Under the pieces are notes generated by a model, which was not told the DNA's origin, searched no databases, and was given only the letters and a program-made list of their open reading frames with translations. DNA of 64,000 nucleotides from Curtobacterium sp. L6-1. GTDB lineage: Bacteria > Actinomycetota > Actinomycetes > Actinomycetales > Microbacteriaceae. The position numbers and the translations under genes were made by a program. The stretch spans positions 1,054,001 to 1,118,000 of the forward strand of contig NZ_CP076544.1 of assembly GCF_018885305.1 (NCBI RefSeq). Direction: 5' to 3'. Shown here piece after piece: positions 1 through 64,000 of the stretch. Numbering within the stretch: the stretch's first letter is position 1; each line of letters starts with the position of its first letter.

Positions 1-279
1 GAGCACGAAGGTGAGGAGCCGGTTGCCGAACTCGATGACGCCGTGGATGCCCATCTCGGGCGTCGACACGAGGGAGTCCGACGTGCACTTCGGCCAGGTC
101 GGGCAGCCCAGGCCCGAGGCCGTGAGCCGGACGAGGCCGCCGGTGCCGATGAGGACCACCTCGACCACGAACGACGCCCACGCGAGGACGACGACACGAC
201 GGTCGACGGTCCGGGGGAGCGACCACCAGGAGGCCGAGGTCGGGGTGTCCTGCTCGACGGATGGTGCGACGCGAGTCAC
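1..279 (-). CDS. ctaA: Heme A synthase CtaA/COX15, N-terminal part (cut by window edge)
   Basis: This encodes the first 93 residues of a CtaA/COX15 heme A synthase; the rest lies before base 1. CtaA oxidises the C8 methyl of heme O in the membrane to make heme A for aa3-type cytochrome oxidase. The translation shows a first membrane segment (VVVLAWASFVVEVVLIGTGG) followed by GGLVRLTASGLGCPTWPKC, the hallmark loop of the family with its CxxxxxxC-type cysteine pair, and then HGVIEFGNRLLTFVL, carrying the heme-ligand region. The GTG at 279 is chosen because AGGAAGG lies about ten bases upstream. It is divergent from sufB with about 250 bases between. A SURF1 oxidase-assembly gene lies 7 kb away. 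Confidence 0.88.
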   Translation of the reverse strand, partial: MTRVAPSVEQDTPTSASWWSLPRTVDRRVVVLAWASFVVEVVLIGTGGLVRLTASGLGCPTWPKCTSDSLVSTPEMGIHGVIEFGNRLLTFVL

Positions 280-468
280 GAGGGTGGTGCCTTCCTGTTG
301 TTCCGGGCCCTGGACCTGTAGGATTCGAGGGTTCAGCAGCAGTCAAGTCTAGGCAGGCGCCGGCTCCGAATGGGCCGAGATCGCCGCCCGATGCCGGGAC
401 TGCGTGGAAGCATCGACGTTGCGAGGCAGCAACACCCGGTCCCGTCGTGTCGGCGGTCCGCGGTGGAA

Positions 469-483
469 TGGTGTCCGACACCA
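469..483. promoter_or_regulatory. Perfect 7-1-7 dyad upstream of sufB, candidate operator
   Basis: TGGTGTC-C-GACACCA is a perfect inverted repeat that ends 46 bases before the sufB start codon. It sits where a repressor of the suf operon would bind. It does not match an operator I recognise; which regulator uses it is unknown. No regulator gene is adjacent. Confidence 0.4.
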
Positions 484-529
484 CGGGGTTGTCCCGGAGA
501 CGCTGTTGCGAGAAGGAAACGAGGAGACC

Positions 530-1948
530 ATGTCCGACGTGCTCATCGACCGTCCAGAACTCGAAGGGCTCGGCCAGTACGAATTCGGCTGGGCCGACTC
601 CGACGCTGCGGGTGCCTCTGCGCGCCGTGGTCTCTCGGAGGAGGTCGTCACCGACATCTCCGAGCGGAAGAACGAACCGGAGTGGATGCGCTCGACCCGG
701 CTGAAGGCGCTCAAGACCTTCGACCGCAAGCCGATGCCGTCCTGGGGTGCCGACCTGTCGGACATCGACTTCGACAACATCAAGTACTTCGTGAAGTCGA
801 CGGAGAACCAGGCCGAGTCGTGGGAGGACCTCCCCGAGGACATCCGCAAGACGTACGAGCGCCTGGGCATCCCCGAGGCCGAGCGTCAGCGTCTCGTCGC
901 CGGCGTCGCCGCGCAGTACGAGTCCGAGGTCGTCTACCACCAGATCCGCGAGGACCTGGAGCAGCAGGGCGTCATCTTCATGGACACGGACACGGCGCTG
1001 CGCGAGCACCCCGAGCTGTTCCAGGAGTACTTCGGCACCGTGATCCCCGCCGGCGACAACAAGTTCGCCGCGCTGAACACGGCGGTCTGGTCGGGCGGCT
1101 CGTTCGTCTACGTCCCGAAGGGCGTCCACGTCGAGATCCCGCTGCAGGCCTACTTCCGCATCAACACCGAGAACATGGGCCAGTTCGAGCGGACGCTGAT
1201 CATCGCGGACGAGGACTCCTACATCCACTACATCGAGGGCTGCACGGCCCCGATCTACAAGTCGGACTCCCTGCACTCGGCCGTCGTCGAGATCATCGTG
1301 AAGAAGAACGCCCGCGTGCGCTACACGACGATCCAGAACTGGTCGAACAACGTCTACAACCTCGTGACCAAGCGTGCGATCGCACACGAGGGCGCGACGA
1401 TGGAGTGGATCGACGGCAACATCGGCTCGAAGGTGACGATGAAGTACCCGTCGATCTACCTCGCCGGTGAGCACGCGAAGGGCGAGACCCTCTCGGTCGC
1501 CTTCGCCGGTCCGGGTCAGCACCAGGACGCCGGCGCGAAGATGATCCACATGGCGCCGTACACGACGTCCTCGATCGTCTCGAAGTCCATCGCCCGCGGC
1601 GGCGGTCGCGCCGGGTACCGCGGCGAGGTCCGCGTCGACCCGGCCGCGCACCACTCGGCCAACACGGTCCGCTGTGACGCCCTGCTCGTCGACACGATGT
1701 CGCGCAGCGACACCTACCCGGCGATCGACATCCGCATCGACGACGTCCAGCTCGGCCACGAGGCCACCGTCTCCCGCGTGAGCGAGGAGCAGCTGTTCTA
1801 CCTCATGTCCCGCGGCATGCCGGAGGACGAGGCCATGGCGATGATCGTGCGCGGGTTCATCGAGCCGATCGCCCGCGAGCTCCCGATGGAGTACGCACTC
1901 GAACTCAACAAGCTCATCGAGATGAGCATGGAAGGATCCGTCGGCTAG
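530..1948 (+). CDS. sufB: Fe-S cluster assembly protein SufB
   Basis: SufB is a scaffold subunit of the SufBCD complex, on which iron-sulfur clusters are built in the cytoplasm. The 472-residue product has the expected length and family motifs: the N-terminal helical part, the right-handed beta-helix core ([20 protein letters not shown]), and the C-terminal signature region with [26 protein letters not shown] and [11 protein letters not shown]. The ATG at 530 is preceded by GAGGAG at 521-526; a longer in-frame start at 404 has no comparable site. sufD begins on the base after the stop codon, so the genes are translationally coupled. This is the first gene of a five-gene suf operon, and the regulator gene sufR that often precedes sufB in actinobacteria is absent here. 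Confidence 0.95.
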
Positions 1949-3226
1949 ATGTCCAGCACCACCCCTCCTCCCCACATCGACCAGCCGACGGAGCCCGCGA
2001 GCACGCTCGCCGCGGGCGGCACGGACCAGCACGGCGCGCGCGCGCACTCCGACGGCGGTTGGGACTCCAAGGTCCCGGTTCAGACCCGCTCCGAGCGGTT
2101 CCGGTCCGGCGACCTCGAGGCGTTCCCCGCGGTCACCGGCCGAGAGGTCAACTGGAAGTTCGCGCCCCTCGAGAAGATCAAGCCGCTGCTCGACGGCGCC
2201 CTCGACGGCTCGGCGTACCCGTTCCTGGCGACGCAGTCCTCGGGCGCGGACGTCGAGTGGGGTCGCAGTGACGACCCTCGCGTCGGCGGGGCCGGTCTGC
2301 CGGAGGACCGCGCGGCCGCGGCTGCCTGGAGTGCGCGTGACGCCGTCCTGGCGATCACCCTGAAGGGCACCGACGAGCACGAGTTCATCACGGTGACGCG
2401 CTCCGACTTCGGTCGGCAGCCCCGAGCGGCGCACACGGTCATCACCGCCGAGCCGCACGCGCAGGGCATCGTCGTGATCGACAACCGCGGGTCCGCGCTC
2501 CTCAGCGAGAACGTCGAGGTCGTCGTCCGCGACGGCGCCCGCCTCACCGTCGTGACGGTGCAGGACTGGGACGACGACGCGGTCCACGTGTCCACGCACT
2601 TCGCCGAGGTGGGCCGCGACGCCTTCCTCAAGCACGTGGTCGTCTCGCTCGGCGGCGACGTCATCCGGGTCAACCCGTCCACGCACCTCGGTGCCCAGGG
2701 CGGCGACGTCGAGATGTACGGCGTGTACTTCGCCGACGCCGGTCAGTACATCGAGCAGCAGGTGTACGTCGACCACGACGCCCCGAACACCCGCAGCCGC
2801 GTCAACTACAAGGGCGCACTGCAGGGCGACGGCGCACACACCGTGTGGATCGGCGACGTCCTCATCGGCCGCTCGGCGCCCGGTACGGACTCCTACGAGC
2901 AGAACCGCAACCTGGTGCTGACCGACGGCACCCGTGCGGACAGCATCCCGAACCTCGAGATCGAGACGGGCGACATCGAGGGTGCCGGCCACGCCAGCGC
3001 CACCGGTCGCTTCGACGACGAGCAGCTGTTCTACCTGCAGGCCCGCGGCATCCCCGAGGAGGAGGCCCGTCGCCTCGTCGTCCTCGGGTTCCTGGTCGAG
3101 GTGATCCAGAAGATCGGGGCGCCCGAGCTCGAGGAGCGGCTCATCGCCGCGGTCGAGCAGGAACTGCTCGAGGGGCGGACCGTCCTCGCTGCACCGGCCG
3201 AGGGCACCACCGAGGTGCACGCCTGA
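1949..3226 (+). CDS. sufD: Fe-S cluster assembly protein SufD
   Basis: SufD is the paralogous partner of SufB in the SufBC2D scaffold and is needed for iron acquisition during cluster assembly. The product is 425 residues. It has an extended, variable N terminus followed by the beta-helix core (VTVQDWDDDAVHVSTHFAEVG) and the shared C-terminal SufB/D signature with the conserved ARGIPEEEAR segment. The ATG directly abuts the sufB stop (TAGATG), so translation is coupled. Its stop overlaps the next start codon by one base. The assignment to SufD rather than a second SufB rests on position and on the shorter, more divergent sequence. Confidence 0.94.
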   Translation: MSSTTPPPHIDQPTEPASTLAAGGTDQHGARAHSDGGWDSKVPVQTRSERFRSGDLEAFPAVTGREVNWKFAPLEKIKPLLDGALDGSAYPFLATQSSGADVEWGRSDDPRVGGAGLPEDRAAAAAWSARDAVLAITLKGTDEHEFITVTRSDFGRQPRAAHTVITAEPHAQGIVVIDNRGSALLSENVEVVVRDGARLTVVTVQDWDDDAVHVSTHFAEVGRDAFLKHVVVSLGGDVIRVNPSTHLGAQGGDVEMYGVYFADAGQYIEQQVYVDHDAPNTRSRVNYKGALQGDGAHTVWIGDVLIGRSAPGTDSYEQNRNLVLTDGTRADSIPNLEIETGDIEGAGHASATGRFDDEQLFYLQARGIPEEEARRLVVLGFLVEVIQKIGAPELEERLIAAVEQELLEGRTVLAAPAEGTTEVHA

Positions 3227-3552
3227 TGGCCGAGAAGGTCTGCGCCGAGGGCGACATCGCGGTCGACAGCCCGATGCGCGTGGTCGTCGACGGCACCGCG
3301 GTCGCGATCGTGAAGGACTCGGCGGGGACGGTGCACGCCATCGGCGACACCTGCACCCACGGCGAGATCTCGCTGTCCGAGGGCTTCGTCGAGGGCGACT
3401 CCCTCGAGTGCTGGGCCCACGGCTCGCAGTTCTCGCTCATCACCGGGAAGCCGGCGAACTTCCCGGCCTACGAACCTGTGCCGGTCTTCCGGGTCGAGGT
3501 CCGTGACGGCGACGTCTACGTCGACGTGCACGACCCGGTCCCCGTCGACTGA
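3226..3552 (+). CDS. Rieske-type [2Fe-2S] ferredoxin in the suf operon
   Basis: This is a 108-residue small Rieske protein of the non-heme dioxygenase ferredoxin type. The cluster ligands are visible as Cys43-Thr-His45 and Cys62-Trp-Ala-His65, spaced as CxH-x16-CxxH. It is soluble, with no membrane anchor. It overlaps sufD by one base (TGATG) and is followed by sufC after a 56-base gap. The operon position suggests electron delivery during cluster assembly, or a simple client or sensor protein. That role is inferred; the family also serves aromatic dioxygenases, but no dioxygenase gene is near. A gene in this position is something I recall from other actinobacterial suf operons. Confidence 0.9.
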
Positions 3553-3608
3553 CCCCTCCACTTCTTCCGCGGCTGACGCCGCATCACAGCCACGACCGAA
3601 GGAACGCA

Positions 3609-4379
3609 ATGTCCACTCTCGAAATCCGCGACCTGCAGGTCTCGATCGACACCGACCAGGGTGTCAAGGAGATCCTCAAGGGCGTCGACCTAACGATCAA
3701 CGAGGGCGAGATCCACGCGATCATGGGCCCGAACGGGTCGGGCAAGTCCACCCTCGCGTACACGATCGCCGGGCATCCGCGCTACCACGTGACCGGTGGC
3801 TCGATCACCCTCGACGGCGTCGACGTCCTCTCGATGAGCGTCGACGAGCGTGCCCGCGCCGGCATGTTCCTCGCGATGCAGTACCCGGTCGAGATCCCGG
3901 GCGTCACGGTGTCGAACTTCCTACGCACCGCCAAGACCGCGATCGACGGCGAGGCGCCGGCGCTCCGCGGCTGGGTCAAGGACCTCCGCACCTCGATGGC
4001 CGACCTCAAGATGGACCCGTCTTTCGCCGAGCGCAACGTGAACGAGGGCTTCTCGGGTGGCGAGAAGAAGCGCCACGAGATCATGCAGCTCGAGCTCCTC
4101 AAGCCGAAGTTCGCGGTCCTCGACGAGACCGACTCCGGCCTCGACGTCGACGCGCTGAAGATCGTGTCCGAGGGCGTCAACCGTGCCAAGGCATCGACCG
4201 GCCTCGGTGTGCTGCTCATCACGCACTACACGCGCATCCTCCGCTACATCACGCCGGACTTCGTGCACGTGTTCGTCGCGGGCAAGGTCGCCGAGCAGGG
4301 TGGGCCCGAGCTGGCCGAGCGCCTCGAGAACGAGGGCTACGACCGCTACGTGCAGGCCGCTGCCGCCTCGGCGGAGTGA
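3609..4379 (+). CDS. sufC: SUF system ATPase SufC
   Basis: SufC is the ABC-type ATPase that drives conformational change in the SufBC2D scaffold; it is cytoplasmic and not a transporter. The 256-residue product has Walker [10 protein letters not shown] at residues 40-48, the family-specific signature [13 protein letters not shown] near 148-160, Walker B and D-loop [17 protein letters not shown] from about 166, and the H-switch THYTR. The sequence AAGGAACGCA just before the ATG provides the ribosome binding site. It sits after the Rieske gene and two bases before sufT. All SufC landmarks are intact. Confidence 0.96.
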
Positions 4380-4381
4380 CG

Positions 4382-4711
4382 ATGATCACCACACTCGCCC
4401 CCGAGAAGTTCGACGAGGTCGTCGAGGGCCTGAAGGAGGTCCAGGACCCGGAACTCGGCGTGAACATCGTCGACCTCGGGCTCATCTACGACCTGGCCTG
4501 GGACGACGAAGCGAGCGCGCTCATCATCAGCATGACGCTGACGAGTGCCGGTTGCCCCCTCACCGACGTCATCGAGAACGACACCGCGAACGCCCTCGAC
4601 GGCATCGTCGACGCGTTCCGGATCAACTGGGTCTGGATGCCGCCGTGGGGTCCGGACCGGATCACCGACGACGGCCGCGAGATGATGCGGGCGCTCGGCT
4701 TCTCGATCTAG
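4382..4711 (+). CDS. sufT: SufT-like metal-sulfur cluster assembly factor (DUF59/MIP18 family)
   Basis: This 109-residue DUF59 protein belongs to the family that helps mature or repair Fe-S proteins (SufT, MIP18, PaaD-like). The typical QDPELGVNIVDLGLIYDL block is at residues 21-38, and the conserved reactive cysteine is Cys58 in TSAGCPL. The C-terminal WVWMPPWGPDRIT segment is also characteristic. It starts two bases after the sufC stop, so it is the last gene of the suf operon. sufS (cysteine desulfurase) and sufU, which in many actinobacteria lie between sufC and sufT, are missing here. A strong palindromic terminator follows 14 bases after the stop. Confidence 0.9.
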   Translation: MITTLAPEKFDEVVEGLKEVQDPELGVNIVDLGLIYDLAWDDEASALIISMTLTSAGCPLTDVIENDTANALDGIVDAFRINWVWMPPWGPDRITDDGREMMRALGFSI

Positions 4712-4725
4712 ACGACGCCACACCT

Positions 4726-4765
4726 GACGGGAGGCCCGGTGCCAGCTGGCACCGGGCCTCCCGTC
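4726..4765. terminator. Perfect 40-base palindrome after the suf operon
   Basis: GACGGGAGGCCCGGTGCCAG is followed directly by its exact reverse complement. The element starts 14 bases after sufT. It belongs to a family with at least four other intergenic copies in the window, sharing GGGAGGCCC arms and, in four copies, a CCAG/CTGG centre. A rho-independent terminator role is likely although no U-tract follows. Confidence 0.75.
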
Positions 4766-4800
4766 CGTCGTGGTGGCACGAGCTGCAGTGGCACGAGCAG

Positions 4801-4884
4801 CGACGGAGGCTCCCGACGCGGCGACGGAGGCTCCCGACGCGGCGACGGAGCCGCCCGGTGCAGCGACTGAGGTCCCCGCCGTAG
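4801..4884. repeat. Degenerate 21-base tandem repeat, four copies
   Basis: Units start at 4801, 4822, 4843 and 4864. The first two are identical (CGACGGAGGCTCCCGACGCGG) and the next two are decayed. The block lies between two terminators in a gene-free interval (4766-4927). A seven-residue period would be coding-compatible, but no gene with a plausible start or context covers it. Confidence 0.6.
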
Positions 4885-4927
4885 CGGCATCCGGGCGGTC
4901 GGCATCAGCGCGTGGTGGTGCCGCAGA

Positions 4928-4967
4928 CGACGAGGGCCCCGCACCGGTCGGTGCGGGGCCCTCGTCG
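4928..4967. terminator. Hairpin terminator after bioY
   Basis: A 17-base arm (CGACGAGGGCCCCGCAC) pairs perfectly with its complement across a CGGTCG loop. It lies 15 bases beyond the bioY stop codon on the minus strand, so it most likely ends the bioY transcript. It is unrelated in sequence to the GGGAGGCCC palindromes. Confidence 0.75.
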
Positions 4968-4981
4968 AGCGCGGCTCGCTG

Positions 4982-5581
4982 TCAGCGGCGTCCGACGGCC
5001 TTCCACACGAGCGGCAGGACGCCCGCGGCGATGAGTGCCTTGGCGATCCCGCCGACGATGAACGGGTACAGCCCGGCGGCGAGCACCGACTGCAGGTCGT
5101 TCGGGGCGCCGAGCTGCCCGAGCGCGACGGCCAGGTACGGCAGGCCGGTCACGAAGGGGATCGCGCTGGCGAGCAGGAACGCCGCGGTGGCGCGGCCCAC
5201 GTGGCGGTCCCAGTTGCGTCGGGCCAGCCAGCCGACCACGCCGGCCGCGGGAATGAAGCCGATCACGTAGCCGAAGCTCGGCAGCGCCAGGGCCTGCAGG
5301 CCACCGTTCATGTCGGCGAAGAACGGCGCTCCGGCGAGGCCGGCGATCGCGTAGACGAGCATCGAGAGGACGCCGCGGCGCGCACCGAGCGTCGCGCCGA
5401 CGAGGACGACGGCGAGGGTCTGACCGGTGACCGGGACCGGCCACATCGGGACCTCGACCTGCGCGAGCACTGCCGTGAACAGCGCGCCGCCGGCGACGAG
5501 GGCCGCGTCGGTGGCGATGCCGTGCGTCCGCAGACGGTCGGCGAGGACTGCGCGGGGAGCGAACCCGGTGGCGTTCGTCAT
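4982..5581 (-). CDS. bioY: Biotin transporter substrate-binding subunit BioY
   Basis: BioY is the membrane-embedded S component of the biotin ECF transporter. The product is 199 residues with about six hydrophobic segments. It shows the family motifs EVPMWPVPVTGQTLAVVLVGA near residues 43-63, the GxxGxPFF-type loop (GLAGAPFFADMNGG), and PSFGYVIGF. The ATG at 5581 is preceded by AGGAGAATCC. No bioM/bioN ATPase or T-component genes are next to it, so it either uses a shared energising module encoded elsewhere or works alone. It is transcribed toward, and ends just before, the terminators that close the suf operon. The ABC-F gene is divergent, and I see no clear biotin-repressor site in the shared upstream region. 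Confidence 0.93.
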   Translation of the reverse strand: MTNATGFAPRAVLADRLRTHGIATDAALVAGGALFTAVLAQVEVPMWPVPVTGQTLAVVLVGATLGARRGVLSMLVYAIAGLAGAPFFADMNGGLQALALPSFGYVIGFIPAAGVVGWLARRNWDRHVGRATAAFLLASAIPFVTGLPYLAVALGQLGAPNDLQSVLAAGLYPFIVGGIAKALIAAGVLPLVWKAVGRR

Positions 5582-5695
5582 GGATTCTCCTAGAATGGAC
5601 TGCTGGTCCGTTTCGGACCATCGGTCCCGTCAGCGTAGCGGTGCACCTCCCGCACACACCGTTGTGCACATCCACCAACTGATTGGACGACCTCT

Positions 5696-7294
5696 GTGCT
5701 TGCCGTGCACGACCTCGAGATCCGCGTCGGGGCTCGCCTCCTGATGGAGAACGTGTCCTTCCGCGTCGAGCGGGGTGACAAGATCGGCCTCGTCGGCCGC
5801 AACGGCGCCGGGAAGACCACGATGACCAAGGCGCTGGCGGGGGAGGCCGCCCCGACCGACGGCAAGATCGACCGCTCCGGCGAGATCGGCTACCTGCCGC
5901 AGGACCCGCGGTCGGGCAACCCCGAGGACACCGCCCGGAAGCGCATCCTCGATGCGCGCGGCCTCGGCGAGCTCGTGGACGGCATCCGCCGCGCGACGCT
6001 CGACATGGCGAGCGATGACCCGGCCGTCGCCGAGAAGGCGATGAAGCGCTACTCCCGCCTGGACGACGAGTTCAACGCGCTCGGCGGCTACGCGGCCGAG
6101 GCCGAGGCCGCGTCGATCGCGTCGAACCTCAAGCTGCCGGACCGCATCCTCGACCAGCAGCTCAAGACCCTGTCGGGTGGGCAGCGTCGCCGCATCGAGC
6201 TGGCGCGCATCCTGTTCTCCGACGCGGACACGATGATCCTCGACGAGCCCACGAACCACCTCGACGCGGACTCGGTCGTGTGGCTGCGCGAGCACCTCAA
6301 GACCTACGCGGGCGGGGTCATCGTGATCTCCCACGACGTGGAGCTCGTCGACGAGGTCGTCAACCGCGTCTTCTACCTCGACGCGAACCGTCAGACCATC
6401 GACATCTACAACATGGGCTGGAAGCTGTACCAGCGGCAGCGCGTCGCCGACGAGGAGCGTCGCCGCAAGGAGCGGGCCGGCGCCGAGAAGAAGGCGGCGA
6501 CCCTCAAGGACCAGGCCGCTCGGTTCGGCGCGAAGGCGTCGAAGGCCGCGGCGGCGCACCAGATGGTCGCTCGCGCCGACAAGCTGCTCGCCGGACTCGA
6601 GGACGAGCGCGTCGCCGACCGGGTCGCGAAGATCCGCTTCCCCACGCCGGCTCCCTGCGGGCGTACGCCGCTCATGGCCGAGGGGCTGTCGAAGTCCTAC
6701 GGGTCCCTCGAGATCTTCGCCGGGGTCGACCTGGCGATCGACCGTGGTTCGCGCGTGGTCATCCTCGGTTTCAACGGTGCCGGCAAGACGACGCTGCTCC
6801 GCATCCTTGCGGGGGCCGACGAGCCCGACACCGGCGCGATCCAGCCGGGCCACGGCCTGCGCATCGGGTACTACGCGCAGGAGCACGAGAACATCGACGT
6901 CAACCGCACGGTGATCGAGAACATGGTCTCCGCCTCGACGGACCTCAACGAGACCGAGGCGCGCCGCGTGCTCGGCTCGTTCCTGTTTACCGGGGACGAC
7001 GGCTACAAGAAGGCCGGGGTCCTGTCGGGTGGCGAGAAGACGCGGCTGTCGCTCGCGATGATCGTGGTCTCGGGCGCGAACGTGCTGCTGCTCGACGAGC
7101 CGACGAACAACCTCGACCCCGCCTCGCGCGAGGAGATCCTCAACGCGCTGGCCGGCTTCGAGGGCGCCGTCGTCCTCGTCTCGCACGACGCCGGCGCGGT
7201 CGAGGCGCTCAACCCGGAGCGCGTGCTGCTGCTCCCGGACGGCACCGAGGACCACTGGAACAAGGAGTACGCGGAGCTCATCGAGCTCGCGTAG
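5696..7294 (+). CDS. ABC-F family ATPase (ribosome-associated)
   Basis: This 532-residue protein has two fused ABC ATPase domains and no membrane segment, the architecture of ABC-F proteins that act on the ribosome. The first Walker A (GRNGAGKTT) is at residues 34-42 and the second (GFNGAGKTT) near 358-366. Signatures LSGGQRRR and LSGGEKTR and Walker B motifs ILDEPTNHLD and LLDEPTNNLD are all present. The charged interdomain linker (DEERRRKERAGAEKKAATLKDQ) is the expected coiled-coil tower. The start is GTG at 5696. Whether it is a housekeeping translation factor or an antibiotic-protection protein cannot be decided from sequence. The gene is followed by a 48-base palindromic terminator. Confidence 0.93.
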   Translation: MLAVHDLEIRVGARLLMENVSFRVERGDKIGLVGRNGAGKTTMTKALAGEAAPTDGKIDRSGEIGYLPQDPRSGNPEDTARKRILDARGLGELVDGIRRATLDMASDDPAVAEKAMKRYSRLDDEFNALGGYAAEAEAASIASNLKLPDRILDQQLKTLSGGQRRRIELARILFSDADTMILDEPTNHLDADSVVWLREHLKTYAGGVIVISHDVELVDEVVNRVFYLDANRQTIDIYNMGWKLYQRQRVADEERRRKERAGAEKKAATLKDQAARFGAKASKAAAAHQMVARADKLLAGLEDERVADRVAKIRFPTPAPCGRTPLMAEGLSKSYGSLEIFAGVDLAIDRGSRVVILGFNGAGKTTLLRILAGADEPDTGAIQPGHGLRIGYYAQEHENIDVNRTVIENMVSASTDLNETEARRVLGSFLFTGDDGYKKAGVLSGGEKTRLSLAMIVVSGANVLLLDEPTNNLDPASREEILNALAGFEGAVVLVSHDAGAVEALNPERVLLLPDGTEDHWNKEYAELIELA

Positions 7295-7349
7295 GCGGAC
7301 ACACGGCCGGCGCACCGGTCGAGGCGACGCAGCGGTGTCGCACCGCGAC

Positions 7350-7397
7350 GACGGACGGGAGGCCCGTGGCCAGCTGGCCACGGGCCTCCCGTCCGTC
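7350..7397. terminator. Perfect 48-base palindrome between ABC-F and SURF1 genes
   Basis: GACGGACGGGAGGCCCGTGG-CCAG is followed by its exact complement. It has the same family core as the element after sufT, with GTGG/CCAC replacing GGTGCC/GGCACC symmetrically, a compensatory change that preserves the hairpin. It separates convergent genes and could terminate both. Confidence 0.75.
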
Positions 7398-7435
7398 ACG
7401 TGACGCGTGGGCGCGTCCGTCGGCCCGGTGGCGCG

Positions 7436-8404
7436 TCAGCGCCTCGACTCGAGCAGCTCGTCCTCGACCTCGTCGTCGGACTTGGGCTTCGCCTCGCGGC
7501 GGCGCTGCCGGTCGAGGGCGCGCACGCGCTCCTCGGGGTCGTCCTGGTTGAGGTTCCGGTACTCCTGCACCATGACGTAGGCGAGGAAGCCGAACCCGCC
7601 GACGGCGAAGAGGAACCACTGGATGAAGTAGCTGAGGTGCAGGCCCGTGTCCGCGCTCGGTCGGTCCCATCCGAGCGGGCGCGCGTCCGGAGGCGCCGGG
7701 GTCTCGCTGTCGAGCTGTCCGTAGGCGCCGGTCCAGATCGGGTGCCCGGCCTTCGCGGCGACGTCGTCGAGGGTCACCGACTGCACCTGGTCGGAGTCGG
7801 CCGGGTCGGTGCGGCCGGGGATCCGCGGTTCGGACTCCTGCAGACGGACGACGGCGGTGACCGAGCCGCTCGGCGGTTCCGGGATGCTGTCCGGTCGGTC
7901 CTGCCGGTTGCCCGTGGGCACCCAGCCGCGGTCGACGATGAACGCGCGGCCCTCGGCGGTCACGAGGGGGGTGAGCACCTCGAAGCCCGGCTGGCCGTTG
8001 TGCACGCGGTTGCGGACGAGGAGCTGGTGGTCGGTGTCGTACTGCCCGGTGACCTCGACACGGAGCCAGGTGAGGTCGTCGTGCCACGTGCCGGCACGGG
8101 GGAGCACGCCGTCGACCGGGAACGGTGCGTGGTCGTAGTTCGCCGCGATCTGCTCGTTCTGGCGGACGGCCTCGTTGCGGCGGTCCCACTGCCACATGCC
8201 GAACAGGGCGCAGACGATCGCGAACGCCACGGCGATGGCGAAGTACCCGAGCCACCGGCGGCTGCGGACGAAGCGCCACCCGACGGACGGGTCGTCCGGG
8301 TCGGTGGACGGACCGTCCGCGGTGGAGGTGCTGGTGCTGGCGTGACGGATCCGGGCAGCGTGTCGCCGCCCGTACCGTGATCCGGGATCGAACCCGTCCG
8401 TCAT
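7436..8404 (-). CDS. SURF1 family cytochrome oxidase assembly protein
   Basis: SURF1/Shy1 proteins help insert heme a into cytochrome c oxidase. The 322-residue product has the family topology: a first membrane segment at about residues 52-70 ending in GMWQWDRR, a long extracytoplasmic domain containing the conserved FEVLTPLV and GRAFIVDRGWVP, and a second membrane segment at about 257-279. The C-terminal tail is charged and cytoplasmic. The ATG overlaps the stop of the upstream small gene (ATGA), so translation is coupled. A function in heme-copper oxidase assembly fits with the ctaA gene at the window start. The N-terminal 40 residues are Ser/Thr/Asp-rich and probably disordered. Confidence 0.9.
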   Translation of the reverse strand: MTDGFDPGSRYGRRHAARIRHASTSTSTADGPSTDPDDPSVGWRFVRSRRWLGYFAIAVAFAIVCALFGMWQWDRRNEAVRQNEQIAANYDHAPFPVDGVLPRAGTWHDDLTWLRVEVTGQYDTDHQLLVRNRVHNGQPGFEVLTPLVTAEGRAFIVDRGWVPTGNRQDRPDSIPEPPSGSVTAVVRLQESEPRIPGRTDPADSDQVQSVTLDDVAAKAGHPIWTGAYGQLDSETPAPPDARPLGWDRPSADTGLHLSYFIQWFLFAVGGFGFLAYVMVQEYRNLNQDDPEERVRALDRQRRREAKPKSDDEVEDELLESRR

Positions 8405-8676
8405 CGCCCGTCACCCGCGACGCGGGCGGTGGTGTCGTCGAGGGCGTCGAGGTCCTCGTCGATGCCGGTCACCTGCACGGGGAACGACCGCGAGCGGAGG
8501 TAGTCGGCGAGGAAGGCGCAGTGGTCGTCGCACGCCGCCCAGATCTTGACGCGGTCGGCGGCGTGGATGCGCGGGTTGCGCCAGTTCACCCGCCACGAGG
8601 CGGTCGACGAGCACCCGGCTCGCGAGCACACGGGCGTGGCCCCGGGTTCGGTGAACAGGTCGAACGTCGCTCCCAT
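8401..8676 (-). CDS. Small cysteine-containing conserved protein (function unknown)
   Basis: This is a 91-residue protein encoded between and overlapping both neighbours: its ATG at 8676 overlaps the DUF3099 gene stop by one base, and its stop overlaps the SURF1 start. It has four cysteines in two pairs (Cys17-x4-Cys22 and Cys49-x3-Cys53) with His52, which could form a small metal site. The aromatic WRVNWRNPRIH segment sits between the pairs. I recall similar proteins in this position in related genera carrying vague names, without experimental basis that I know of. The tight coupling to SURF1 suggests a role near respiratory-chain assembly, but that is inference only. Confidence 0.8.
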   Translation of the reverse strand: MGATFDLFTEPGATPVCSRAGCSSTASWRVNWRNPRIHAADRVKIWAACDDHCAFLADYLRSRSFPVQVTGIDEDLDALDDTTARVAGDGR

Positions 8677-9164
8677 CAGCGGCGACCCCACACCCGCGAC
8701 CGGTCGCCGTTGCGCTGCCAGTCCTCCTGCGCCCGCTGTGCCTGGTCGCGGAGCCGCTCCTGCTCGGCGCGGTAGGCCTGGGCGCGGGCCTCTTCCTGCT
8801 CCTCGCGCAGGTGCGGGTCGACCGCGTCGTACAGCTCGACGGCCCCGCCCGGACGGACGACGTCGCCGCCGGTCCGGTTGCCCGCGTTCGCGAGCACGAC
8901 GGCCACCCACGGCACGATGGCCGCCGCGACGATGGGGAGGACGGCGATCCAGCTGTGCCACGCGCTCCAGATCAGCACCGCCGCGACGAAGCAGACGACG
9001 CGGAAGGCCATCTGCCAGACGTAGCGGGACAACCGGTGGGCCCGGTCGATCTCCGGGTTGTCCGGGAGGGTGGTGATGTTCTGCGAGGACACCGGGCGGT
9101 CCGTCTCGGGTTCCGGGCTCGTTCGCTGGAGCTGGATGCGCTGCGTGCTCTTGGTGCGGTTCAT
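8676..9164 (-). CDS. DUF3099-type small membrane protein
   Basis: The product is 162 residues with a polar N terminus, two adjacent membrane segments (about residues 52-92: MAFRVVCFVAAVLIWSAW and IAVLPIVAAAIVPWVAVVLAN), and a highly charged coiled C terminus rich in Glu, Gln and Arg. This matches the actinobacterial DUF3099 group; the function is unknown. The ATG at 9164 has GGAGAC upstream. It is the first gene of a three-gene unit with the small cysteine protein and SURF1, each overlapping the next, and is divergent from fabG. Confidence 0.82.
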   Translation of the reverse strand: MNRTKSTQRIQLQRTSPEPETDRPVSSQNITTLPDNPEIDRAHRLSRYVWQMAFRVVCFVAAVLIWSAWHSWIAVLPIVAAAIVPWVAVVLANAGNRTGGDVVRPGGAVELYDAVDPHLREEQEEARAQAYRAEQERLRDQAQRAQEDWQRNGDRSRVWGRR

Positions 9165-9261
9165 GCGGTGGGGTCTCCGTCTGCCGGCCTCCAGTTTACG
9201 CCCGGGGGGCGACATCGGCCGGTGCCCTGCGGAGACCGGCCGTTCGCCGCGGGCGCACCGG

Positions 9262-9267
9262 TAGGCT
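9262..9267 (+). promoter_or_regulatory. -10 box for fabG
   Basis: TAGGCT lies in the divergent interval. It predicts transcription starting near 9274 and a leader of about 56 bases before the fabG ATG. No good -35 hexamer stands out. Confidence 0.4.
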
Positions 9268-9329
9268 CGTGCGGGCGTGTTGCGGGCCCAGGCCCCAGGC
9301 GCGTGCGACCACCAGCGAACGGAGCGACC

Positions 9330-10043
9330 ATGACCACCCCCCGTACCGTCCTCATCACCGGCGGCAACCGCGGCATCGGCCACGCGCTGGCCGCCCGGTT
9401 CGTCGCCGCCGGACACCGCGTCGCCGTCACCTCGCGTTCGGGGCAGGGCGGCCCCGAGGGAGCGCTCACCGTGCAGGCCGACATCACCGACACGGCGTCG
9501 GTCGACCGGGCGTTCACCGAGGTCGAGGCGGCACTCGGACCGGTCGAGGTCCTCGTCGCGAACGCCGGCATCACGAACGACGGTCTCCTGCTCCGCATGT
9601 CGGAGGAGGACTTCACGAGCGTCATCGACACGAACCTCACCGGCACCTTCCGCGTGGTCAAGCGCGCGACGAAGGGCATGATGAAGGCGAAGTTCGGCCG
9701 CATCGTGCTCATGTCGAGCGTCGTCGGCGCCTACGGGCAGATCGGACAGGTGAACTACGCCTCGTCGAAGGCGGCCCTGGTCGGCATGGCCCGGTCGATC
9801 ACGCGGGAACTCGGCAGCCGCGGCATCACCGCGAACGTCGTGGCACCTGGCTTCATCCAGACCGACATGACCGCGGCGCTGTCCGAGGACCTGCAGGCCG
9901 AGTTCAAGAAGGCGATCCCCGCGGCCCGGTACGGCAGCGTGGACGATGTGGCCGACGCCACGCTGTTCCTGGCGGGGGACGGCGCCGGCTACGTCTCGGG
10001 TGCGGTCATCCCGGTCGACGGCGGTCTCGGCATGGGGCACTGA
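9330..10043 (+). CDS. fabG: 3-oxoacyl-[acyl-carrier-protein] reductase FabG-type short-chain dehydrogenase
   Basis: This 237-residue short-chain dehydrogenase probably reduces 3-oxoacyl-ACP with NADPH in fatty acid elongation. It has the cofactor motif TGGNRGIG at residues 10-17, the NAG motif (VANAGIT), catalytic Ser in VLMSSVVG, and the YASSK motif (Tyr-x3-Lys). The C-terminal ending SGAVIPVDGGLGMGH is typical of FabG. The start is supported by GGAGCGACC. FabG-like enzymes are numerous in these genomes; the typical actinobacterial neighbour inhA/fabI is not in the window, so it could be a paralogue with another acyl substrate. Confidence 0.85.
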   Translation: MTTPRTVLITGGNRGIGHALAARFVAAGHRVAVTSRSGQGGPEGALTVQADITDTASVDRAFTEVEAALGPVEVLVANAGITNDGLLLRMSEEDFTSVIDTNLTGTFRVVKRATKGMMKAKFGRIVLMSSVVGAYGQIGQVNYASSKAALVGMARSITRELGSRGITANVVAPGFIQTDMTAALSEDLQAEFKKAIPAARYGSVDDVADATLFLAGDGAGYVSGAVIPVDGGLGMGH

Positions 10044-10074
10044 GCGGCCGGACACGCACGACCGCGGCTCGGCC

Positions 10075-10713
10075 TCAGCCCCGCAGTCCGAGCGCCGCGA
10101 GCACGACGGACAGGTCGCGGTCGACGACCGCCACGTCAGCCTGCGCGCGCACGAGGGGCTTCGCGTCGAACGCCACGGCCAACGCCGCCACGCCCATCAT
10201 CGCGAGGTCGTTCGCACCGTCGCCCACCGCGACCGTGTGGGCCGGGTCCACACCGTCGGCCGTCGCCCACTCCCGGAGGGCGACCGCCTTGGCGGCCGCG
10301 TCGACGACGTCGCCGAGCACCCGCCCGGTGAGCACGCCGTCGCGCACCTCGAGACGGTTCGCGCGGCAGTGGTCGAGCCCCAGGGCGTCCGCGAACGGGT
10401 CGAGGACCTCGTTGAAGCCGCCGGAGACCACGCCGACCGTGCCGCCGGCGGCGTGCACCCCGCGGACCAGTTCGTCGGCACCGCGCGTGACGCGGACGAC
10501 CCGCTGGGCGCGCGCGAAGACCTCGGTCGGGAGGCCCGCCAGCGTCGCCACCCGCTCCCGGAGGCTCTCGGCGAAGTCGATCTCGCCGCGCATGGCGCGC
10601 TCCGTGACCGCCTGGACTCGGAGCCGGGTCCCGGCGGCGTCTGCGAGGAGCTCGATGACCTCGTCCTCGAGCAGGGTGGAGTCGGCATCGAGGACGACGA
10701 GGAAGCGCGGCAC
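10075..10713 (-). CDS. serB: Phosphoserine phosphatase SerB
   Basis: SerB hydrolyses phosphoserine in the last step of serine synthesis. The 212-residue HAD-superfamily product has the nucleophile motif DADST at residues 9-13, a small cap domain, and the late acidic motif VGDGANDLAMM, which distinguishes SerB from other HAD phosphatases. The GTG at 10713 is supported by the sequence TACCGT six bases upstream (10720-10725), which would make the message leaderless. It lacks the N-terminal ACT domains found in some actinobacterial SerB proteins. It is downstream of glgC on the same strand, but a hairpin lies between them. Confidence 0.9.
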   Translation of the reverse strand: MPRFLVVLDADSTLLEDEVIELLADAAGTRLRVQAVTERAMRGEIDFAESLRERVATLAGLPTEVFARAQRVVRVTRGADELVRGVHAAGGTVGVVSGGFNEVLDPFADALGLDHCRANRLEVRDGVLTGRVLGDVVDAAAKAVALREWATADGVDPAHTVAVGDGANDLAMMGVAALAVAFDAKPLVRAQADVAVVDRDLSVVLAALGLRG

Positions 10714-10719
10714 CCGACC

Positions 10720-10725
10720 ACGGTA
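10720..10725 (-). promoter_or_regulatory. -10 box of a leaderless serB transcript
   Basis: On the minus strand TACCGT is followed by six bases and then the GTG start, so the predicted first base of the mRNA is the start codon. Confidence 0.45.
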
Positions 10726-10754
10726 GCGGGACGTCGACCCGTGTGACGGCGGAC

Positions 10755-10800
10755 GCACGAGGACCCCGTCTCCCGGGGCCGGGTGACGGGGTCCTCGTGC
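10755..10800. terminator. Hairpin terminator after glgC
   Basis: GCACGAGGACCCCGTC pairs with GACGGGGTCCTCGTGC across a 14-base loop. It lies just past the glgC stop on the minus strand and upstream of serB, so it should separate the two transcripts. Confidence 0.75.
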
Positions 10801-10817
10801 GTGACGGACGGGTCGGG

Positions 10818-12059
10818 TCAGGCCTCGACCCGGACGCCCTTGCCGACGACGGTGATGCCGGAGTCGGTGACGGTGAAGCCGCGGGCCTCGTCGGCTTCGC
10901 GGTCGAGGCCGACCGACGCGCCCGGCTCGAGGACGACGTCCTTGTCGAGGATGGCCCGGTTCACGATCGCACCGGCGCCGATGGTCGCGCGCTCGAACAC
11001 GATCGAGTCGAGCACCTTCGCCTGCGAGTCGATCGTCGCCCACGGCCCGATGACGCTGCGCTCGACCTGGGCTCCGGAGAGCAGGCAGCCGAGGGAGACG
11101 ATGGAGTCGACGGTCGCGCCGGTGTTGCCGTTCGCGTCGCGGACGAACTTCGCCGGGGGCAGGTTCGTCTGCTGGTTGAAGATCGGCCAGTCCTGGTTGT
11201 ACAGGTTGAACACGGGCACGGGGGCGATGAGGTCCATGTGCGCGTCGAAGAACGAGTCGATCGTGCCCACGTCGCGCCAGTAGTACTTGTCGCGGTCGTT
11301 CGACCCGGGCACCTCGTTGCGCTGCAGGTCGTACACGCCGGCGTCGCCGCGCGCGACGAAGTCGGGGATGATGTCGCCGCCCATGTCGTGGTCCGACGTC
11401 TCGACCTGGCCGTCACGCAGCACGGCGTCGACGAGCGCGTCGGCGTCGAACACGTAGTTGCCCATCGAGGCGAGCACCTCGTTCGGGGAGTCGGGCAGGC
11501 CGGTGGCGTCCTTGGGCTTCTCGAGGAACGCCTCGATGCGCGTCGGGTCCGCGTCGTCGACCTTGATGACGCCGAACTGGTCGGCCAGCTCGATCGGCTG
11601 CCGGATCGCGGCGACCGTGGCGCTGCGGCCGGAGGCGATGTGCGCCTCCACCATCTGCGAGAAGTCCATCCGGTAGACGTGGTCGGCACCGACCACGACG
11701 ACGATGTCCGGACGTTCGTCACGCATCAGGTTGAGCGACTGCAGGATCGCGTCGGCGGAGCCGGCGAACCAGCGCTTGCCGAGCCGCTGCTGCGCGGGGA
11801 CGGAGGCGACGTAGGAGCCGAGCAGCCCCTCCATGCGCCAGGTCTGTGAGACGTGCCGGTCGAGGGAGTGCGACTTGTACTGCGTCAGGACGACGATCCG
11901 CTGGAGCCCGGAGTTGACCAGGTTCGACAGCGCGAAGTCCACGAGGCGGAAGTTCCCACCGAACGGCACGGCCGGCTTCGCACGGTCTGCCGTGAGCGGC
12001 ATGAGCCGTTTCCCCTCGCCGCCGGCGAGGACGATGCCGAATACCTTCTTCGTTGCCAT
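10818..12059 (-). CDS. glgC: Glucose-1-phosphate adenylyltransferase GlgC
   Basis: GlgC makes ADP-glucose from glucose-1-phosphate and ATP, the committed step to glycogen and related alpha-glucans. The 413-residue product has the nucleotidyltransferase motif [19 protein letters not shown] from residue 13, the WFAGSADAI and [12 protein letters not shown] blocks, the EKPKD substrate motif, the [10 protein letters not shown] catalytic region, and a C-terminal left-handed beta-helix with the regulatory domain. The ATG at 12059 starts 47 bases from the divergent glgA/glgM gene. The pair is a standard actinobacterial arrangement and both share one short control region. Confidence 0.96.
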
Positions 12060-12094
12060 GGTGCTCACAGTAGGCGTCAGCACTGGGAAACCGT

Positions 12095-12100
12095 TACCGT
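12095..12100 (+). promoter_or_regulatory. -10 box of a leaderless glgA/glgM transcript
   Basis: TACCGT ends six bases before the GTG at 12107, placing the predicted transcription start on the start codon itself. It sits in the 47-base divergent interval with glgC. Confidence 0.45.
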
Positions 12101-12106
12101 GAACGC

Positions 12107-13303
12107 GTGCGAGTCGATCTACTGACCAGGGAGTATCCGCCAGAGGTGTACGGCGGAGCCGGAGTCCACGTTGCCCAGCTGACCGCGGCGCTGCGGTCCG
12201 GGACGGACACCGATGTCCGCGTCCGGGCGTTCGGCGGGTTCCGCGACGAGGAGGGCGTGTGGGCGTACCGGACCCCCGCCGGCCTCGAGCAGGCGAACGG
12301 TGCGCTGCAGGCACTCGGCACCGACGTGCAGATCGCCGCCGACGTCGAGGGCGCCGACCTCGTGCACTCGCACACCTGGTACGCGAACTCCGCGGGCCGG
12401 TTGGCGCAGCTGACGCACGGCATCCCGCACGTCGTCACGGCGCACAGCCTCGAGCCGCTGCGTCCGTGGAAGGCCGAGCAGCTCGGCGGCGGCTACCGCC
12501 TGTCCAGCTGGATGGAGCGCGAGGCGTTCACGAACGCCGACGGCGTCGTCGCGGTGTCGAAGGCGATGCGCGCGGACATCCTGCGCTCGTACCCGTCGAT
12601 CGACCCGGACCGCGTGAAGGTCGTCTACAACGGCATCGACATCGACGACTGGGCCCCGGACCGCGACGACGACGCCGTCCGCGCACTCGGCATCGACCCG
12701 GACCGTCCGAGCGTCGTGTTCGTCGGCCGCATCACCCGCCAGAAGGGGCTGCCGTACCTGCTCCGCGCGGTGGCGTCCCTGCCCGAGGACGTGCAGGTCG
12801 TCCTGTGCGCCGGGGCGCCCGACACACCGGAGATCCTCGCCGAGGTCACCGGGCTGGTCGAGGAGCTCCGCACCCGTCGCGACGGCGTCGTCTGGATCGA
12901 CCGGATGCTGGAGCACCGCGAGATCGTGCACGTGCTCTCGAGCGCGACCGTCTTCGTCTGCCCGTCGATCTACGAGCCGCTCGGCATCGTGAACCTCGAG
13001 GCGATGGCCTGCGGGATCCCCGTCGTGGGCACGAAGACCGGCGGCATCCCCGAGGTCGTCGCCGACGGACTGACCGGCCGCATCGTGCCGATCGACCAGG
13101 CGACCGACGGCACCGGCACCCCGACCGACCCGGAGCAGTACGTCGCCGACCTGGCCGCGACCCTCAACGAGGTGCTGGCCGACCTCGGCCTCGCGAAGCT
13201 CATGGGACGCGCCGGCCGACTGCGCGTCGAGAGCGAGTTCACCTGGGCGGCGATCGCGACGAAGACGCGCGCCGTGTACGACGAGGTCCTCGCCGGACGC
13301 TGA
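12107..13303 (+). CDS. glgA: Glycogen synthase / maltose-1-phosphate synthase (GT4, GlgA-GlgM type)
   Basis: This 398-residue GT-B glycosyltransferase of family GT4 is paired with glgC, as is Rv1212c (GlgM) in mycobacteria. It has the N-terminal donor-loop motif [12 protein letters not shown], and the conserved [24 protein letters not shown] block with the paired glutamates (about residues 289 and 297) that bind the nucleotide sugar. Family knowledge gives two possible activities: elongation of alpha-1,4-glucan from ADP-glucose, or transfer to glucose-1-phosphate to make maltose-1-phosphate for the GlgE route. Sequence alone does not decide between them. The GTG start follows a -10 box and has no ribosome binding site. 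A palindromic terminator lies 20 bases after the stop. Confidence 0.92.
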
Positions 13304-13323
13304 CGCGCCCGAGCCGACGGCCT

Positions 13324-13364
13324 GGAGGCCCGGTGCCGGTCCCCGAGACCGGCACCGGGCCTCC
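13324..13364 (+). terminator. Palindromic terminator after glgA
   Basis: The arms GGAGGCCCGGTGCCGGT and its complement enclose a seven-base loop (CCCCGAG). It is a looped member of the GGAGGCCC palindrome family, followed by TGTCCGTC. It should stop the glgA transcript before the ABC ATPase gene. Confidence 0.72.
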
Positions 13365-13461
13365 TGTCCGTCGTCGACAGGTCCGGCGCCGCCGCCGCCG
13401 ACGGCGCCGTCACCGACGCGGACCGCGCGCGGCGCTGACGGGGGAGCCGACGCCGCTCGCG

Positions 13462-13467
13462 TAGGCT
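13462..13467 (+). promoter_or_regulatory. -10 box of a leaderless ABC ATPase transcript
   Basis: TAGGCT ends six bases before the ATG at 13474, so the predicted mRNA begins at the start codon. Confidence 0.45.
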
Positions 13468-13473
13468 GACGAC

Positions 13474-14256
13474 ATGCCCTCGGTCGTGCGCTTGTCAGAC
13501 GTCTCCGTGGTCCGCAACGGGGCCACCATCCTCGACGGGATCTCGTGGGAGGTGCAGGACGACCAGCGCTGGGTGGTGCTCGGTGCGAACGGTGCCGGCA
13601 AGACCACGTTGCTGCAGGTCGCCGGCGCGCAGACCTTCCCGACCTCCGGCGAGGTCGAGGTGCTCGGCACCGAGCTGGGCGGCGCCGACCTGTTCGACCT
13701 CCGCCCGCGCATCGGCTTCGCGTCGACCGCCCTCGCACGCCGCATCCCGGTGACCGAGAAGGTCATCGACGTCGTCCTGACCGCCGCGTACTCCGTCACC
13801 GGCCGCTGGAACGAGGAGTACGAGGAGCTCGACGTCCGTCGTGCCCAGCGGGTGCTCGAGGAGTGGGGCCTCGGCTCGTTCACCGAGCGGACCTTCGGCG
13901 AGCTGAGCGACGGCGAGCAGAAGCGCGTGCAGATCGCCCGGGCCGTCATGACCGACCCCGAGGTGCTCTTCCTGGACGAGCCGGCCGCCTCGCTCGACCT
14001 CGGCGCCCGCGAGAGCCTGGTCCGCACGCTCGGCGGCTACGCGCAGAGCGAGGACTCGCCGGCGATCGTCATCGTCACCCACCACGTCGAGGAGATCCCC
14101 GCGGGCTTCACGCACGCGCTCGTGCTCGCCGACGGGCACGTGCAGGCCGCGGGGCCCATCGACGAGGTCCTGACCGCCGAGACCCTGACCACCGCCTTCG
14201 GCGTCGAGCTCACCGTGTCGAAGGACTCCGGGCGCTGGACCGCCCGGGCCGTCTGA
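13474..14256 (+). CDS. Orphan ABC transporter ATP-binding protein (YlmA/ModF-like)
   Basis: The 260-residue product is a single ABC ATPase domain. Walker A GANGAGKTT is at residues 37-45, the signature is LSDGEQKR (near 143-150, with Asp in place of the usual Gly), and Walker B is VLFLDEPAASLD followed by THHVEEIP. No permease or binding-protein gene is adjacent, which fits the stand-alone ATPase group of iron/molybdate-type sequences (YlmA, ModF-like). The role is therefore unknown; it may partner with a distant permease or act as a non-transport ATPase. No ribosome binding site precedes the start, in line with a leaderless message. Confidence 0.88.
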   Translation: MPSVVRLSDVSVVRNGATILDGISWEVQDDQRWVVLGANGAGKTTLLQVAGAQTFPTSGEVEVLGTELGGADLFDLRPRIGFASTALARRIPVTEKVIDVVLTAAYSVTGRWNEEYEELDVRRAQRVLEEWGLGSFTERTFGELSDGEQKRVQIARAVMTDPEVLFLDEPAASLDLGARESLVRTLGGYAQSEDSPAIVIVTHHVEEIPAGFTHALVLADGHVQAAGPIDEVLTAETLTTAFGVELTVSKDSGRWTARAV

Positions 14257-14297
14257 CACGCCCGGCTCCGACGCTCCCGATCGTCGCCGTCGTCTGG

Positions 14298-14303
14298 TAA
14301 CGT
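14298..14303 (+). promoter_or_regulatory. -10 box for rpmE
   Basis: TAACGT predicts a transcript start near 14310 and a leader of about 57 bases before the rpmE start codon. Confidence 0.4.
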
Positions 14304-14310
14304 GGACGGC

Positions 14311-14322
14311 TGGCGTACGCCA
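14311..14322. promoter_or_regulatory. Perfect 12-base palindrome at the rpmE transcription start
   Basis: TGGCGTACGCCA immediately follows the predicted start point, a position suited to a repressor. It does not resemble the AT-rich Zur box that often controls zinc-free L31 genes. Confidence 0.35.
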
Positions 14323-14366
14323 CCGACTTCCCATCTTCCGTCATCGCGATCCACCGAGGAATCCCC

Positions 14367-14615
14367 ATGAAGACCGACACCCACCCCGAGTACCGCGCCA
14401 TCGTCTTCCGTGACCTGGCTTCCGGTGAGACGTTCCTGACGCGTTCGACCGCGAACAGCGACAAGACCATCGAGCTCGACGGTGCGACCTACCCGGTCAT
14501 CGACGTCGAGATCTCGTCCGCCTCGCACCCGTTCTACACGGGCAAGCAGCGCATCCTCGACTCCGCCGGCCGCGTCGAGAAGTTCAACCAGCGCTTCAAG
14601 GGCTTCAGCAAGTAG
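14367..14615 (+). CDS. rpmE2: 50S ribosomal protein L31 type B (zinc-free form)
   Basis: The 82-residue product is L31 type B. It has the [11 protein letters not shown] terminus, the [10 protein letters not shown] motif and the FNQRFKGF end. None of the four zinc-binding cysteines of type A L31 is present, so this is the C-minus paralogue that replaces the zinc form when zinc is scarce. Such genes are commonly under Zur control, but no recognisable Zur box is present. The start is preceded by GAGGAA. A hairpin terminator begins 31 bases after the stop. Confidence 0.95.
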
Positions 14616-14645
14616 GTCCACCGCACCCACGGGTGCCGGTACCGC

Positions 14646-14683
14646 CGAACGGGCGGTCCTCCTCCGGGAGGGCCGCCCGTTCG
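14646..14683 (+). terminator. Terminator after rpmE2
   Basis: CGAACGGGCGGTC pairs with GGCCGCCCGTTCG (one G-U pair) across a short purine-rich loop. It lies between rpmE2 and the convergent end of the Ter operon, so it may serve both directions. Confidence 0.72.
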
Positions 14684-14704
14684 TGTGTCCCGGCTCCGGT
14701 CCGG

Positions 14705-15526
14705 TCAGGCGGGTGTGCGCTCCGCTGCCACAGCGGCGGCCGCGAGCCCGATGAGCTCCTCGCCCGCGAGTACCCCCTGAGCGCTCGTGACGCGCAGGTT
14801 CGGCGCCGTCCACCCCACCGCGTGCAGCTCGCCGTGCGCGGGACGGATCGCGACGTCGGCCCACGCGAGCATCTCGCGGTCGAGCAGGGAGTCGCCGGCG
14901 GCGATCGTCCGCGTGGCCCCGATCCGCTCCGCCACCGCGGCCAGGGCCCGTTCCTTGCGGATCGGGACCGGGACGGCGTAGAGCTTGCGCCCCTGCACCG
15001 AGACCCGCCACCCGAGTGCGGCCAGATCGGCGGCGAAGGCCTCGACGGCGGTGTCCGGCAGTTCCGCGCGGTCGACGATGGCGTACACGAACAGGTCCTC
15101 GGCGCGGCGGGCGCGGAGGACGGCACCCGGGGGCAGTCCGGTCGCGAATCGCTCCTCGACCTCGGGCAGCGGCGCGGACACCGCGGTCATCTCGGTCCGG
15201 AGCGTCGCGGTCCAGTCCGCGTCGGGCTCGCCGTCGTGCAGCACGACGGCGCCGTTCGTCGTGACCGCCCACCCGGTGTCCGGCAGGGGGAGGCGGATTC
15301 GGCGGTACTGCGCGACGGTGCGGGTCGTCACGGGGACGACGACGGCCTCCGCCGCGAGGGTCGCCAGCGCGCGTTCCGCGGTGCGGGTCATGAACGACAG
15401 CGGCAGGCCCTGGTAGACCTCGGTGACGACGAGGGACGGTGCGGCCTCGTCGGGGCCGTCGAGCATGAGCGCAGCGGACGAGTACACGACGGTGCGGTCG
15501 AGGTCGAACCCGACGAGCGCGGTCAC
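14705..15526 (-). CDS. HAD-superfamily phosphatase of the Ter biosynthetic module
   Basis: This 273-residue HAD hydrolase is the last gene of the Ter operon. The nucleophile motif is DLDRT at residues 8-12, and the acidic C-terminal motif is AAGDSLLDREML near 220. An alpha/beta cap domain lies between them, as in sucrose-phosphate-phosphatase-like HAD enzymes. The GTG at 15526 overlaps the stop of the phosphoribosyltransferase gene (GTGA). In the published comparative analysis of Ter systems, a HAD phosphatase of this kind accompanies the phosphoribosyltransferases and the citrate-lyase-like enzyme, and is proposed to remove phosphate from a nucleotide-like intermediate. That pathway is predicted, not proven. 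Confidence 0.85.
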   Translation of the reverse strand: MTALVGFDLDRTVVYSSAALMLDGPDEAAPSLVVTEVYQGLPLSFMTRTAERALATLAAEAVVVPVTTRTVAQYRRIRLPLPDTGWAVTTNGAVVLHDGEPDADWTATLRTEMTAVSAPLPEVEERFATGLPPGAVLRARRAEDLFVYAIVDRAELPDTAVEAFAADLAALGWRVSVQGRKLYAVPVPIRKERALAAVAERIGATRTIAAGDSLLDREMLAWADVAIRPAHGELHAVGWTAPNLRVTSAQGVLAGEELIGLAAAAVAAERTPA

Positions 15527-18315
15527 GCCTCGGCTCCGGTCGTCGTCGCCGGGGTGGCGGTCGCGTCCGTCACGCGGCTGCCGAGCGGGTGGATGAGCCC
15601 CACGCAGCTGTAGGACAGGACGGGGCGCGTCACGACGGGGACGCCCCGCTCGCGGGCGAGGGCGACCACGTGCGCGATGTCGACGTCGTCCGGGTCGCGC
15701 ACGAGCACCTGCCACGGCACGCGCCGGAGCAGCACGCGGGTGGTCTCGCCGACGCCCGGCTTGACGAGGTGCAGGTCCGCGATGCCGTACTCGGCACCGA
15801 TTGCCTCGACGGTGCGCATGCCGCGCCAGTCGACCGCGCGGGCCGCGGGGCCGCCGTCGGCCGCCACGGCTGCGTCGACCCGGGGTCGGACGGCGTCGAA
15901 CCGGTCGGCGATCGTCGCGACGAAGGAACGGGAGCGGTCACGGCCGGCGAGCTCGCGGTACTGCTTCGCGCCGTGCAGGGTGCCCTCCGGCGTCCAGGCC
16001 CCGTTGAACACGGTGCGGGACACCAGCCCGGACACCGTCGAGTTGAGGCAGGCGGACGGCACGAGGTAGTCGTCGCGGGTGCCGTGCAGGGGCGTGCACC
16101 CGGCCGGGTCGGCCAGGACCGCCAGCTCGTCGCCGAAGCGCACACCGTCGGAGGCGGCGAACCGGTCCAGGGCGTCGGTCAGCTCCCGGGTGATCGCCCC
16201 CTTGCCGGTCCAGCCGTCGACGAAGACCACCTGGGTCGGGTCGTGGTGCGCGGCGAGCCAGCGGAGGGCGGTCTCGTCGATGCCCACCCCGCGGACGATG
16301 CTCGCCGTGTAGTGCTCAAGGGACACGCCACGCTGCTCGGCGGCCCAGCGCCGCATGAGGATCCCGACCGGGGTGCCGGCACGGGCGAGCGACACGAGCA
16401 CCGCGCGCGGGCGGTCGCGGAGGACGAGGTCGGTCACGATGCCGACCGCCTCGGCGATCCGGTCCGCCGAGCGGTCGAGGGCGTCGCGGTAGAGCTCCTC
16501 GTACGCCTCGGTCGGCACGTACTCGACGGGCAGGGACTCGGCGTAGTTCGCCCCCTCGAGCTGGATGGCCCGCTCACGGTCCGCGGTGTCCGCCTCGAGT
16601 GCGGCGTCCGCGAGGTCCTGCAGCAGCCAGGTGACGTCGTCGGGTTCGTAGGAGCCGAACGACGGGCCGGTGAGCGGGCGCGGGGCCGGTCGGTCCTCGG
16701 GTGCGTCGGACTGCAGCGCGCTCGTGACGAGCACCACGCGCGGGGTCACCGCGGCAAGCGTGTGCAAGAGGCCGTCGGGTCCGTCGAGCAGCGCCGTGTC
16801 GGTGCCCGGTTCGGGGAGGACGACGATCGCGTCGAATCCGTGCACGTTGTAGGCGAACCGGTCGCCCGGACCGTCCACCGTGACGTCGTGCGACCGGTGC
16901 CGGATGCCGGACCGGATCGGCCACGCCGGGTCGTCGAGCACGGCGACGGGGGAGCGGGTCGTCGTGGACGAGAGCACGTCGGCTCCGCTGCGGCGGCGGA
17001 GCGCGTCCGCCACGGCGAGCGGGGTCGCCATGTGCTCCTCGGTGCCGAGCACCAGGACGCGTCCGGCGTCGTCCCCGAGCACGGCGGCGACGTCGGCGGC
17101 GACGCCCTCCACGTCCGTGCGCGGCGTGCGCACCCGGGCGGCGGGCGTCCCGGTCCGGTCGACCGCGGTCGGAGCCGCCTCGACGACCGTCACCGACGAC
17201 GGACGGGAGGCGCGGGCCGGGGCCGGTGCGGACCTCCCGTCCGACGACGACGCCGTGTCGGCCTGGTCGGTAGCGGTGTCGGTGTCGGTAGCGGTAGCGG
17301 TCGCGGTCGTGGTCGCCGGGCCGGCGTCGGGCGTGCCGCCCGTGAGCGGCGCGGCCGCGGTGGCGACGAGCTCCGCGGCGGTCGTGGTCAGCCCCGCGGG
17401 CAGCGTCACGTGCCCGCGACCGAGCGCGACGACCGCGACGGGCGCGCCGAGCTCGGCGGCGAGGGCCTCGGTCGCGGCGACGTCCGCGTCGGACCGCAGG
17501 TCGACGAGCGCGGCGACGACCCACTGCCGCTGCGGTGCGAGCGCGTGCAGGGCACGGATCGTGGCGCGGGCGGTGGCGCCGGTGCTCAGCTCGTCATCGA
17601 CGAGGACCACGGTGCCGTCGGCCGGCAGCCAGTCGTCCTCGGCCGGCAGCAGTCGGTGGGCGGTGGCGTGCGAGTGCGCCTCGTCGAACCCCGCGGCGGG
17701 GGTGGCACCGGCGGGGTCGTGTCGGGTCGAGTGCAGGGTGGCGGCGCCGAGGGACTCGGCCACCAGGGCGCCGAGTGCGGTCGCCGTCTCCGCGAAGCCG
17801 AGGACCAGGGCGTCCGAGGTCAGGGGGCGGACGGCGGCGAGGTCCGTGCGGAGGGTCGTCGCGGACCGGTGCAGCGCATCGTGACGGTCCACGGCGGCGG
17901 CGTCCCCGGTGCGGGCGGGGTCGGCTGGTCCCGAGCGGGTGGACGGCGCGTCCTCGGGGGCGGACCCGGTACCGGCGGCGGCGGCCTGCGCGTCGAGCAC
18001 GGCACGGAGGCGCGCGGCGGCCGTGGCGTCGAACCGCGCCCCGCCGTCGAGGACGTCGGCCACCCGGGCACCGAGCGCCTCGCCGGCGAGCAGGGCGACC
18101 GCGGGGACCGTCGGCACGTGCTTGGCCAGGACAGTCGACACGAGCAGGTGGGCGCGCTTCGGGTTCCGACGCAGCGCCAGCCGCACCAGGGACGACAGCG
18201 GCACCCCGGGAGCGCCGGTCGTCGCGGTCGCGGCGTCGTCGACGAGGGTCACGCCGAGGTCGGCGGGCGTCGGCAGGCTGGTCGGCAGGCTGGTCGTGGT
18301 CGTGGTCGTGGTCAC
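15523..18315 (-). CDS. Fused double phosphoribosyltransferase (PRTase-TRSP + PRTase-PELOTA) of the Ter operon
   Basis: This 930-residue protein joins two enzymes usually encoded separately in Ter loci. The N-terminal half is a phosphoribosyltransferase with the PRPP loop VLVDDELSTGAT near residues 235-247, followed by a TRSP domain whose name-giving TTTRSPVAV motif is at about 450-458. The second half is the other Ter phosphoribosyltransferase (once misnamed StiP protease), with VSLARAGTPVGILMRRW near 640-657 and VVFVDGWTGKGAITREL near 694-711. A PELOTA-type RNA-binding domain ends the protein (about 868-905). The GTG at 18315 overlaps the previous stop; the N terminus is a Thr run. A low-complexity linker at about 318-380 contains a palindromic repeat in frame. 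The expected role is base-ribose transfer to make a nucleoside-like molecule. Confidence 0.85.
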   Translation of the reverse strand: MTTTTTTTSLPTSLPTPADLGVTLVDDAATATTGAPGVPLSSLVRLALRRNPKRAHLLVSTVLAKHVPTVPAVALLAGEALGARVADVLDGGARFDATAAARLRAVLDAQAAAAGTGSAPEDAPSTRSGPADPARTGDAAAVDRHDALHRSATTLRTDLAAVRPLTSDALVLGFAETATALGALVAESLGAATLHSTRHDPAGATPAAGFDEAHSHATAHRLLPAEDDWLPADGTVVLVDDELSTGATARATIRALHALAPQRQWVVAALVDLRSDADVAATEALAAELGAPVAVVALGRGHVTLPAGLTTTAAELVATAAAPLTGGTPDAGPATTTATATATDTDTATDQADTASSSDGRSAPAPARASRPSSVTVVEAAPTAVDRTGTPAARVRTPRTDVEGVAADVAAVLGDDAGRVLVLGTEEHMATPLAVADALRRRSGADVLSSTTTRSPVAVLDDPAWPIRSGIRHRSHDVTVDGPGDRFAYNVHGFDAIVVLPEPGTDTALLDGPDGLLHTLAAVTPRVVLVTSALQSDAPEDRPAPRPLTGPSFGSYEPDDVTWLLQDLADAALEADTADRERAIQLEGANYAESLPVEYVPTEAYEELYRDALDRSADRIAEAVGIVTDLVLRDRPRAVLVSLARAGTPVGILMRRWAAEQRGVSLEHYTASIVRGVGIDETALRWLAAHHDPTQVVFVDGWTGKGAITRELTDALDRFAASDGVRFGDELAVLADPAGCTPLHGTRDDYLVPSACLNSTVSGLVSRTVFNGAWTPEGTLHGAKQYRELAGRDRSRSFVATIADRFDAVRPRVDAAVAADGGPAARAVDWRGMRTVEAIGAEYGIADLHLVKPGVGETTRVLLRRVPWQVLVRDPDDVDIAHVVALARERGVPVVTRPVLSYSCVGLIHPLGSRVTDATATPATTTGAEA
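17196..17248. repeat. Palindromic element inside the phosphoribosyltransferase gene
   Basis: GGACGGGAGG and CCTCCCGTCC form perfect ten-base arms around a 22-base GC-rich loop, extended outward by near-pairing flanks. The arms are those of the intergenic terminator family. Here the element lies inside a reading frame and encodes DGREARAGAGADLPS-like residues on one strand and, in the gene, a Ser/Ala/Pro/Arg-rich linker between the PRTase and TRSP domains. Confidence 0.65.
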
Positions 18316-19477
18316 GGGAGGCTCCGCTCGAGCAGGTCGACGTAGGTCACGTCCGGGGTGGTCACACCGAACGCCCGGGCGCGGAGCATCGTGCGCTCCG
18401 CCCAGGCGTGGTGCGGCTTCATCTCGTTCATCTTGTTGCCGTAGCGCGAGGCCGCGACCCCGCCCGTGGCGTTCGCGAGCACGTCGGACGCGTCGGAATA
18501 CTCCTCGTCGCTTACCACCGACATCGCGTGCACGAGCGGCACGTGGCGCGGGTGGATGACGGTCTTGCCGGTCAGGCCGTTCGCACGGTCGAGCGTGACC
18601 TCGCGGAGGAGCCCGTCGAAGCCCTCGAGCAGCAACTGGCGGCGCAGCTGGAGGTCGCCGGCCTCCTGGAACGGCGTCGTGCGCAGCTGCGTGCGGAACA
18701 CCCGGTCGGAGTCGGGGTAGTGCTCCCACACCGGACCGGCGACGACGAAGCCGTCCCGGGCCCGCCCGAGGACGTTCACCACGTCGCCGATCACCGAGGC
18801 GAGCACCTGCACGTCGTGAACCGTCAGGTGCGACGGACGCCGCAGGCCGTACACGCTCGACAGGTCGGTCGCGCCGATCCGCACCGCGAGGACGTCGCTG
18901 CGCCGGGCGAGGAGCAGCTCGCGGACGTCGGCGAGGGCCTCGGTCCGCGACTCCCGGTGCATGATCGCCGGCGACTCGAGGATCGGCATGACGAGCAGCC
19001 GTCGGGCGGCGGGTCGTCCGGCGTTCGCGGCGTCGAGCACCTCGAACCACCGGGCGCCGGACTCCGGGCCGTCCTCGAACTTCGGGAGCACGACACCGCT
19101 CAGTGCGTCGAGCGCCCGGTCCCCGAGCCGGTCGAGGAGCCGCGCGAAGTGGTCGGGCGTCCGGACCCGGAGGAACAGCTGCGGCAGCGTCGCCGCGTCG
19201 ACGTCCTCGGACAGGGTGCGGAGGGCGGCCTCGACGTTCGCCTCGGCCGTCGGCAGGTCGTCGTCGGCCACCGAGTCCTCGAGGCAGAGCACGATCGACC
19301 CGGCGCCGAGCTCGGTCTGCCGTCGGACGTCACGGACGAGGTCGGGCCGGATCCCCGGCGTGTAGAGCGTCGCGCCGAGGGCGACGGCCCGGAGGTCCTG
19401 GTCGCTGTCCCGCGTGACGTCCTCGGGGCTCGGAGGAACAGGGCGTCCTGTTCGGGGAGGTTGGCGAAGTGGCGCAC
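18312..19477 (-). pseudogene. HpcH/HpaI (citrate lyase beta-like) TIM-barrel enzyme of the Ter operon, frameshifted near its start
   Basis: The downstream frame encodes a clear citrate-lyase-beta-like TIM barrel (VALGATLYTPGIRPDLVRDV, SIVLCLEDSVADDDL, VRTPDHFARL, IGATDLSSVYGLRR, KTVIHPRHVPLVHAMSVVSDEEY). It has no start codon in frame. The typical N terminus of the Ter family (MRHF...LF..) is present at 19477-19430 in another frame: GTG-CGC-CAC-TTC, reading MRHFANLPEQDALFLRAP. One added base in the C4 run (G4 on the plus strand, 19425-19428) joins the frames and gives 388 residues, the usual size. The start lies three bases after the previous stop, and the stop overlaps the next GTG. This is either a sequencing or assembly error or a recent inactivating deletion. 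The enzyme is thought to perform an aldol-type or C-C bond step in the Ter metabolite pathway. Confidence 0.8.
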
Positions 19478-19480
19478 GGG

Positions 19481-20565
<1,085 letters not shown>

Positions 20566-20569
<4 letters not shown>

Positions 20570-21126
20570 CGTGCGCGGCCGATGCCGTGGTCGGCGCGCA
20601 GTCCGGCCAGCCCGGTCGTGTAGCCCTGCCCGACGGCGCGGAACTTCCACTCGGCACGGTGGCGGTACAGCTCGCCGAGGATGACCGCGTCGATCTGGTG
20701 GTTGCGCTCGGACGGCAGTGGGAACACGAGCAGCTCACGGCCGTCGGGGGCGCACACCCGCACGCGCATCGACCGGACCGAGCCGAGGTCCTTCGGGGAC
20801 CGCGGGTCCGGGTCGAGGTAGAGCGCGAACACGATCTTGTCCACGGTGTCCGGGACCGAGGCGAAGTCGACGTCGATCTCCTCCTGGTCCGATTCGTCCA
20901 GGTACCGGACCGAGGCGTCGGCGCTCTCGACCTGGTTGAAGAACACGAGGTCCTCGTCGGACAGGACCCGGCCGTCCGGCCCGCAGACGATCGCGACGGG
21001 GACGAGTTCGGCGGACGGACCGCGGCTCGCGATCTGGTCCCAGTGGATCCCGACCACGACCGAGGTCAGCCCGGGGTTCTCCGCCGTCAGGGCCGCGTTC
21101 GCGCCGGGGACGAGCTGCCCGGTCAC
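20566..21126 (-). CDS. TerD-family protein lacking the calcium-binding motifs
   Basis: The 186-residue product aligns with TerD along its length. It has GIHWD at the position of GLGWD, LVFFNQ at FIFYNQ, and the intact C-terminal block HRAEWKFRAVGQGYTTGLAGL. The two acidic motifs that bind calcium are gone: DLDAS is replaced by ELVPV (residues 40-44), and the GDGDDE region reads DESDQEE (77-83). It is therefore a divergent paralogue, probably a structural partner rather than a calcium sensor. The GTG overlaps the stop of the upstream gene, and its own stop overlaps the next ATG. Confidence 0.85.
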
Positions 21127-21694
21127 GAGTCCGCTCCGCGGAGGCGCAGCCCCTCGTCGCCCTCGCCGAGGCGGTCCCGGAGGAAGCGTCCGTGCGAGGA
21201 GAGTTCGGCGATGGCGCCACTCCGGATCTGTTCGTGCATGTCCTCCACCGTCTCCGCGACGACGTCGAGTTGGCCGGCGAGGGTCGCCGTGGCGGTGCTG
21301 TCCGGGGTACGGTCCGACGGGGGAGGGACCGGTAGGTGCGGACGGGCGTGGGCAGGTAGTCGTCGACGATCGCCTGGAACAGGTACCGCTGCTCGGTCGA
21401 CGCGCCACGGGCGACGACGGTGCCGGCGGCCTCGCGGAGGAGGTCCTCGACGTGGCGCACGCGCGAGGACACGACGGTGGGCAGCTCGGCACCGGCGGCA
21501 CGGACGAACGCCCGCAGGTCGTCGAGGCCGGCGGCGGCACTGGCGTCGTCCGCCGCGCCTCCGGAGCCCCGGACGTCGATCCGGGCCGCCGCGGCGGCCG
21601 CGGCCGACGCCGGGGTCACGGCGTCGGGGTCGGCGACCTGACGGTCCTGGTCGTCGTCGTCGCGGCCGAACAGCGCACGCAGTCGATCACGCAC
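21123..21694 (-). pseudogene. Small Ter-operon protein, split by an apparent one-base deletion
   Basis: The N-terminal frame starts with GTG at 21694 and reads MRDRLRALFGRDDDDQDRQ... to RTYRSLP. The continuation, with coding-like sequence DVVAETVEDMHEQIRSGAIAEL and a stop overlapping the next GTG, lies in another frame. Adding one base in the G5 run at 21319-21323 joins them into a 190-residue protein. It is Ala/Asp-rich in the first third and helical with heptad-like charge in the rest (VRHVEDLLREAAGTVV). There is no recognised domain. It is just downstream of telA, so it may assist TelA. As with the citrate-lyase-like gene, a sequencing error in a G/C run is as likely as a true mutation. 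Confidence 0.7.
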
Positions 21695-21712
21695 GGGCGT
21701 GGACCGCGGTCG

Positions 21713-22933
21713 TCATCGCGTGACCGATCGCTGGTCGCCCTCACCCTGCCTGGCACGCTCCAGGTACGGCTTGGCGCGCTGGATGCCCGACTCGAGGGCG
21801 GTGACCGTCGACGACATGTTCTGCGCGGCCTGCGAGCGGAAGGAGTCGATCGCGTCCATGGTCTGGAACACGTTGTCGAACGCCTTCTGCAGGGTCTCGA
21901 CGCTGACGCCGGAGTTCGTCGCCTGCTCGTGGATGCGCGTGGTCTGGTCGCGGAGCATCTCGCTCGTCTGCAGGATCATCGCGTTCGTGGTGTTGTTCAC
22001 CGCGTCGATCTGGTCGAGGACCATCTTCTGGTTCGCGAGCGCCTGGGCGACGACGACGGCCGTGCGGAGCGCCGCGATGGTCGTCGTCCGGGCACGCTCG
22101 ACGCCCTTGATGAGCTCGGTGTTGTTCTTCCGGACGAGGTCCATCGCCAGGTAGCCCTGCACCGAGACGGCGAGCTGCGTCAGGATGTCCTGGTGCCGCT
22201 GGCGCACCGGGAAGAGCACGTCCGACTCGAGCTTCTGCGCCTCGTCCACGCGACCGCCGTTGCGGAGCGCCTCGATCTTCGACACGGTCGCCGCGTCGAG
22301 GGCCTTGGCGAACACGGCGTACTCGCTCAGCTGCTGCATGGTCTCCCACAGCTGGACCTTCTCGTCGGCGAGGGTGGCGTTGTCCTTGCGGAGCTCGTCC
22401 TGCCCGGCCATGAGCGACTTGATGATCTTGTCGAGCTGCGTCTGCGCCGACTCGTAGCGCTGGAAGTACTTCGCCAGCTTGTTGCCGCCGGGGATCATGC
22501 CGAGGATCTTCCGGCCCGTGCTGAGGTCCGCCTGGTTCGGCGTGAGGTCCTCGACGGTGGAGCGGAGGTCGCCGAGCGTGGTGGCGACCTTCACCTGGGC
22601 GTCGTCACCACTGCGCTTGGCACCCGAGACGCTGGACTGCGACCGCTCGAGCATCCGCGACGAGAACCCGCCGGAGCGGGCGATCTCGGAGCCGGCGATC
22701 GCGTTGATGCCGTCGACCTTCTCGGTGAAGGCCGGGGACCGCGGGTCGAGGCTCGCCACCTCGTCGACGAACTCCCGCGCCTGCGCCGCGATCTGCGACT
22801 GCCGCTCGGCGTCGACCGGGACCATCCCGGGGGCGTCGTCCGGCGTCACCACCTCGGCGGCGTCGGCGGCACGGAGGACGAGGGCGTCCTGGGACGGGTC
22901 GGTGGGCTCCGGCGGAGCGAGCGGTCCGGGCAT
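21713..22933 (-). CDS. telA: Toxic anion resistance protein TelA
   Basis: TelA/YceG-type proteins accompany TerD and TerC in stress and tellurite-response loci; they are soluble, helical, and of unknown biochemical action. The 406-residue product has the family blocks NKLAKYFQRYESAQTQLDKIIKSL, VFPVRQRHQDILTQLAVSVQGYLAMD, and KNNTELIKGVERARTTTIAALRTAV, followed by a long coiled region ending in IQRAKPYLERAR. The ATG at 22933 is preceded by AGGAGAC. The first 60 residues are Pro/Asp-rich and less conserved. It lies between the canonical TerD genes and the biosynthetic part of the operon. Confidence 0.93.
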   Translation of the reverse strand: MPGPLAPPEPTDPSQDALVLRAADAAEVVTPDDAPGMVPVDAERQSQIAAQAREFVDEVASLDPRSPAFTEKVDGINAIAGSEIARSGGFSSRMLERSQSSVSGAKRSGDDAQVKVATTLGDLRSTVEDLTPNQADLSTGRKILGMIPGGNKLAKYFQRYESAQTQLDKIIKSLMAGQDELRKDNATLADEKVQLWETMQQLSEYAVFAKALDAATVSKIEALRNGGRVDEAQKLESDVLFPVRQRHQDILTQLAVSVQGYLAMDLVRKNNTELIKGVERARTTTIAALRTAVVVAQALANQKMVLDQIDAVNNTTNAMILQTSEMLRDQTTRIHEQATNSGVSVETLQKAFDNVFQTMDAIDSFRSQAAQNMSSTVTALESGIQRAKPYLERARQGEGDQRSVTR

Positions 22934-22997
22934 CGGTTGTCTCCTGTGACGAGGTGGAACGGCTGGGTGCTGCTGGTGCGGGTCGGGGTCCGGCGGA

Positions 22998-23576
22998 TCA
23001 GCCGAGCTGGACGCCGAAGTCGGTCGCCACGCCCGCGAGGCCGGACTGGTAGCCCTGCCCGACGGCGCGGAACTTCCACTCGGCACCGCTGCGGTAGATC
23101 TCCGAGAAGATCATCGCCGTCTCGGGGGCTGCGTCCTCGGAGAGGTCGAAGCGCACGATCTCGGCGCCCTCCTGGTCGAGGACCCGCGAGTACGCGCTGC
23201 GCACCTGGCCGAAGTTCTGCCGGCGTGCTTCGCCCTGGTCGATCGAGACGACCACGACGACCCGCTCGACGTCGGCGGGGAGGGTCTGCAGGTCGATGAC
23301 GATCTGCTCGTCGTCGCCGTCACCCTGGCCGGTGCGGTTGTCGCCCTTGTGCTCGACGGACCCGTCGGCGCTCCGCGGCTGGTTGTAGAAGATGAAGTCG
23401 GCGTCCGAGCGGACCTTGCCGTCGGCGCCGACGAGGAGCGCGGACGCGTCGAGGTCGAAGGCCTCGCCGGCGGTGGTGCGCGGGTCCCAGCCGAGGCCGA
23501 CGGTCGCCACGGTGAGTCCGGGGCTCGTCTTCGTGAGCGAGAGGTTGTTGCCCTTGGTGAGGGAGAGTCCGGCCAT
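22998..23576 (-). CDS. terD: TerD-family calcium-binding stress protein (first copy in coordinate order)
   Basis: This 192-residue canonical TerD protein has GLGWDPR at residues 27-33, DLDASALLVG at 41-50 with the calcium-ligand aspartates, and the second acidic motif GDNRTGQGDGDDE at 78-90. The end GAEWKFRAVGQGYQSGLAGVATDFGV is typical. TerD proteins bind calcium through these loops and are thought to act at the membrane with TerC. GGAAGGACCG precedes the ATG. The neighbouring terD gene at 23642 is about two-thirds identical by eye, so the pair arose by duplication. Confidence 0.94.
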   Translation of the reverse strand: MAGLSLTKGNNLSLTKTSPGLTVATVGLGWDPRTTAGEAFDLDASALLVGADGKVRSDADFIFYNQPRSADGSVEHKGDNRTGQGDGDDEQIVIDLQTLPADVERVVVVVSIDQGEARRQNFGQVRSAYSRVLDQEGAEIVRFDLSEDAAPETAMIFSEIYRSGAEWKFRAVGQGYQSGLAGVATDFGVQLG

Positions 23577-23641
23577 GATCGGTCCTTCCGGGTTGGTGGT
23601 GCGCTGTCGGTCGTGCAGTGGCGTCGTTGCGGTGACGGACG

Positions 23642-24223
23642 TCAGTCGAGCACGACGCCGTAGTCGGTGGCCACGCCGCGGAGGCCGGTGGCGTAGCCCT
23701 GGCCGACGGCGCGGAACTTCCACTCGCCGTCGTACCGGTAGATCTCGGCGAAGATCATGCCGGTCTCCGAGGCGGCGTCCTCGGTGAGGTCGAAGCGGAC
23801 GACCTCGTTGCCGGACTCGTCGTTGACGACGCGGCAGAACGCCCCGCGCACCTGACCGAAGTTCTGGTGCCGGGCGTCGGCCTGGTCGATGGTCACGACG
23901 ATGACGACCCGCGCGACGTCCGCCGCGACCAGGTCGAGGTCGATGAGGATCTGCTCGTCGTCCCCGTCGCCGTCACCCGTGCGGTTGTCGCCCTGGTGGA
24001 CCACCGAACCGTCGGTCGACTGCAGCTGGTTGTAGAAGATGAAGTCGTCGTTCGAGCGCACCTTGCCGTCCGCGCCGACGAGCAGCGCGGAGGCGTCGAG
24101 GTCGAACTGCTCGCCCGCCGTGGTGCGCGGGTCCCAGCCGAGGCCGATCATCGCCCGGCGCAGGCCGGGGTCGGTCTTGGTCAGGGAGAGGTTGTTGCCC
24201 TTCGAGAGCGAGAGGGTCGCCAT
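23642..24223 (-). CDS. terD: TerD-family calcium-binding stress protein (second copy)
   Basis: The product is 193 residues and closely resembles its neighbour, with the same leader MxxLSLxKGNNLSLTKT, DLDASALLVG at 41-50 and GDNRTGDGDGDDE at 78-90. Differences cluster in surface strands and near RGAFCRVVNDESGNE. A GAAGGAC ribosome binding site precedes the ATG, and the upstream spacer resembles that before the other terD copy, which suggests tandem duplication including the spacer. Function is as for other TerD proteins: calcium binding in a membrane-associated stress complex. Confidence 0.94.
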   Translation of the reverse strand: MATLSLSKGNNLSLTKTDPGLRRAMIGLGWDPRTTAGEQFDLDASALLVGADGKVRSNDDFIFYNQLQSTDGSVVHQGDNRTGDGDGDDEQILIDLDLVAADVARVVIVVTIDQADARHQNFGQVRGAFCRVVNDESGNEVVRFDLTEDAASETGMIFAEIYRYDGEWKFRAVGQGYATGLRGVATDYGVVLD

Positions 24224-24279
24224 CGATCGTCCTTCCGTCGGTGCTGTGGTGCTGTCGGTCGTGCCGAGACGGCCCGCGG

Positions 24280-24867
24280 TCAGAGCGCCGCTGCCGCCGG
24301 CCCGACCATGTCCTGCACGGTGCGGCCGTCGGCGCGCTCACCGATCGCGGTGAAGGTCCAGCCTGCTCCGGTGCGGGCCACCTTCGCCATGACCATCGCG
24401 GTGTGCGGCCCGGCGTCGGTGAGCTGGTAGCGCGCGACCTCGGGGGCGCCTGCGGTCGAGTCGTCGACGACGCGGCAGAAGGCGTTCTGCACGTTGTCGA
24501 ACGTCTGCCGGCTGTAGCTGCTGATCACGAAGACGATCTGGGCGACGGCGCCGTGCACGGCCGAGAGGTCGATGCGGATGACCTCGTCGTCGCCGTCCCC
24601 GTCACCGGTCAGGTTGTCGCCGGTGTGCTGGGCTGAGCCGTCCTTGCTGCGCAGCTGGTTGAACCAGACGTAGTCGACCGGCTGGCCGTCGGCGCCGAAG
24701 AAGATCGCCGACGCGTCGAGGTCGACGTCCGCGGCCTTGCGTCCGCCGAACAGGCCGCGCTTCGTGGCGACCGCGTCCCAGCCGAGACCGAGCCGGACGC
24801 GCGTGAGGGCGCTCCCGTCGTTCTTGGTGAGCGAGAGCGCTTGGCCCTTCTGGAGGCTGAGACCCAT
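24280..24867 (-). CDS. terZ: TerZ-type member of the TerD family
   Basis: This 195-residue TerD-family protein shows features of the TerZ branch: the GLGWDAVATKRGLFGGRKAADVDLDAS insertion before the first acidic motif (DLDAS at 49-53), and the SSYSRQTFDNVQNAFCRVVDD segment matching the TerZ pattern of N-x2-N-A-x-C/Y-R. Both calcium motifs are intact (DNLTGDGDGDDE at 84-95). The C terminus lacks the WKFRAVGQGY block and reads GWTFTAIGERADGRTVQDM, as in TerZ. The gene lies between terC and the two terD copies. I assign TerZ by motif recall, not by a tree. Confidence 0.85.
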   Translation of the reverse strand: MGLSLQKGQALSLTKNDGSALTRVRLGLGWDAVATKRGLFGGRKAADVDLDASAIFFGADGQPVDYVWFNQLRSKDGSAQHTGDNLTGDGDGDDEVIRIDLSAVHGAVAQIVFVISSYSRQTFDNVQNAFCRVVDDSTAGAPEVARYQLTDAGPHTAMVMAKVARTGAGWTFTAIGERADGRTVQDMVGPAAAAL

Positions 24868-24922
24868 TGCGGTGAACCCTTCGTCGTGGTCGGTCGTGGT
24901 GGGGACGTCGGCCCCGGTGGTG

Positions 24923-26053
24923 TCAGGAGGCGACGGTCGCCCGGTCACCGGCGGGCTCGTGCTCGCCGGCCTTGCGCTTGTTGCGGACCACCGACGAGAT
25001 GAACGCGGCGAGGATGAAGACGACGCCGATGAGGCCGGTGACGACCTCGTTCACCTCGGTGGTGATCGTGACGAGCAGGATCGCCGCGAGTGCACCGATC
25101 GCCCAGTGCGCACCGTGGTCGAGGTACTCGAACTCGTCCAGCGTGCCCTGTCGGACCAGGAAGACGGTGAGAGACCGGACGAACAGCGCACCGATCAGGC
25201 CGAGGCCCAGGGCGATGATGATCGGGTCGGCGGTGATCGCGAAGGCGCCGATGACGCCGTCGAACGAGAACGACGCGTCGATGACCTCGAGGTACAGGAA
25301 GAGCAGGAACGCGGCCTTGCCGGCGACGTTGCCGACGCGGCGCTTGGCGCTGATGCGGTTCGCCTCGGCCACCATCTCGCCGGTGGTCTCGAACGAGTTG
25401 CCGTCGTCCTCCGGGTCGTCGACGTCGAACAGGCCGCCGAGTCCGGTGACCAGGAAGTACGTCACGAGACCGGCGATGCCCGCGACCAGGACCGTGGACT
25501 GGTGGTCGCCCGCGGTGGTGCCCGCGACGGCGAGGACGGCGAGGGCGACGACGACGTTCACCATCGGGAGCTTGCCGATGAAGAGCAGCGGGCGCTCGAG
25601 CCAGGTGAGCCAGAGGATCTCGCGCTCCTCGAACATGAAGTCGAGGAAGATCATGAGCAGGAACATGCCGCCGAACGCAGCGATCTGCGGGTGCGCCTCG
25701 TGCAGGAGGTACGCGTAGGTGCCGGGCTCGTCGATCGGGCCCTTCTCGAGCGCGAGCTGCACGGCCTCGACCGGGTTGAGCGACGCCGTGACACCCACGA
25801 TGAGCAGCGGGAACAGCACGCGCATGCCGAAGACGGCGATGATGATGCCCACGGTGAGGAACATCTTCTGCCAGAAGGGGTTCATCCGCTCGAGGATGCG
25901 GGCGTTGACGACCGCGTTGTCGAAGCTGAGGCTGATCTCGAGCACGCCGAGGATGGCGGTGATGATGACCGCGCTCCACCCGCCGTAGACGAGTGCGATC
26001 GCGAGGGCGAGCACGGTGATGGCCAGTGACCACCCGAAGGTCTTCAGGAACAC
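24923..26053 (-). CDS. terC: TerC/DUF475-family integral membrane protein
   Basis: The 376-residue product has about nine membrane segments. The paired motif typical of the TerC superfamily appears twice: EISLSFDNAVVNA at residues 39-51 and EVIDASFSFDGVIGAF near 258-273, each with acidic residues inside the membrane. The sequence belongs to the DUF475 branch. Known relatives function in metal efflux, particularly manganese, during membrane protein insertion; in Ter systems TerC is thought to be the membrane anchor for TerD proteins. The GTG at 26053 follows AGGGGAGA at good spacing. This is the first gene of the Ter operon, 69 bases after the exonuclease gene. Confidence 0.92.
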   Translation of the reverse strand: MFLKTFGWSLAITVLALAIALVYGGWSAVIITAILGVLEISLSFDNAVVNARILERMNPFWQKMFLTVGIIIAVFGMRVLFPLLIVGVTASLNPVEAVQLALEKGPIDEPGTYAYLLHEAHPQIAAFGGMFLLMIFLDFMFEEREILWLTWLERPLLFIGKLPMVNVVVALAVLAVAGTTAGDHQSTVLVAGIAGLVTYFLVTGLGGLFDVDDPEDDGNSFETTGEMVAEANRISAKRRVGNVAGKAAFLLFLYLEVIDASFSFDGVIGAFAITADPIIIALGLGLIGALFVRSLTVFLVRQGTLDEFEYLDHGAHWAIGALAAILLVTITTEVNEVVTGLIGVVFILAAFISSVVRNKRKAGEHEPAGDRATVAS

Positions 26054-26122
26054 GTGCGCGGATCTCCCCTGGTGGTGCGTTCGTCGAGGGGACGCACCGT
26101 CGTGCACGCCCCGTTCGGAATG

Positions 26123-26881
26123 CTACATGCTCGGCACCGGGTGGCGACGGGGCCAGCGGCCGTCCGCGGTGAACGACGGGTCGCGCTTCGACCGCATGTA
26201 CTCCTGGAAGGACGCGGCCTGCTCGGAGCACCAGACGACCTGCTTGCGGTGGAGCTCCTCGGCGGTGATCGCGAGTTCGTCCGGGTAACGGGCGGCGATG
26301 GCCTGCGCGACCCGTCCGGCCGCGACCGCGTCGGCACCGGCGTCGTGCGCGTCGTCGAGGGTGACGCCGTAGAGCTGCGACGCCGCCTCGAGCGTGCGCT
26401 TGCCCTTCCGGTAGGTGTCGAGCGCCTTGTCCATGACGAGTGGATCGACGACGTTGCCGATGACGGGGGAGGCGATGCCGTGCCGCTTGGCCTCCCGGTC
26501 GAGGAGGGTCAGGTCGTACGGGGCGTTGTAGATCACGAGCGGGATGCCGCGGGCGAAGACGGCCTCGACCGCGGCGACGATCTCCGCGACGACCTCGCCC
26601 GCCGGGCGTCCCTCGGCACGGGCGCGCTCGGTCGTGATGCCGTGCACCGCCGACGCCTGCTCGGGGATCTCGACGCCGGGGTCGGCGAGCCACGCCCCCT
26701 CGACGATGGAGCGCCCGGTCATGTCGATGAGGCCGACGTGCGCGGTCACGATGCGGGCGGTCTCGACGTCGATGCCGGTGGTCTCGAGGTCGAACACGCC
26801 GAGCGCGTGCCACCACGGGCGGCTCGTCAGGTCCTGCGGGGGTCGGGTCGTCGGGTCGATCGCGGCGGCGGGGGAGGTCAC
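26123..26881 (-). CDS. DEDDh 3'-5' exonuclease (DnaQ-like)
   Basis: This 252-residue stand-alone exonuclease domain is of the DnaQ/epsilon type. The catalytic Asp31 and Glu33 are in FDLETTG, the second Asp is in YNAPYDLTLL, and the final His/Asp pair is in LDDAHDAGADAVA. It is much shorter than a DNA polymerase subunit and lacks the C-terminal polymerase-binding tail, so it is probably an independent DNA or RNA trimming nuclease. The GTG at 26881 is preceded by TAGCCT six bases upstream on the minus strand, which suggests a leaderless message. It lies upstream of terC in the same orientation, with a 69-base gap; whether it shares the Ter transcript is unclear. Confidence 0.9.
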   Translation of the reverse strand: MTSPAAAIDPTTRPPQDLTSRPWWHALGVFDLETTGIDVETARIVTAHVGLIDMTGRSIVEGAWLADPGVEIPEQASAVHGITTERARAEGRPAGEVVAEIVAAVEAVFARGIPLVIYNAPYDLTLLDREAKRHGIASPVIGNVVDPLVMDKALDTYRKGKRTLEAASQLYGVTLDDAHDAGADAVAAGRVAQAIAARYPDELAITAEELHRKQVVWCSEQAASFQEYMRSKRDPSFTADGRWPRRHPVPSM

Positions 26882-26887
26882 GCGGCC

Positions 26888-26893
26888 AGGCTA
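26888..26893 (-). promoter_or_regulatory. -10 box of a leaderless exonuclease transcript
   Basis: TAGCCT on the minus strand is followed by six bases and the GTG at 26881. Confidence 0.42.
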
Positions 26894-26950
26894 GCCAACC
26901 GCACCGACACGACCACGCGCGGCGCGCGCCGGACGTCCGGTGGCCGTCCC

Positions 26951-26956
26951 TAGACT
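26951..26956 (+). promoter_or_regulatory. -10 box of a leaderless hydrolase transcript
   Basis: TAGACT is followed by seven bases and the ATG at 26964. This start is preferred over the in-frame ATG at 26940, which would precede the promoter. Confidence 0.45.
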
Positions 26957-26963
26957 GACGCCG

Positions 26964-28037
26964 ATGCAACCGCCCGTGCTGTCCCCGTACCAGTCGCTCA
27001 TGGCGGCCGTCCCCGTCGTGCACCGCTCGGTCCTGGTCGGCGGCCGGACCACGCACTTCTGGGAGTACGGCCCCACCGCCGACGTCCCGAGCACCGACGG
27101 TGCCGCTGCCATCGACGTCCCGACCGCCGACGCTGCCGCGGCCGCCGTCGGCCCGACCGGCCGGACCCCGCGCCGTGCCCCGGTGACCGTGCTCGCGGTG
27201 CACGGCTTCCGCGGCGACCACCACGGGCTCGAGTCCCTCGCCGCGCACCTCGTCGCCGGCCACCCGGAGGGCGTCCGCGTGCTCGTGCCGGACCTGCCCG
27301 GGTTCGGCGTGTCCGACCCGCTGCCCGTCTCGGACCTCGACGCCTACGTACACTGGCTCGACGGCTTCCGCACCGCGCTCGGCCTCGACCGCGAGACCGT
27401 CGTCCTCGGCCACTCGTTCGGGTCGATCGTCGTCGCGGCCGCCGTCGCCGCCGGGCTCGACACCCGCCTGCTCGTCCTCGTGAACCCGATCGCCGCCCCG
27501 GCCCTCCAGGGTCCACGTGCCGTGGGGACCGGGATCGCGATCGCGTACTACCGCCTGGGCGCACGGCTACCACGGGCGCTCGGGCTCGGCCTGCTCCGCA
27601 ACCGCGGCATCGTGCGCGCGATGAGCGTCGCGATGCTCAAGTCGCGCGACCCGGAGCTGCGGCGCTGGGTGCACGACCAGCACGACCGCTACTTCTCGGC
27701 CTTCGCGAACCGGACGAGCGTCCTCGAGGCGTTCCGGACCTCGGTGACGCACGACGTCTCGGAGTTCGCCGACCGCATCACGACGCCGGTGCTCATGGTC
27801 GCCGCCGAGCACGACGACATCACCGCCGTCCCGGAGCAGCGCGCCCTCGCGGCCCGGCTCCACGACGCCGAGCTCGTCGTCGTCCCGGGCGTCGGCCACC
27901 TCGTGCACTACGAGACGCCCGCCGAGGCGGCCGCCGCCGTCCTCCGGCGCGTGCGGGAGCCGGCCACGTCGGCCACGCGAGCCCGTCCGCGGAAGCGTGG
28001 GGGCGCCTCCCGGCAGGACGCGGGGGACCGCTCGTGA
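26964..28037 (+). CDS. Alpha/beta hydrolase
   Basis: This 357-residue alpha/beta-hydrolase-fold protein has the oxyanion-side motif VHGFRG, the nucleophile elbow GHSFGS (Ser near residue 150), the acid in VAAEHDDITAVPEQ and the catalytic His in VPGVGHLVHYE. A low-complexity Ala/Pro/Asp segment at about 35-65 is probably a surface loop. The substrate is unknown. Its stop overlaps the start of the following glycosyltransferase gene (GTGA), so the two are co-translated. The pairing may point to lipid or glycolipid metabolism, but nothing in the sequence names the substrate. Confidence 0.88.
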   Translation: MQPPVLSPYQSLMAAVPVVHRSVLVGGRTTHFWEYGPTADVPSTDGAAAIDVPTADAAAAAVGPTGRTPRRAPVTVLAVHGFRGDHHGLESLAAHLVAGHPEGVRVLVPDLPGFGVSDPLPVSDLDAYVHWLDGFRTALGLDRETVVLGHSFGSIVVAAAVAAGLDTRLLVLVNPIAAPALQGPRAVGTGIAIAYYRLGARLPRALGLGLLRNRGIVRAMSVAMLKSRDPELRRWVHDQHDRYFSAFANRTSVLEAFRTSVTHDVSEFADRITTPVLMVAAEHDDITAVPEQRALAARLHDAELVVVPGVGHLVHYETPAEAAAAVLRRVREPATSATRARPRKRGGASRQDAGDRS

Positions 28038-29122
28038 GGCGCCTCCGGATCGGAATCGACTGCCGGTACGTGCGCATCGGACGGCACGACGGCATCAGCC
28101 GCTTCACCGCCGGCATCGCCGCGCACCTGCCGGACCGGCACGACCACGTGCTGCTCGTCTCCGACGAGCGGCAGCTCGGGTCCCTGCCCGCCGACCTGCC
28201 GTGGGAGCTCGTCCCGGCCCCGACCGACGCGGGGGAGCCGCTCGTCGCCCGGCACGTGAACCGGCTCGGCCTCGACGCGGTGTTCTCGCCGATGCAGACG
28301 ATGGGCTCCCGCGGTCGCCGCTACGCCCTCGTGCTCACGCTGCACGACCTCATCTACTACCGGAACCGGACGCCGCCGCGCGAGTTCTCGTGGCCGCTAC
28401 GCCTGGGCTGGCGTGCCTTCCACCTGGCGTGGTGGCCGCAGCGCCTCCTGCTGAACGGCGCCGACGGGGTCGTCACGGTCTCGGAGACGACGGCGGGCCT
28501 CATCGCTGAGCACCGCCTCACCAACCGTCCGGTCACGGTCGCGTACAACGCCGCGGACCCGGTCGAGCCCCGGGCCGCCGACGGCCCCCGCGAGCGGTCG
28601 CTCGTCTACATGGGCTCGTTCATGCCGTACAAGAACGTCGAGACGCTCGCCGCCGCGCTGCCGCTGCTCGGCCCGGACTGGACGCTGCACTGCATGTCCC
28701 GGGTGTCCGCAGCCGACCGGGACCGCCTGGAGCGCCTCGCCCCCGGGGGATCGATCGTGTTCCACGACGGCGCGTCCGACGAGGAGTACCTGTCCGTGCT
28801 CCGGAGCGCCACCGCGCTGGCGACCGCGTCGTACGACGAGGGCTTCGGCATCCCGCTCGTCGAGGCGATGGGCGTCGGCACGCCGGTCGTCGTCAGCGAC
28901 ATCCCGATCTTCCGCGAGATCGGCGGCGAGGTCGCCGAGTACTTCGACCCGTCGTCGCCGTCCGCCGTCGCGGCCGCCGTCCGCCGCCTGGAGGCCCGGT
29001 GGGACGCCGCCTCGCAGGCCTCGGTCGCGCAGGCGGCCCGCTTCCGGTGGGAGGACTCGGCGGAGCGCGTCACGGAGGCCGTCGAGCGAGCCGTCGCGGA
29101 CCGGGCGGCCCGCCGAGGCTGA
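28034..29122 (+). CDS. GT4-family glycosyltransferase
   Basis: The 362-residue product is a GT-B fold glycosyltransferase with the family GT4 C-terminal donor site: VVTVSETTAGLI, LVYMGSFMPYKNVETLAAAL, and SYDEGFGIPLVEAMGVGTPVVVSD with the two conserved glutamates eight residues apart. The N-terminal IGIDCRYVRIGRHDGISRF with its glycine-rich pattern is also typical. It could transfer mannose or glucose to a lipid or small acceptor; the specificity cannot be read. The GTG at 28034 overlaps the hydrolase stop. Confidence 0.88.
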   Translation: MRRLRIGIDCRYVRIGRHDGISRFTAGIAAHLPDRHDHVLLVSDERQLGSLPADLPWELVPAPTDAGEPLVARHVNRLGLDAVFSPMQTMGSRGRRYALVLTLHDLIYYRNRTPPREFSWPLRLGWRAFHLAWWPQRLLLNGADGVVTVSETTAGLIAEHRLTNRPVTVAYNAADPVEPRAADGPRERSLVYMGSFMPYKNVETLAAALPLLGPDWTLHCMSRVSAADRDRLERLAPGGSIVFHDGASDEEYLSVLRSATALATASYDEGFGIPLVEAMGVGTPVVVSDIPIFREIGGEVAEYFDPSSPSAVAAAVRRLEARWDAASQASVAQAARFRWEDSAERVTEAVERAVADRAARRG

Positions 29123-29176
29123 CCGCCGTCCGTCCCGGCGGGTGGCCGACGGCGCGGCGCGGTGGCGGGTGCGGCG

Positions 29177-29956
29177 TCAGGACGACAGCGTGCGGACCTG
29201 GACGCCGGCGAAGACGTCCTCCCCGGTCTGCTCCGCGGCGGCGGCGATGGCGGCGAGCGCGTCCCCGGCGGCCGGGGTCGTGACCGACACGGACTGGTCC
29301 GCCGCCTCGTCGGACCGCCCGCTCGGGCCGGTGATGAACACGCAGCGCACGGCGGAGACCCCGCCGATCGCGGCCAGTCGGTCGGCGAGGTCGAGCCGCT
29401 GACGACTCGTCTCGCGCGAGTCGGAGACGCCGACCTGCACGGTGCCGAAGTCGACCGTCGCCCAGATCCGGACCCCCGACCCGGAGGACTCGGCCGCCGC
29501 AGCGCTCACGGCGTCCACGAGCGTGCGACGCCCGGCGTCGTCGAGGTCCGGCTCCACCTGCAGCAGGGCCGACACGTCGTACCCGGCGAGGGAGGTCTGC
29601 TCGGTGCGCGCCCGTTCGACGGCCGTGACGCCCGGCAGCGCCGAGGCCGTGGCGACGAACCGCTCCCGGTCGGCCTCCGGGTCCGGGAACACCCCGCCGA
29701 TCCCGCGCTGCACGCCGGACAGGATCACGCCGAGCACCACCACGATGACCACGGCGACCCCGACCACGCCGAGGGTGACCACGGTCGCGGTGCGGACGCG
29801 CTCCGGCCGGGTGCGCGTCGGCGTCGAGGCGGTGTCGGGACCGAACGCCGTGTCGAGGTCGTCGTCCCAGCCGGCGGAGGGGTCGTTCCGCCCGACGGAC
29901 GGGGCGGTCCTGCGACCGGCGTCCCCGGCGTCGGCGTGCCGTCCTGGTGTGCTCAC
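29177..29956 (-). CDS. Single-pass membrane protein of unknown function
   Basis: The 259-residue product has a disordered, charged N-terminal 55 residues, one membrane segment (about 56-81: TATVVTLGVVGVAVVIVVVLGV), and an extracytoplasmic domain of about 175 residues with two repeated alpha-beta patterns. The two half-domains both show the order L-x-G-V-x-A-V followed by a strand (LPGVTAVERAR and IGGVSAVRCVF), suggesting an internal duplication of a ferredoxin-like fold. The GTG at 29956 was chosen because the long upstream extension has no coding character. The family is not recognised. Confidence 0.75.
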   Translation of the reverse strand: MSTPGRHADAGDAGRRTAPSVGRNDPSAGWDDDLDTAFGPDTASTPTRTRPERVRTATVVTLGVVGVAVVIVVVLGVILSGVQRGIGGVFPDPEADRERFVATASALPGVTAVERARTEQTSLAGYDVSALLQVEPDLDDAGRRTLVDAVSAAAAESSGSGVRIWATVDFGTVQVGVSDSRETSRQRLDLADRLAAIGGVSAVRCVFITGPSGRSDEAADQSVSVTTPAAGDALAAIAAAAEQTGEDVFAGVQVRTLSS

Positions 29957-30087
29957 AGCCTCACCTCGCAGTGCCGGGCCCTCGGGGTGGGGCGCCGTGC
30001 GTCGGAGCGTAGTCGCGGCCGGGTGGGGGTGCTCCCGTGGACGGGTGTCGAGCGTTCCGCGGACGAGCGCGGGTCGGTGGTGTCCGG

Positions 30088-30726
30088 TCAGCTCCGGCGT
30101 TCGAGCGGGTTCTGGTACTCGAAGGCGTACCGGCCGGGGGCGTCCGACACCTCGTCGATCGGGTCGTCGGAGCGGACGAGTTCGGCGCGGAAGCGTTCCG
30201 GGTCCCAGCGGAAGGAGTGCACCGAGCCGTTCCGGATCGGCACCGTGGAGCGCTCGAACGTGCCCGGTGCCGCGGCGTCGACCACGGTGCGGATGACGGC
30301 GCCGTGCGTGGCGACGACGACCGAACCGGCGTCGTAGCGGACCGCGATCTCGGCGAGCGTCTCGGTGACCCGGTCGAGCAGGGCGGCGCGGGACTCGCGA
30401 CCCGGGACCGCGTCGTGCGGCCACCGCTCGGCGATCTCCGGGTGGGTCAGCCCCTCGGCCTCGCCGTACGAGCGCTCGCGGAGCCCGTCGTACCCGGCGG
30501 GGGCGGGCAGGCCCAGGTGAGTGGCGATGATCGTCCCGGTCTCGAGCGCCCGGGACAGCGGCGACGACACGACCGCGTCGAAGGAGCGGCGGGCGAGCAG
30601 CGCCGCGGTCTGCACCGCCTGACGCCGCCCGGTGTCGTTGAGGGGGACGTCCGTGGAGCCCTGGATGCGCCGTTGCCGGTTCCAGTCGGTCTCGCCGTGT
30701 CGGACCAGGTAGAGGAGCGTCGTCAC
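30088..30726 (-). CDS. Histidine phosphatase (phosphoglycerate-mutase-like)
   Basis: This 212-residue histidine phosphatase has the catalytic LVRHGETDWN motif (Arg9-His10-Gly11), the second arginine in SSPLSRALETG, the acid Glu in RERSYGEAEG, and the second histidine in VATHGAV. Broad-specificity phosphatases, cobalamin phosphatases and mutases share this layout, so the substrate is open. The GTG at 30726 overlaps the sirtuin stop codon (GTGA), so the two are translationally coupled. Confidence 0.88.
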   Translation of the reverse strand: MTTLLYLVRHGETDWNRQRRIQGSTDVPLNDTGRRQAVQTAALLARRSFDAVVSSPLSRALETGTIIATHLGLPAPAGYDGLRERSYGEAEGLTHPEIAERWPHDAVPGRESRAALLDRVTETLAEIAVRYDAGSVVVATHGAVIRTVVDAAAPGTFERSTVPIRNGSVHSFRWDPERFRAELVRSDDPIDEVSDAPGRYAFEYQNPLERRS

Positions 30727-31616
30727 CCGTCGATCATCGCAGACGGCGACAGCCGCGCCGCGAGGTCGACCAGGGTCTCGGTGGTGCCGGCGTCGAGCTT
30801 CACGGCGGCCCGGCGGTCGCTGCGGGTCGCGCCGCGGTTCACGATCACGACGGGGTGCTTGCGGCGGGTGGCGTGGTCGAGCAGGCGGACGCCGGAGTTC
30901 ACGGTGAGCGAGGACCCGACGACGAGGAGCGCGTCCGCCTCGGCGACGATGGAGACGGCCTCGCGGAACTTCTCGGCCGGCACGAACTCGCCGAAGAACA
31001 CGACGTCGGGCTTCAGCACGCCGCCGCAGACGGTGCAGTCGGGCACCCGGAAGCGTTCGACGTCGGTGATCTCGACGTCGCCGTCCGGCTGCAGCTGCAC
31101 GGTGCCGGGCTCGTCGATCCACGGGTTCTCGCGGTCGAGCACGGCCGCGAGGTCGGCGCGGGAGAACACCTGGCCGCACGTCAGGCACACCGCGCGGTCC
31201 ATCGACCCGTGGATCTCGACGACCCGACGGGACCCGGCGCGCAGGTGCAGGCCGTCGACGTTCTGCGTGACGATGCCGCCGACGACGCCGGCACGCTCGA
31301 GAGCGGCGAGCGCGCGGTGCCCGTCGTTCGGGCGTGCGGCGGCGAAGGTGCGCCAGCCGAGGTGCGAGCCGGCCCAGTACCGCTGCCGCTTGGCGGGGTC
31401 GGCCAGGAACTCCTGGAAGGTCATCGGCTTCCGCACGACGCGGCCCGCGCCGCGGTAGTCGGGGATGCCCGAGTCGGTGCTGACGCCCGCGCCGGTCAGG
31501 ACCGCGACACGCTTGCCGCGCAGGACCTCGACCGCACGGTCGAGGTCGGTGACCACGACGTCGCCCGCAGGGTCCGCCGCCGTGCCGTCCGTCGCAGTGC
31601 CGTCGCTCGTCGCCAT
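30723..31616 (-). CDS. Sir2-family NAD-dependent protein deacylase
   Basis: The 297-residue sirtuin removes acyl groups from protein lysines using NAD. It has GAGVSTDSGIPDYR at residues 42-55, TQNVDGLH, the catalytic histidine in VEIHGS, the zinc pairs CLTC and CTVC, and KPDVVFFGE and GSSLTVNSG, all in order. The short N-terminal extension is Thr/Asp-rich. ATG 31616 is preceded by TACCGT at 31624-31629 on the minus strand, seven bases upstream, which predicts a leaderless transcript. The Lys in KLDAGTTETL is typical of the class close to bacterial CobB. Confidence 0.93.
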   Translation of the reverse strand: MATSDGTATDGTAADPAGDVVVTDLDRAVEVLRGKRVAVLTGAGVSTDSGIPDYRGAGRVVRKPMTFQEFLADPAKRQRYWAGSHLGWRTFAAARPNDGHRALAALERAGVVGGIVTQNVDGLHLRAGSRRVVEIHGSMDRAVCLTCGQVFSRADLAAVLDRENPWIDEPGTVQLQPDGDVEITDVERFRVPDCTVCGGVLKPDVVFFGEFVPAEKFREAVSIVAEADALLVVGSSLTVNSGVRLLDHATRRKHPVVIVNRGATRSDRRAAVKLDAGTTETLVDLAARLSPSAMIDG

Positions 31617-31623
31617 CGTGTCC

Positions 31624-31629
31624 ACGGTA
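31624..31629 (-). promoter_or_regulatory. -10 box of a leaderless sirtuin transcript
   Basis: TACCGT on the minus strand lies seven bases before the ATG at 31616. Confidence 0.42.
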
Positions 31630-31723
31630 CCCTCAACCGCCGAGCGTCCCCGGGCCTTCCCCGGGTCGCACCGGCACCACCAGACCCCGGACGACCGACC
31701 CGTCCCCGACCGGAACGAGCACC

Positions 31724-32539
31724 GTGCACATCGTCCGCATCGACTCCCTCGACGACCCCCGCCTCGACGACTTCGCACGGCTCACCGACGTCGCGCTCCG
31801 CCGGGTCACGGAACCGGAGGGCGGGCTCTACATCGCCGAGTCGAACACGGTCATCGAGCGGGCGGTCCGCGCCGGGCACGTCCCGCGGAGCGTGCTGGTG
31901 CAGGAGAAGTGGGTCGACAGCGTGCTGCCCCTGGTCGCCGACCACGACGGGCCCGTCTTCGTCGGTCCGGACGCGCTGCTCGAGGAGCTCACCGGCTTCC
32001 GGATGCACCGGGGCGCGATCGCCGCGATGCACCGACCGGAGCTGCCCACGGTCGCCGACGTGGTGCGGGACGCCCGGCTCGTGGTCGTGCTCGAGGACGT
32101 CGTCGACCACACCAACGTCGGTGCGGTCTTCCGGAGCGTCGCCGGGCTCGGGGCCGACGCGGTGCTGGTCAGCCCGCGGTGCGCCGACCCGCTCTACCGG
32201 CGGAGCGTCCGGGTGAGCATGGGCACCGTGCTGCAGGTGCCGTGGACCCGGATCGGCGAGTGGCCCGCCGCCGGGGAGGACCTCCGTGCGCAGGGCTTCC
32301 ACCTCGCCGCGATGGCGCTCACCGACCGCTCCGTCGACCTCGAGGACTTCGTCGCCGACGTGCCCGAGCGGGTCGCCCTGGTGATGGGCACGGAGGGGCA
32401 GGGGCTCACCCCGGCCGCGGTGGCCGCCGCCGACACGACCGTCCGGATCCCGATGCACCACGGCGTCGACTCGTTGAACGTCGCCGCGGCGAGCGCCGTC
32501 GGCCTCTGGGCCGTGGCGCACGCGCAACGCGCGCGCTGA
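31724..32539 (+). CDS. SpoU/TrmH-family RNA 2'-O-methyltransferase
   Basis: This 271-residue protein is a SPOUT-class methyltransferase. The three family motifs are in order: motif 1 DHTNVGAVFRS (Asn and Arg), motif 2 VMGTEGQGL, and motif 3 IPMHHGVDSLNVAAASAVGLW. An N-terminal substrate-binding domain with YIAESNTVIERAV precedes them. It methylates the ribose 2'-OH of an rRNA or tRNA site that cannot be predicted here. The start is GTG at 31724. Confidence 0.92.
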   Translation: MHIVRIDSLDDPRLDDFARLTDVALRRVTEPEGGLYIAESNTVIERAVRAGHVPRSVLVQEKWVDSVLPLVADHDGPVFVGPDALLEELTGFRMHRGAIAAMHRPELPTVADVVRDARLVVVLEDVVDHTNVGAVFRSVAGLGADAVLVSPRCADPLYRRSVRVSMGTVLQVPWTRIGEWPAAGEDLRAQGFHLAAMALTDRSVDLEDFVADVPERVALVMGTEGQGLTPAAVAAADTTVRIPMHHGVDSLNVAAASAVGLWAVAHAQRAR

Positions 32540-32644
32540 GCCGTCCGGGGCGCGGACGCGACCTGCCCACCGTGGTCCGCCGGGAGGCCCGACCCGGCCC
32601 CGGAGCGGCCGCGCCGGTCCCAGCGACCCGCCCCGCGCCTCCAG

Positions 32645-32650
32645 TACGAT
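32645..32650 (+). promoter_or_regulatory. -10 box upstream of the carboxypeptidase
   Basis: TACGAT is eight bases before the GTG at 32659, predicting an mRNA with essentially no leader. Confidence 0.4.
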
Positions 32651-32658
32651 CCGGTCTC

Positions 32659-33918
32659 GTGCCGAACGTCGTCCGCCGCCCCCGCTCCGCTGTCCGGAGG
32701 CCCGTGACGATCGCCGTCGTCGCCGTCCTGCTGCTCGTCGTCGCCTTCCTGGCGGCCGCCGCCCTGGTGCCGTTCGCCCCGACGACCGCGAGCGCGACGA
32801 CCTACGCCGCACCGCGGTCGAGCGCTCCGGAACTGCGGTTCCCGGGTTACGGGGCCACGGCAGTCGAGGCCGAGGGGTTCCCGGAGAGCCTGACGACGAG
32901 CGGAGACCGGAAGAAGCGCTCGATCGCGAGCATCTCGAAGATCGTGACGGCGCTCGTGGTCCTCGACCGCAAGCCGCTCGACGTCGGGCAGCAGGGCCCC
33001 ACGGTGCGGTTCACGCCCGCGATGGAGGCGCTGTACGCGCAGTACGCGGCGAAGAACGGCGAGGTGGCGCCGCTGCCGTCGGACCTGCGGATGTCGCAGT
33101 ACCGGGTGTTCCAGGTGGCGCTGATGGAGTCCGCCAACAACTACGCCGGCGCACTCGCGTTGTGGGCGTTCGGCTCGATGGACGGGTACCGCGAGGCAGC
33201 CGCCGCCTGGCTCGACGAGCACGGGCTGGACGACACCACGATCGTCGAGCCGACCGGCCTGGACCCGCGCAACCGGTCCACCGCCACGGACCTGGTGGAC
33301 CTGGGCAAGCTCGCCCTGGCCGACCCGCTCGTTGAGCAGGTCGTCGGCACCCGCTCCGCGACGGTGCCTGGTGTCGGGGAGATCGAGAACTCGAACAAGC
33401 TGCTCGGCATGGACGGCGTCGAGGGCATCAAGACCGGGACGCTCGACGAGGCCGGTGCCTGCCTGCTGTTCGCCGCGACGTACGAGCGCGGCGGCCGGGA
33501 CGTCACCGTGATCGGGGTGATGCTCGGCGGGGTCGACCACGACTCCCTCGACGTCGACGTCCGGCGGCTGCTCCACTCGGTGGCCGACGACTTCCACGTG
33601 GTCACGCTGACGCACGAGGGGCAGACCTTCGGGACGTACGAAGCGCCGTGGCAGGACGGTGTCGACGCCACCGCGAGCCGGGCGGCCTCGGTGCTCGTCT
33701 GGGGTCGGACCGAGGTCACCGCGAAGGCGACGTTCGAGCCGGTGACCGTCGGTGCGGCGGGCGACCGGGTCGGGTCGGTCCGCTTCCGGGTGTCCCACCA
33801 CGACCCGGTGACGGTGCCGCTCGAGCTGGACGCGGCGATCGACGACCCGGGCGTCTGGTGGCGCTGGTCGAACCCGTTCCGCGGGGTGCAGTTCGACCCG
33901 GCCGCCGCACTCGGGTGA
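32659..33918 (+). CDS. D-alanyl-D-alanine carboxypeptidase (penicillin-binding protein, membrane-anchored)
   Basis: The 419-residue product is a low-molecular-weight PBP that trims the terminal D-Ala from peptidoglycan stem peptides. A single N-terminal membrane segment (about residues 15-40) exports it. The catalytic triad of motifs is visible: Ser91-Ile-Ser-Lys94 (SxxK), Ser158-Ala-Asn160 (SxN) and Lys258-Thr-Gly260 (KTG). The C-terminal domain resembles the beta-rich domain of DacA/DacC. Motif spacing is right for carboxypeptidases, so it should be active and penicillin-binding. Confidence 0.93.
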   Translation: MPNVVRRPRSAVRRPVTIAVVAVLLLVVAFLAAAALVPFAPTTASATTYAAPRSSAPELRFPGYGATAVEAEGFPESLTTSGDRKKRSIASISKIVTALVVLDRKPLDVGQQGPTVRFTPAMEALYAQYAAKNGEVAPLPSDLRMSQYRVFQVALMESANNYAGALALWAFGSMDGYREAAAAWLDEHGLDDTTIVEPTGLDPRNRSTATDLVDLGKLALADPLVEQVVGTRSATVPGVGEIENSNKLLGMDGVEGIKTGTLDEAGACLLFAATYERGGRDVTVIGVMLGGVDHDSLDVDVRRLLHSVADDFHVVTLTHEGQTFGTYEAPWQDGVDATASRAASVLVWGRTEVTAKATFEPVTVGAAGDRVGSVRFRVSHHDPVTVPLELDAAIDDPGVWWRWSNPFRGVQFDPAAALG

Positions 33919-33931
33919 ACCGCCGGGCCGC

Positions 33932-34555
33932 CTAGCCCGCGGCGGAGCCGGGGTCCGGCCGCGGCCCGTCCGGGACGACGCGGTCGAGGGCGTCCAGCGC
34001 CCACGCGGTGTCCGCCGAGGGGGGCGCGTGCACGAGGTGCAGGGCGAGGCCGTCGAGGAGCGCGTGCAGGCGCTGCGCCTCCGCCGACAGCGCGTCGGGG
34101 TCGCCACCGCCAGGGCCGGGCAGCATCCCGAGCAGGGAGCGGCACGCGGTCGCGATCGTGCGGGACGAGTCGTCGTACGCTGCCCGGACGTCGGCGTCGG
34201 TGGTGGCCAGGGAGCCGAGGGCCAGCCAGACCTCCGTCTCCGACCGCCGTTCCGCGTCGAGCGGCAGGAGCTCGGCCAGGCACGCGAGCACGAAGCCCCG
34301 CGGGTCGGCGGCGGGGTCGGACGCGACGGCGAGGGCGTCCATCCGCGCCTGCACCCGCTCACCCACGAGCCGCAGGCAGTACGTCCGCAGGGCGGCCTGC
34401 GTGGGGAACGCCCGTCGGAGCGACGCCGTCGCGAGACCCGCCTCGTCGGCGATCCGCCGAACCGAGAACGCCGGGAGGCCGTCGCGGGCCAGGACGCGCC
34501 AGGCTGCCGCTGCGATGACGGCGTCACGTTCGGCGTGGTCGATGAGGCGGGGCAT
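33932..34555 (-). CDS. TetR-family transcriptional regulator
   Basis: The 207-residue product (from ATG 34555) has an N-terminal helix-turn-helix with the pattern RDAVIAAAAWRVLARDGLPAFSVRRIADEAGLATASLRRAFPTQAALR, as in TetR proteins, and a long helical ligand-binding domain. A GTG at 34570 in the same frame would add five residues; the ATG is preferred. It is divergent from a small membrane protein gene, and two direct repeats lie between the coding regions. The ligand is unknown. Confidence 0.88.
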   Translation of the reverse strand: MPRLIDHAERDAVIAAAAWRVLARDGLPAFSVRRIADEAGLATASLRRAFPTQAALRTYCLRLVGERVQARMDALAVASDPAADPRGFVLACLAELLPLDAERRSETEVWLALGSLATTDADVRAAYDDSSRTIATACRSLLGMLPGPGGGDPDALSAEAQRLHALLDGLALHLVHAPPSADTAWALDALDRVVPDGPRPDPGSAAG

Positions 34556-34566
34556 GCGCTGATCGT

Positions 34567-34608
34567 ACACAGTCGTACTAGCATGGCCGTTGTGAACACA
34601 GTCGTACT
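34567..34608. promoter_or_regulatory. Two direct repeats ACACAGTCGTACT, candidate TetR operator
   Basis: The 13-base sequence appears at 34567-34579 and 34596-34608, 29 bases apart centre to centre, in the interval between the TetR gene and the membrane protein gene. The first copy lies 12 bases upstream of the regulator ATG, a place where autoregulation would act. Confidence 0.5.
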
Positions 34609-34647
34609 CAGCACAGTCCGGTCCGCCGAGACCCGGGGGACAGCGAC

Positions 34648-35175
34648 GTGATCGTCGTCATCGTCGCGTGCGAGGTCGGGTTCTGGGTCGCCGTCCTCGG
34701 GGGCCTCACCCTGCGCGCCGCCGGCCTGCTCCGGCTCGGTGCCGCGGTCCTCGTGCTCGCACCCGTGCTCGACGTCGTCCTCCTGGTCGTCACGGCCGTC
34801 GACCTGCGTGCCGGGGGAGCGGCGACCTGGGAGCACGGCCTCGCGGCGCTCTACGTCGGGTTCTCGCTGACCTACGGGCACCGGATGGTGCGCTGGGCCG
34901 ACCGCCACCTGACGCGCCTGCGCACCGGGCAGCCGCTGCCGCCCGGCCCCACCGGCTGGGCGTACACGCGGAAGTGCTGGGGAGACGTCCTTCGCACGCT
35001 GCTCGCGGCACTGGTGTCGGCAGCCGTGCTCGGCGCGCTCGTCGTCCTGGGCGGCCCGGGGACGCCGGCCGTCGAACCGCTCGTCGGGTGGTTCCCGGTG
35101 CTCGGGGTGATCGTGGCGGTCGAGCTGCTCTGGGCGCTCAGCTACACCGTCTGGCCGAAGCGGGCGACGACGTGA
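34648..35175 (+). CDS. Small four-helix membrane protein, divergent from TetR
   Basis: The 175-residue product has four membrane segments (about 1-24, 28-52, 64-82 and 118-160, the last region holding two closely spaced helices). It contains the loop ADRHLTRLRTGQPLPPGPTG between the central helices. No family is recognised. The GTG at 34648 follows GGGGGACAGCG. The divergent TetR gene and the shared repeats suggest that the regulator controls it, a common arrangement for transport or envelope proteins. Confidence 0.7.
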   Translation: MIVVIVACEVGFWVAVLGGLTLRAAGLLRLGAAVLVLAPVLDVVLLVVTAVDLRAGGAATWEHGLAALYVGFSLTYGHRMVRWADRHLTRLRTGQPLPPGPTGWAYTRKCWGDVLRTLLAALVSAAVLGALVVLGGPGTPAVEPLVGWFPVLGVIVAVELLWALSYTVWPKRATT

Positions 35176-35220
35176 CCGGGCGCCACCGGCCGCGGTGCCG
35201 CGGCATGTCGCTGCGGACCG

Positions 35221-36006
35221 TCAGCCCCGCGGGGCGACCGGCTGCAGGGACGTCCGCTTCGCCGTGATCCCGTCGCCGGACGACGTCCCGCGCACCCGGC
35301 GCACGACCCACGGCACGAGGTACTCCTTGGCCCACCCGAGGTCCTCGACGCGGGCCTCCCGCCACGGCCGGGCGGCGAGGGGCTCCGGCACCGACGCCCC
35401 GAGCGGGTGGGCGACGCCGAGCGTGTCGAGCACGGCGGCGGCGACGGTCGCGTGCCCGAGCGGCGAGTGGTGCAGCCGGTCCGGCGCCCACATCCGCGGG
35501 TCGCGCAGGACGCGGAGCGCCCACAGGTTCGTGACGAGCGCCCCGTGCTTGAGCGCGATCGCCTGCAGGTGCTCGTTGTAGATCGCCGTCTTGCCGCGCA
35601 CCATCCCGAGCACCGGCGTCATCCCGACGTCCGGCCCGGTGAACAGCACGACGGTCGCGCCGTCCCGCCGCAGCGTCGCGACCATGCTGTCGTACCGCTC
35701 GGCGAGCTCGTCCGGGTCGGAGCCCGGGCGGATGATGTCGTTCCCGCCGGCGGACACGGTCACCAGGTCGGGGCCGAGCGCCACCGCCGCCTCGGTCTGC
35801 TCCTCGACGATCTGCCCGAGCAGCCGGCCGCGCACCGCCAGATTCGCGTAGCCGAAGTCCTCGTCGGTGCCGTCGGCGAGTGCCTCGGCGACCCGGTCGG
35901 CCCAACCGCGGTGACCGCCGACCGACGCGGGGTCCGGGTCACCGATCCCCTCGGTGAACGAGTCACCGATCGCGACGTACCTGGTCCACGGATGACGGTC
36001 TGACAC
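35221..36006 (-). CDS. SGNH-family hydrolase/esterase
   Basis: The 261-residue product is a GDSL/SGNH hydrolase. Block I is AIGDSFTEG with the nucleophile Ser16, block II has GRLLGQIV, block III has SAGGNDII (Gly-Asn-Asp), and block V has LHHSPLGH with the catalytic His and Asp nearby. No signal peptide is evident. It acts as an esterase or lipase on an unknown substrate. The GTG at 36006 is chosen by alignment with the block I spacing; it is divergent from the acyl-CoA dehydrogenase gene with only 24 bases between them. Confidence 0.9.
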   Translation of the reverse strand: MSDRHPWTRYVAIGDSFTEGIGDPDPASVGGHRGWADRVAEALADGTDEDFGYANLAVRGRLLGQIVEEQTEAAVALGPDLVTVSAGGNDIIRPGSDPDELAERYDSMVATLRRDGATVVLFTGPDVGMTPVLGMVRGKTAIYNEHLQAIALKHGALVTNLWALRVLRDPRMWAPDRLHHSPLGHATVAAAVLDTLGVAHPLGASVPEPLAARPWREARVEDLGWAKEYLVPWVVRRVRGTSSGDGITAKRTSLQPVAPRG

Positions 36007-36018
36007 GTCAGGCGACCG

Positions 36019-36024
36019 TACTCT
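36019..36024 (+). promoter_or_regulatory. -10 box of a leaderless acyl-CoA dehydrogenase transcript
   Basis: TACTCT ends six bases before the ATG at 36031 in a 24-base divergent interval. Confidence 0.42.
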
Positions 36025-36030
36025 CGTCCC

Positions 36031-37197
36031 ATGACCGAGTCCACCTCCGGCAGCCAGCGCCCCTGGGCCGTCCCGACCGACCTGCGCACCCGCATCGCGG
36101 CGCGTGCGCCCCGGTACGACGCCGAGAACGCGTTCTGCACCGAGGACCTCGCCGAGCTCCGGCAGGCGGGCTACCTGCGGATCGGCGTGCCGGTCCGGGA
36201 CGGAGGCTCGGGGCTGGGTCTCCGCGCGACCGCTGCGGTGCAGCGGACCCTCGCCGAGGCAGCGCCGGCCACGGCGCTCGGACTCGGGATGCACCAGGTG
36301 TGGGTGCAGGCGGCCCGGGCCGTGACCGCGCGGGGTGGGGCGTTCCTCCAGACCGTCACCGCCGCCGCGGCGGCGGACCGGCTGCTCGCCTTCGGGGTGA
36401 GCGAGCCCGGCAACGACGCCGTCCTGTTCGACTCGCTGACCGTCGCCGAACCCGACGGTGACGGCGGGTACCGCTTCACCGGCACGAAGGTGTCCACGTC
36501 GCTCGCGCCGGCCTGGGACGTGCTCAGCGTGTTCGGGAAGGACACCTCGGGGCCGGAGCCGCGGCTCGTGCACGGCTTCGCGGTCCGCGGCGACGCGGGC
36601 GTCCGGCACCTGGACGACTGGGACACCCTCGGCATGCGGGCGACGCAGAGCCGGACGACCCTGCTCGAGGGCCTGCACCTCCCCGCGGAGCGCATCGTCC
36701 GGGTCCTGCCGGTCGGGCCCGTCGCCGATCCGCTGGTCTTCGGCGTCTTCGCGGCCTTCGAGCTCCTCGTCGCCTCGGTGTACGTCGGCATCGCCTCGCG
36801 CGCCGTCGCCCTCGCCGTCGAGCGGGTCGCCGGTCGCACGGCGATGGACGGGACGCCCCGCTCCGCCGACCCGGACGTCCGGCGGGCGGTGGCGGCCATG
36901 CGGAGCGCGACGGACGCCGTGCACCTGCAGGTGGACGCCCTCGCGCGCGACGTCGACGAGCTCGTGGACCACGACCGCTGGTCCCCGCTGCTCGTCGGGA
37001 CGAAGGCTCGCGCGGTGGACACGGCACAGCACGTCGTGGACGAGGCCCTGCGGGTGGTCGGTGGATCGGCGTTCCGTGCGTCCGACGAGCTCGCCCGCCT
37101 GGCGCGGGACGTGCGGGCGGGTCAGTACCACCCGTCGACCCGGGACTCCGCCCTGCGGACCATCGCGACGGCGGAGTTCGGGCCCGTCACCCGGTGA
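36031..37197 (+). CDS. Acyl-CoA dehydrogenase family protein
   Basis: This 388-residue flavoprotein has the acyl-CoA dehydrogenase fold: an N-terminal helical part, a central beta domain with LAFGVSEPGNDAVLFDS and YRFTGTKVSTSLAPAWD, and a C-terminal helical bundle with the RVVGGSAFRASDELARLARDVRAGQYHPS region. The sequence is closer to the FadE/Acad group that also includes DszC-like monooxygenases than to the short-chain enzymes. The catalytic base cannot be placed with confidence. The substrate is unknown. The gene stands alone between an esterase and DinB. Confidence 0.87.
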   Translation: MTESTSGSQRPWAVPTDLRTRIAARAPRYDAENAFCTEDLAELRQAGYLRIGVPVRDGGSGLGLRATAAVQRTLAEAAPATALGLGMHQVWVQAARAVTARGGAFLQTVTAAAAADRLLAFGVSEPGNDAVLFDSLTVAEPDGDGGYRFTGTKVSTSLAPAWDVLSVFGKDTSGPEPRLVHGFAVRGDAGVRHLDDWDTLGMRATQSRTTLLEGLHLPAERIVRVLPVGPVADPLVFGVFAAFELLVASVYVGIASRAVALAVERVAGRTAMDGTPRSADPDVRRAVAAMRSATDAVHLQVDALARDVDELVDHDRWSPLLVGTKARAVDTAQHVVDEALRVVGGSAFRASDELARLARDVRAGQYHPSTRDSALRTIATAEFGPVTR

Positions 37198-37231
37198 CCG
37201 CGGTGTCGGCGGTCCGTGCGAGCATGACCCG

Positions 37232-38476
37232 GTGAGCAAGCAGGACGGACGCAACCGACTCGTCTCGGACGCGCCCGTCGACGACCGCACGGCGACGGTC
37301 CTGCACGTCGACATGGACGCCTTCTTCGCCTCGGTGGAGCTCCTCGACCGCCCGGACCTGGTGGGTCTGCCCGTCATCGTCGGGCACGACTCGGATCGCT
37401 CCGTCGTCACCGCCGCCACGTACGAGGCGCGCCGGTACGGCATCAACTCGGCGATGCCGATGGCCGTCGCCAAACGCCGGTGTCCCGCCGCGGTCATCGT
37501 CGAACCGCACTTCGAGAAGTACAGCGCGCGCTCCGCCCAGGTCATGCGCATCTTCGACCGGTTCACCCCGCGGGTCGAGCGGCTCGGCATCGACGAGGCG
37601 TTCCTCGACGTCGCGGGTGCCCTGCGGCTGTACGGCACGCCGTGGCAGATCGGCACCGAGATCCGACGGACCGTGTTCGCCGAGACGGGCCTGCACTGCT
37701 CGGTGGGCGCCGCGAGCACGAAGTTCGTCGCGAAGCTCGCGTCCAGCCGGTCGAAGCCCGACGGCCTGCTCGTCGTCCCGCACGAGCACACCGTCGCGTT
37801 CCTGCACCCGCAGCCGGTGTCCGCGCTCTGGGGCGTCGGCGGCAAGACGCAGGAGACCCTCGAGCGTCGCGGCATCCACACCGTCCGCGACCTCGCGACG
37901 ACCCCGCTGCCGTCGCTCGTCGCCCTGCTCGGGCCGGCCGGCGGGCAGCGACTGCACGACCTGTCCTGGGGTCGGGACCCGCGCACGGTCGAGTCCGGCG
38001 TCGGCGAGAAGTCCATCGGGCACGAGGTCACCTTCGGTCGCGACCTGACCGACCGCGACGACGTCGCCCGCGAACTCCTCCGACTGGCCGAGAAGGTCGC
38101 GGTCCGGCTCCGACGCGCCGAGGTGCAGGCGCGGACCGTCGCGCTCAAGGTCCGGTACACCGACTTCACGACCCTCACCCGCTCCCGGACGCTCGCCGAG
38201 CCGAGCGACGTCGCGAAGCGCCTGCACCGCGAGGCGGTCGAGCTGTACGACGTGCTGCACCGGCCCGGCAACCGCATCCGGCTGATCGGCGTCCGCGGCG
38301 AGAACCTCGTGCCGGCGGCCGCCAGCAACGCCCTCTGGGACGACGACGCGCCGTGGCGGGAGACCGAGACCACGGTCGACGCCGTCACCGCACGCTTCGG
38401 TGCCGGCGTGCTGCGACCGGCCTCCCTGGTCCGCGGCACCGGCGAGCAGCGTGCCCCGCACGCCAGGCAGGACTGA
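37232..38476 (+). CDS. dinB: DNA polymerase IV (DinB, Y-family)
   Basis: This 414-residue translesion polymerase has the catalytic acidic motifs HVDMDAFFASVE (Asp27, Asp29) and GIDEAFLDV, the YSARSAQVMRIFDRF block, the helix-hairpin-helix SALWGVGGKTQETLERRGIHTV, and a little-finger domain ending in RLIGVRGENLV. It makes error-prone copies across lesions. The expected SOS (LexA) box is not present upstream, and neither is a PafBC-type motif, so control may differ. It starts with GTG at 37232 and ends just before the helicase gene. Confidence 0.95.
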   Translation: MSKQDGRNRLVSDAPVDDRTATVLHVDMDAFFASVELLDRPDLVGLPVIVGHDSDRSVVTAATYEARRYGINSAMPMAVAKRRCPAAVIVEPHFEKYSARSAQVMRIFDRFTPRVERLGIDEAFLDVAGALRLYGTPWQIGTEIRRTVFAETGLHCSVGAASTKFVAKLASSRSKPDGLLVVPHEHTVAFLHPQPVSALWGVGGKTQETLERRGIHTVRDLATTPLPSLVALLGPAGGQRLHDLSWGRDPRTVESGVGEKSIGHEVTFGRDLTDRDDVARELLRLAEKVAVRLRRAEVQARTVALKVRYTDFTTLTRSRTLAEPSDVAKRLHREAVELYDVLHRPGNRIRLIGVRGENLVPAAASNALWDDDAPWRETETTVDAVTARFGAGVLRPASLVRGTGEQRAPHARQD

Positions 38477-38485
38477 GCGTGCCGG

Positions 38486-38491
38486 TACACT
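38486..38491 (+). promoter_or_regulatory. -10 box of a leaderless helicase transcript
   Basis: TACACT is eight bases before the GTG at 38500. This start was chosen over GTG 38479, which precedes the promoter. Confidence 0.42.
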
Positions 38492-38499
38492 CGGGTGGA

Positions 38500-40401
38500 G
38501 TGAGCGCAGCGGAGAACACCGAGCACCAGCAACCCGCCGAACTCCCGATCGACGGGTCCCCGGACGACCGTGCGACCCCGTCCGCGGTGCCGACCGAACC
38601 GGCGGCCATCGCCGAGGTCGCGGGCAACGCGGCAGCGGAACACCTGTCCCCGGCGTTCCCGGAACGCGCCGCGTGGGGCACCGCCTCGAAGCTCCGCGCC
38701 TGGCAGGTCGAAGCGCTCACGAAGTACTTCGAGAAGGAGCCGCGCGACTTCCTGGCGGCGGCCACCCCCGGCGCCGGCAAGACCACCTTCGCGCTCCGAC
38801 TCGCCACCGAGCTCCTCGCCCGCGGCACGGTCGACCGGCTGGTCGTCGTGGCCCCGACCGAGCACCTCAAGCGGCAGTGGGCGGACGCCGCCGACCGCGT
38901 GAACATCCGGCTCGACCCGATGTTCAAGAACGGCGACGGCATGTTCGGCCGGCACTACCAGGGCGTCGCGATCACGTACGCCCAGGTCGGCATGAACCCC
39001 GACGTGCACGAGCGGATCACCGCGAGCGGCAGGACGCTCGTCATCCTCGACGAGGTGCACCACGGCGGTGACGCCCTCACCTGGGGTGACGGCATCCGAC
39101 AGGCGTTCACGAAGGCCACGCGCCGGCTCTCGCTCTCCGGGACGCCGTTCCGGTCCGACACCGCGCCGATCCCGTTCGTGCAGTACGCCCCCGACGAGCA
39201 GGGCATCCGCACGTCGATCTCCGACTACAACTACGGCTACGGCCGTGCGCTCAAGGATGGCGTCGTCCGCCCCGTGCTGTTCATGGCCTACGCCGGGCAG
39301 ATGCGCTGGAAGACCCGGATGGGCGACGAGATGGCCGCCTCGCTCGGGGACGCCGTCACCAAGGACATCACCGCGCAGGCGTGGCGGACCGCGCTCTCCC
39401 CCGAGGGCGAGTGGATGCCCGCGGTGCTCTCGGCCGCGGACAAGCGCCTGACCGAGGTCCGCCGCGGCGTGCCGGACGCCGGCGGCCTGGTCATCGCGAC
39501 CGACACCACGACGGCCCGGGCGTACGCACGCATCCTGCAGCGGATCACGGGGGAGCGGCCGACCGTCGTCCTCTCAGACGAAGCCGCCGGGTCGAGCCGG
39601 ATCCAGTCCTTCGCCGAGGACACCTCGCGCTGGATGGTCGCCGTCCGGATGGTGTCCGAGGGCGTCGACGTCCCGCGCCTCTGCGTCGGCGTCTACGCCA
39701 CGAGCGCGAGCACCCCGCTGTTCTTCGCGCAGGTCATCGGCCGCTTCGTCCGTGCCCGGCGCCGGGGCGAGACCGCCTCGGTGTTCCTGCCGAGCGTCCC
39801 CGGCCTGATGGCCCTCGCCGCGAGCCTCGAGCTCGAGCGCGACCACGCCCTCGACCGTCCGAAGGACGCCGAGGACGGCATGTACAACCCCGAGGACGCC
39901 ATGGTCGCCGAGGCCAACAAGGAGGAGCGCGCCTCGGAGAGCCTGCTCGACGTGCAGCCGTTCGAGGCCCTCGACTCGCAGGCGTCCTTCGACCGGGTCC
40001 TCTACGACGGCGGCGAGTTCGGCACCGGTGGCGAGGTCGGCTCGCTCGAGGAGCTCGACTTCATCGGCATCCCCGGCCTGCTCGAACCCGACCAGGTGCG
40101 CGACCTCCTCCGCGCACGGCAGGCGACCCAGGCGAAGCGCTCGAAGGGACGCGTCGTCAAGGACGGCACACCGAAGGCGCCCGAGCCCGAGAACCGCCCG
40201 ATGTACCTCACGATCAAGGAGCAGCGGTCCGAGCTGCAGCGCCTCGTGTCGATCTGGTCCCGGCACGCGAACGAGCCGCACGGCGCGATCCACGCCGAGC
40301 TCCGACGGATCAGCGGCGGGCCGGCCGTCGCGCAGGCCAGCATCGAGCAGATCCAGAAGCGGATCGACGTCCTGCGCTCCCGCATCGGCGGTCGTCGGTG
40401 A
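38500..40401 (+). CDS. DEAD/DEAH-box helicase of superfamily 2 (RadD/SSL2-type)
   Basis: This 633-residue SF2 helicase has Walker A in AATPGAGKTTFALRLATELL, motif Ia VVVAPTEHLKRQW, Walker B VILDEVHHGGD, motif III LSLSGTPFRSD, and motif VI QVIGRFVRARRRGETAS. A C-terminal region of about 200 residues is helical and without a recognised domain. It is a typical DNA-repair or restriction-type helicase of actinobacteria; the exact role is unknown. No partner gene is next to it. The 67-residue protein downstream may be co-transcribed. Confidence 0.9.
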   Translation: MSAAENTEHQQPAELPIDGSPDDRATPSAVPTEPAAIAEVAGNAAAEHLSPAFPERAAWGTASKLRAWQVEALTKYFEKEPRDFLAAATPGAGKTTFALRLATELLARGTVDRLVVVAPTEHLKRQWADAADRVNIRLDPMFKNGDGMFGRHYQGVAITYAQVGMNPDVHERITASGRTLVILDEVHHGGDALTWGDGIRQAFTKATRRLSLSGTPFRSDTAPIPFVQYAPDEQGIRTSISDYNYGYGRALKDGVVRPVLFMAYAGQMRWKTRMGDEMAASLGDAVTKDITAQAWRTALSPEGEWMPAVLSAADKRLTEVRRGVPDAGGLVIATDTTTARAYARILQRITGERPTVVLSDEAAGSSRIQSFAEDTSRWMVAVRMVSEGVDVPRLCVGVYATSASTPLFFAQVIGRFVRARRRGETASVFLPSVPGLMALAASLELERDHALDRPKDAEDGMYNPEDAMVAEANKEERASESLLDVQPFEALDSQASFDRVLYDGGEFGTGGEVGSLEELDFIGIPGLLEPDQVRDLLRARQATQAKRSKGRVVKDGTPKAPEPENRPMYLTIKEQRSELQRLVSIWSRHANEPHGAIHAELRRISGGPAVAQASIEQIQKRIDVLRSRIGGRR

Positions 40402-40408
40402 GCACGGC

Positions 40409-40612
40409 GTGATCGAGCAGGTCGACGACCGCACCTGGTACGTCAAGCGCGACGCCGACGCCTCGCCCGAGGCGATCATCGACCGGTTCGGCGGCGGGTA
40501 CCGACTCCGGCGGTTCTCGCTGCACGAGTCCCGGCGGACCCAGCACGGCGTCTACACCGGACGCGAGATCGCCGAGACCGCGTGGTGGCGACTCCGCGAC
40601 GGCCGGAAGTGA
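40409..40612 (+). CDS. Small conserved protein downstream of the helicase
   Basis: This is a 67-residue basic protein with the pattern WYVKRDADASPEAIIDRFGGGYRLRRFSLHESRRTQHGVYTGREIAETAWWRL. It begins seven bases after the helicase stop. It resembles short actinobacterial proteins of unknown role. It is too small to assign a fold. Position suggests a shared transcript with the helicase gene. Coding confidence rests on codon bias and the clean start. Confidence 0.7.
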   Translation: MIEQVDDRTWYVKRDADASPEAIIDRFGGGYRLRRFSLHESRRTQHGVYTGREIAETAWWRLRDGRK

Positions 40613-40688
40613 CCCGGATCACGCACGGATCGGCCGGACAGGTGCGGCGCTGATGACGTGGAGGGGCAGGATCGGGTAGACCGGAGGA

Positions 40689-42017
40689 ATGGCAGACTCC
40701 ATCCCTCACGTCCTCGTCCTCGGCGGCGGCTCGGCCGGCTACACGGCCGTCAAGCAGCTGCAGAAGCACGCCGCGACGGTGCCGATGCGCATCACCCTCG
40801 TGGACCAGAACACGTACTACACGTACCTGCCGTTCCTGCCCGAGGTCGCCGGCGGCCACATCGCCCCGAAGGACGTCACCGTCGAACTCCGACGCGCGCT
40901 CCGCAAGACCCGCGTCATCCAGGGCAAGGTCACCGGGATCTCCTCGGCCGACAAGACCGTCTCGGTCGCCACGGCCGGCGGCGACGACCGCTCGCTCGGG
41001 TACGACCACCTCGTGGTCGCCCTCGGTTCGGTCACCCGCACCTTCCCGACCCCCGGCCTCGACGAGGTCGGCATCGGCTTCAAGACCGTGGAGGAGGCCG
41101 CGTACGTCCGCGCCAAGCTCCTCGACAACATCGCGAAGGCCGCTGCCACCCGCGACGAGGACGAGCGTCGCCGACTCCTCACCAGCATCTTCATCGGTGG
41201 TGGCTACACCGGCGTCGAGGCGATCGGTGAGCTGTTCGACGTCTCCCAGGCCGCCATCGCGACCTACCCGTCGCTCGCCGGTGAGCAGCCCCGCTGGGTG
41301 CTCATCGACGCGCTCGACCGCGTCGCGCCCGAGGTCGGTCCGGAGCTGTCGAAGTGGACCCTCGAGTCGCTGCGCGCCCGCGGCATCGACGTCCGCCTGA
41401 AGACCACCATGCCGAGCTGCGAGGGCGGCGTCGTCAAGCTGTCCGACGGCGACGAGTTCGCCACCGGTCTGCTCGTCTGGACGGCCGGCGTCAAGCCGAA
41501 CCCGCTCCTCGACGCCACCGACCTGCCGCGCGGGCCGAAGGGCCACCTCGCCGCGAACGCCAAGCTCCAGGTCGAGGCCGAGGACACGCACGAGGTCGTC
41601 CCGGGTGTCTGGGGCCTCGGCGACGTCGCGCAGGTCCCGGACCTGACGGCCGAGAAGCAGCCGGCGTACTACCCGCCGAACGCCCAGAACGCCGTCCGTC
41701 AGGCTGTCACCGTCGCGGACAACATCGTCGCGTCGATCACCGGCAAGCCCCTCGAGGAGTACCGCCACCCGTCCATCGGCACGGTCGCCTCGTACGGTGT
41801 CGCCAAGGGCGCGGCGAACATCAAGGGCATCAAGATGACGAACCTGCTCGCGTGGATGGCGCACCGCGCGTACCACGTCTACGCGATGCCGACGCTGAAC
41901 CGCAAGGCGCGCATCGTCATCGGCTGGGTCACCGGGGCCGTCTCCGGCCGCGACGCCACCTCCCTCATCAAGGAGACCGACCCGCGCCGCACCTTCGTCG
42001 ACGCGGCGAAGAGCTAG
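40689..42017 (+). CDS. ndh: Type II NADH:quinone oxidoreductase (NDH-2)
   Basis: This 442-residue flavoprotein passes electrons from NADH to menaquinone at the inner membrane face without pumping protons. It has two dinucleotide-binding motifs: the FAD site LVLGGGSAGYTAVKQLQ near residues 11-27 and the NAD site FIGGGYTGVEAIGEL. The GLGDVAQVPD FAD-binding segment and C-terminal membrane-contact region (LLAWMAHRAYHVYAMPTLNRKARI) are also present. GGAGGA lies just before the ATG. A 44-base palindromic terminator follows. Confidence 0.93.
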   Translation: MADSIPHVLVLGGGSAGYTAVKQLQKHAATVPMRITLVDQNTYYTYLPFLPEVAGGHIAPKDVTVELRRALRKTRVIQGKVTGISSADKTVSVATAGGDDRSLGYDHLVVALGSVTRTFPTPGLDEVGIGFKTVEEAAYVRAKLLDNIAKAAATRDEDERRRLLTSIFIGGGYTGVEAIGELFDVSQAAIATYPSLAGEQPRWVLIDALDRVAPEVGPELSKWTLESLRARGIDVRLKTTMPSCEGGVVKLSDGDEFATGLLVWTAGVKPNPLLDATDLPRGPKGHLAANAKLQVEAEDTHEVVPGVWGLGDVAQVPDLTAEKQPAYYPPNAQNAVRQAVTVADNIVASITGKPLEEYRHPSIGTVASYGVAKGAANIKGIKMTNLLAWMAHRAYHVYAMPTLNRKARIVIGWVTGAVSGRDATSLIKETDPRRTFVDAAKS

Positions 42018-42056
42018 GCGCGCGCAGCGCCCCCGCGTCCCGACGCGGCTGCCTGC

Positions 42057-42100
42057 ACGACGGGAGGCCCGGTACCAGCTGGTACCGGGCCTCCCGTCGT
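42057..42100. terminator. Perfect 44-base palindrome after ndh
   Basis: ACGACGGGAGGCCCGGTACCAG is followed by its exact complement. It is another copy of the GGGAGGCCC family with GTAC flanking CCAG/CTGG. It separates ndh from the alcohol dehydrogenase gene. Confidence 0.75.
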
Positions 42101-42190
42101 CCGTGCGGTCGCCCTGTGCGGCGAACGCGACCCTGGATCGCCTCCCACCCGCCGACCGTCAGCATCGACGGCACGAGCGAGAGGAGCGCC

Positions 42191-43330
42191 ATGCGCGCCA
42201 TGACCTACCGCGGCCCCTACCGGGTCCGTGTCGAGGACAAGCCCGACCCCCGGATCGAGCACCCCAACGACGCGGTGATCCGCGTCGAACGAGCCGCGAT
42301 CTGCGGGTCGGACCTGCACCTCTACCACGGCATGATGCCGGACACCCGTGTCGGCCACACCTTCGGCCACGAGTTCATCGGCGTCGTCGAGCAGGTCGGC
42401 TCGTCCGTCGAGACCCTGTCGGTCGGTGACCGCGTGATGGTGCCGTTCCACATCTCGTGCGGCACCTGCTGGTTCTGCGCCCGCGGCCTGTTCACGAACT
42501 GCCACAACGTGAACCCGAACGCCACCGCGGTCGGCGGCATCTTCGGGTACTCGCACACCACCGGCGGCTACGACGGCGGCCAGGCGGAGCGCGTCCGGGT
42601 GCCGTTCGCCGACGTCGGTCCGCAGGTCATCCCGGACTGGCTCGACGCCGAGGACGCCCTCATGATGACCGACGCGCTCGGCACCGGCTACTTCGGGGCC
42701 CAGCTGGCGTCGATCCGCGAAGGGGACACCGTCGTCGTGCTCGGCGCCGGACCCGTCGGGCTGTACGCGGCGAAGTCGGCGTGGTTCATGGGTGCCGGTC
42801 GGGTCATCGTCGTCGACCAGCTCGAGTACCGGTTGGCCAAGGCCCGCGAGTTCGCGCACGCCGAGACGATCAACTTCGCCGAGGTGGACGACATCGTCGT
42901 CGAGATGAAGAAGCAGACCGACTTCCTCGGTGCGGACAGCGTCATCGACGCCGTCGGCGCCGAGGCGGACGGCAACTACCTGCAGCACGTGACGAGCGCG
43001 AAGCTCAAGCTGCAGGGCGGCTCGCCGATCGCGCTGAACTGGGCGATCGACGGTGTCCGCAAGGGCGGCACGGTGTCGGTGATGGGTGCGTACGGCCCGA
43101 TCCCGAGCGCCGTGAAGTTCGGCGACGCGCTGAACAAGGGCGTCACCATCCACATGAACCAGGCACCGGTGAAGCGACAGTGGCCGCGGTTGCTCGAGCA
43201 CATCCAGGCCGGCCACCTGAAGCCCAGCGAGATCATCACGCACCGGATCCCGCTCGAGCACATCGACGAGGCGTACCACCTGTTCTCGGCGAAGCTCGAC
43301 GGCTGCATCAAGACGGTGATCGTGCCGTGA
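42191..43330 (+). CDS. Zinc-dependent alcohol/aldehyde dehydrogenase (formaldehyde-dehydrogenase-like)
   Basis: The 379-residue product is a medium-chain dehydrogenase. The catalytic zinc ligand pattern is CGSDLHLYHG and GHEFIGVV, and the structural zinc site is the cysteine cluster CGTCWFCARGLFTNC. The Rossmann motif is VVLGAGPVGLYAAKSAW. The overall pattern is that of glutathione-independent formaldehyde dehydrogenase relatives, although many such enzymes act on other alcohols. GAGGAG precedes the ATG. The next gene starts 17 bases after the stop, so the two may be co-transcribed. Confidence 0.88.
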   Translation: MRAMTYRGPYRVRVEDKPDPRIEHPNDAVIRVERAAICGSDLHLYHGMMPDTRVGHTFGHEFIGVVEQVGSSVETLSVGDRVMVPFHISCGTCWFCARGLFTNCHNVNPNATAVGGIFGYSHTTGGYDGGQAERVRVPFADVGPQVIPDWLDAEDALMMTDALGTGYFGAQLASIREGDTVVVLGAGPVGLYAAKSAWFMGAGRVIVVDQLEYRLAKAREFAHAETINFAEVDDIVVEMKKQTDFLGADSVIDAVGAEADGNYLQHVTSAKLKLQGGSPIALNWAIDGVRKGGTVSVMGAYGPIPSAVKFGDALNKGVTIHMNQAPVKRQWPRLLEHIQAGHLKPSEIITHRIPLEHIDEAYHLFSAKLDGCIKTVIVP

Positions 43331-43347
43331 GCGGGAAGGACGACGAG

Positions 43348-43926
43348 ATGACCGACCACATCGCCTACGTGGCGGACAAGCCGCGGGACCTGCCGACGGC
43401 GGACGAACTGCGCGCGCGGATCCCGGGGTGGGGGAGCGACCTCGACCTCGCCGACCGGCCGAGCGTGCCGAAGCTGTCGAAGGAGGCCGGATCGGCCACG
43501 GGCGCGCACTGGGTCGTCCCGGAGCAGCAGCCCGGCGCCGACGGCCGCGAGCGGTCGATCGAGCACGCCCACGTCACGCCCGTGTTCGGCACCGCGCAGC
43601 CGCTGTCCGGCCTCGCCGGGGTCGTGAAGCGGTACGCCTACCGACGGTTCAGCGAGGGGCGCCTGGCGCACTGGATGCTGCTCGTCCTCGGCGACCGGCT
43701 CGACGTCGCCACGCACCGAGTGACGGACGCACTGCGGGGCCGCCCCGATCGGCTCGTCGAGGAGACCGGTATCGCGGCCGAGCGGGCGGACGACCCCGTG
43801 GGCGCGCGGCTCGGATCATCGCGACGGGACTGGCGGCACGGGGTGCTCGACCCGGTGATCGCGTTCTGGCCCTACCTGCTCATCGGCGGGGTCGCCGTGT
43901 GGGTGGTGCGCCGAGCGCGTCGCTGA
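43348..43926 (+). CDS. Hypothetical protein downstream of the alcohol dehydrogenase
   Basis: This 192-residue protein has a polar N-terminal part, the hydrophobic segment AHWMLLVLGDRLDVATH, and a C-terminal membrane helix (about 172-190: VIAFWPYLLIGGVAVWVV) ending in an Arg-rich tail. It is probably a tail-anchored membrane protein. The ATG at 43348 has GGAAGGAC upstream; an in-frame GTG at 43327, overlapping the previous stop, is an alternative. The function is unknown. Confidence 0.7.
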   Translation: MTDHIAYVADKPRDLPTADELRARIPGWGSDLDLADRPSVPKLSKEAGSATGAHWVVPEQQPGADGRERSIEHAHVTPVFGTAQPLSGLAGVVKRYAYRRFSEGRLAHWMLLVLGDRLDVATHRVTDALRGRPDRLVEETGIAAERADDPVGARLGSSRRDWRHGVLDPVIAFWPYLLIGGVAVWVVRRARR

Positions 43927-43945
43927 CGCGCGCCGCGTGCGCGCC

Positions 43946-44005
43946 GCGCCCCGTTCCGCACATCGCGCCCCGTCCCGACAGGGCGCGATGTGCGAGACGG
44001 GGCGC
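43946..44005. terminator. Large near-perfect hairpin downstream of the alcohol dehydrogenase operon
   Basis: A 25-base stem with one mismatch encloses a ten-base loop (CGTCCCGACA). The inner arm GCACATCGCGCCC pairs perfectly with GGGCGCGATGTGC, and the outer arm GCGCCCCG pairs with CGGGGCGC. It lies 20 bases after the stop codon at 43926. The length is unusual for a terminator. It is not related to the GGGAGGCCC family. Confidence 0.6.
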
Positions 44006-44102
44006 GATCCGGAGCCGACTCGGACGCAAGGCGCACTGCCAGCGGGTGCCGCGCCTCCCGTCCGGAGCCGGAGCGGCGTCGCGACTCCCGGGCGCACGAA
44101 AA

Positions 44103-44132
44103 CGAACGGCCCTCCCGAAGGAGGGCCGTTCG
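44103..44132. terminator. Hairpin terminator downstream of tRNA-Leu and the plus-strand operon
   Basis: CGAACGGCCCTCC pairs perfectly with GGAGGGCCGTTCG across a CGAA tetraloop. It is 43 bases past the tRNA 3' end on the minus strand, so it probably ends the tRNA transcript. Confidence 0.75.
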
Positions 44133-44174
44133 CCGCTTGTCTCAACACAAGGTGTCCGACATCGTGATGTCGAG

Positions 44175-44260
44175 TGTCCGAGGGGGGACTTGAACCCCCA
44201 CGCCCTAATACGGGCACTAGCACCTCAAGCTAGCGCGTCTACCAATTCCGCCACCCGGAC
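44175..44260 (-). tRNA. tRNA-Leu (anticodon GAG)
   Basis: The minus strand folds as a class II tRNA. The acceptor arm is GTCCGGG with CTCGGAC and one G-U pair, with discriminator A. The anticodon stem CTAGC/GCTAG encloses the loop TTGAGGT, giving anticodon GAG for CUC and CUU codons. The long variable arm and T arm (GGGGGTTCAAGTCCCCC) are clear. No CCA is encoded. Confidence 0.95.
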
Positions 44261-44414
44261 TGGGTGTGGTGCTCTCGCACCGGGCTTTCCGGCCGGGTTT
44301 CCCCGGCGTTCCTGCCGAGAGAAGACACTAGCACGGCTGTGAACGCACGCTGAACACGGTCGTGCATCCCGGGCGCGGCGCGGTGCCGGCACGGTGTCGG
44401 AGGGGTGTCGCCGG

Positions 44415-44420
44415 TAGCGT
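44415..44420 (+). promoter_or_regulatory. -10 box of a leaderless M20 peptidase transcript
   Basis: TAGCGT ends six bases before the ATG at 44427. Confidence 0.42.
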
Positions 44421-44426
44421 TGCGGC

Positions 44427-45725
44427 ATGACGTCCGAGCTCGAACGCACCGCGGCGATCGCGCGGGACCTCATCCGGATCGACACCACGAACTGGGGTGG
44501 GGGCAGGTCCCGCGGCGAGACCGAGGCGGCGCACTACGTCGAGGCCGCCCTGCAGGACCTCGGGTTCGAGCCGCAGCTGTTCGAGTCCGAACCCGACCGG
44601 GTCAGCGTCGTCGCCCGTGTGCCCGGCCGCGACCGCAGCAAGCCCGCCCTCGTCGTGCACGGGCACCTCGACGTCGTCCCCGCGGACCCGGAGAACTGGT
44701 CCGTCGACCCGTTCGGCGGCGAGGTCCGAGACGGCTCGCTCTGGGGTCGTGGCGCCGTGGACATGAAGAACATGGACGCGATGATGCTCACGGCCCTCGC
44801 GGACGTCGTCGAGCGCCAAGGTGCGCCCGAACGCGACCTCGTCATCGCCTACTTCGCGGACGAGGAGGCCGGGGGAGTCCTCGGCGCCCACCACGTCGTC
44901 GACACCCACCCCGAGGTCTTCGCCGGCGCGACGGCCGCGATCAGCGAGGTCGGCGGGTACTCGATCACGCTCGGCGACCGGCGCGCCTACCTCCTGCAGA
45001 CCGGCGAGAAGGCGCTCATGTGGGTGCAGCTCACCGCACGCGGGACCGCGGCCCACGGGTCGCACGTCATCCGCGACAACGCCGTCACGAAGCTCGCGGC
45101 CGCCGTGGCCCGGATCGGTGGCGAGGAGTGGCCCGTCCGCCTGTCGGACACCACCGAGGCGATGGTGGCCGAGGTCGCACGGTTCCTCGGCGTCGACCCG
45201 GTCGCCACCGGGCCGGACGAGGTCGCCCTCGCCACCGGCTCCGCGTCGCGCTTCATCCACGCCGCACTGCACACCACCACGAACCCGACCGTCCTGACCG
45301 CCGGCTACAAGCACAACGTCATCCCGGACCAGGCGACCGCGCTCGTCGACATCCGCTGCCTGCCCGGAGACGAGGACGCCGTGCTGGCCCGCGTCCGCGA
45401 ACTCGCCGGTGACGACGTCGAGGTGTCGATGACCCACCAGGACGTCGGCCTCGAGCAGGACTTCGGCGGCCCCCTCGTCGACGCCGTCCGCGACGTCCTC
45501 GAGCGGCACGACCCCGGCGCCCCGGTCCTGCCCTACCTGCTGTCCGGCGGCACGGACAACAAGGCGCTCTCACGGCTCGGCATCGCCGGCTACGGCTTCG
45601 TGCCGCTGCAGCTGCCGGCCGGCGTGGACTTCCCGGCCATGTTCCACGGGGTCGACGAGCGCGTCCCGCTCGCGTCGTTGGCGTTCGGTCGCCGCGTCCT
45701 CGCGGACCTCCTCGCGACCTACTGA
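44427..45725 (+). CDS. M20 family metallopeptidase (dipeptidase/deacylase type)
   Basis: This 432-residue zinc hydrolase has HGHLDVVP (first zinc His and Asp), the bridging Asp in GRGAVDMKNMD, the catalytic Glu pair in FADEEAGG, and a final His in PAMFHGVDERVP. The dimerisation domain contains ARGTAAHGSHVIRDNAV. The M20 family includes ArgE-like deacylases and carboxypeptidases; the size and motif spacing suit a di- or aminoacyl-peptidase. A stem-loop follows the stop and may belong to uppP. Confidence 0.9.
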   Translation: MTSELERTAAIARDLIRIDTTNWGGGRSRGETEAAHYVEAALQDLGFEPQLFESEPDRVSVVARVPGRDRSKPALVVHGHLDVVPADPENWSVDPFGGEVRDGSLWGRGAVDMKNMDAMMLTALADVVERQGAPERDLVIAYFADEEAGGVLGAHHVVDTHPEVFAGATAAISEVGGYSITLGDRRAYLLQTGEKALMWVQLTARGTAAHGSHVIRDNAVTKLAAAVARIGGEEWPVRLSDTTEAMVAEVARFLGVDPVATGPDEVALATGSASRFIHAALHTTTNPTVLTAGYKHNVIPDQATALVDIRCLPGDEDAVLARVRELAGDDVEVSMTHQDVGLEQDFGGPLVDAVRDVLERHDPGAPVLPYLLSGGTDNKALSRLGIAGYGFVPLQLPAGVDFPAMFHGVDERVPLASLAFGRRVLADLLATY

Positions 45726-45731
45726 TACCGT
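45726..45731 (+). promoter_or_regulatory. -10 box for uppP-mshC
   Basis: TACCGT overlaps the end of the peptidase gene region and predicts transcription starting near 45738. Confidence 0.38.
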
Positions 45732-45735
45732 GCAT

Positions 45736-45758
45736 GGTCGCCGTCGCTGACGGCGACC
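45736..45758. promoter_or_regulatory. Dyad at the predicted uppP transcription start
   Basis: GGTCGCCGTC and GACGGCGACC are perfect complements separated by GCT. The stem covers the predicted start point, so it could be an operator, a leader hairpin of uppP, or a terminator for the upstream peptidase gene. Confidence 0.4.
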
Positions 45759-45786
45759 GAGTCCAGTACCCCGAAAGGCCGCGCCA

Positions 45787-46614
45787 GTGCACATCTTCGA
45801 GGCGATCTTCCTCGGCTTCGTCCAGGGTCTGACCGAGTTCCTCCCGGTGTCCTCCAGCGCGCACCTGCGGATCGTGGGGCTATTCCTGCCCGATGCGAAG
45901 GACCCGGGAGCCGCGTTCACCGCGGTGACGCAGCTCGGCACCGAGACGGCCGTGCTCATCTACTTCTGGAAGGACATCACCCGGATCATCGGGCGGTGGT
46001 TCGGAGCGCTCGGCGGCAAGGTCCCGCGGAACGACCCGGACGTGCGGCTCGGGTGGCTCGTGATCCTCGGCACGATCCCGATCGGTGTCGTCGGGCTCCT
46101 GCTGCAGGACAGCATCGAGACGACGTTCCGGTCGCTCTGGATCGTCGCGATCGTGCTCATCGTGTTCGGCGTCGTCCTCGGCGTGCTCGACCGGGTCGGC
46201 CGCAAGGTCCGGCGCATCGAGCACATGACGTTCAAGGGCGGCATCCTCATCGGGCTCGCGCAGGTCCTCGCCCTCGTGCCGGGCGTCTCCCGCTCCGGCG
46301 CCACCGTGTCGATGGGGCTCGCGCTCGGCTACACCCGTCCGGCGGCGGCGCGCTTCGCGTTCCTGCTCGCGATCCCCGCGGTCTTCCTCTCCGGGCTGTA
46401 CGAGGCCGCCACGAGCCTCGGCGACACCGGTGCACCGTTCGGCCTCGCCGACACCCTCATCGCGACCGTGGTGGCCTTCGTCGTGGGCTTCGTCGTCATC
46501 GCCGCGTTCATGAACTACATCAGCAAGCGGAGCTTCATGCCCTTCGTCGTGTACCGCATCCTCCTCGGTGTCGTGCTCATCGTGCTGCTCTCCCTCGGGG
46601 TGGTCGAGCCGTGA
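45787..46614 (+). CDS. uppP: Undecaprenyl-diphosphatase UppP (BacA)
   Basis: UppP dephosphorylates undecaprenyl diphosphate outside the membrane so the carrier lipid can be reused in wall synthesis; overproduction gives bacitracin resistance. The 275-residue protein has eight or so membrane segments and the active-site motifs [21 protein letters not shown] and the [12 protein letters not shown] loop. The GTG at 45787 is preceded by GAAAGGCC. Its stop overlaps the mshC start (GTGA), so translation is coupled. This uppP-mshC order is a recurrent actinobacterial arrangement. Confidence 0.95.
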
Positions 46615-47852
46615 GGGCCTGGGAGGCGCCGTCCGTCCCGGAGGTCCCCGGTTCCGGTCCCCGCCCGGTCGTGCACGACACCGCCACCGGCAAGCCCGTC
46701 GACCCGACGCGCGGCGCCGACGACGCGGCCCTGTACGTCTGCGGCATCACCCCGTACGACGCCACGCACCTCGGCCACGCGGCCACGTACCTGGCCTTCG
46801 ACACCCTCGGCCGGGTCTGGCGTGACGCCGGTCTCACCGTCCGCTACGCCCAGAACACGACCGACGTCGACGACCCGCTGCTCGAACGCGCCGCCCGTGA
46901 CGGTGTCGACTGGCAGGAGCTCGCAGCGTCGCAGATCGACCTGTTCCGCCGCGACATGGAGGCCCTGCGCGTCCTGCCGCCCGACGACTACGTGGCCGTC
47001 ACGGACGAGGTCGACCGGGTCGCCGAGGCCGTCGCGTTCCTCGAGGAGACCGGCTACGCGTACACGGTCCCCACGCCGGACTCCGACGGCGAGGACCTCT
47101 ACTTCGACGTGAACCGGCCGACCGAGACGTGGGCGCTCGGTGACGAGAGCCGACTGGACCGCGAGACGATGCTGGCCCTGTCGGCCGAGCGCGGCGGGGA
47201 CCCGGACCGACCCGGCAAGCGCGACCCGCTCGACCCGCTGCTCTGGCGTGCCGAACGTGCGGGCGAGCCGAGCTGGGACACCGAGATCGGCCCCGGCCGG
47301 CCCGGCTGGCACATCGAGTGCAGCGTCATCGCCGGCGACCGCCTCGGCCTGCCGATCAGCGTGCAGGGCGGCGGCAGCGACCTGGTGTTCCCGCACCACG
47401 AGATGAGCGCCGGACACGCGGCGGCCCTGGCACACCAGCCCCTCGCGAACGCCTTCGTGCACACCGGCATGGTCGCCTACCAGGGCGCGAAGATCTCGAA
47501 GTCCCTCGGCAACCTGGTGACGGTGCGCGGTCTGCTCGACGACGGGGCGGACCCCCGGGCGATCCGGCTCGCGCTGCTGTCCCACCGCTACTCGGACGAC
47601 TGGGAGTGGTTCGACGGCTCGCTCGACGACGCCGTCCGGCGCCTCGCGTCGTGGGACGCCTGGGTGCGTGACGCCCGCGGCCACGAGCAGGACGCGGCCG
47701 ACGTCGTCGCCCGGCTCCGCGCGCGGGTCGCCGACGACCTCGACACCCCCGGTGCCGTCGCGGTGGTCGACACCGCGATCGCTGGCGGCACGGCCGCCAC
47801 ACCCGAGCTCGTCGACCTGGTCGACGCGCTGCTCGGCATCCGCATCGGCTGA
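46611..47852 (+). CDS. mshC: Cysteine ligase of mycothiol synthesis MshC
   Basis: MshC ligates cysteine to glucosaminyl-inositol, the third step in mycothiol, the main thiol of actinobacteria. The 413-residue enzyme is a paralogue of cysteinyl-tRNA synthetase. It has the zinc/nucleotide motif [19 protein letters not shown] (HIGH equivalent HLGH), the [17 protein letters not shown] zinc site, [10 protein letters not shown], and KISKSLGN (KMSKS equivalent). It lacks the anticodon-binding tail of CysS, which fits MshC. The start overlaps the uppP stop. A palindromic terminator begins 22 bases after the stop. Confidence 0.95.
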
Positions 47853-47873
47853 CGGCGGACGCACCAGCGTGCG

Positions 47874-47931
47874 CCCCTGACGGACGGGAGGCCCGGTACC
47901 AGCTGGTACCGGGCCTCCCGTCCGTCAGGGG
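47874..47931. terminator. Perfect 58-base palindrome between mshC and the PAC2 gene
   Basis: CCCCTGACGGACGGGAGG-CCCGGTACCAG is followed by its exact complement, the longest member of the palindrome family. It separates convergent genes and can serve as a bidirectional terminator. Confidence 0.78.
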
Positions 47932-47939
47932 TCTGCGCC

Positions 47940-48872
47940 TTACTGCGGCGGCTGCGGGGGCCGCCACGGACCCTCGCCGGCGGCGCTCCCGCCGTCCTTG
48001 CCGTCCTTGTGCTCGCGGCGCCGGAGGTACTGCTCGAACTCCTGCGCGATCGCGTCGCCCGAGGCCTCGGGGGAGTCCACGGTGTCGCGCGCCTGCTCGA
48101 GCTGGCCGATGTACGAGGCCATGTCCTCGTCGTCGGCGGCGAGGGCGTCGATGCCCTCCTCCCACTGGGCGGCGTCGTCGAGGAGCGTGCCACGGGGGAC
48201 GGTGACGTCGGTGAGCTCCTCCATCTTGTCGAGGAGCGACAGGGTGGCCTTGGGCGAGGGGGCGTTGTGCACGTAGTGCGGCACCGAGGCCCAGAGCGAC
48301 AGCGTGGTCAGGCCCGCCTTGTCCATCGCGTCGGCGAGGACGCCGAGGATGCCCGTCGGTCCCTCGTAGGTGGACTTGTCGACGTCGAACGCCGCGCGGA
48401 CGCCCGCGTTCTCGCTCGAGACGAACACCGAGATCGGCCGCGTGTGCGGCACGTCGGCGAGCATGGCGCCGACGAAGACGACGGCGTCGACGGAGTAGAC
48501 GTCCGCCAGGTCGATGACCTCGGCACAGAAGCCGCGCCAGGTGCGGGAGGGCTCGGGGCCGACCAGGACGAACACGTCGCGGTCGCTCGGCGCACCGGTC
48601 GCGCCGATGACCGGACGGCCCTCGGCGCTCGGCCCGTGCAGGACGATCCGCGGCCACTGCACACCGCGTTCACCGTCGTCGTCGAAGCCGACCTCGGGGC
48701 GGTTGAACTGGTAGTCGACGTACCGCTCCCCGTCGATCTCGCGGAGTTCGTCGAGCTCGAGCGCGTCGACGATGCGCCGGGCGAGACCGCTCGCGGCCTC
48801 ACCGGCGTCGTTCCAGCCCTCGAACGCGACGACGAGGAGTCGTCCGTCGCTGAAGGGGGAGTGCTGTGGCAC
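47940..48872 (-). CDS. PAC2-family protein (proteasome-assembly-chaperone fold)
   Basis: The 310-residue protein has the PAC2 domain: LLVVAFEGWNDAGEAAS at the start, then VLVGPEPSRTWRGFCAEVIDLADVY, VVFVGAMLADVPHTRP, and VPHYVHNAPSPKATLSLL. In actinobacteria such proteins are conserved with the Pup-proteasome, but the role is not established. The C-terminal 80 residues are charged, coiled and low in complexity. The GTG at 48872 is used. The gene ends nine bases from the palindromic terminator that closes mshC. Confidence 0.88.
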   Translation of the reverse strand: MPQHSPFSDGRLLVVAFEGWNDAGEAASGLARRIVDALELDELREIDGERYVDYQFNRPEVGFDDDGERGVQWPRIVLHGPSAEGRPVIGATGAPSDRDVFVLVGPEPSRTWRGFCAEVIDLADVYSVDAVVFVGAMLADVPHTRPISVFVSSENAGVRAAFDVDKSTYEGPTGILGVLADAMDKAGLTTLSLWASVPHYVHNAPSPKATLSLLDKMEELTDVTVPRGTLLDDAAQWEEGIDALAADDEDMASYIGQLEQARDTVDSPEASGDAIAQEFEQYLRRREHKDGKDGGSAAGEGPWRPPQPPQ

Positions 48873-48995
48873 GGCAGGGGCCTCCTGGTCGTTGTGATGG
48901 GCGTCACGCGCACGTCCGCGCGCGCGTCGTCCGGAGCACGATCAGCCATCCACGATAGTCCGACCGCCCACGGACCGACGCCGCGGCACCGCCGG

Positions 48996-49001
48996 TAGAC
49001 T
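48996..49001 (+). promoter_or_regulatory. -10 box upstream of the HAD hydrolase
   Basis: TAGACT is eight bases before the GTG at 49010, predicting a near-leaderless message. Confidence 0.4.
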
Positions 49002-49009
49002 CGTCGCCC

Positions 49010-49783
49010 GTGACCGAGCAACCCCCTGCCCCCGTCCCGCCCGCGGCCGTGCGCCCCGCAGCCGTGCTGTGGGACATGGACGGCACCATCATCGACACCG
49101 AGCCGATCTGGCAGGAGTCCCAGGTGGTGCTGACCTCCCGCCACGGCGCCGAGTGGACGCACGCGGACGGGCTGTCCCTGGTGGGCAGCGGCCTCGAGCG
49201 CTCGGGCGAGATCCTCCGCGACAAGGGCGTCGACATGGAGGTCGAGGAGATCGTCCAGTGGATGACCGACTTCGTCGTCGAGCGGCTGCAGGGCGACGAC
49301 CTGCCCTGGCGTCCCGGTGCCCGTGAGCTCGTCGAGGAGCTGCACGACCGCGGCATCCCGACCGCGCTCGTGACGATGTCCCGGCGGACGATGGCCATGG
49401 TCACCGCCGAGGCCCTGGGCGCCCGGGGCTTCCGGGTCGTCGTGGCCGGTGACGACGTCGACCGGCCGAAGCCGCACCCGGACGCGTACCTGTCCGCCGC
49501 CGCGCAGCTCGGGGTGGAGCCGACGGCGTGCATCGCCGTCGAGGACTCCGTCACCGGCGTCGCCTCGGCCGTCGCCTCCGGCGCCGTCACGGTGGCCGTC
49601 GAGCACATCGTGCCGGTCCCCGAGGGCGCGGGCGACGTGCACCTCACCACGCTCGACGGCGTCACCGTCGACCGCCTGCTCGAACTCACCGGCCCGGCCC
49701 TGTCGGCCCGGGCCACCGAACGCCAGGGAGGCCCGGCCTCCGACCCGGCGTCGGCTCCCGTCACCGAAGGGGACGCGCTGTGA
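49010..49783 (+). CDS. HAD-superfamily hydrolase (beta-phosphoglucomutase-like)
   Basis: This 257-residue HAD hydrolase of the phosphoglucomutase/pseudouridine-5-phosphatase subgroup has the nucleophile motif WDMDGTIIDTEP near residues 21-32, a helical cap, VTMSRRT (motif II) and KPHPDAY plus VEDSVTGVASA (motifs III and IV). It probably hydrolyses a sugar phosphate. The C-terminal 20 residues are encoded by a GC-rich tract with GGGAGGCCC and CTCCCGTC halves resembling the palindrome family, extending the protein past its fold. Its stop overlaps the next start. Confidence 0.88.
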   Translation: MTEQPPAPVPPAAVRPAAVLWDMDGTIIDTEPIWQESQVVLTSRHGAEWTHADGLSLVGSGLERSGEILRDKGVDMEVEEIVQWMTDFVVERLQGDDLPWRPGARELVEELHDRGIPTALVTMSRRTMAMVTAEALGARGFRVVVAGDDVDRPKPHPDAYLSAAAQLGVEPTACIAVEDSVTGVASAVASGAVTVAVEHIVPVPEGAGDVHLTTLDGVTVDRLLELTGPALSARATERQGGPASDPASAPVTEGDAL

Positions 49784-50847
49784 GCGACGACACCACCACC
49801 GCCCACGACGTCGCCGTCGAGGCCCAGCTGCCGCACACCGCCGGGGGAGCGCCGCACACGCCGCCGCGCGGTCCCTTCCGTGCCGGCGACCGCGTCCAGC
49901 TCACCGGTCCGAAGGGCAAGCTGACGACGCTCTCCCTCGAGCACGGTGTCGTCTACCACACGCACCGCGGCATGCTCGCGCACGACGACGTCATCGGCCA
50001 GCCGGACGGGTCGGTCATCCGGGCGAGCTCCGGGGACGAGTACCTGGCGCTCCGGCCGCTGCTCAACGACTACGTGATGTCGATGCCCCGCGGCGCCGCG
50101 ATCGTCTACCCGAAGGACGCCGCGCAGATCGTCGCGTTCGCCGACGTGTTCCCCGGCGCGCGTGTGGTCGAGGCCGGCGTGGGGTCCGGAGCGCTCTCGC
50201 TCTGGCTGCTCCGCGCGATCGGCCCGACCGGCAGCCTGCAGTCCTTCGAGCGGCGCGAGGAGTTCGCGGCGATCGCCCGCGGCAACGTCGGCACCTTCCT
50301 CGGGGCCGTCCCGGACAACTGGTCGGTGACCGTCGGCGACCTGGTCGAGGAGCTGCCGCAGGCCGTCGAGCCGCAGAGCATCGACCGGGTCGTCCTCGAC
50401 ATGCTCGCGCCGTGGGAGTGCGTGGACGACGCCGCCGACGCCCTCGTGCCCGGTGGGCTCATCGTCTGCTACGTCGCGACGGTGACGCAGCTGTCCCGCA
50501 CCGCCGAGGCGCTGCGCGACACCGGCCGCTTCACGGACCCGCAGTCGAGCGAGACCCTCGTGCGGACCTGGCACGTGGAGGGGCTCGCCGTGCGGCCGGA
50601 CCACCGCATGGTCGCGCACACCGGGTTCCTCGTCACCGCCCGCCGCCTGGCCGACGGGGTCGTCCTGCCGAACCTGAAGCGCCGTGCCGGCAAGGCCGAG
50701 TTCTCGGACGAGGACGTCGAGGCGTGGACGCCCGGCGCGGTCGGCGAACGCGGTGCGAGCGACAAGAAGCTCCGCAAGGTCGCGCGGCAGGCCGCCGCCC
50801 AGGCGCGGAAGGTCGCCGCGGCCGAAGCCGGCGACGACGAACGCTAG
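49780..50847 (+). CDS. trmI: tRNA (adenine-58-N1)-methyltransferase TrmI
   Basis: TrmI methylates N1 of A58 in the T-loop of tRNA. The 355-residue protein has the N-terminal OB-like domain (FRAGDRVQLTGPKGKLTTLSLEHG), the SAM site VVEAGVGSGALSLWLL, LDMLAPWECV in the catalytic region, and a C-terminal domain with the VRTWHVEGLAVRPDHRMVAHTGFL block. These match actinobacterial TrmI. The charged C-terminal tail is rich in Lys and Ala. GTG 49780 overlaps the HAD stop. Confidence 0.93.
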   Translation: MSDDTTTAHDVAVEAQLPHTAGGAPHTPPRGPFRAGDRVQLTGPKGKLTTLSLEHGVVYHTHRGMLAHDDVIGQPDGSVIRASSGDEYLALRPLLNDYVMSMPRGAAIVYPKDAAQIVAFADVFPGARVVEAGVGSGALSLWLLRAIGPTGSLQSFERREEFAAIARGNVGTFLGAVPDNWSVTVGDLVEELPQAVEPQSIDRVVLDMLAPWECVDDAADALVPGGLIVCYVATVTQLSRTAEALRDTGRFTDPQSSETLVRTWHVEGLAVRPDHRMVAHTGFLVTARRLADGVVLPNLKRRAGKAEFSDEDVEAWTPGAVGERGASDKKLRKVARQAAAQARKVAAAEAGDDER

Positions 50848-50890
50848 GCTGACGACCGTGCCCGTCCTGCATCGAACGGAAAGAGGGTCC

Positions 50891-51808
50891 GTGCGCACCA
50901 TCCCCGCTCTCGTGGTCACCATCGGACTCGTCGCGTCGCTGACGGCGTGCGCCACCCCCGGTGCGGGCACTGCCAGCACGTGCGCTCCCGCCGGCAAGGC
51001 GTCCGAGGCCGTGTCGGCGTCGGGTGCGTTCGGCTCCGAGCCGACGGTGCGCGTCCCGGCGGGCCTCACCGCCACGGGCACCCAGGTCTCGACCCTCCGA
51101 CAGGGCGACGGGCGCACGATCGGGGACGGCACCCCCGTCCTCCTCGAGTACACCCTCGTCGACGGCGCGACCGGCAAGGTCGCGCAGACCAGCGGGTACT
51201 CCGGCACCGCGGCCCCGATCACCGCCGGCTCGACGAACGCCGGCGCCCTCGGCACCGCGCTCGAGTGCGCCCGGGTCGGCGACCGCCTCGCCGTCGCCAT
51301 GCCGAAGTCCGCGCTCTCCGGCAGCGCCGGCGCCCCCGCGTCGTCCGGGGCCGAGGACGCCGCCGTGTTCGTCATCGACGTCCAGCGTGCCTTCGACGCC
51401 CGCGCGGCGGGAACGCCCCAGCTCGCCGGTGACGGCATGCCCGCCGTGGTCCTCGCCCCCGACGGCGCGCCCGGCATCACCATCCCGTCGTGGTCCGCCC
51501 CGAAGAAGGACGCCGAGCACCTGCTCCGCAAGGGCGACGGCGCGACCCTCACCGCGGAGGACACCGCGGTCGTCAAGTACACCGCCGTCACCTGGGGCGC
51601 CAGCACGGCCGACTCCACCGTCGCCGGCTCGAGCTGGACCGACGGCTCGGGCGCGCAGACGCTCCCGCTCGCCGAGGGCCAGGTCGTCGACGGCATCCGG
51701 AACGCGCTGCTCGGACGGCACGTCGGGGACCAGGTCCTGGCGATCGTCCACCAGCAGGGCGCAGCGTACGTGTACGTCATCGACGTGCTCGGCGTGATGC
51801 CGCGCTGA
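50891..51808 (+). CDS. FKBP-type peptidyl-prolyl isomerase lipoprotein (domains degenerate)
   Basis: The 305-residue product is exported and lipidated: a positively charged start (MRTIPALVV), a hydrophobic stretch and a lipobox SLTAC place the mature Cys near residue 21. It has two FKBP-like segments: a first with GDGRTIGDGTPVLLEYTLVDG near residue 75, and a second ending in GQVVDGIRNALLGRHVGDQVLAIVHQQGAAYVYVIDVLG. Catalytic residues are partly absent, so activity is uncertain. The GTG at 50891 is supported by AAAGAGGG; GTG 50858, behind TAGGCT, is an in-frame leaderless alternative. Confidence 0.82.
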   Translation: MRTIPALVVTIGLVASLTACATPGAGTASTCAPAGKASEAVSASGAFGSEPTVRVPAGLTATGTQVSTLRQGDGRTIGDGTPVLLEYTLVDGATGKVAQTSGYSGTAAPITAGSTNAGALGTALECARVGDRLAVAMPKSALSGSAGAPASSGAEDAAVFVIDVQRAFDARAAGTPQLAGDGMPAVVLAPDGAPGITIPSWSAPKKDAEHLLRKGDGATLTAEDTAVVKYTAVTWGASTADSTVAGSSWTDGSGAQTLPLAEGQVVDGIRNALLGRHVGDQVLAIVHQQGAAYVYVIDVLGVMPR

Positions 51809-51820
51809 TCCGCGGCTGCG

Positions 51821-51826
51821 TAGGAT
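51821..51826 (+). promoter_or_regulatory. -10 box of a leaderless pafB transcript
   Basis: TAGGAT ends six bases before the GTG at 51833. Confidence 0.42.
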
Positions 51827-51832
51827 CGGCAC

Positions 51833-52915
51833 GTGCCAACCTCCCGTGCTCCCCGTGTGCCTGCCGAGGAACGGCTGTTCAGCCTGGTGCTCGCGCTGCT
51901 CTCGACGGAGTCCGGGCTGACGAAGTCCGAGATCCTCGCGAACGTCCAGGGCTACCGGCAGCGGTACACCCCCGGCGGTGACAACGCCTCGCTCGAGCGC
52001 CAGTTCGAGCGCGACAAGGACGACGTCCGCGAGCTCGGCATCCCGCTCGAGACCATCGAGACGCCGGGGGCCTCGGGCAACAACCAGACCCTGCGCTACC
52101 GGATCCCGAAGGGCGAGTACGACCTGCCGCTCGACGTGCGGTTCACGCCGGACGAGTCGGCCCTGCTCTCCCTCGCGGCGATGGCGTGGCGCGAGGGTGC
52201 CCTGTCGGCGGACTCCCGCCGCGGGCTGCTCAAGGTCCGCTCCGCCGGGTCCGAGGACGACGGCGCCGAGCACGACGCCGAGGGACCGTCAGCGATCGGT
52301 GCCTACGCCCCGCGCCTCCGCACCCGGGACGCCGCGTTCGAACCGCTGCGGTCGGCACTCGACCGTGCGGCCGCGGTGCGGTTCGCCTACATCACCCCCG
52401 GCCACCACGAGGCCCGCGTCCGCGAGCTCGCACCCCTGGCCCTCGTCCAGCACGGCGGGCGCTGGATGCTCGCGGCGCACGAGTTCGCGACCCGCTCCGA
52501 GAAGAACTACCTGCTGTCCCGGATCGTCGGGCCCGTGACCCAGTCCGCGGTCGGACAGCACCCGGCGCCGGCCGACGCCGGTGAGCGTGCGCTGGCCGGG
52601 CTCGACGGGGTCTGGGCCGAGCGCACCGCGACCGTGCACGTCGCGCCCGGCTCGGACGCCGAGCGCCGTCTCACCCGGCGCCGCGACACGTCGTCGACCA
52701 CGGACGGCGAACTCGTCATCCACCACGTCGACCCGCAGATCCTCGCGGAGGAGCTCGCCGCCTTCGGTCCCGAGGTCCGTGTCGTCGAACCCGAGGAACT
52801 CCGCCAGCGGGTCGTCGACCGGCTGCGCGTCCTCGTCGAGGACCACACCGGCGGCCCCGACCGCGGCACGTCCGCCGCGGCCTCCGCCGAGCGCGAGGAG
52901 GCGTCCCGTGGCTGA
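51833..52915 (+). CDS. pafB: WYL-domain transcription factor subunit PafB
   Basis: PafB and PafC form the heterodimer that activates the SOS-independent DNA-damage response in mycobacteria. The 360-residue PafB has an N-terminal winged helix (SLVLALLSTESGLTKSEILANVQGYRQRY and the KDDVRELGI recognition helix), then a WYL domain containing VRELAPLALVQHGGRWMLAAHE, and a C-terminal WCX domain. The start is GTG at 51833. PafC overlaps its end by eight bases, so translation is coupled. The gene is not fused with pafA here; no proteasome gene is in the window. Confidence 0.93.
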   Translation: MPTSRAPRVPAEERLFSLVLALLSTESGLTKSEILANVQGYRQRYTPGGDNASLERQFERDKDDVRELGIPLETIETPGASGNNQTLRYRIPKGEYDLPLDVRFTPDESALLSLAAMAWREGALSADSRRGLLKVRSAGSEDDGAEHDAEGPSAIGAYAPRLRTRDAAFEPLRSALDRAAAVRFAYITPGHHEARVRELAPLALVQHGGRWMLAAHEFATRSEKNYLLSRIVGPVTQSAVGQHPAPADAGERALAGLDGVWAERTATVHVAPGSDAERRLTRRRDTSSTTDGELVIHHVDPQILAEELAAFGPEVRVVEPEELRQRVVDRLRVLVEDHTGGPDRGTSAAASAEREEASRG

Positions 52916-53879
52916 CGGACAACCGCTGCAGGCGCAGGACAAGCTCGCCTTCCTGCTGGCACTGGTGCCGTACCTGATCGACCGGGAACGCGTGTCGGTG
53001 GCCGAGGCGGCACGGCACTTCGGCGTGCCCGAGACCCGCATCCGGCGTGCGGTCGAGCTCATCGCGGTGTCGGGCATCCCCGGCGAGACCATGCAGTACC
53101 AGCACGGCGACCTGTTCGACATCGCCTGGGACGACTTCGACCAGAACGACATGATCGTCCTGACGAACCTCGTGGCGATCGACGACGCCCCGCGGCTGTC
53201 CGCCCGCGAGGCCTCCGCGCTCATCGCCGGCCTGCAGTACCTGTCCGCGCTGCCCGAGGCCGCCGACAAGGACGCCATCCGCGCCCTGATGGCGAAGCTC
53301 TCGCGCGGTGCCGGGGGAGCGGCGGGCAACGTCGCCGTCGGCCAGGACATGCACGACGCCGCACTCACCGAGATCCGTGCCGCGATGTCGGGTCATCGGG
53401 GCCTCCTGTTCGACTACGCCGGACCGCGCACCCAGGGCAGCACCCGTCGGGTCGACCCGTTGCGGGTGGAGTCGATCGACGCCGACTGGTACCTCCGCGC
53501 CTGGGACCTCGACCGTGCCGCCATCCGGACCTTCCGCCTCGACCGGATGTCCGCCGTGCGCGTCGACGACCGCCCAGCCGAGCGGACGATCGAGGACGTC
53601 GTGCTGCCGGACACGCTGTTCCAGCAGAGCGCGCAGGACGTCATCGTCACGGTGGAGCTCGACGGGTCGTCCCTGCCACTCGTGGCCGACTTCCTCGCCG
53701 ACACCGCCGACGCGCCGGACGACGGCGGCCGGGTGCGGATCCGGCTCGCCGCCTCGGCGGGCTTCGACGGCGTCGTCCGCCTCGTCGCCGGGCTCCCCGG
53801 CCGCGCGGTCGTGCTCGACCCGCCGGCCGCGCGCGAGGCCGTCCGCGCCTTCGCGGCCGCCGCTCTCGACATCCACTGA
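52908..53879 (+). CDS. pafC: WYL-domain transcription factor subunit PafC
   Basis: The 323-residue PafC partner has an N-terminal winged helix (LLALVPYLIDRERVSVAEAARHFGVPETRIRRAVELIAVSG), a WYL domain with VDPLRVESIDADWYLRAWDLDRAAIRTFRLDRM and a WCX tail. The GTG at 52908 lies before the pafB stop, giving an eight-base overlap. With PafB it should bind single-stranded DNA and switch on repair genes. tatC starts 25 bases downstream, with its own -10 box. Confidence 0.93.
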   Translation: MADGQPLQAQDKLAFLLALVPYLIDRERVSVAEAARHFGVPETRIRRAVELIAVSGIPGETMQYQHGDLFDIAWDDFDQNDMIVLTNLVAIDDAPRLSAREASALIAGLQYLSALPEAADKDAIRALMAKLSRGAGGAAGNVAVGQDMHDAALTEIRAAMSGHRGLLFDYAGPRTQGSTRRVDPLRVESIDADWYLRAWDLDRAAIRTFRLDRMSAVRVDDRPAERTIEDVVLPDTLFQQSAQDVIVTVELDGSSLPLVADFLADTADAPDDGGRVRIRLAASAGFDGVVRLVAGLPGRAVVLDPPAAREAVRAFAAAALDIH

Positions 53880-53892
53880 GAGAGCGCTGTCG

Positions 53893-53898
53893 TAGGAT
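53893..53898 (+). promoter_or_regulatory. -10 box of a leaderless tatC transcript
   Basis: TAGGAT ends six bases before the ATG at 53905. Confidence 0.42.
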
Positions 53899-53904
53899 CG
53901 CTGC

Positions 53905-54726
53905 ATGGCTTCGACGACCGCTGGCGGGCGAGAGAAGCGGCAAGGGCGCCGACCGAAGGAGCCCGAAGGCCGCATGTCCCTCGGTCAGCACCTGATCGAG
54001 CTGCGCAACCGCCTGTTCCGGGCCGTCGTCGCGGTGCTCGTCGGCGCGGTCGGGGGCTGGTTCCTCACTCCGTTCGTGCTCGACTCGCTGCGCGCCCCGG
54101 TGACGCAGCTGGCCCGGGTCGGTGGACACACGGCCGAGCTGAACTTCCCGATGATCACGGGCGCCTTCGACCTGCGGCTGCAGATCGCCGTCACGATCGG
54201 CGTCGTCATCGCCAGCCCGGTCTGGCTGTACCAGATCTGGGCCTTCATCGTCCCGGCACTCGTCCGGCGTGAGAAGCAGTACGTCTGGGGCTTCCTCGGC
54301 ACCGCGATCCCGCTGTTCTTCGCCGGGTGCGCGTTCGGCTGGTACGTCCTGCCGCACGTCGTCGGCATCCTCGGCAGCTTCGTCTCCGCCCAGGACACGT
54401 CGATCGTCGACGCGAAGGCGTACTACGACTTCGTCATCAAGCTCATCGTCGCGGTCGGCATCGCGTTCGTGCTGCCGGTGTTCCTGGTCCTGCTCAACTT
54501 CGTCGGCGTCCTGTCGGCGGCGGCGATCGTACGCTCCTGGCGCATCGCGATCGTCCTCATCCTCGTCTTCACGGCGTTGGTGACCCCGTCGGCGGACGTC
54601 CTGTCGATGTTCATCCTGGCGATCCCGATGGTCGTGCTCTACTTCGCGGCCTGCCTGGTCACATGGGTGCACGACCGCCGCGTGGCGAAGCGCCAGGCGA
54701 AGCTCGACGAGGAGTACGACCTGTGA
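53905..54726 (+). CDS. tatC: Sec-independent protein translocase TatC
   Basis: TatC binds twin-arginine signal peptides in the membrane. The 273-residue product has six membrane segments and the diagnostic EGRMSLGQHLIELRNRLFRAVVAV start (about residues 22-45), with FLTPFVLDSLRAPV, NFPMITGAFDLRLQIAVTIGVVIASPVWLYQIWAFI and the two final segments. The charged tail (KRQAKLDEEYDL) is cytoplasmic. tatA, which in many actinobacteria lies between pafC and tatC, is absent. The ATG at 53905 has no ribosome binding site but follows a -10 box. Its stop overlaps the helY start. Confidence 0.95.
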   Translation: MASTTAGGREKRQGRRPKEPEGRMSLGQHLIELRNRLFRAVVAVLVGAVGGWFLTPFVLDSLRAPVTQLARVGGHTAELNFPMITGAFDLRLQIAVTIGVVIASPVWLYQIWAFIVPALVRREKQYVWGFLGTAIPLFFAGCAFGWYVLPHVVGILGSFVSAQDTSIVDAKAYYDFVIKLIVAVGIAFVLPVFLVLLNFVGVLSAAAIVRSWRIAIVLILVFTALVTPSADVLSMFILAIPMVVLYFAACLVTWVHDRRVAKRQAKLDEEYDL

Positions 54727-57158
54727 CCGAGACCAGCCTCAGCCCGGCCGAACGGTTCGCGGCGGCGAAGGTCCGGAGCCGGTCGCGCAACCTCGAGCTG
54801 TTCCGCACCGACCTCCGGTTCGACCTCGACCCGTTCCAGTTCGCCGCGTGCGACGCCGTCGACCAGGGCCGGAGCGTGCTCGTGGCGGCCCCGACCGGCG
54901 CCGGCAAGACGATCGTCGCCGAGTTCGCCATCTGGCTCGCGATGCGCCAGCCGACGGCGAAGGTCTTCTACACGACGCCGATGAAGGCCCTGAGCAACCA
55001 GAAGTACACCGAGCTCGTGCAGGCCTACGGCGAGACCGAGGTCGGACTGCTCACCGGTGACACGAACGTCAACCCGCGGGCCCGCGTCGTCGTCATGACG
55101 ACCGAGGTCCTGCGGAACATGATCTACGCCGACTCGGACCTGCTCGACGACCTGGCGTGGGTGGTCCTCGACGAGGTGCACTACCTCGCCGACCGCTTCC
55201 GCGGGGCCGTGTGGGAAGAGGTCATCCTGCACCTGCCGACCGAGGTGCGCCTGGTCTCGTTGAGCGCGACGGTGTCGAACGCCGAGGAGTTCGGCGACTG
55301 GCTGCAGACCGTGCGCGGCGACACCGACGTCATCGTGTCCGAGGACCGGCCCGTGCCGCTCGAGCAGCACGTCCTGGTCGGCTCGAAGATGGTCGACCTC
55401 TTCGACTCGTCGGGTGCCGCGGCGACCAACCGGGTCAACCCTGAGCTGCTCCGTCTGGTGGGCAGCGCCTCCCGGGGATCCGGCGGTCCCCGCGGCCGAC
55501 GCGGTCGCGGCGGCTCCCCGGACCGACGCGGACCACGCACCGAGAAGGCGCACCGCGAGCAGATCGCGAAGATGCTCGACGAGCGGATGCTCCTGCCCGC
55601 GATCTTCTTCGTGTTCAGCCGGAACGGCTGCGACCAGGGCGTCCGGCACGTGGTCCGGTCGGGGCTCTCCCTGACGACGTCCGACGAGCGTCGGGAGATC
55701 CGCGAGACGGCGGAGTACCACTGCCGCACGCTGCTCGACGAGGACCTGGCGGTGCTCGGGTACTGGGAGTGGCTGGAGGGCCTCGAGCGCGGGGTCGCCG
55801 CACACCACGCCGGCCTGCTCCCCGCCTTCAAGGAGGTCGTCGAGGACCTGTTCCGCCGCAAGCTCCTCAAGGTCGTGTTCGCGACGGAGACCCTGGCCCT
55901 CGGGGTGAACATGCCCGCGCGCACCGTCGTCCTCGAGAAGCTCGAGAAGTTCAACGGCGAGGCCCGCGTCCCGATCACGCCGGGGGAGTACACGCAGCTC
56001 ACCGGTCGTGCCGGCCGCCGCGGCATCGACGTCGAGGGGCACTCGGTCGTGCAGTGGACCGACGGTCTCGAGCCGCAGGCCGTCGCCTCCCTCGCGAGCC
56101 GCCGGACGTACCCGCTCAACTCGTCGTTCAAGCCGACGTACAACATGGCCGTGAACCTCATCGAGCAGTTCGGCCGCGACCGGACGCGCGAGGTCCTCGA
56201 GACGTCGTTCGCGCAGTTCCAGGCGGACCGCTCGGTCGTGGACCTGGCCCGGAAGGTCCGGTCGCAGCAGGAGTCGCTCGACGGCTACCAGAAGGCCATG
56301 CAGTGCCACCTCGGCGACTTCACGGAGTACGCCGCGCTCCGCCGCCGCCTGTCGGACCTCGAGCGCACGAACGTGCCCGGCGGCCGCGAGGCGTCGCACG
56401 GTGCCCGCCAGGAGCGGCAGGCCTCGATCAGCGAGGTCCGACGGCAGCTCCAGCGCCACCCGTGCCACGCCTGCCCCGACCGGGAGGCGCACGCACGCTG
56501 GGCCGAGCGCTGGTACAAGCTCAAGCGGACCCACGACAAGCTCGTGCAGCAGATCCGGTCGCGCACGGGCGCCGTGGCGACCACGTTCGACCGCGTCACC
56601 GACGTGCTCCTCACGCTGGGCTACCTCGTGCAGGACGAGCACGGCGACGTCACGGTCGCCGCCGGCGGGCGTCGTCTGCAGCGGATCTACGGCGACCGGG
56701 ACCTGCTCGTCGCGGAGTGCCTGGAGGCCGGGGTCTGGAAGGAACTCACCCCCGCGCAGCTCGCCGGGATGGCCGCCACGATCGTGTACCAGCCGCGCCG
56801 CGAGGACGCCCCGGGCACCGAGCACGCCGTCCCGCGCGGTGCGTTCCGACCGGCCCTCGACGAGACGCTGACGATCTGGTCGCGCCTGGACGACGTCGAG
56901 CGTGACGCCCGACTCGCCGGCTCCGAGCCGCCGACCCCGGCGATCGCACTCGGCATGTTCCGCTGGGCGTCCGGCTCGCCGCTCGACGACGTGCTCAGGT
57001 CGCTGGACCTCGCCGCCGGCGACTTCGTGCGCTGGTCGAAGCAGGTCATCGACCTCCTCGACCAGATCCGGAACGCCGGGGACGACGACCTGGCCCAGAC
57101 CGCCCGTCGGGCGACGGACGCGGTCCGCCGCGGCATCGTCGCCTACGCGACGGTTTGA
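54723..57158 (+). CDS. helY: Ski2/Mtr4-like RNA helicase HelY
   Basis: This 811-residue DEAD/DEAH helicase of the Ski2/Mtr4 group is common beside tatC in actinobacteria (HelY). Visible motifs are Walker A VLVAAPTGAGKTIVAEFA, the TTPMKALSNQK motif Ia, DEVHYLADRFRG (Walker B), SLSATVSN, and QLTGRAGRRG (motif VI). A Gly/Arg-rich insertion (RGSGGPRGRRGRGG) at about 255-275 could be disordered. The C-terminal region forms a helical ratchet. A CxxC-type pair (HPCHACPDRE) is present in the long arm. The GTG at 54723 overlaps the tatC stop. Confidence 0.93.
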   Translation: MTETSLSPAERFAAAKVRSRSRNLELFRTDLRFDLDPFQFAACDAVDQGRSVLVAAPTGAGKTIVAEFAIWLAMRQPTAKVFYTTPMKALSNQKYTELVQAYGETEVGLLTGDTNVNPRARVVVMTTEVLRNMIYADSDLLDDLAWVVLDEVHYLADRFRGAVWEEVILHLPTEVRLVSLSATVSNAEEFGDWLQTVRGDTDVIVSEDRPVPLEQHVLVGSKMVDLFDSSGAAATNRVNPELLRLVGSASRGSGGPRGRRGRGGSPDRRGPRTEKAHREQIAKMLDERMLLPAIFFVFSRNGCDQGVRHVVRSGLSLTTSDERREIRETAEYHCRTLLDEDLAVLGYWEWLEGLERGVAAHHAGLLPAFKEVVEDLFRRKLLKVVFATETLALGVNMPARTVVLEKLEKFNGEARVPITPGEYTQLTGRAGRRGIDVEGHSVVQWTDGLEPQAVASLASRRTYPLNSSFKPTYNMAVNLIEQFGRDRTREVLETSFAQFQADRSVVDLARKVRSQQESLDGYQKAMQCHLGDFTEYAALRRRLSDLERTNVPGGREASHGARQERQASISEVRRQLQRHPCHACPDREAHARWAERWYKLKRTHDKLVQQIRSRTGAVATTFDRVTDVLLTLGYLVQDEHGDVTVAAGGRRLQRIYGDRDLLVAECLEAGVWKELTPAQLAGMAATIVYQPRREDAPGTEHAVPRGAFRPALDETLTIWSRLDDVERDARLAGSEPPTPAIALGMFRWASGSPLDDVLRSLDLAAGDFVRWSKQVIDLLDQIRNAGDDDLAQTARRATDAVRRGIVAYATV

Positions 57159-57171
57159 CGGGAGGCCCGGT
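57156..57171 (+). repeat. Half-copy of the palindrome family at the helY/lnt junction
   Basis: TGACGGGAGGCCCGGT matches the left arm of the terminator palindromes. It begins inside the helY stop codon and ends in the lnt start codon, and its GGGAGG serves as the likely ribosome binding site of lnt. Confidence 0.55.
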
Positions 57172-58750
57172 GACGGTCCTCGAGCGATCGGTGCGCCCGG
57201 TGCGTGGTGCGGTCCACCCCGTGCGGCTGCCCGCGGACGAACGGTCGCCGTTCCGTGCGCTGCCGCTCCGGCAGGCGTTCCCGCTGTCGGTCATCGGTGG
57301 GCTCCTCTTTGCGCTGTCGTTCCCGGCGCCCGGGTGGTGGTTCCTGGCCTACCCGGCCGTGGCGTGCCTCCTGGTCGCGGCTGCGGGACAGCGTGCGCGG
57401 CGGGCGAGCTGGCTCGGCTTCGTCGCCGGCGTCGCGTTCTGGGTCCCCGCCATCTCGTGGGCCGGTCGGTACCTCGGCCCGGTGCCGTGGTTCGCGCTCG
57501 CCCTGCTCGAGGCGGCGCTCTTCGCCCTGGGCAGCGTGGCGATCGCGCTCGCCTACCGCTGGGTGCCGCGGGTGGTGCGCGCTCGCGCCGGACGCGTGTG
57601 GGGCCTCCCGGCGGTGGTCGCGGCACTGTGGACCGGCCGCGAGTGGTTCTCGGGCAGCTGGCCGTACGGCGGGTTCTCGTGGGGACGGGTCGGGCTCTCG
57701 CAGTCCCAGGGGCCGTTCACGCACCTCGCGGCGTACGTCGGCGTCCTCGGCCTGAGCTTCGTCGTCGTGTACTGCGTCGCCGTCGTCGTCTCCCTCGGCC
57801 TCGTGCGCGGGGTCCGGCTGCCGGTGCGCGTGGCGACCGCCGGGCTGCTCGTCGCGGCGGTGCTCGCGGTGCCGGCGTGGCCGACCGCCGTCCGCGGGTC
57901 GGTGCGGATCGAGGCCGTGCAGGGCAACGGACCGGCCGGGTACTTCGACCGCGCCCAGCCCGGGGACGTGCTGCGGTCGCAGGTCGCCGCCACCGACGTC
58001 GGCGCGCGGGACGTCGACCTGGTGGTGTGGCCGGAGGCCGCTGCCGAGTACGACCCGCGACGGGAGCCCGTCATCGCGTCGGCGCTCGACGCCGTCGTGC
58101 GGAGCGTCGGAGCGCCCCTCATCGCCGGCGCGGTCACGCAGACGTCCACGGGCGTGCTGCACAACACCTCGTTCGTGTGGGACGCCGACGGGTGGCAGGC
58201 GTCGTACGACAAGAAGCGTCCGGTGCCGTTCGGCGAGTACGTCCCCGACCGCTGGTTCTACTCGAAGCTCGCCCCCTCGCTCATCGGGCTCCTGCAGCGT
58301 GACTACACGCCGGGGACGAAGCCGAACGTGCTGCCGGTGGCGGGCATCCGCGCGGGCGTGATGATCTGCTTCGACGTCGTCGACGACGGCCTGACCGCGG
58401 ACCTCGCCCGCGGGGGAGCGGACGTCATCCTCGCGCAGACGAACAACGCCGACTTCGACGGCACCGACGAGAACCTGCAGCAGCTCGAGATCGCCCGGAT
58501 GCGCGCCGTCGAGACCGGGCGCTCCCTGGTCAACATCTCGACCGTGGGCGCCTCGCAGATGATCGACCCGAGCGGCCGCACGATCGACCGGGTGCCGGCG
58601 TACACGGCGACGTCCATGGTGGCCGACGTGCCCCTCGGGACGTCGACGACCCCGGCGACCGTCGCGTCCGGCAGCATCACCCTCGTGCTCGCACTGGGCG
58701 GCCTCCTGGTCCTGCTCGCCTGCGCTCCCTGGAGCCGCCGACGCCGCTGA
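57170..58750 (+). CDS. lnt: Apolipoprotein N-acyltransferase Lnt
   Basis: Lnt adds the third acyl chain to the N-terminal cysteine of lipoproteins. The 526-residue protein has six N-terminal membrane segments (for example LSVIGGLLFALSFPAPGWWFLAYPAVACLLVA) followed by the nitrilase-fold domain. The catalytic Glu is in VVWPEAAAEYDP, the Lys in DKKRPVPFGEYVP, and the Cys in RAGVMICFDVV. A final membrane segment lies near the C terminus (SITLVLALGGLLVLLAC). The GTG at 57170 follows GGGAGG; a TTG at 57155 in frame is less likely. No dolichyl-phosphate mannosyltransferase (Ppm1) is fused or adjacent. Confidence 0.93.
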   Translation: MTVLERSVRPVRGAVHPVRLPADERSPFRALPLRQAFPLSVIGGLLFALSFPAPGWWFLAYPAVACLLVAAAGQRARRASWLGFVAGVAFWVPAISWAGRYLGPVPWFALALLEAALFALGSVAIALAYRWVPRVVRARAGRVWGLPAVVAALWTGREWFSGSWPYGGFSWGRVGLSQSQGPFTHLAAYVGVLGLSFVVVYCVAVVVSLGLVRGVRLPVRVATAGLLVAAVLAVPAWPTAVRGSVRIEAVQGNGPAGYFDRAQPGDVLRSQVAATDVGARDVDLVVWPEAAAEYDPRREPVIASALDAVVRSVGAPLIAGAVTQTSTGVLHNTSFVWDADGWQASYDKKRPVPFGEYVPDRWFYSKLAPSLIGLLQRDYTPGTKPNVLPVAGIRAGVMICFDVVDDGLTADLARGGADVILAQTNNADFDGTDENLQQLEIARMRAVETGRSLVNISTVGASQMIDPSGRTIDRVPAYTATSMVADVPLGTSTTPATVASGSITLVLALGGLLVLLACAPWSRRRR

Positions 58751-58812
58751 CCCCGCCGGACCGCGGATCCCACGCCGACGCACTGGGAACCGACTGTGAA
58801 TGCCACCCGCTC

Positions 58813-58838
58813 GGAACGAAACCCGGGTGGTGTGGGTT
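58813..58838 (+). promoter_or_regulatory. SigR/SigH-type oxidative stress promoter for rbpA
   Basis: GGAAC at 58813-58817 is followed by exactly 18 bases and GTT at 58836-58838, the consensus of the ECF sigma factor SigR (Streptomyces) and SigH (mycobacteria). The predicted start is near 58845, 25 bases before the rbpA ATG. Confidence 0.6.
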
Positions 58839-58869
58839 CCACCGGAGGAACGAGCGAGAGGAGTCGGAC

Positions 58870-59220
58870 ATGGCTGATCGGAGTCTCCGAGGCATGCGGC
58901 TCGGGAGCCAGAGCCTCCAGAGCGAGGACGGTGTCGAGCTCTCCGAGCGGAAGCGGGCCGTCTACCGGGCGGAATCGGGCGAGACCTTCGACGTGGTCTT
59001 CTCCGCCGATGCAGAGGTCCCGCCGATCTGGTCGGACCCCCGCACCGGGATGGAGGGGCGACTGCTCGGCGAGGACGGCGCACCCGTCGAGATCGCCGCC
59101 GAGGACGTCAAGGCGCCGAGGACCCACTGGGACATGCTGCTCGAGCGGCGCTCCCGTGAAGAACTCGAGGAGTTGCTGCAGGAACGTCTGCAGTTCCTCC
59201 GTGCCCGCCGCGGCGCCTAG
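58870..59220 (+). CDS. rbpA: RNA polymerase-binding protein RbpA
   Basis: RbpA stabilises the open complex of RNA polymerase with the principal sigma factors in actinobacteria. The 116-residue product has the MADRSLRGMRLGSQSLQSEDG N terminus, the central domain with CxxC-like positions replaced by non-cysteine residues, the basic linker, and the C-terminal sigma-interaction helix RTHWDMLLERRSREELEELLQERLQFLR. A GGAGGAACG site precedes the ATG. A SigR/SigH-type promoter is upstream, as in Streptomyces, where rbpA is a SigR target. It ends at a terminator shared with the SPFH gene. Confidence 0.95.
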   Translation: MADRSLRGMRLGSQSLQSEDGVELSERKRAVYRAESGETFDVVFSADAEVPPIWSDPRTGMEGRLLGEDGAPVEIAAEDVKAPRTHWDMLLERRSREELEELLQERLQFLRARRGA

Positions 59221-59234
59221 GCACCGCGCGGCAC

Positions 59235-59280
59235 ACACGACGACGGCCCGCTCCCGGATGGGGGCGGGCCGTCGTCGTGT
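59235..59280. terminator. Bidirectional hairpin terminator between rbpA and the SPFH gene
   Basis: ACACGACGACGGCCCGCTCCC pairs with GGGGCGGGCCGTCGTCGTGT across a short GGATG-centred loop with one bulge. It lies 14 bases after rbpA and 14 bases beyond the SPFH stop. Confidence 0.75.
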
Positions 59281-59294
59281 CCGGCGGGGGAGCG

Positions 59295-60500
59295 TCAGAC
59301 CCCTGGGGTCTGCTCACCCGTCTGCGGCTGGCCGTCCGTCAACCGGGCCTGCTCGTCGGCCCGGAGCTGTGCCCGGGTCGCGTCGGCCGCGGCCGCGAGC
59401 TTCTCGTCGACGCTGCGGTTCGAGGCGCTGAGCCGGTCGCCGAGCTCGGAGTCGGGGACGATGTCCGACGCGCTGGCGTCGGCGCTGCGGGCGGCCGAGC
59501 TGCTGCCGCTCGTGCCGGCGGTGGTGGTGGCGAGGCTCTCGCCCGCGAGCTTCGAGATCTTCTCGAGGAAGTCGCTGCTGCCCGCGGGTCCCGCGGCGGG
59601 GGCGCCGCCGGTGCGGGTGGCGCTGAAGCCCTTCGCGATGCCGGAGAGCGCCTCGGTGAACTCGCTCGGGATCATCCAGAGCTTGTTCGACGTGCCCTCG
59701 GCGATCTTCGGGAGCATCTGCAGGTACTGGTACGACAGCAGCTTCTCGTCCGGGTCGCCGGTGTGGATGGCATCGAAGACCGTCGCGATGGCCTGCGCCT
59801 CGCCCTCGGCCCGGAGGACCTGGGCCTTCGCGTCACCCTCGGCACCGAGGATCGCGGCCTGCCGCTGGCCCTCGGCCTCGAGGATCTGGGACTGCTTGGT
59901 GCCCTCGGCCTGCAGGATCGCCGCACGACGGTTCCGCTCGGCGCGGAGCTGCTGCTCCATGGCGTCGACGATCGACACGGGCGGCTCGATGGCCTTGAGT
60001 TCGACACGACCGACGCGGATGCCCCACTTGCCGGTGGCCTCGTCGAGGACGACGCGGAGCTGGCCGTTGATGTTGTCGCGGCTGGTCAGTGCCTCTTCGA
60101 GGTTCAGGCCACCGACGACGTTGCGGAGCGTGGTGGTCGTGAGCTGCTCGACGGCACCCAGGTAGTTGGCGATCTCGTACGTCGCCGCACGTGCGTCGGT
60201 GACCTGGAAGTAGACGACCGTGTCGATCGAGACGACCAGGTTGTCCTCGGTGATCACCGGCTGCGGCGGGAACGAGACGACCTGTTCGCGCATGTCGATG
60301 AGGGGGCGGAGCCGGTCGATGAACGGCACCAGCAGGTTCAACCCGGGGTTGAGGGTCTTGTGGTACTTCCCGAGGCGCTCGACGACTCCGGCCGTCGCCT
60401 GGGGCACGATCCGGATGGCCTTCGCGAGCACGACGATCACGAAGACCACCACGATGGCGATGAGGACGATCAGGACGACGGTCCCGGTGGACAGGGTCAT
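59295..60500 (-). CDS. SPFH/band-7 domain membrane protein (QmcA-like)
   Basis: This 401-residue protein of the stomatin/prohibitin/flotillin/HflKC type has an N-terminal membrane segment (about 6-28), then the band-7 domain with RIVPQATAGVVERLGKYHKTLNPGLNLLVPFIDRL, DMREQVVSFPPQPVITEDN, and EPPVSIVDAMEQQLRAERNRRAAILQAEGTKQSQILEAEGQRQAAILGAEG (a long Ala/Glu/Arg coiled coil). The C-terminal 110 residues are Ala/Ser/Thr/Asp-rich. The ATG at 60500 overlaps the NfeD stop (TCATT on the plus strand), so the pair is coupled. NfeD and SPFH genes typically travel together. Confidence 0.92.
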   Translation of the reverse strand: MTLSTGTVVLIVLIAIVVVFVIVVLAKAIRIVPQATAGVVERLGKYHKTLNPGLNLLVPFIDRLRPLIDMREQVVSFPPQPVITEDNLVVSIDTVVYFQVTDARAATYEIANYLGAVEQLTTTTLRNVVGGLNLEEALTSRDNINGQLRVVLDEATGKWGIRVGRVELKAIEPPVSIVDAMEQQLRAERNRRAAILQAEGTKQSQILEAEGQRQAAILGAEGDAKAQVLRAEGEAQAIATVFDAIHTGDPDEKLLSYQYLQMLPKIAEGTSNKLWMIPSEFTEALSGIAKGFSATRTGGAPAAGPAGSSDFLEKISKLAGESLATTTAGTSGSSSAARSADASASDIVPDSELGDRLSASNRSVDEKLAAAADATRAQLRADEQARLTDGQPQTGEQTPGV

Positions 60501-60970
60501 TGGGCTGCCTTCTCTTCGATGCGGACGACGGCGGTGGAGCCCTCGATGGACTCGACGACGACGCGGGTGCCGAGCGGCGGGGTGCGGTCGGCGGCCCCGG
60601 CGGCGAACCGCGCGCTCCAGGTCTCCCCGTTGGCCAGGCGGACCTGACCGGGGGCGGACGGCGTGAACGCGAGGGCGACCGTGCCGGGCATGCCGACCAG
60701 GCCGTCGATCCCGGTGCGGTGCGGGTCGGCACCGCGGTTCAGTGCCTGGAGCACGCGGGGCCGGACGACGGCGAGCAGCAGCAGGGCGAGCACCGCGGCG
60801 ATGACGGCCGAGAGCCACCAGGGTGCGCCGAGCAGTGCGGCGACGAGCCCGCCGGCCGCACCCGCTGCCAGCATCAGGAAGATGAAGTCGAGGGTGAACA
60901 CCTCGACCACCCCCAGGACGAGCACCAGTGCGATCCAGACGATCACCTGGGTCCACTCCGTGACGTTCAC
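60497..60970 (-). CDS. NfeD-family membrane protein
   Basis: The 157-residue protein has four membrane segments in the first 80 residues (for example VIVWIALVLVLGVVEVFTLDFIFLMLAAGAAGGLVAALLG and WWLSAVIAAVLALLLLAVV), followed by an OB-fold domain with GLVGMPGTVALAFTPSAPGQVRLANGETWSARF. This is the usual partner of SPFH proteins in membrane-domain organisation. The GTG at 60970 is preceded by GGGGAGGGAGA; the ATG at 60991 is a weaker alternative. Confidence 0.9.
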   Translation of the reverse strand: MNVTEWTQVIVWIALVLVLGVVEVFTLDFIFLMLAAGAAGGLVAALLGAPWWLSAVIAAVLALLLLAVVRPRVLQALNRGADPHRTGIDGLVGMPGTVALAFTPSAPGQVRLANGETWSARFAAGAADRTPPLGTRVVVESIEGSTAVVRIEEKAAQ

Positions 60971-61145
60971 GCGATCTCCCTCCCCTTGCATCGCGCACGG
61001 CCTCCGCTGCGTCGCGACGTCCGGTGTTGTCCGTCGAACGTACCAGTGGGCCCTGACGGCCCGGAAGCGCGCGTCCGCCTCGCAGGGGACGGCCGGCTCG
61101 GCGCGCACGAGAGGTGTCCGGCCCGGAGGCGCGCAGCCGCATTGG

Positions 61146-61151
61146 TAGGCT
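61146..61151 (+). promoter_or_regulatory. -10 box for the short-chain dehydrogenase
   Basis: TAGGCT predicts transcription near 61158 and a leader of about 49 bases containing CAGGAGACACC. Confidence 0.4.
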
Positions 61152-61206
61152 CGGTGCCGCCCGGCACGACCCGGCCCGGCACCGCCCCACGACAGGAGAC
61201 ACCACT

Positions 61207-61968
61207 GTGAGCAGCCCCCTCGCCCCCGGAGCCCTCGACGGCGTTCGCGCCCTCGTGACCGGGTCCTCCCGCGGCATCGGAGCCGACACGGTCGGGTACC
61301 TCGCCGAGGCCGGCGCCAAGGTCGTCGTCAACTACCGGAACAAGGCGCGACGTGCCGAGCAGATCGCCGAGAAGGTCGTCGCCGCCGGGGGAGCGGCCCT
61401 CGCGCTCGGCGCCGACCTCACCGACCACGACTCCGTGCAGGCCATGGTCGACGCGGTCGTCGCGGAGTGGGGCGGGATCGACCTGCTCGTGCTCAACGCC
61501 TCGGGCGGCATGGAGTCCGGCATGGGCGACGACTACGCGCTGCGCCTGAACCGCGACGCGCAGGTCGACATGCTCCAGACCGCCGTGCCGCACATGCCGG
61601 CCGGTTCCCGGGTGGTCTTCGTCACCAGCCACCAGGCCCACTTCGTCGAGACCGCCGAGACGCTGCCCGAGTACGTCCCCGTCGCGAAGAGCAAGCGCGC
61701 CGGCGAACTCGCCCTGCGCGAGCTCCTCCCGCAGCTCGAGGCCGCCGGCATCGAGTTCGTGACCGTCTCGGGCGACATGATCGAGGGCACGATCACGGCC
61801 ACGCTGCTCAACCGCATCAACCCGGGCGCGATCGAGGGCCGTCGCGAGGCCGTCGGCAAGCTCTACAGCGTGTCCGAGTTCGCGGCCGAGATCGCCCTCG
61901 CCGCCGTGGAGCCGATCCCGGCCGACCACACGAAGCTCGTCGGCGACGTCAGCTCCTTCACGGCCTGA
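61207..61968 (+). CDS. Short-chain dehydrogenase/reductase with altered active-site spacing
   Basis: This 253-residue SDR has the cofactor motif TGSSRGIG near residues 18-25 and LNASGG at the NNAG position. The serine is in VTSHQAHF. The usual YxxxK motif is not present; the nearest pattern is EYVPVAKSKRAGE, with lysines five and seven residues after the tyrosine. The C-terminal strand GDMIEGTITATLLNRINPG is typical of this subgroup. The substrate is unknown. GTG 61207 follows AGGAGAC. It is not next to a pathway gene. Confidence 0.85.
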   Translation: MSSPLAPGALDGVRALVTGSSRGIGADTVGYLAEAGAKVVVNYRNKARRAEQIAEKVVAAGGAALALGADLTDHDSVQAMVDAVVAEWGGIDLLVLNASGGMESGMGDDYALRLNRDAQVDMLQTAVPHMPAGSRVVFVTSHQAHFVETAETLPEYVPVAKSKRAGELALRELLPQLEAAGIEFVTVSGDMIEGTITATLLNRINPGAIEGRREAVGKLYSVSEFAAEIALAAVEPIPADHTKLVGDVSSFTA

Positions 61969-62048
61969 CGACCGGACGGGCGCCGATCGGAGAGCACGGT
62001 CGGTGTCCCGGTCGACGCAGGTCGGCGGTGGCCGCTAGCGTCGACGAC

Positions 62049-62507
62049 GTGACTGCTGCACCCGGCCTGCGCCGCACCTCCCGGATCCTCCTGCTCGACC
62101 CGGACGGACGCGTGTTCCTCATGGACACCAAGGCGCCGTCCTCGGACGGCGCGCACCGCTGGATCACGCCCGGCGGCGGCGTCGACCCGGGGGAGTCGCA
62201 CCGCGACGCCGCGATCCGCGAGCTCCGCGAGGAGACCGGCATCGTCATCACCGATCCCGGCGAGCCCGTGTGGTCGTGGGACTTCGCGGTCGAGTGGGAC
62301 CAGGCCGACCACGACCGTGGGCACGCCGAGTTCTACGTCGTCCGGACGTCCGGCTTCACGCTGTCGGACGCGGAGTGGACAGACGACGAGCGCGTCGACA
62401 TCCTGGCGTCGCGCTGGTGGACGGCCGACGAGCTCGAGACGACCGACGAGCCGTTCGAACCGGCCGGACTCCCCGAGCTGGTGCGTCGGTCGGCCGCGCA
62501 AGGCTGA
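62049..62507 (+). CDS. NUDIX hydrolase
   Basis: This 152-residue NUDIX protein has a complete motif, GGGVDPGESHRDAAIRELREETGI, near residues 41-64. It cleaves a nucleoside diphosphate linked to another group, with the substrate unknown. The start GTG at 62049 is preceded by TAGCGT about seven bases upstream. It is probably a single-gene transcript. Confidence 0.9.
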   Translation: MTAAPGLRRTSRILLLDPDGRVFLMDTKAPSSDGAHRWITPGGGVDPGESHRDAAIRELREETGIVITDPGEPVWSWDFAVEWDQADHDRGHAEFYVVRTSGFTLSDAEWTDDERVDILASRWWTADELETTDEPFEPAGLPELVRRSAAQG

Positions 62508-62560
62508 CCGTTGCGCGCACTCCGGACCACCCTCAGGGCGGCGGGCGTAGCGTCCCGGCC

Positions 62561-62710
62561 ATGAGCTACAGCCAGCCGGACCCAGCAGAAGAGACCACCC
62601 ACGCCGAGGAGCCGGAGCAGCCGGACACGGACGCCAGTGTCGAGGAGAACGGCGGCGAGCAGGCCGCCCTCGAGATCGACAGCGCGGACGTCCCGACCTC
62701 GGACGCCTGA
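62561..62710 (+). CDS. Short acidic hypothetical protein
   Basis: The 49-residue product is rich in Glu, Asp, Gln and Pro with no hydrophobic segment. It is small, so coding status depends on codon bias, the ATG and TAGCGT about seven bases upstream. It is probably disordered. The function is unknown. Confidence 0.5.
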   Translation: MSYSQPDPAEETTHAEEPEQPDTDASVEENGGEQAALEIDSADVPTSDA

Positions 62711-62890
62711 GAGCAGCAGGTCGCCCGCGACCAGCAGGTCGCCTGCGACCAGCACGACACCGGACCGCGGTCCGGACACCCGACCCGTCTCGGCGGCACG
62801 CGGTGTCCGGGCCGCGGTCTCGTCGTGCACCCGGCCTGCATCGCTCGCGGCGTCGGACGGGCGCCTGCAGGACGGGCGCCTGCAGGACGG
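62711..62890. repeat. Two tandem-repeat blocks in the gene-free interval before the arsenate-reductase gene
   Basis: An 18-base unit (GACCAGCAGGTCGCCTGC and close variants) occurs about 2.5 times at 62711-62755, and a 15-base unit (GACGGGCGCCTGCAG) about 2.3 times at 62856-62890. Both contain small dyads. The spacer between holds no gene I can support. The region lies between convergent coding regions and may have a terminator role. Confidence 0.55.
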
Positions 62891-62897
62891 TTCGCGG

Positions 62898-63302
62898 TCA
62901 GACGGAGAGGCTCGTCACCAGTCGCTCGACCCGTGCGCGCACGTCGTCGCGGATCGGCCGGACGTCCTCGAGGGGGAGACCGGCGGGGTCCTGGAGCTCC
63001 CAGTCCTCGTAGCGCTTGCCCGGGAACACGGGGCAGGCGTCCCCACAGCCCATCGTGACGACGACGTCGGCGGTGCGCACGGCGTCCGTGGTGAGGATCG
63101 CCGGCGTCTGCCCGACGATGTCGATGCCGACCTCGTGCATGGCGCCCACGGCGACCTGGTTCACCTGGTCGGCCGGCTCGGAGCCCGCGGAGTAGACGTC
63201 GACGCGGTCGCCCGCGATTGCCCGGAGGAACCCGGCGGCCATCTGCGACCGACCGGCGTTGTGGACGCAGACGAAGAGGACGGCGGGGCGCGACTCGCTC
63301 AT
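62898..63302 (-). CDS. Arsenate reductase-like low-molecular-weight phosphatase (ArsC-type)
   Basis: This 134-residue protein of the low-molecular-weight tyrosine phosphatase fold has the P-loop CVHNAGRSQMA (Cys-x5-Arg) and the second cysteine region TMGCGDACPVFPGKRYEDWELQDPAG. This matches the thiol-linked arsenate reductases of actinobacteria (Cys-nucleophile plus resolving cysteines in GCGDAC). Either the thioredoxin or the mycothiol partner route is possible. ATG 63302 is preferred because GCAGGA precedes it at good spacing; ATG 63311 is also in frame. No arsB/ACR3 or ArsR gene is in the window. An AT-rich dyad lies upstream. Confidence 0.88.
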   Translation of the reverse strand: MSESRPAVLFVCVHNAGRSQMAAGFLRAIAGDRVDVYSAGSEPADQVNQVAVGAMHEVGIDIVGQTPAILTTDAVRTADVVVTMGCGDACPVFPGKRYEDWELQDPAGLPLEDVRPIRDDVRARVERLVTSLSV

Positions 63303-63375
63303 GGCTCTCATCCTGCCGCACGACAGTGCCAGGATCCGCAGCAGGACGCCTTCCCGCTCTCCGGCCGAGTGCGCC

Positions 63376-63393
63376 GATAATGCATATTATGTC
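63376..63393. promoter_or_regulatory. AT-rich dyad upstream of the arsenate-reductase gene
   Basis: GATAATGCATATTATGTC has arms ATAAT and ATTAT separated by four bases, in otherwise very GC-rich DNA. Such a site could bind an ArsR/SmtB- or MerR-type metal regulator. It lies about 75 bases upstream of the gene start, in the divergent interval. Confidence 0.45.
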
Positions 63394-63489
63394 AGCTCGA
63401 ACGCTTCGAGGCCTCTCCTGCCCGCCGTTCCTGCTGCTGTGCGCACTGCCCCGTCGTCGCACAGCTTGTGACCATCACTGTTCGACGGC

Positions 63490-63521
63490 GCGGACGCGTC
63501 AACCCGCGGACGCGTCAACTC
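63490..63521. repeat. 16-base direct repeat in the divergent interval
   Basis: GCGGACGCGTCAACCC and GCGGACGCGTCAACTC are adjacent and differ at one base. They lie between the arsenate-reductase gene and the last gene of the window and could be paired regulator sites. Confidence 0.5.
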
Positions 63522-63599
63522 GTGGGCCGCACGACCCGCGGCGTCGTTCCACGCGCCTCCTGGTCCGTCCAGTCCGACGCGTGTTAGGTTGTGCGCAAC

Positions 63600-64000
63600 A
63601 TGATTGCACCCGTCACGACCAGCCGGACGACCGGCATCGCCCTCGCGGTGCACGGCGCCGCAGCGATCCTCACCCGACCGGTCGGCGACCGCGCCCGAGG
63701 GATGGCAGACCGCGGGTTCACCCCCGGGCTCCCGCATGCGGTCCTGGTGCCGGCCCTCGAGATCGTCGCCGGTAGCGTCCTCGGGACCACCGCCCCGACG
63801 CCCGCCCGCGGTGGCCAGCAGAGCCGTAGCACACAGCGCCGACGAGCGACCCGGAGCTCGTCCACCGCCCGTGGCATCCGCCGCGCAGCAGCAGCAGCGG
63901 CAGCCGCCACGACCGCCCTCGCTGCCGTCCGCGTGGGTGCCGAGCTCGACGACCGATCCGTCACCGCCGGGACGGTCGCCGCCGCTGCCGTCACGTGGGC
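63600..64000 (+). CDS. Partial gene at the window end (function unknown)
   Basis: An open frame starts at ATG 63600, nine bases after TAGGTT (63585-63590), and runs past base 64000. The visible 133 residues begin MIAPVTTSRTTGIALAVHGAAAILTRPVGDRA and include APALEIVAGSVLG-like hydrophobic stretches and an Ala-rich segment. There is no recognised motif. The plus-strand frame fits the codon bias better than the overlapping minus-strand frame. It could be a membrane or cell-envelope protein. Confidence 0.5.
   Translation, partial: MIAPVTTSRTTGIALAVHGAAAILTRPVGDRARGMADRGFTPGLPHAVLVPALEIVAGSVLGTTAPTPARGGQQSRSTQRRRATRSSSTARGIRRAAAAAAAATTALAAVRVGAELDDRSVTAGTVAAAAVTW

Follow-up and report, generated by a model that had tools for sequence, protein, structure and literature searches.

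The stretch of DNA analysed here (the window, 64,000 nucleotides of a Curtobacterium chromosome) contains a complete, conserved Ter system of known type in a compact form, encoded by 11 co-directional genes on the minus strand (positions 14705–26053). We interpret the locus as a stress or defence system that forms one likely transcription unit and operates through a PRPP-derived riboside or ribosylated acceptor, a reading to which we assign a probability of about 0.6. Gene content, gene order, catalytic motifs and the joint presence or absence of the genes at one chromosomal site were observed directly, and the steps of the mechanism are our proposal. As far as our searches go, the new elements are a linker protein that we regard as a TerD-fold partner tracking the biosynthetic module, the strict joint inheritance of the operon, a model-based reading of the StiP domain as a CriT-like phosphoribosyltransferase (PRTase), and two frame breaks. 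The locus is a small, co-directional version of Ter whose presence in some members of a genus and absence from others provides a natural control; it also adds an orphan gene, now partly placed, that goes along with the biosynthetic module.

Organization of the operon

The host genome is a single contig of 3.4 Mb, and the closest relatives at the locus belong to Curtobacterium. From position 26053 down to 14705, the genes encode a DUF475/TerC-like protein, a TerZ-like protein, two TerD proteins, TelA, a small protein, a loop-less TerD, a linker protein, a C-C bond lyase, a PRTase_2-TRSP-StiP-PELOTA fusion and a HAD phosphatase. Six of the ten junctions are gaps of 3–65 bases, and four are 4-base overlaps (GTGA or ATGA) that join the small gene to the loop-less TerD gene, the latter to the start of the linker gene, the lyase gene to the fusion gene, and the fusion gene to the HAD gene. 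The layout agrees with the eleven-gene, single-strand operon described in an earlier note on this DNA. A terminator-like hairpin (14648–14681, no strand assigned) lies directly past the HAD stop codon and marks the 3' boundary; it is also present in at least 8 of 10 gaps examined in non-carriers. The earlier note had suggested a search of related genomes for the same order, and gene content and order proved identical in all 11 relatives (L002–L011 and L014, part of 21 loci from one scan), in which the order extends to twelve genes when the upstream exonuclease is counted in. The operon is, therefore, not a chance arrangement. The scanned operon proteins did not match any mobile-element family, and the nine that were compared with the anti-phage defence models of PADLOC gave no match at E ≤ 0.01. 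The exonuclease upstream of the operon matches DEDDh and PDC-S48 (PADLOC).

The first gene (24923–26053, minus strand, as are all genes below) encodes a membrane protein of 376 residues that belongs to the TerC superfamily (PF03741, E = 8e-15) and matches NF010613 with 536 bits against a cutoff of 385. The earlier designation as terC holds at the level of the superfamily, but the best family is DUF475 (PF04332, E = 3e-126), with 421 bits against 55 bits to TerC; the TerC of plasmid R478 scores 145 bits to TerC. Acidic loops, which constitute the calcium-binding motif of TerD proteins, are intact by alignment in three of the four TerD-domain genes of the operon, where they represent putative calcium sites. 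These are the TerZ-like gene (24280–24867; PF02342, E = 2e-47), the first TerD gene (23642–24223; PF02342 match in the search of its own genome) and the second TerD gene (22998–23576; PF02342, E = 7e-79; PDB code 3ibz, E = 6.5e-79; 2kxt, E = 1.6e-71). TelA (21713–22933; PF05816, E = 4e-85) is the sole TelA match in the host genome at E ≤ 0.001, and the small gene adjacent to it (21124–21694) has no Pfam family. A Ter-type ATP-grasp ligase, which is associated with Ter systems and is not treated here as defining, was found neither among the operon genes scanned nor among the five R478 module genes scanned. The single match of the ATP-grasp model PF15632 in the genome (31.8 bits against a cutoff of 29.1, covering 65 of 131 positions) sits in a frame of 1391 residues about 80 kb from the operon, and the same model matches 13 of 14 control genomes.

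The biosynthetic half comprises three genes. The C-C bond lyase (18312–19477) corresponds to a citrate-lyase/HpcH-like TIM barrel (PF15617, E = 5e-110; malyl-CoA lyase 4l9y, E = 3e-5). It is followed by the fused phosphoribosyltransferase of the earlier note (15523–18315), in which four domains (PF15609-PF12500-PF11202-PF15608) share one open frame and the PRTase_2 domain has an intact PRPP-type motif. The HAD phosphatase (14705–15526) is of the sugar-phosphatase type (trehalose phosphatase 6cj0, E = 1e-13; motifs DLDRT and GDSLLD), with matches to PF08282 and PF05116 that fall below their cutoffs. A PRTase/HAD/lyase module thus lies beside the ter genes, and domain content, conserved order and joint presence/absence support the coupling of the two that had been claimed earlier. 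Of 40 loci, 22, the window included, encode PRTase_2 and StiP in a single open frame, and 18 do not (the state of L028 was judged by TRSP, its PRTase_2 lying outside the stretch). Both forms occur inside Microbacteriaceae and outside, with fused loci in Streptomyces, Kitasatospora and Nocardia and split ones in Spirilliplanes, Pseudonocardia and Mycolicibacterium. The fusion is a recurrent variant and not a new invention. In Curtobacterium MCBA15_001 (L014:10001–13329), the frame of PRTase_2 differs from that of TRSP-StiP, and the two matching parts are set apart by an additional several hundred bases.

The assembly shows frame breaks in two of the genes. In the small gene, the initial frame is kept for about 125 codons and is lost at about 21,320–21,340, against a single frame of 184–190 codons in 11 of 11 relatives, and the lyase gene changes frame close to its N-terminus, near 19,430, where all 11 relatives are open. 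Both genes had been recognized earlier and are present, but the "small protein" and the lyase start as read from this sequence do not represent whole genes. The remaining nine genes are open. Because of the two breaks, the operon may be decaying in this isolate, or the sequence may be wrong.

Loop-less TerD and the linker protein

The gene at 20566–21126, described earlier as a degenerate terD, encodes a TerD domain without acidic loops (PF02342, E = 2e-43) that is 40% identical to the second TerD of the window and 31% identical to the TerD-like half of R478 TerA, a lower value than those of the ordinary TerD proteins. The R478 protein is annotated as "TerD family protein", and we take it to be TerA from the gene order. 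The linker gene (19481–20569) encodes a basic N-terminal motif, a linker rich in Ser, Gly, Pro and Ala that contains a GLSLx motif, and a C-terminal domain with a TerD fold; the protein is in no Pfam or NCBIfam model. A Ser-Gly-linker gene had been noted at this position and is indeed there, but the Ser-Gly tract is not the conserved part, and the protein is now regarded as a TerD-fold protein related to the C-terminal domain of TerA (TerA-C).

This assignment leaves the domain partly placed, as its relation to TerA-C runs through intermediates. The linker profile matches a protein of a Spirilliplanes locus (L018) with an E value of 7e-9, and the L018 protein is 48% identical to TerA-C. An hhalign comparison of the linker domain with a six-sequence TerA-C profile gave 96.5% (E = 1e-9), a value that is inflated since five of the six members were first found with a linker profile. 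Against R478 TerA alone, the comparison yielded 0.2% (hhalign) and at most 1.8 bits; R478 TerA was not among the matches of the linker-domain profile, and Foldseek returned no match for the domain at E ≤ 0.001.

R478 TerA (385 residues) has the same arrangement as this pair in the window: a TerD half that lacks the loops comes first, then a Pro-rich linker and then another TerD-related domain. In contrast to the single polypeptide of TerA, the window has two overlapping genes, a longer linker with GLSLx motifs and another N-terminal basic motif. Descent of the pair by splitting of a TerA gene was considered and dropped, and only the description as a TerA-like arrangement was kept. For the first half, ordinary TerD proteins score higher to the TerD-like half of R478 TerA (81 and 67 bits) than the loop-less TerD does (61 bits); for the second half, direct support from R478 TerA is absent, and the L018 bridge and the fold remain. 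A split is thus unsupported, because the first gene is closer to an ordinary TerD than to TerA and because L018 carries the pair together with another TerA-C-like gene. The proposed mechanism did not rest on a split TerA, and our confidence in it is therefore unaffected. In L018 (14219–20000), TelA, the small gene, the loop-less TerD, the linker protein and the separate TerA-C-like gene lie within about 8 kb of the StiP module. In another locus (L050), one open frame joins a TerD domain to a TerA-C-like domain through a long Pro-rich linker that has an ALDLG motif, and it adjoins a relative of the small gene.

Conserved features of the linker protein were examined in 35 sequences (the window, 11 relatives, 19 proteins of StiP carriers, L018 and L047–L049). 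The N-termini contain a DLPYLRRR- or GHPYLRRR-like stretch in most of them. A GLSLx-type motif, chosen after looking at the sequences, occurs 49 times in 27 of the 35 linkers, whereas 500 shuffles gave 1.2 occurrences on average and at most 5. A similar sequence forms the first strand of TerD proteins (GLSLTKG in those of the window), and this likeness suggests that the motif may dock to TerD-fold partners. Judged by its composition and motifs, the linker protein could be a flexible tether for several such partners.

Distribution and joint inheritance

Inheritance of the operon looks all-or-none: among 66 Curtobacterium genomes, 20 have both StiP and TerD, and neither occurs without the other. 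In the 11 relatives, the cassette is located between the same exonuclease and a gene for an 82-residue protein, and these two genes adjoin in all 10 non-carriers examined (picked out of 46 because their assemblies have few contigs), where the matched parts are 187 to 893 bases apart. A tree of five flanking proteins, built from 11 carriers including the window and 10 non-carriers (L008 was left out as it has no flank), positions the carriers in at least three places. The tree of the operon itself is similar within the group of the window, save for the place of the window, which has weak support (0.55). Repeated loss of the operon or its exchange through the flanks would both fit the scatter of carriers. 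On the far side of the exonuclease (26123–26881), the hydrolase gene (26940–28037) is about 50–75 bases away in the window, L002 and L009; about 1.8–2.2 kb separate the homologues of the two genes in the 10 non-carriers (L071–L080). A divergent Curtobacterium carrier, G017 (L099), has three TerD matches, a weaker TelA and a linker protein that aligns over part of the domain, and its operon is possibly a separately acquired version. Six carriers (G011, G020, G026, G030, G031 and G044) show an extra weak TerD-domain match elsewhere (E values from 1e-5 to 8e-5).

In a sample of 299 Microbacteriaceae genomes, StiP occurs in 19 and the linker protein in exactly those 19; all 19 StiP carriers tested have the linker protein, and all 19 have TelA as well. 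The link to StiP is looser outside the family, where only L018 among ten loci (L012, L013 and L015–L022) has the linker protein within the stretch examined, and a classwide sample of 394 gave 4 convincing matches, that of the window included. Among 72,556 plasmid records, 2566 contain a relative of StiP; among 50,697 phage records, 3 do, two of them being the same phage. An unannotated phage record of 15 kb (MT836648.1) encodes a StiP relative of 43% identity at 7241–8179.

Proposed mechanism and known Ter systems

The StiP domain belongs to the PF11202 family (E = 1e-94), and the structural model of StiP-PELOTA predicts a PRTase-like fold. Its best structural match is CriT (PDB code 8a0c), a ribofuranosyltransferase that works with a HAD phosphatase, with 6% identity over 200 aligned residues; Foldseek gave only two matches at E ≤ 0.001, both of them cysteine desulfurases with a TM score of about 0.2. 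The PRPP loop reads VVFVDGWTGKGAI in the window, and DGWTGKGAI is invariant in 29 sequences. At the position of the two acidic residues of classical enzymes, the loop has DG. CriT has no vicinal acidic pair either; it employs D680 and E818, which sit in two loops. On the basis of the model, StiP probably works like a type I phosphoribosyltransferase, although it is not filed as a classical one.

A comparative analysis of 2012 reportedly predicted that the Ter module makes a nucleoside-like metabolite. In the mechanism that we propose, the fusion protein would use PRPP twice, through its two PRTase-like domains, PRTase_2 and StiP. The C-C lyase would help to prepare an acceptor on which the fusion protein places ribose-5-phosphate, and the HAD enzyme would remove the 5-phosphate to give a riboside or a ribosylated acceptor. 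This product might then be sensed by calcium-loaded TerD and TerZ together with the loop-less TerD, TelA and the linker protein, the last of which may tether several TerD-fold partners. The same set, with the TerC-like membrane protein, could act on metal handling and on entry of toxic anions or phage at the envelope. The precedent of CriT-CrpP, with PRPP and a HAD enzyme, makes the term "nucleoside-like" assayable.

Three other readings were weighed against this one. Pfam and plasmid annotations name StiP a cysteine protease, and all 29 aligned sequences share one Cys in a PSACLNSTVSG stretch, so that the module might be a device for stress proteolysis and RNA binding with no biosynthetic pathway. 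The PRTase-like model, the fusion of StiP to another PRTase whose PRPP motif is intact, and the lyase and HAD genes that accompany it in 21 of 21 loci (L002–L022) all argue against a protease, which we consider quite improbable. It is also doubtful that the operon is a decaying remnant in this isolate, with the pathway run in its relatives only. The two frame breaks within 11 kb speak for decay and the scatter of carriers among non-carriers in the flank tree is compatible with repeated loss, but the other nine genes are open, and the genome is a one-contig assembly, in which single-base indel errors are a usual cause of such breaks.

The third reading holds that the Ter half alone is the working unit, for metal and tellurite tolerance, and that a biosynthetic half of unrelated role merely shares its promoter. 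According to PMC8115787, terZ-F is enough for tellurite resistance in Klebsiella, and R478 encodes its two halves in opposite directions. We nevertheless judge this separation unlikely, given that no Curtobacterium genome among 66 has TerD without StiP or StiP without TerD (20 have both) and that the linker protein tracks StiP in the sample of 299 genomes of the family. Separate transcripts for the two halves would be a weak counter-argument to the reading of the earlier note, in which the operon makes and uses a nucleoside-like metabolite, because the halves are on opposite strands in R478 and likewise, as two operons, in the Klebsiella locus described in that paper. A more specific version of the riboside mechanism, which we offer as a long shot, is that StiP-PELOTA is a CriT-type O-ribofuranosyltransferase acting on an RNA hydroxyl held by a K-turn-type PELOTA domain, with the HAD enzyme trimming the 5-phosphate. 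The Ter "metabolite" would then be a stress-induced ribosylation of RNA rather than a free nucleoside, and a complex of TerD, linker protein and TelA would read or deliver it at the membrane.

In PMC7824862, on a jumbo phage, Ter is described as synthesis of a nucleoside-type signal, with TerB and TerD as sensors, with TerC, and with TelA and TerF as sub-membrane parts. There and in PMC8115787 (both 2021), the product of the module is a prediction with no named molecule, in the parts available; PMC12054061 (2025), which describes terC phenotypes that involve Zn, Mn and phage, words it as shown and cites the same 2012 analysis. CriT-CrpP of Bcs3, the capsule polymerase of Haemophilus influenzae b, resembles the window in its PRTase-like fold and HAD phosphatase, but it functions in capsule synthesis and has no PELOTA domain, and the analogy is one of chemistry and not of system. 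The Ter genes of Acinetobacter phage vB_AbaM_ME3 include, like the window, a StiP relative, which lies under features annotated as phosphoribosyl transferase and haloacid dehalogenase; it has 29% identity and belongs to a phage genome.

Other carriers in Microbacteriaceae (seven genera with that of the window) have the small gene, TerD, linker and lyase order in 17 of 19 loci, and L099 and L100 have part of it; unlike the window, many of them encode PRTase and StiP separately. The Ter locus of R478 (IncHI2, NC_005211.1) has in common with the window the Pfam set of PRTase_2-TRSP, HAD, StiP-PELOTA and C-C lyase, as well as TerZ, TerC and TerD proteins. Its own features are two halves that are encoded on opposite strands, a PRTase that is a protein apart from StiP, TerB, a one-piece TerA, a classical TerC and a DUF4236 gene. 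The window, by contrast, combines a single strand with the four-domain fusion, TelA, the pair of loop-less TerD and linker protein, and a DUF475 protein.
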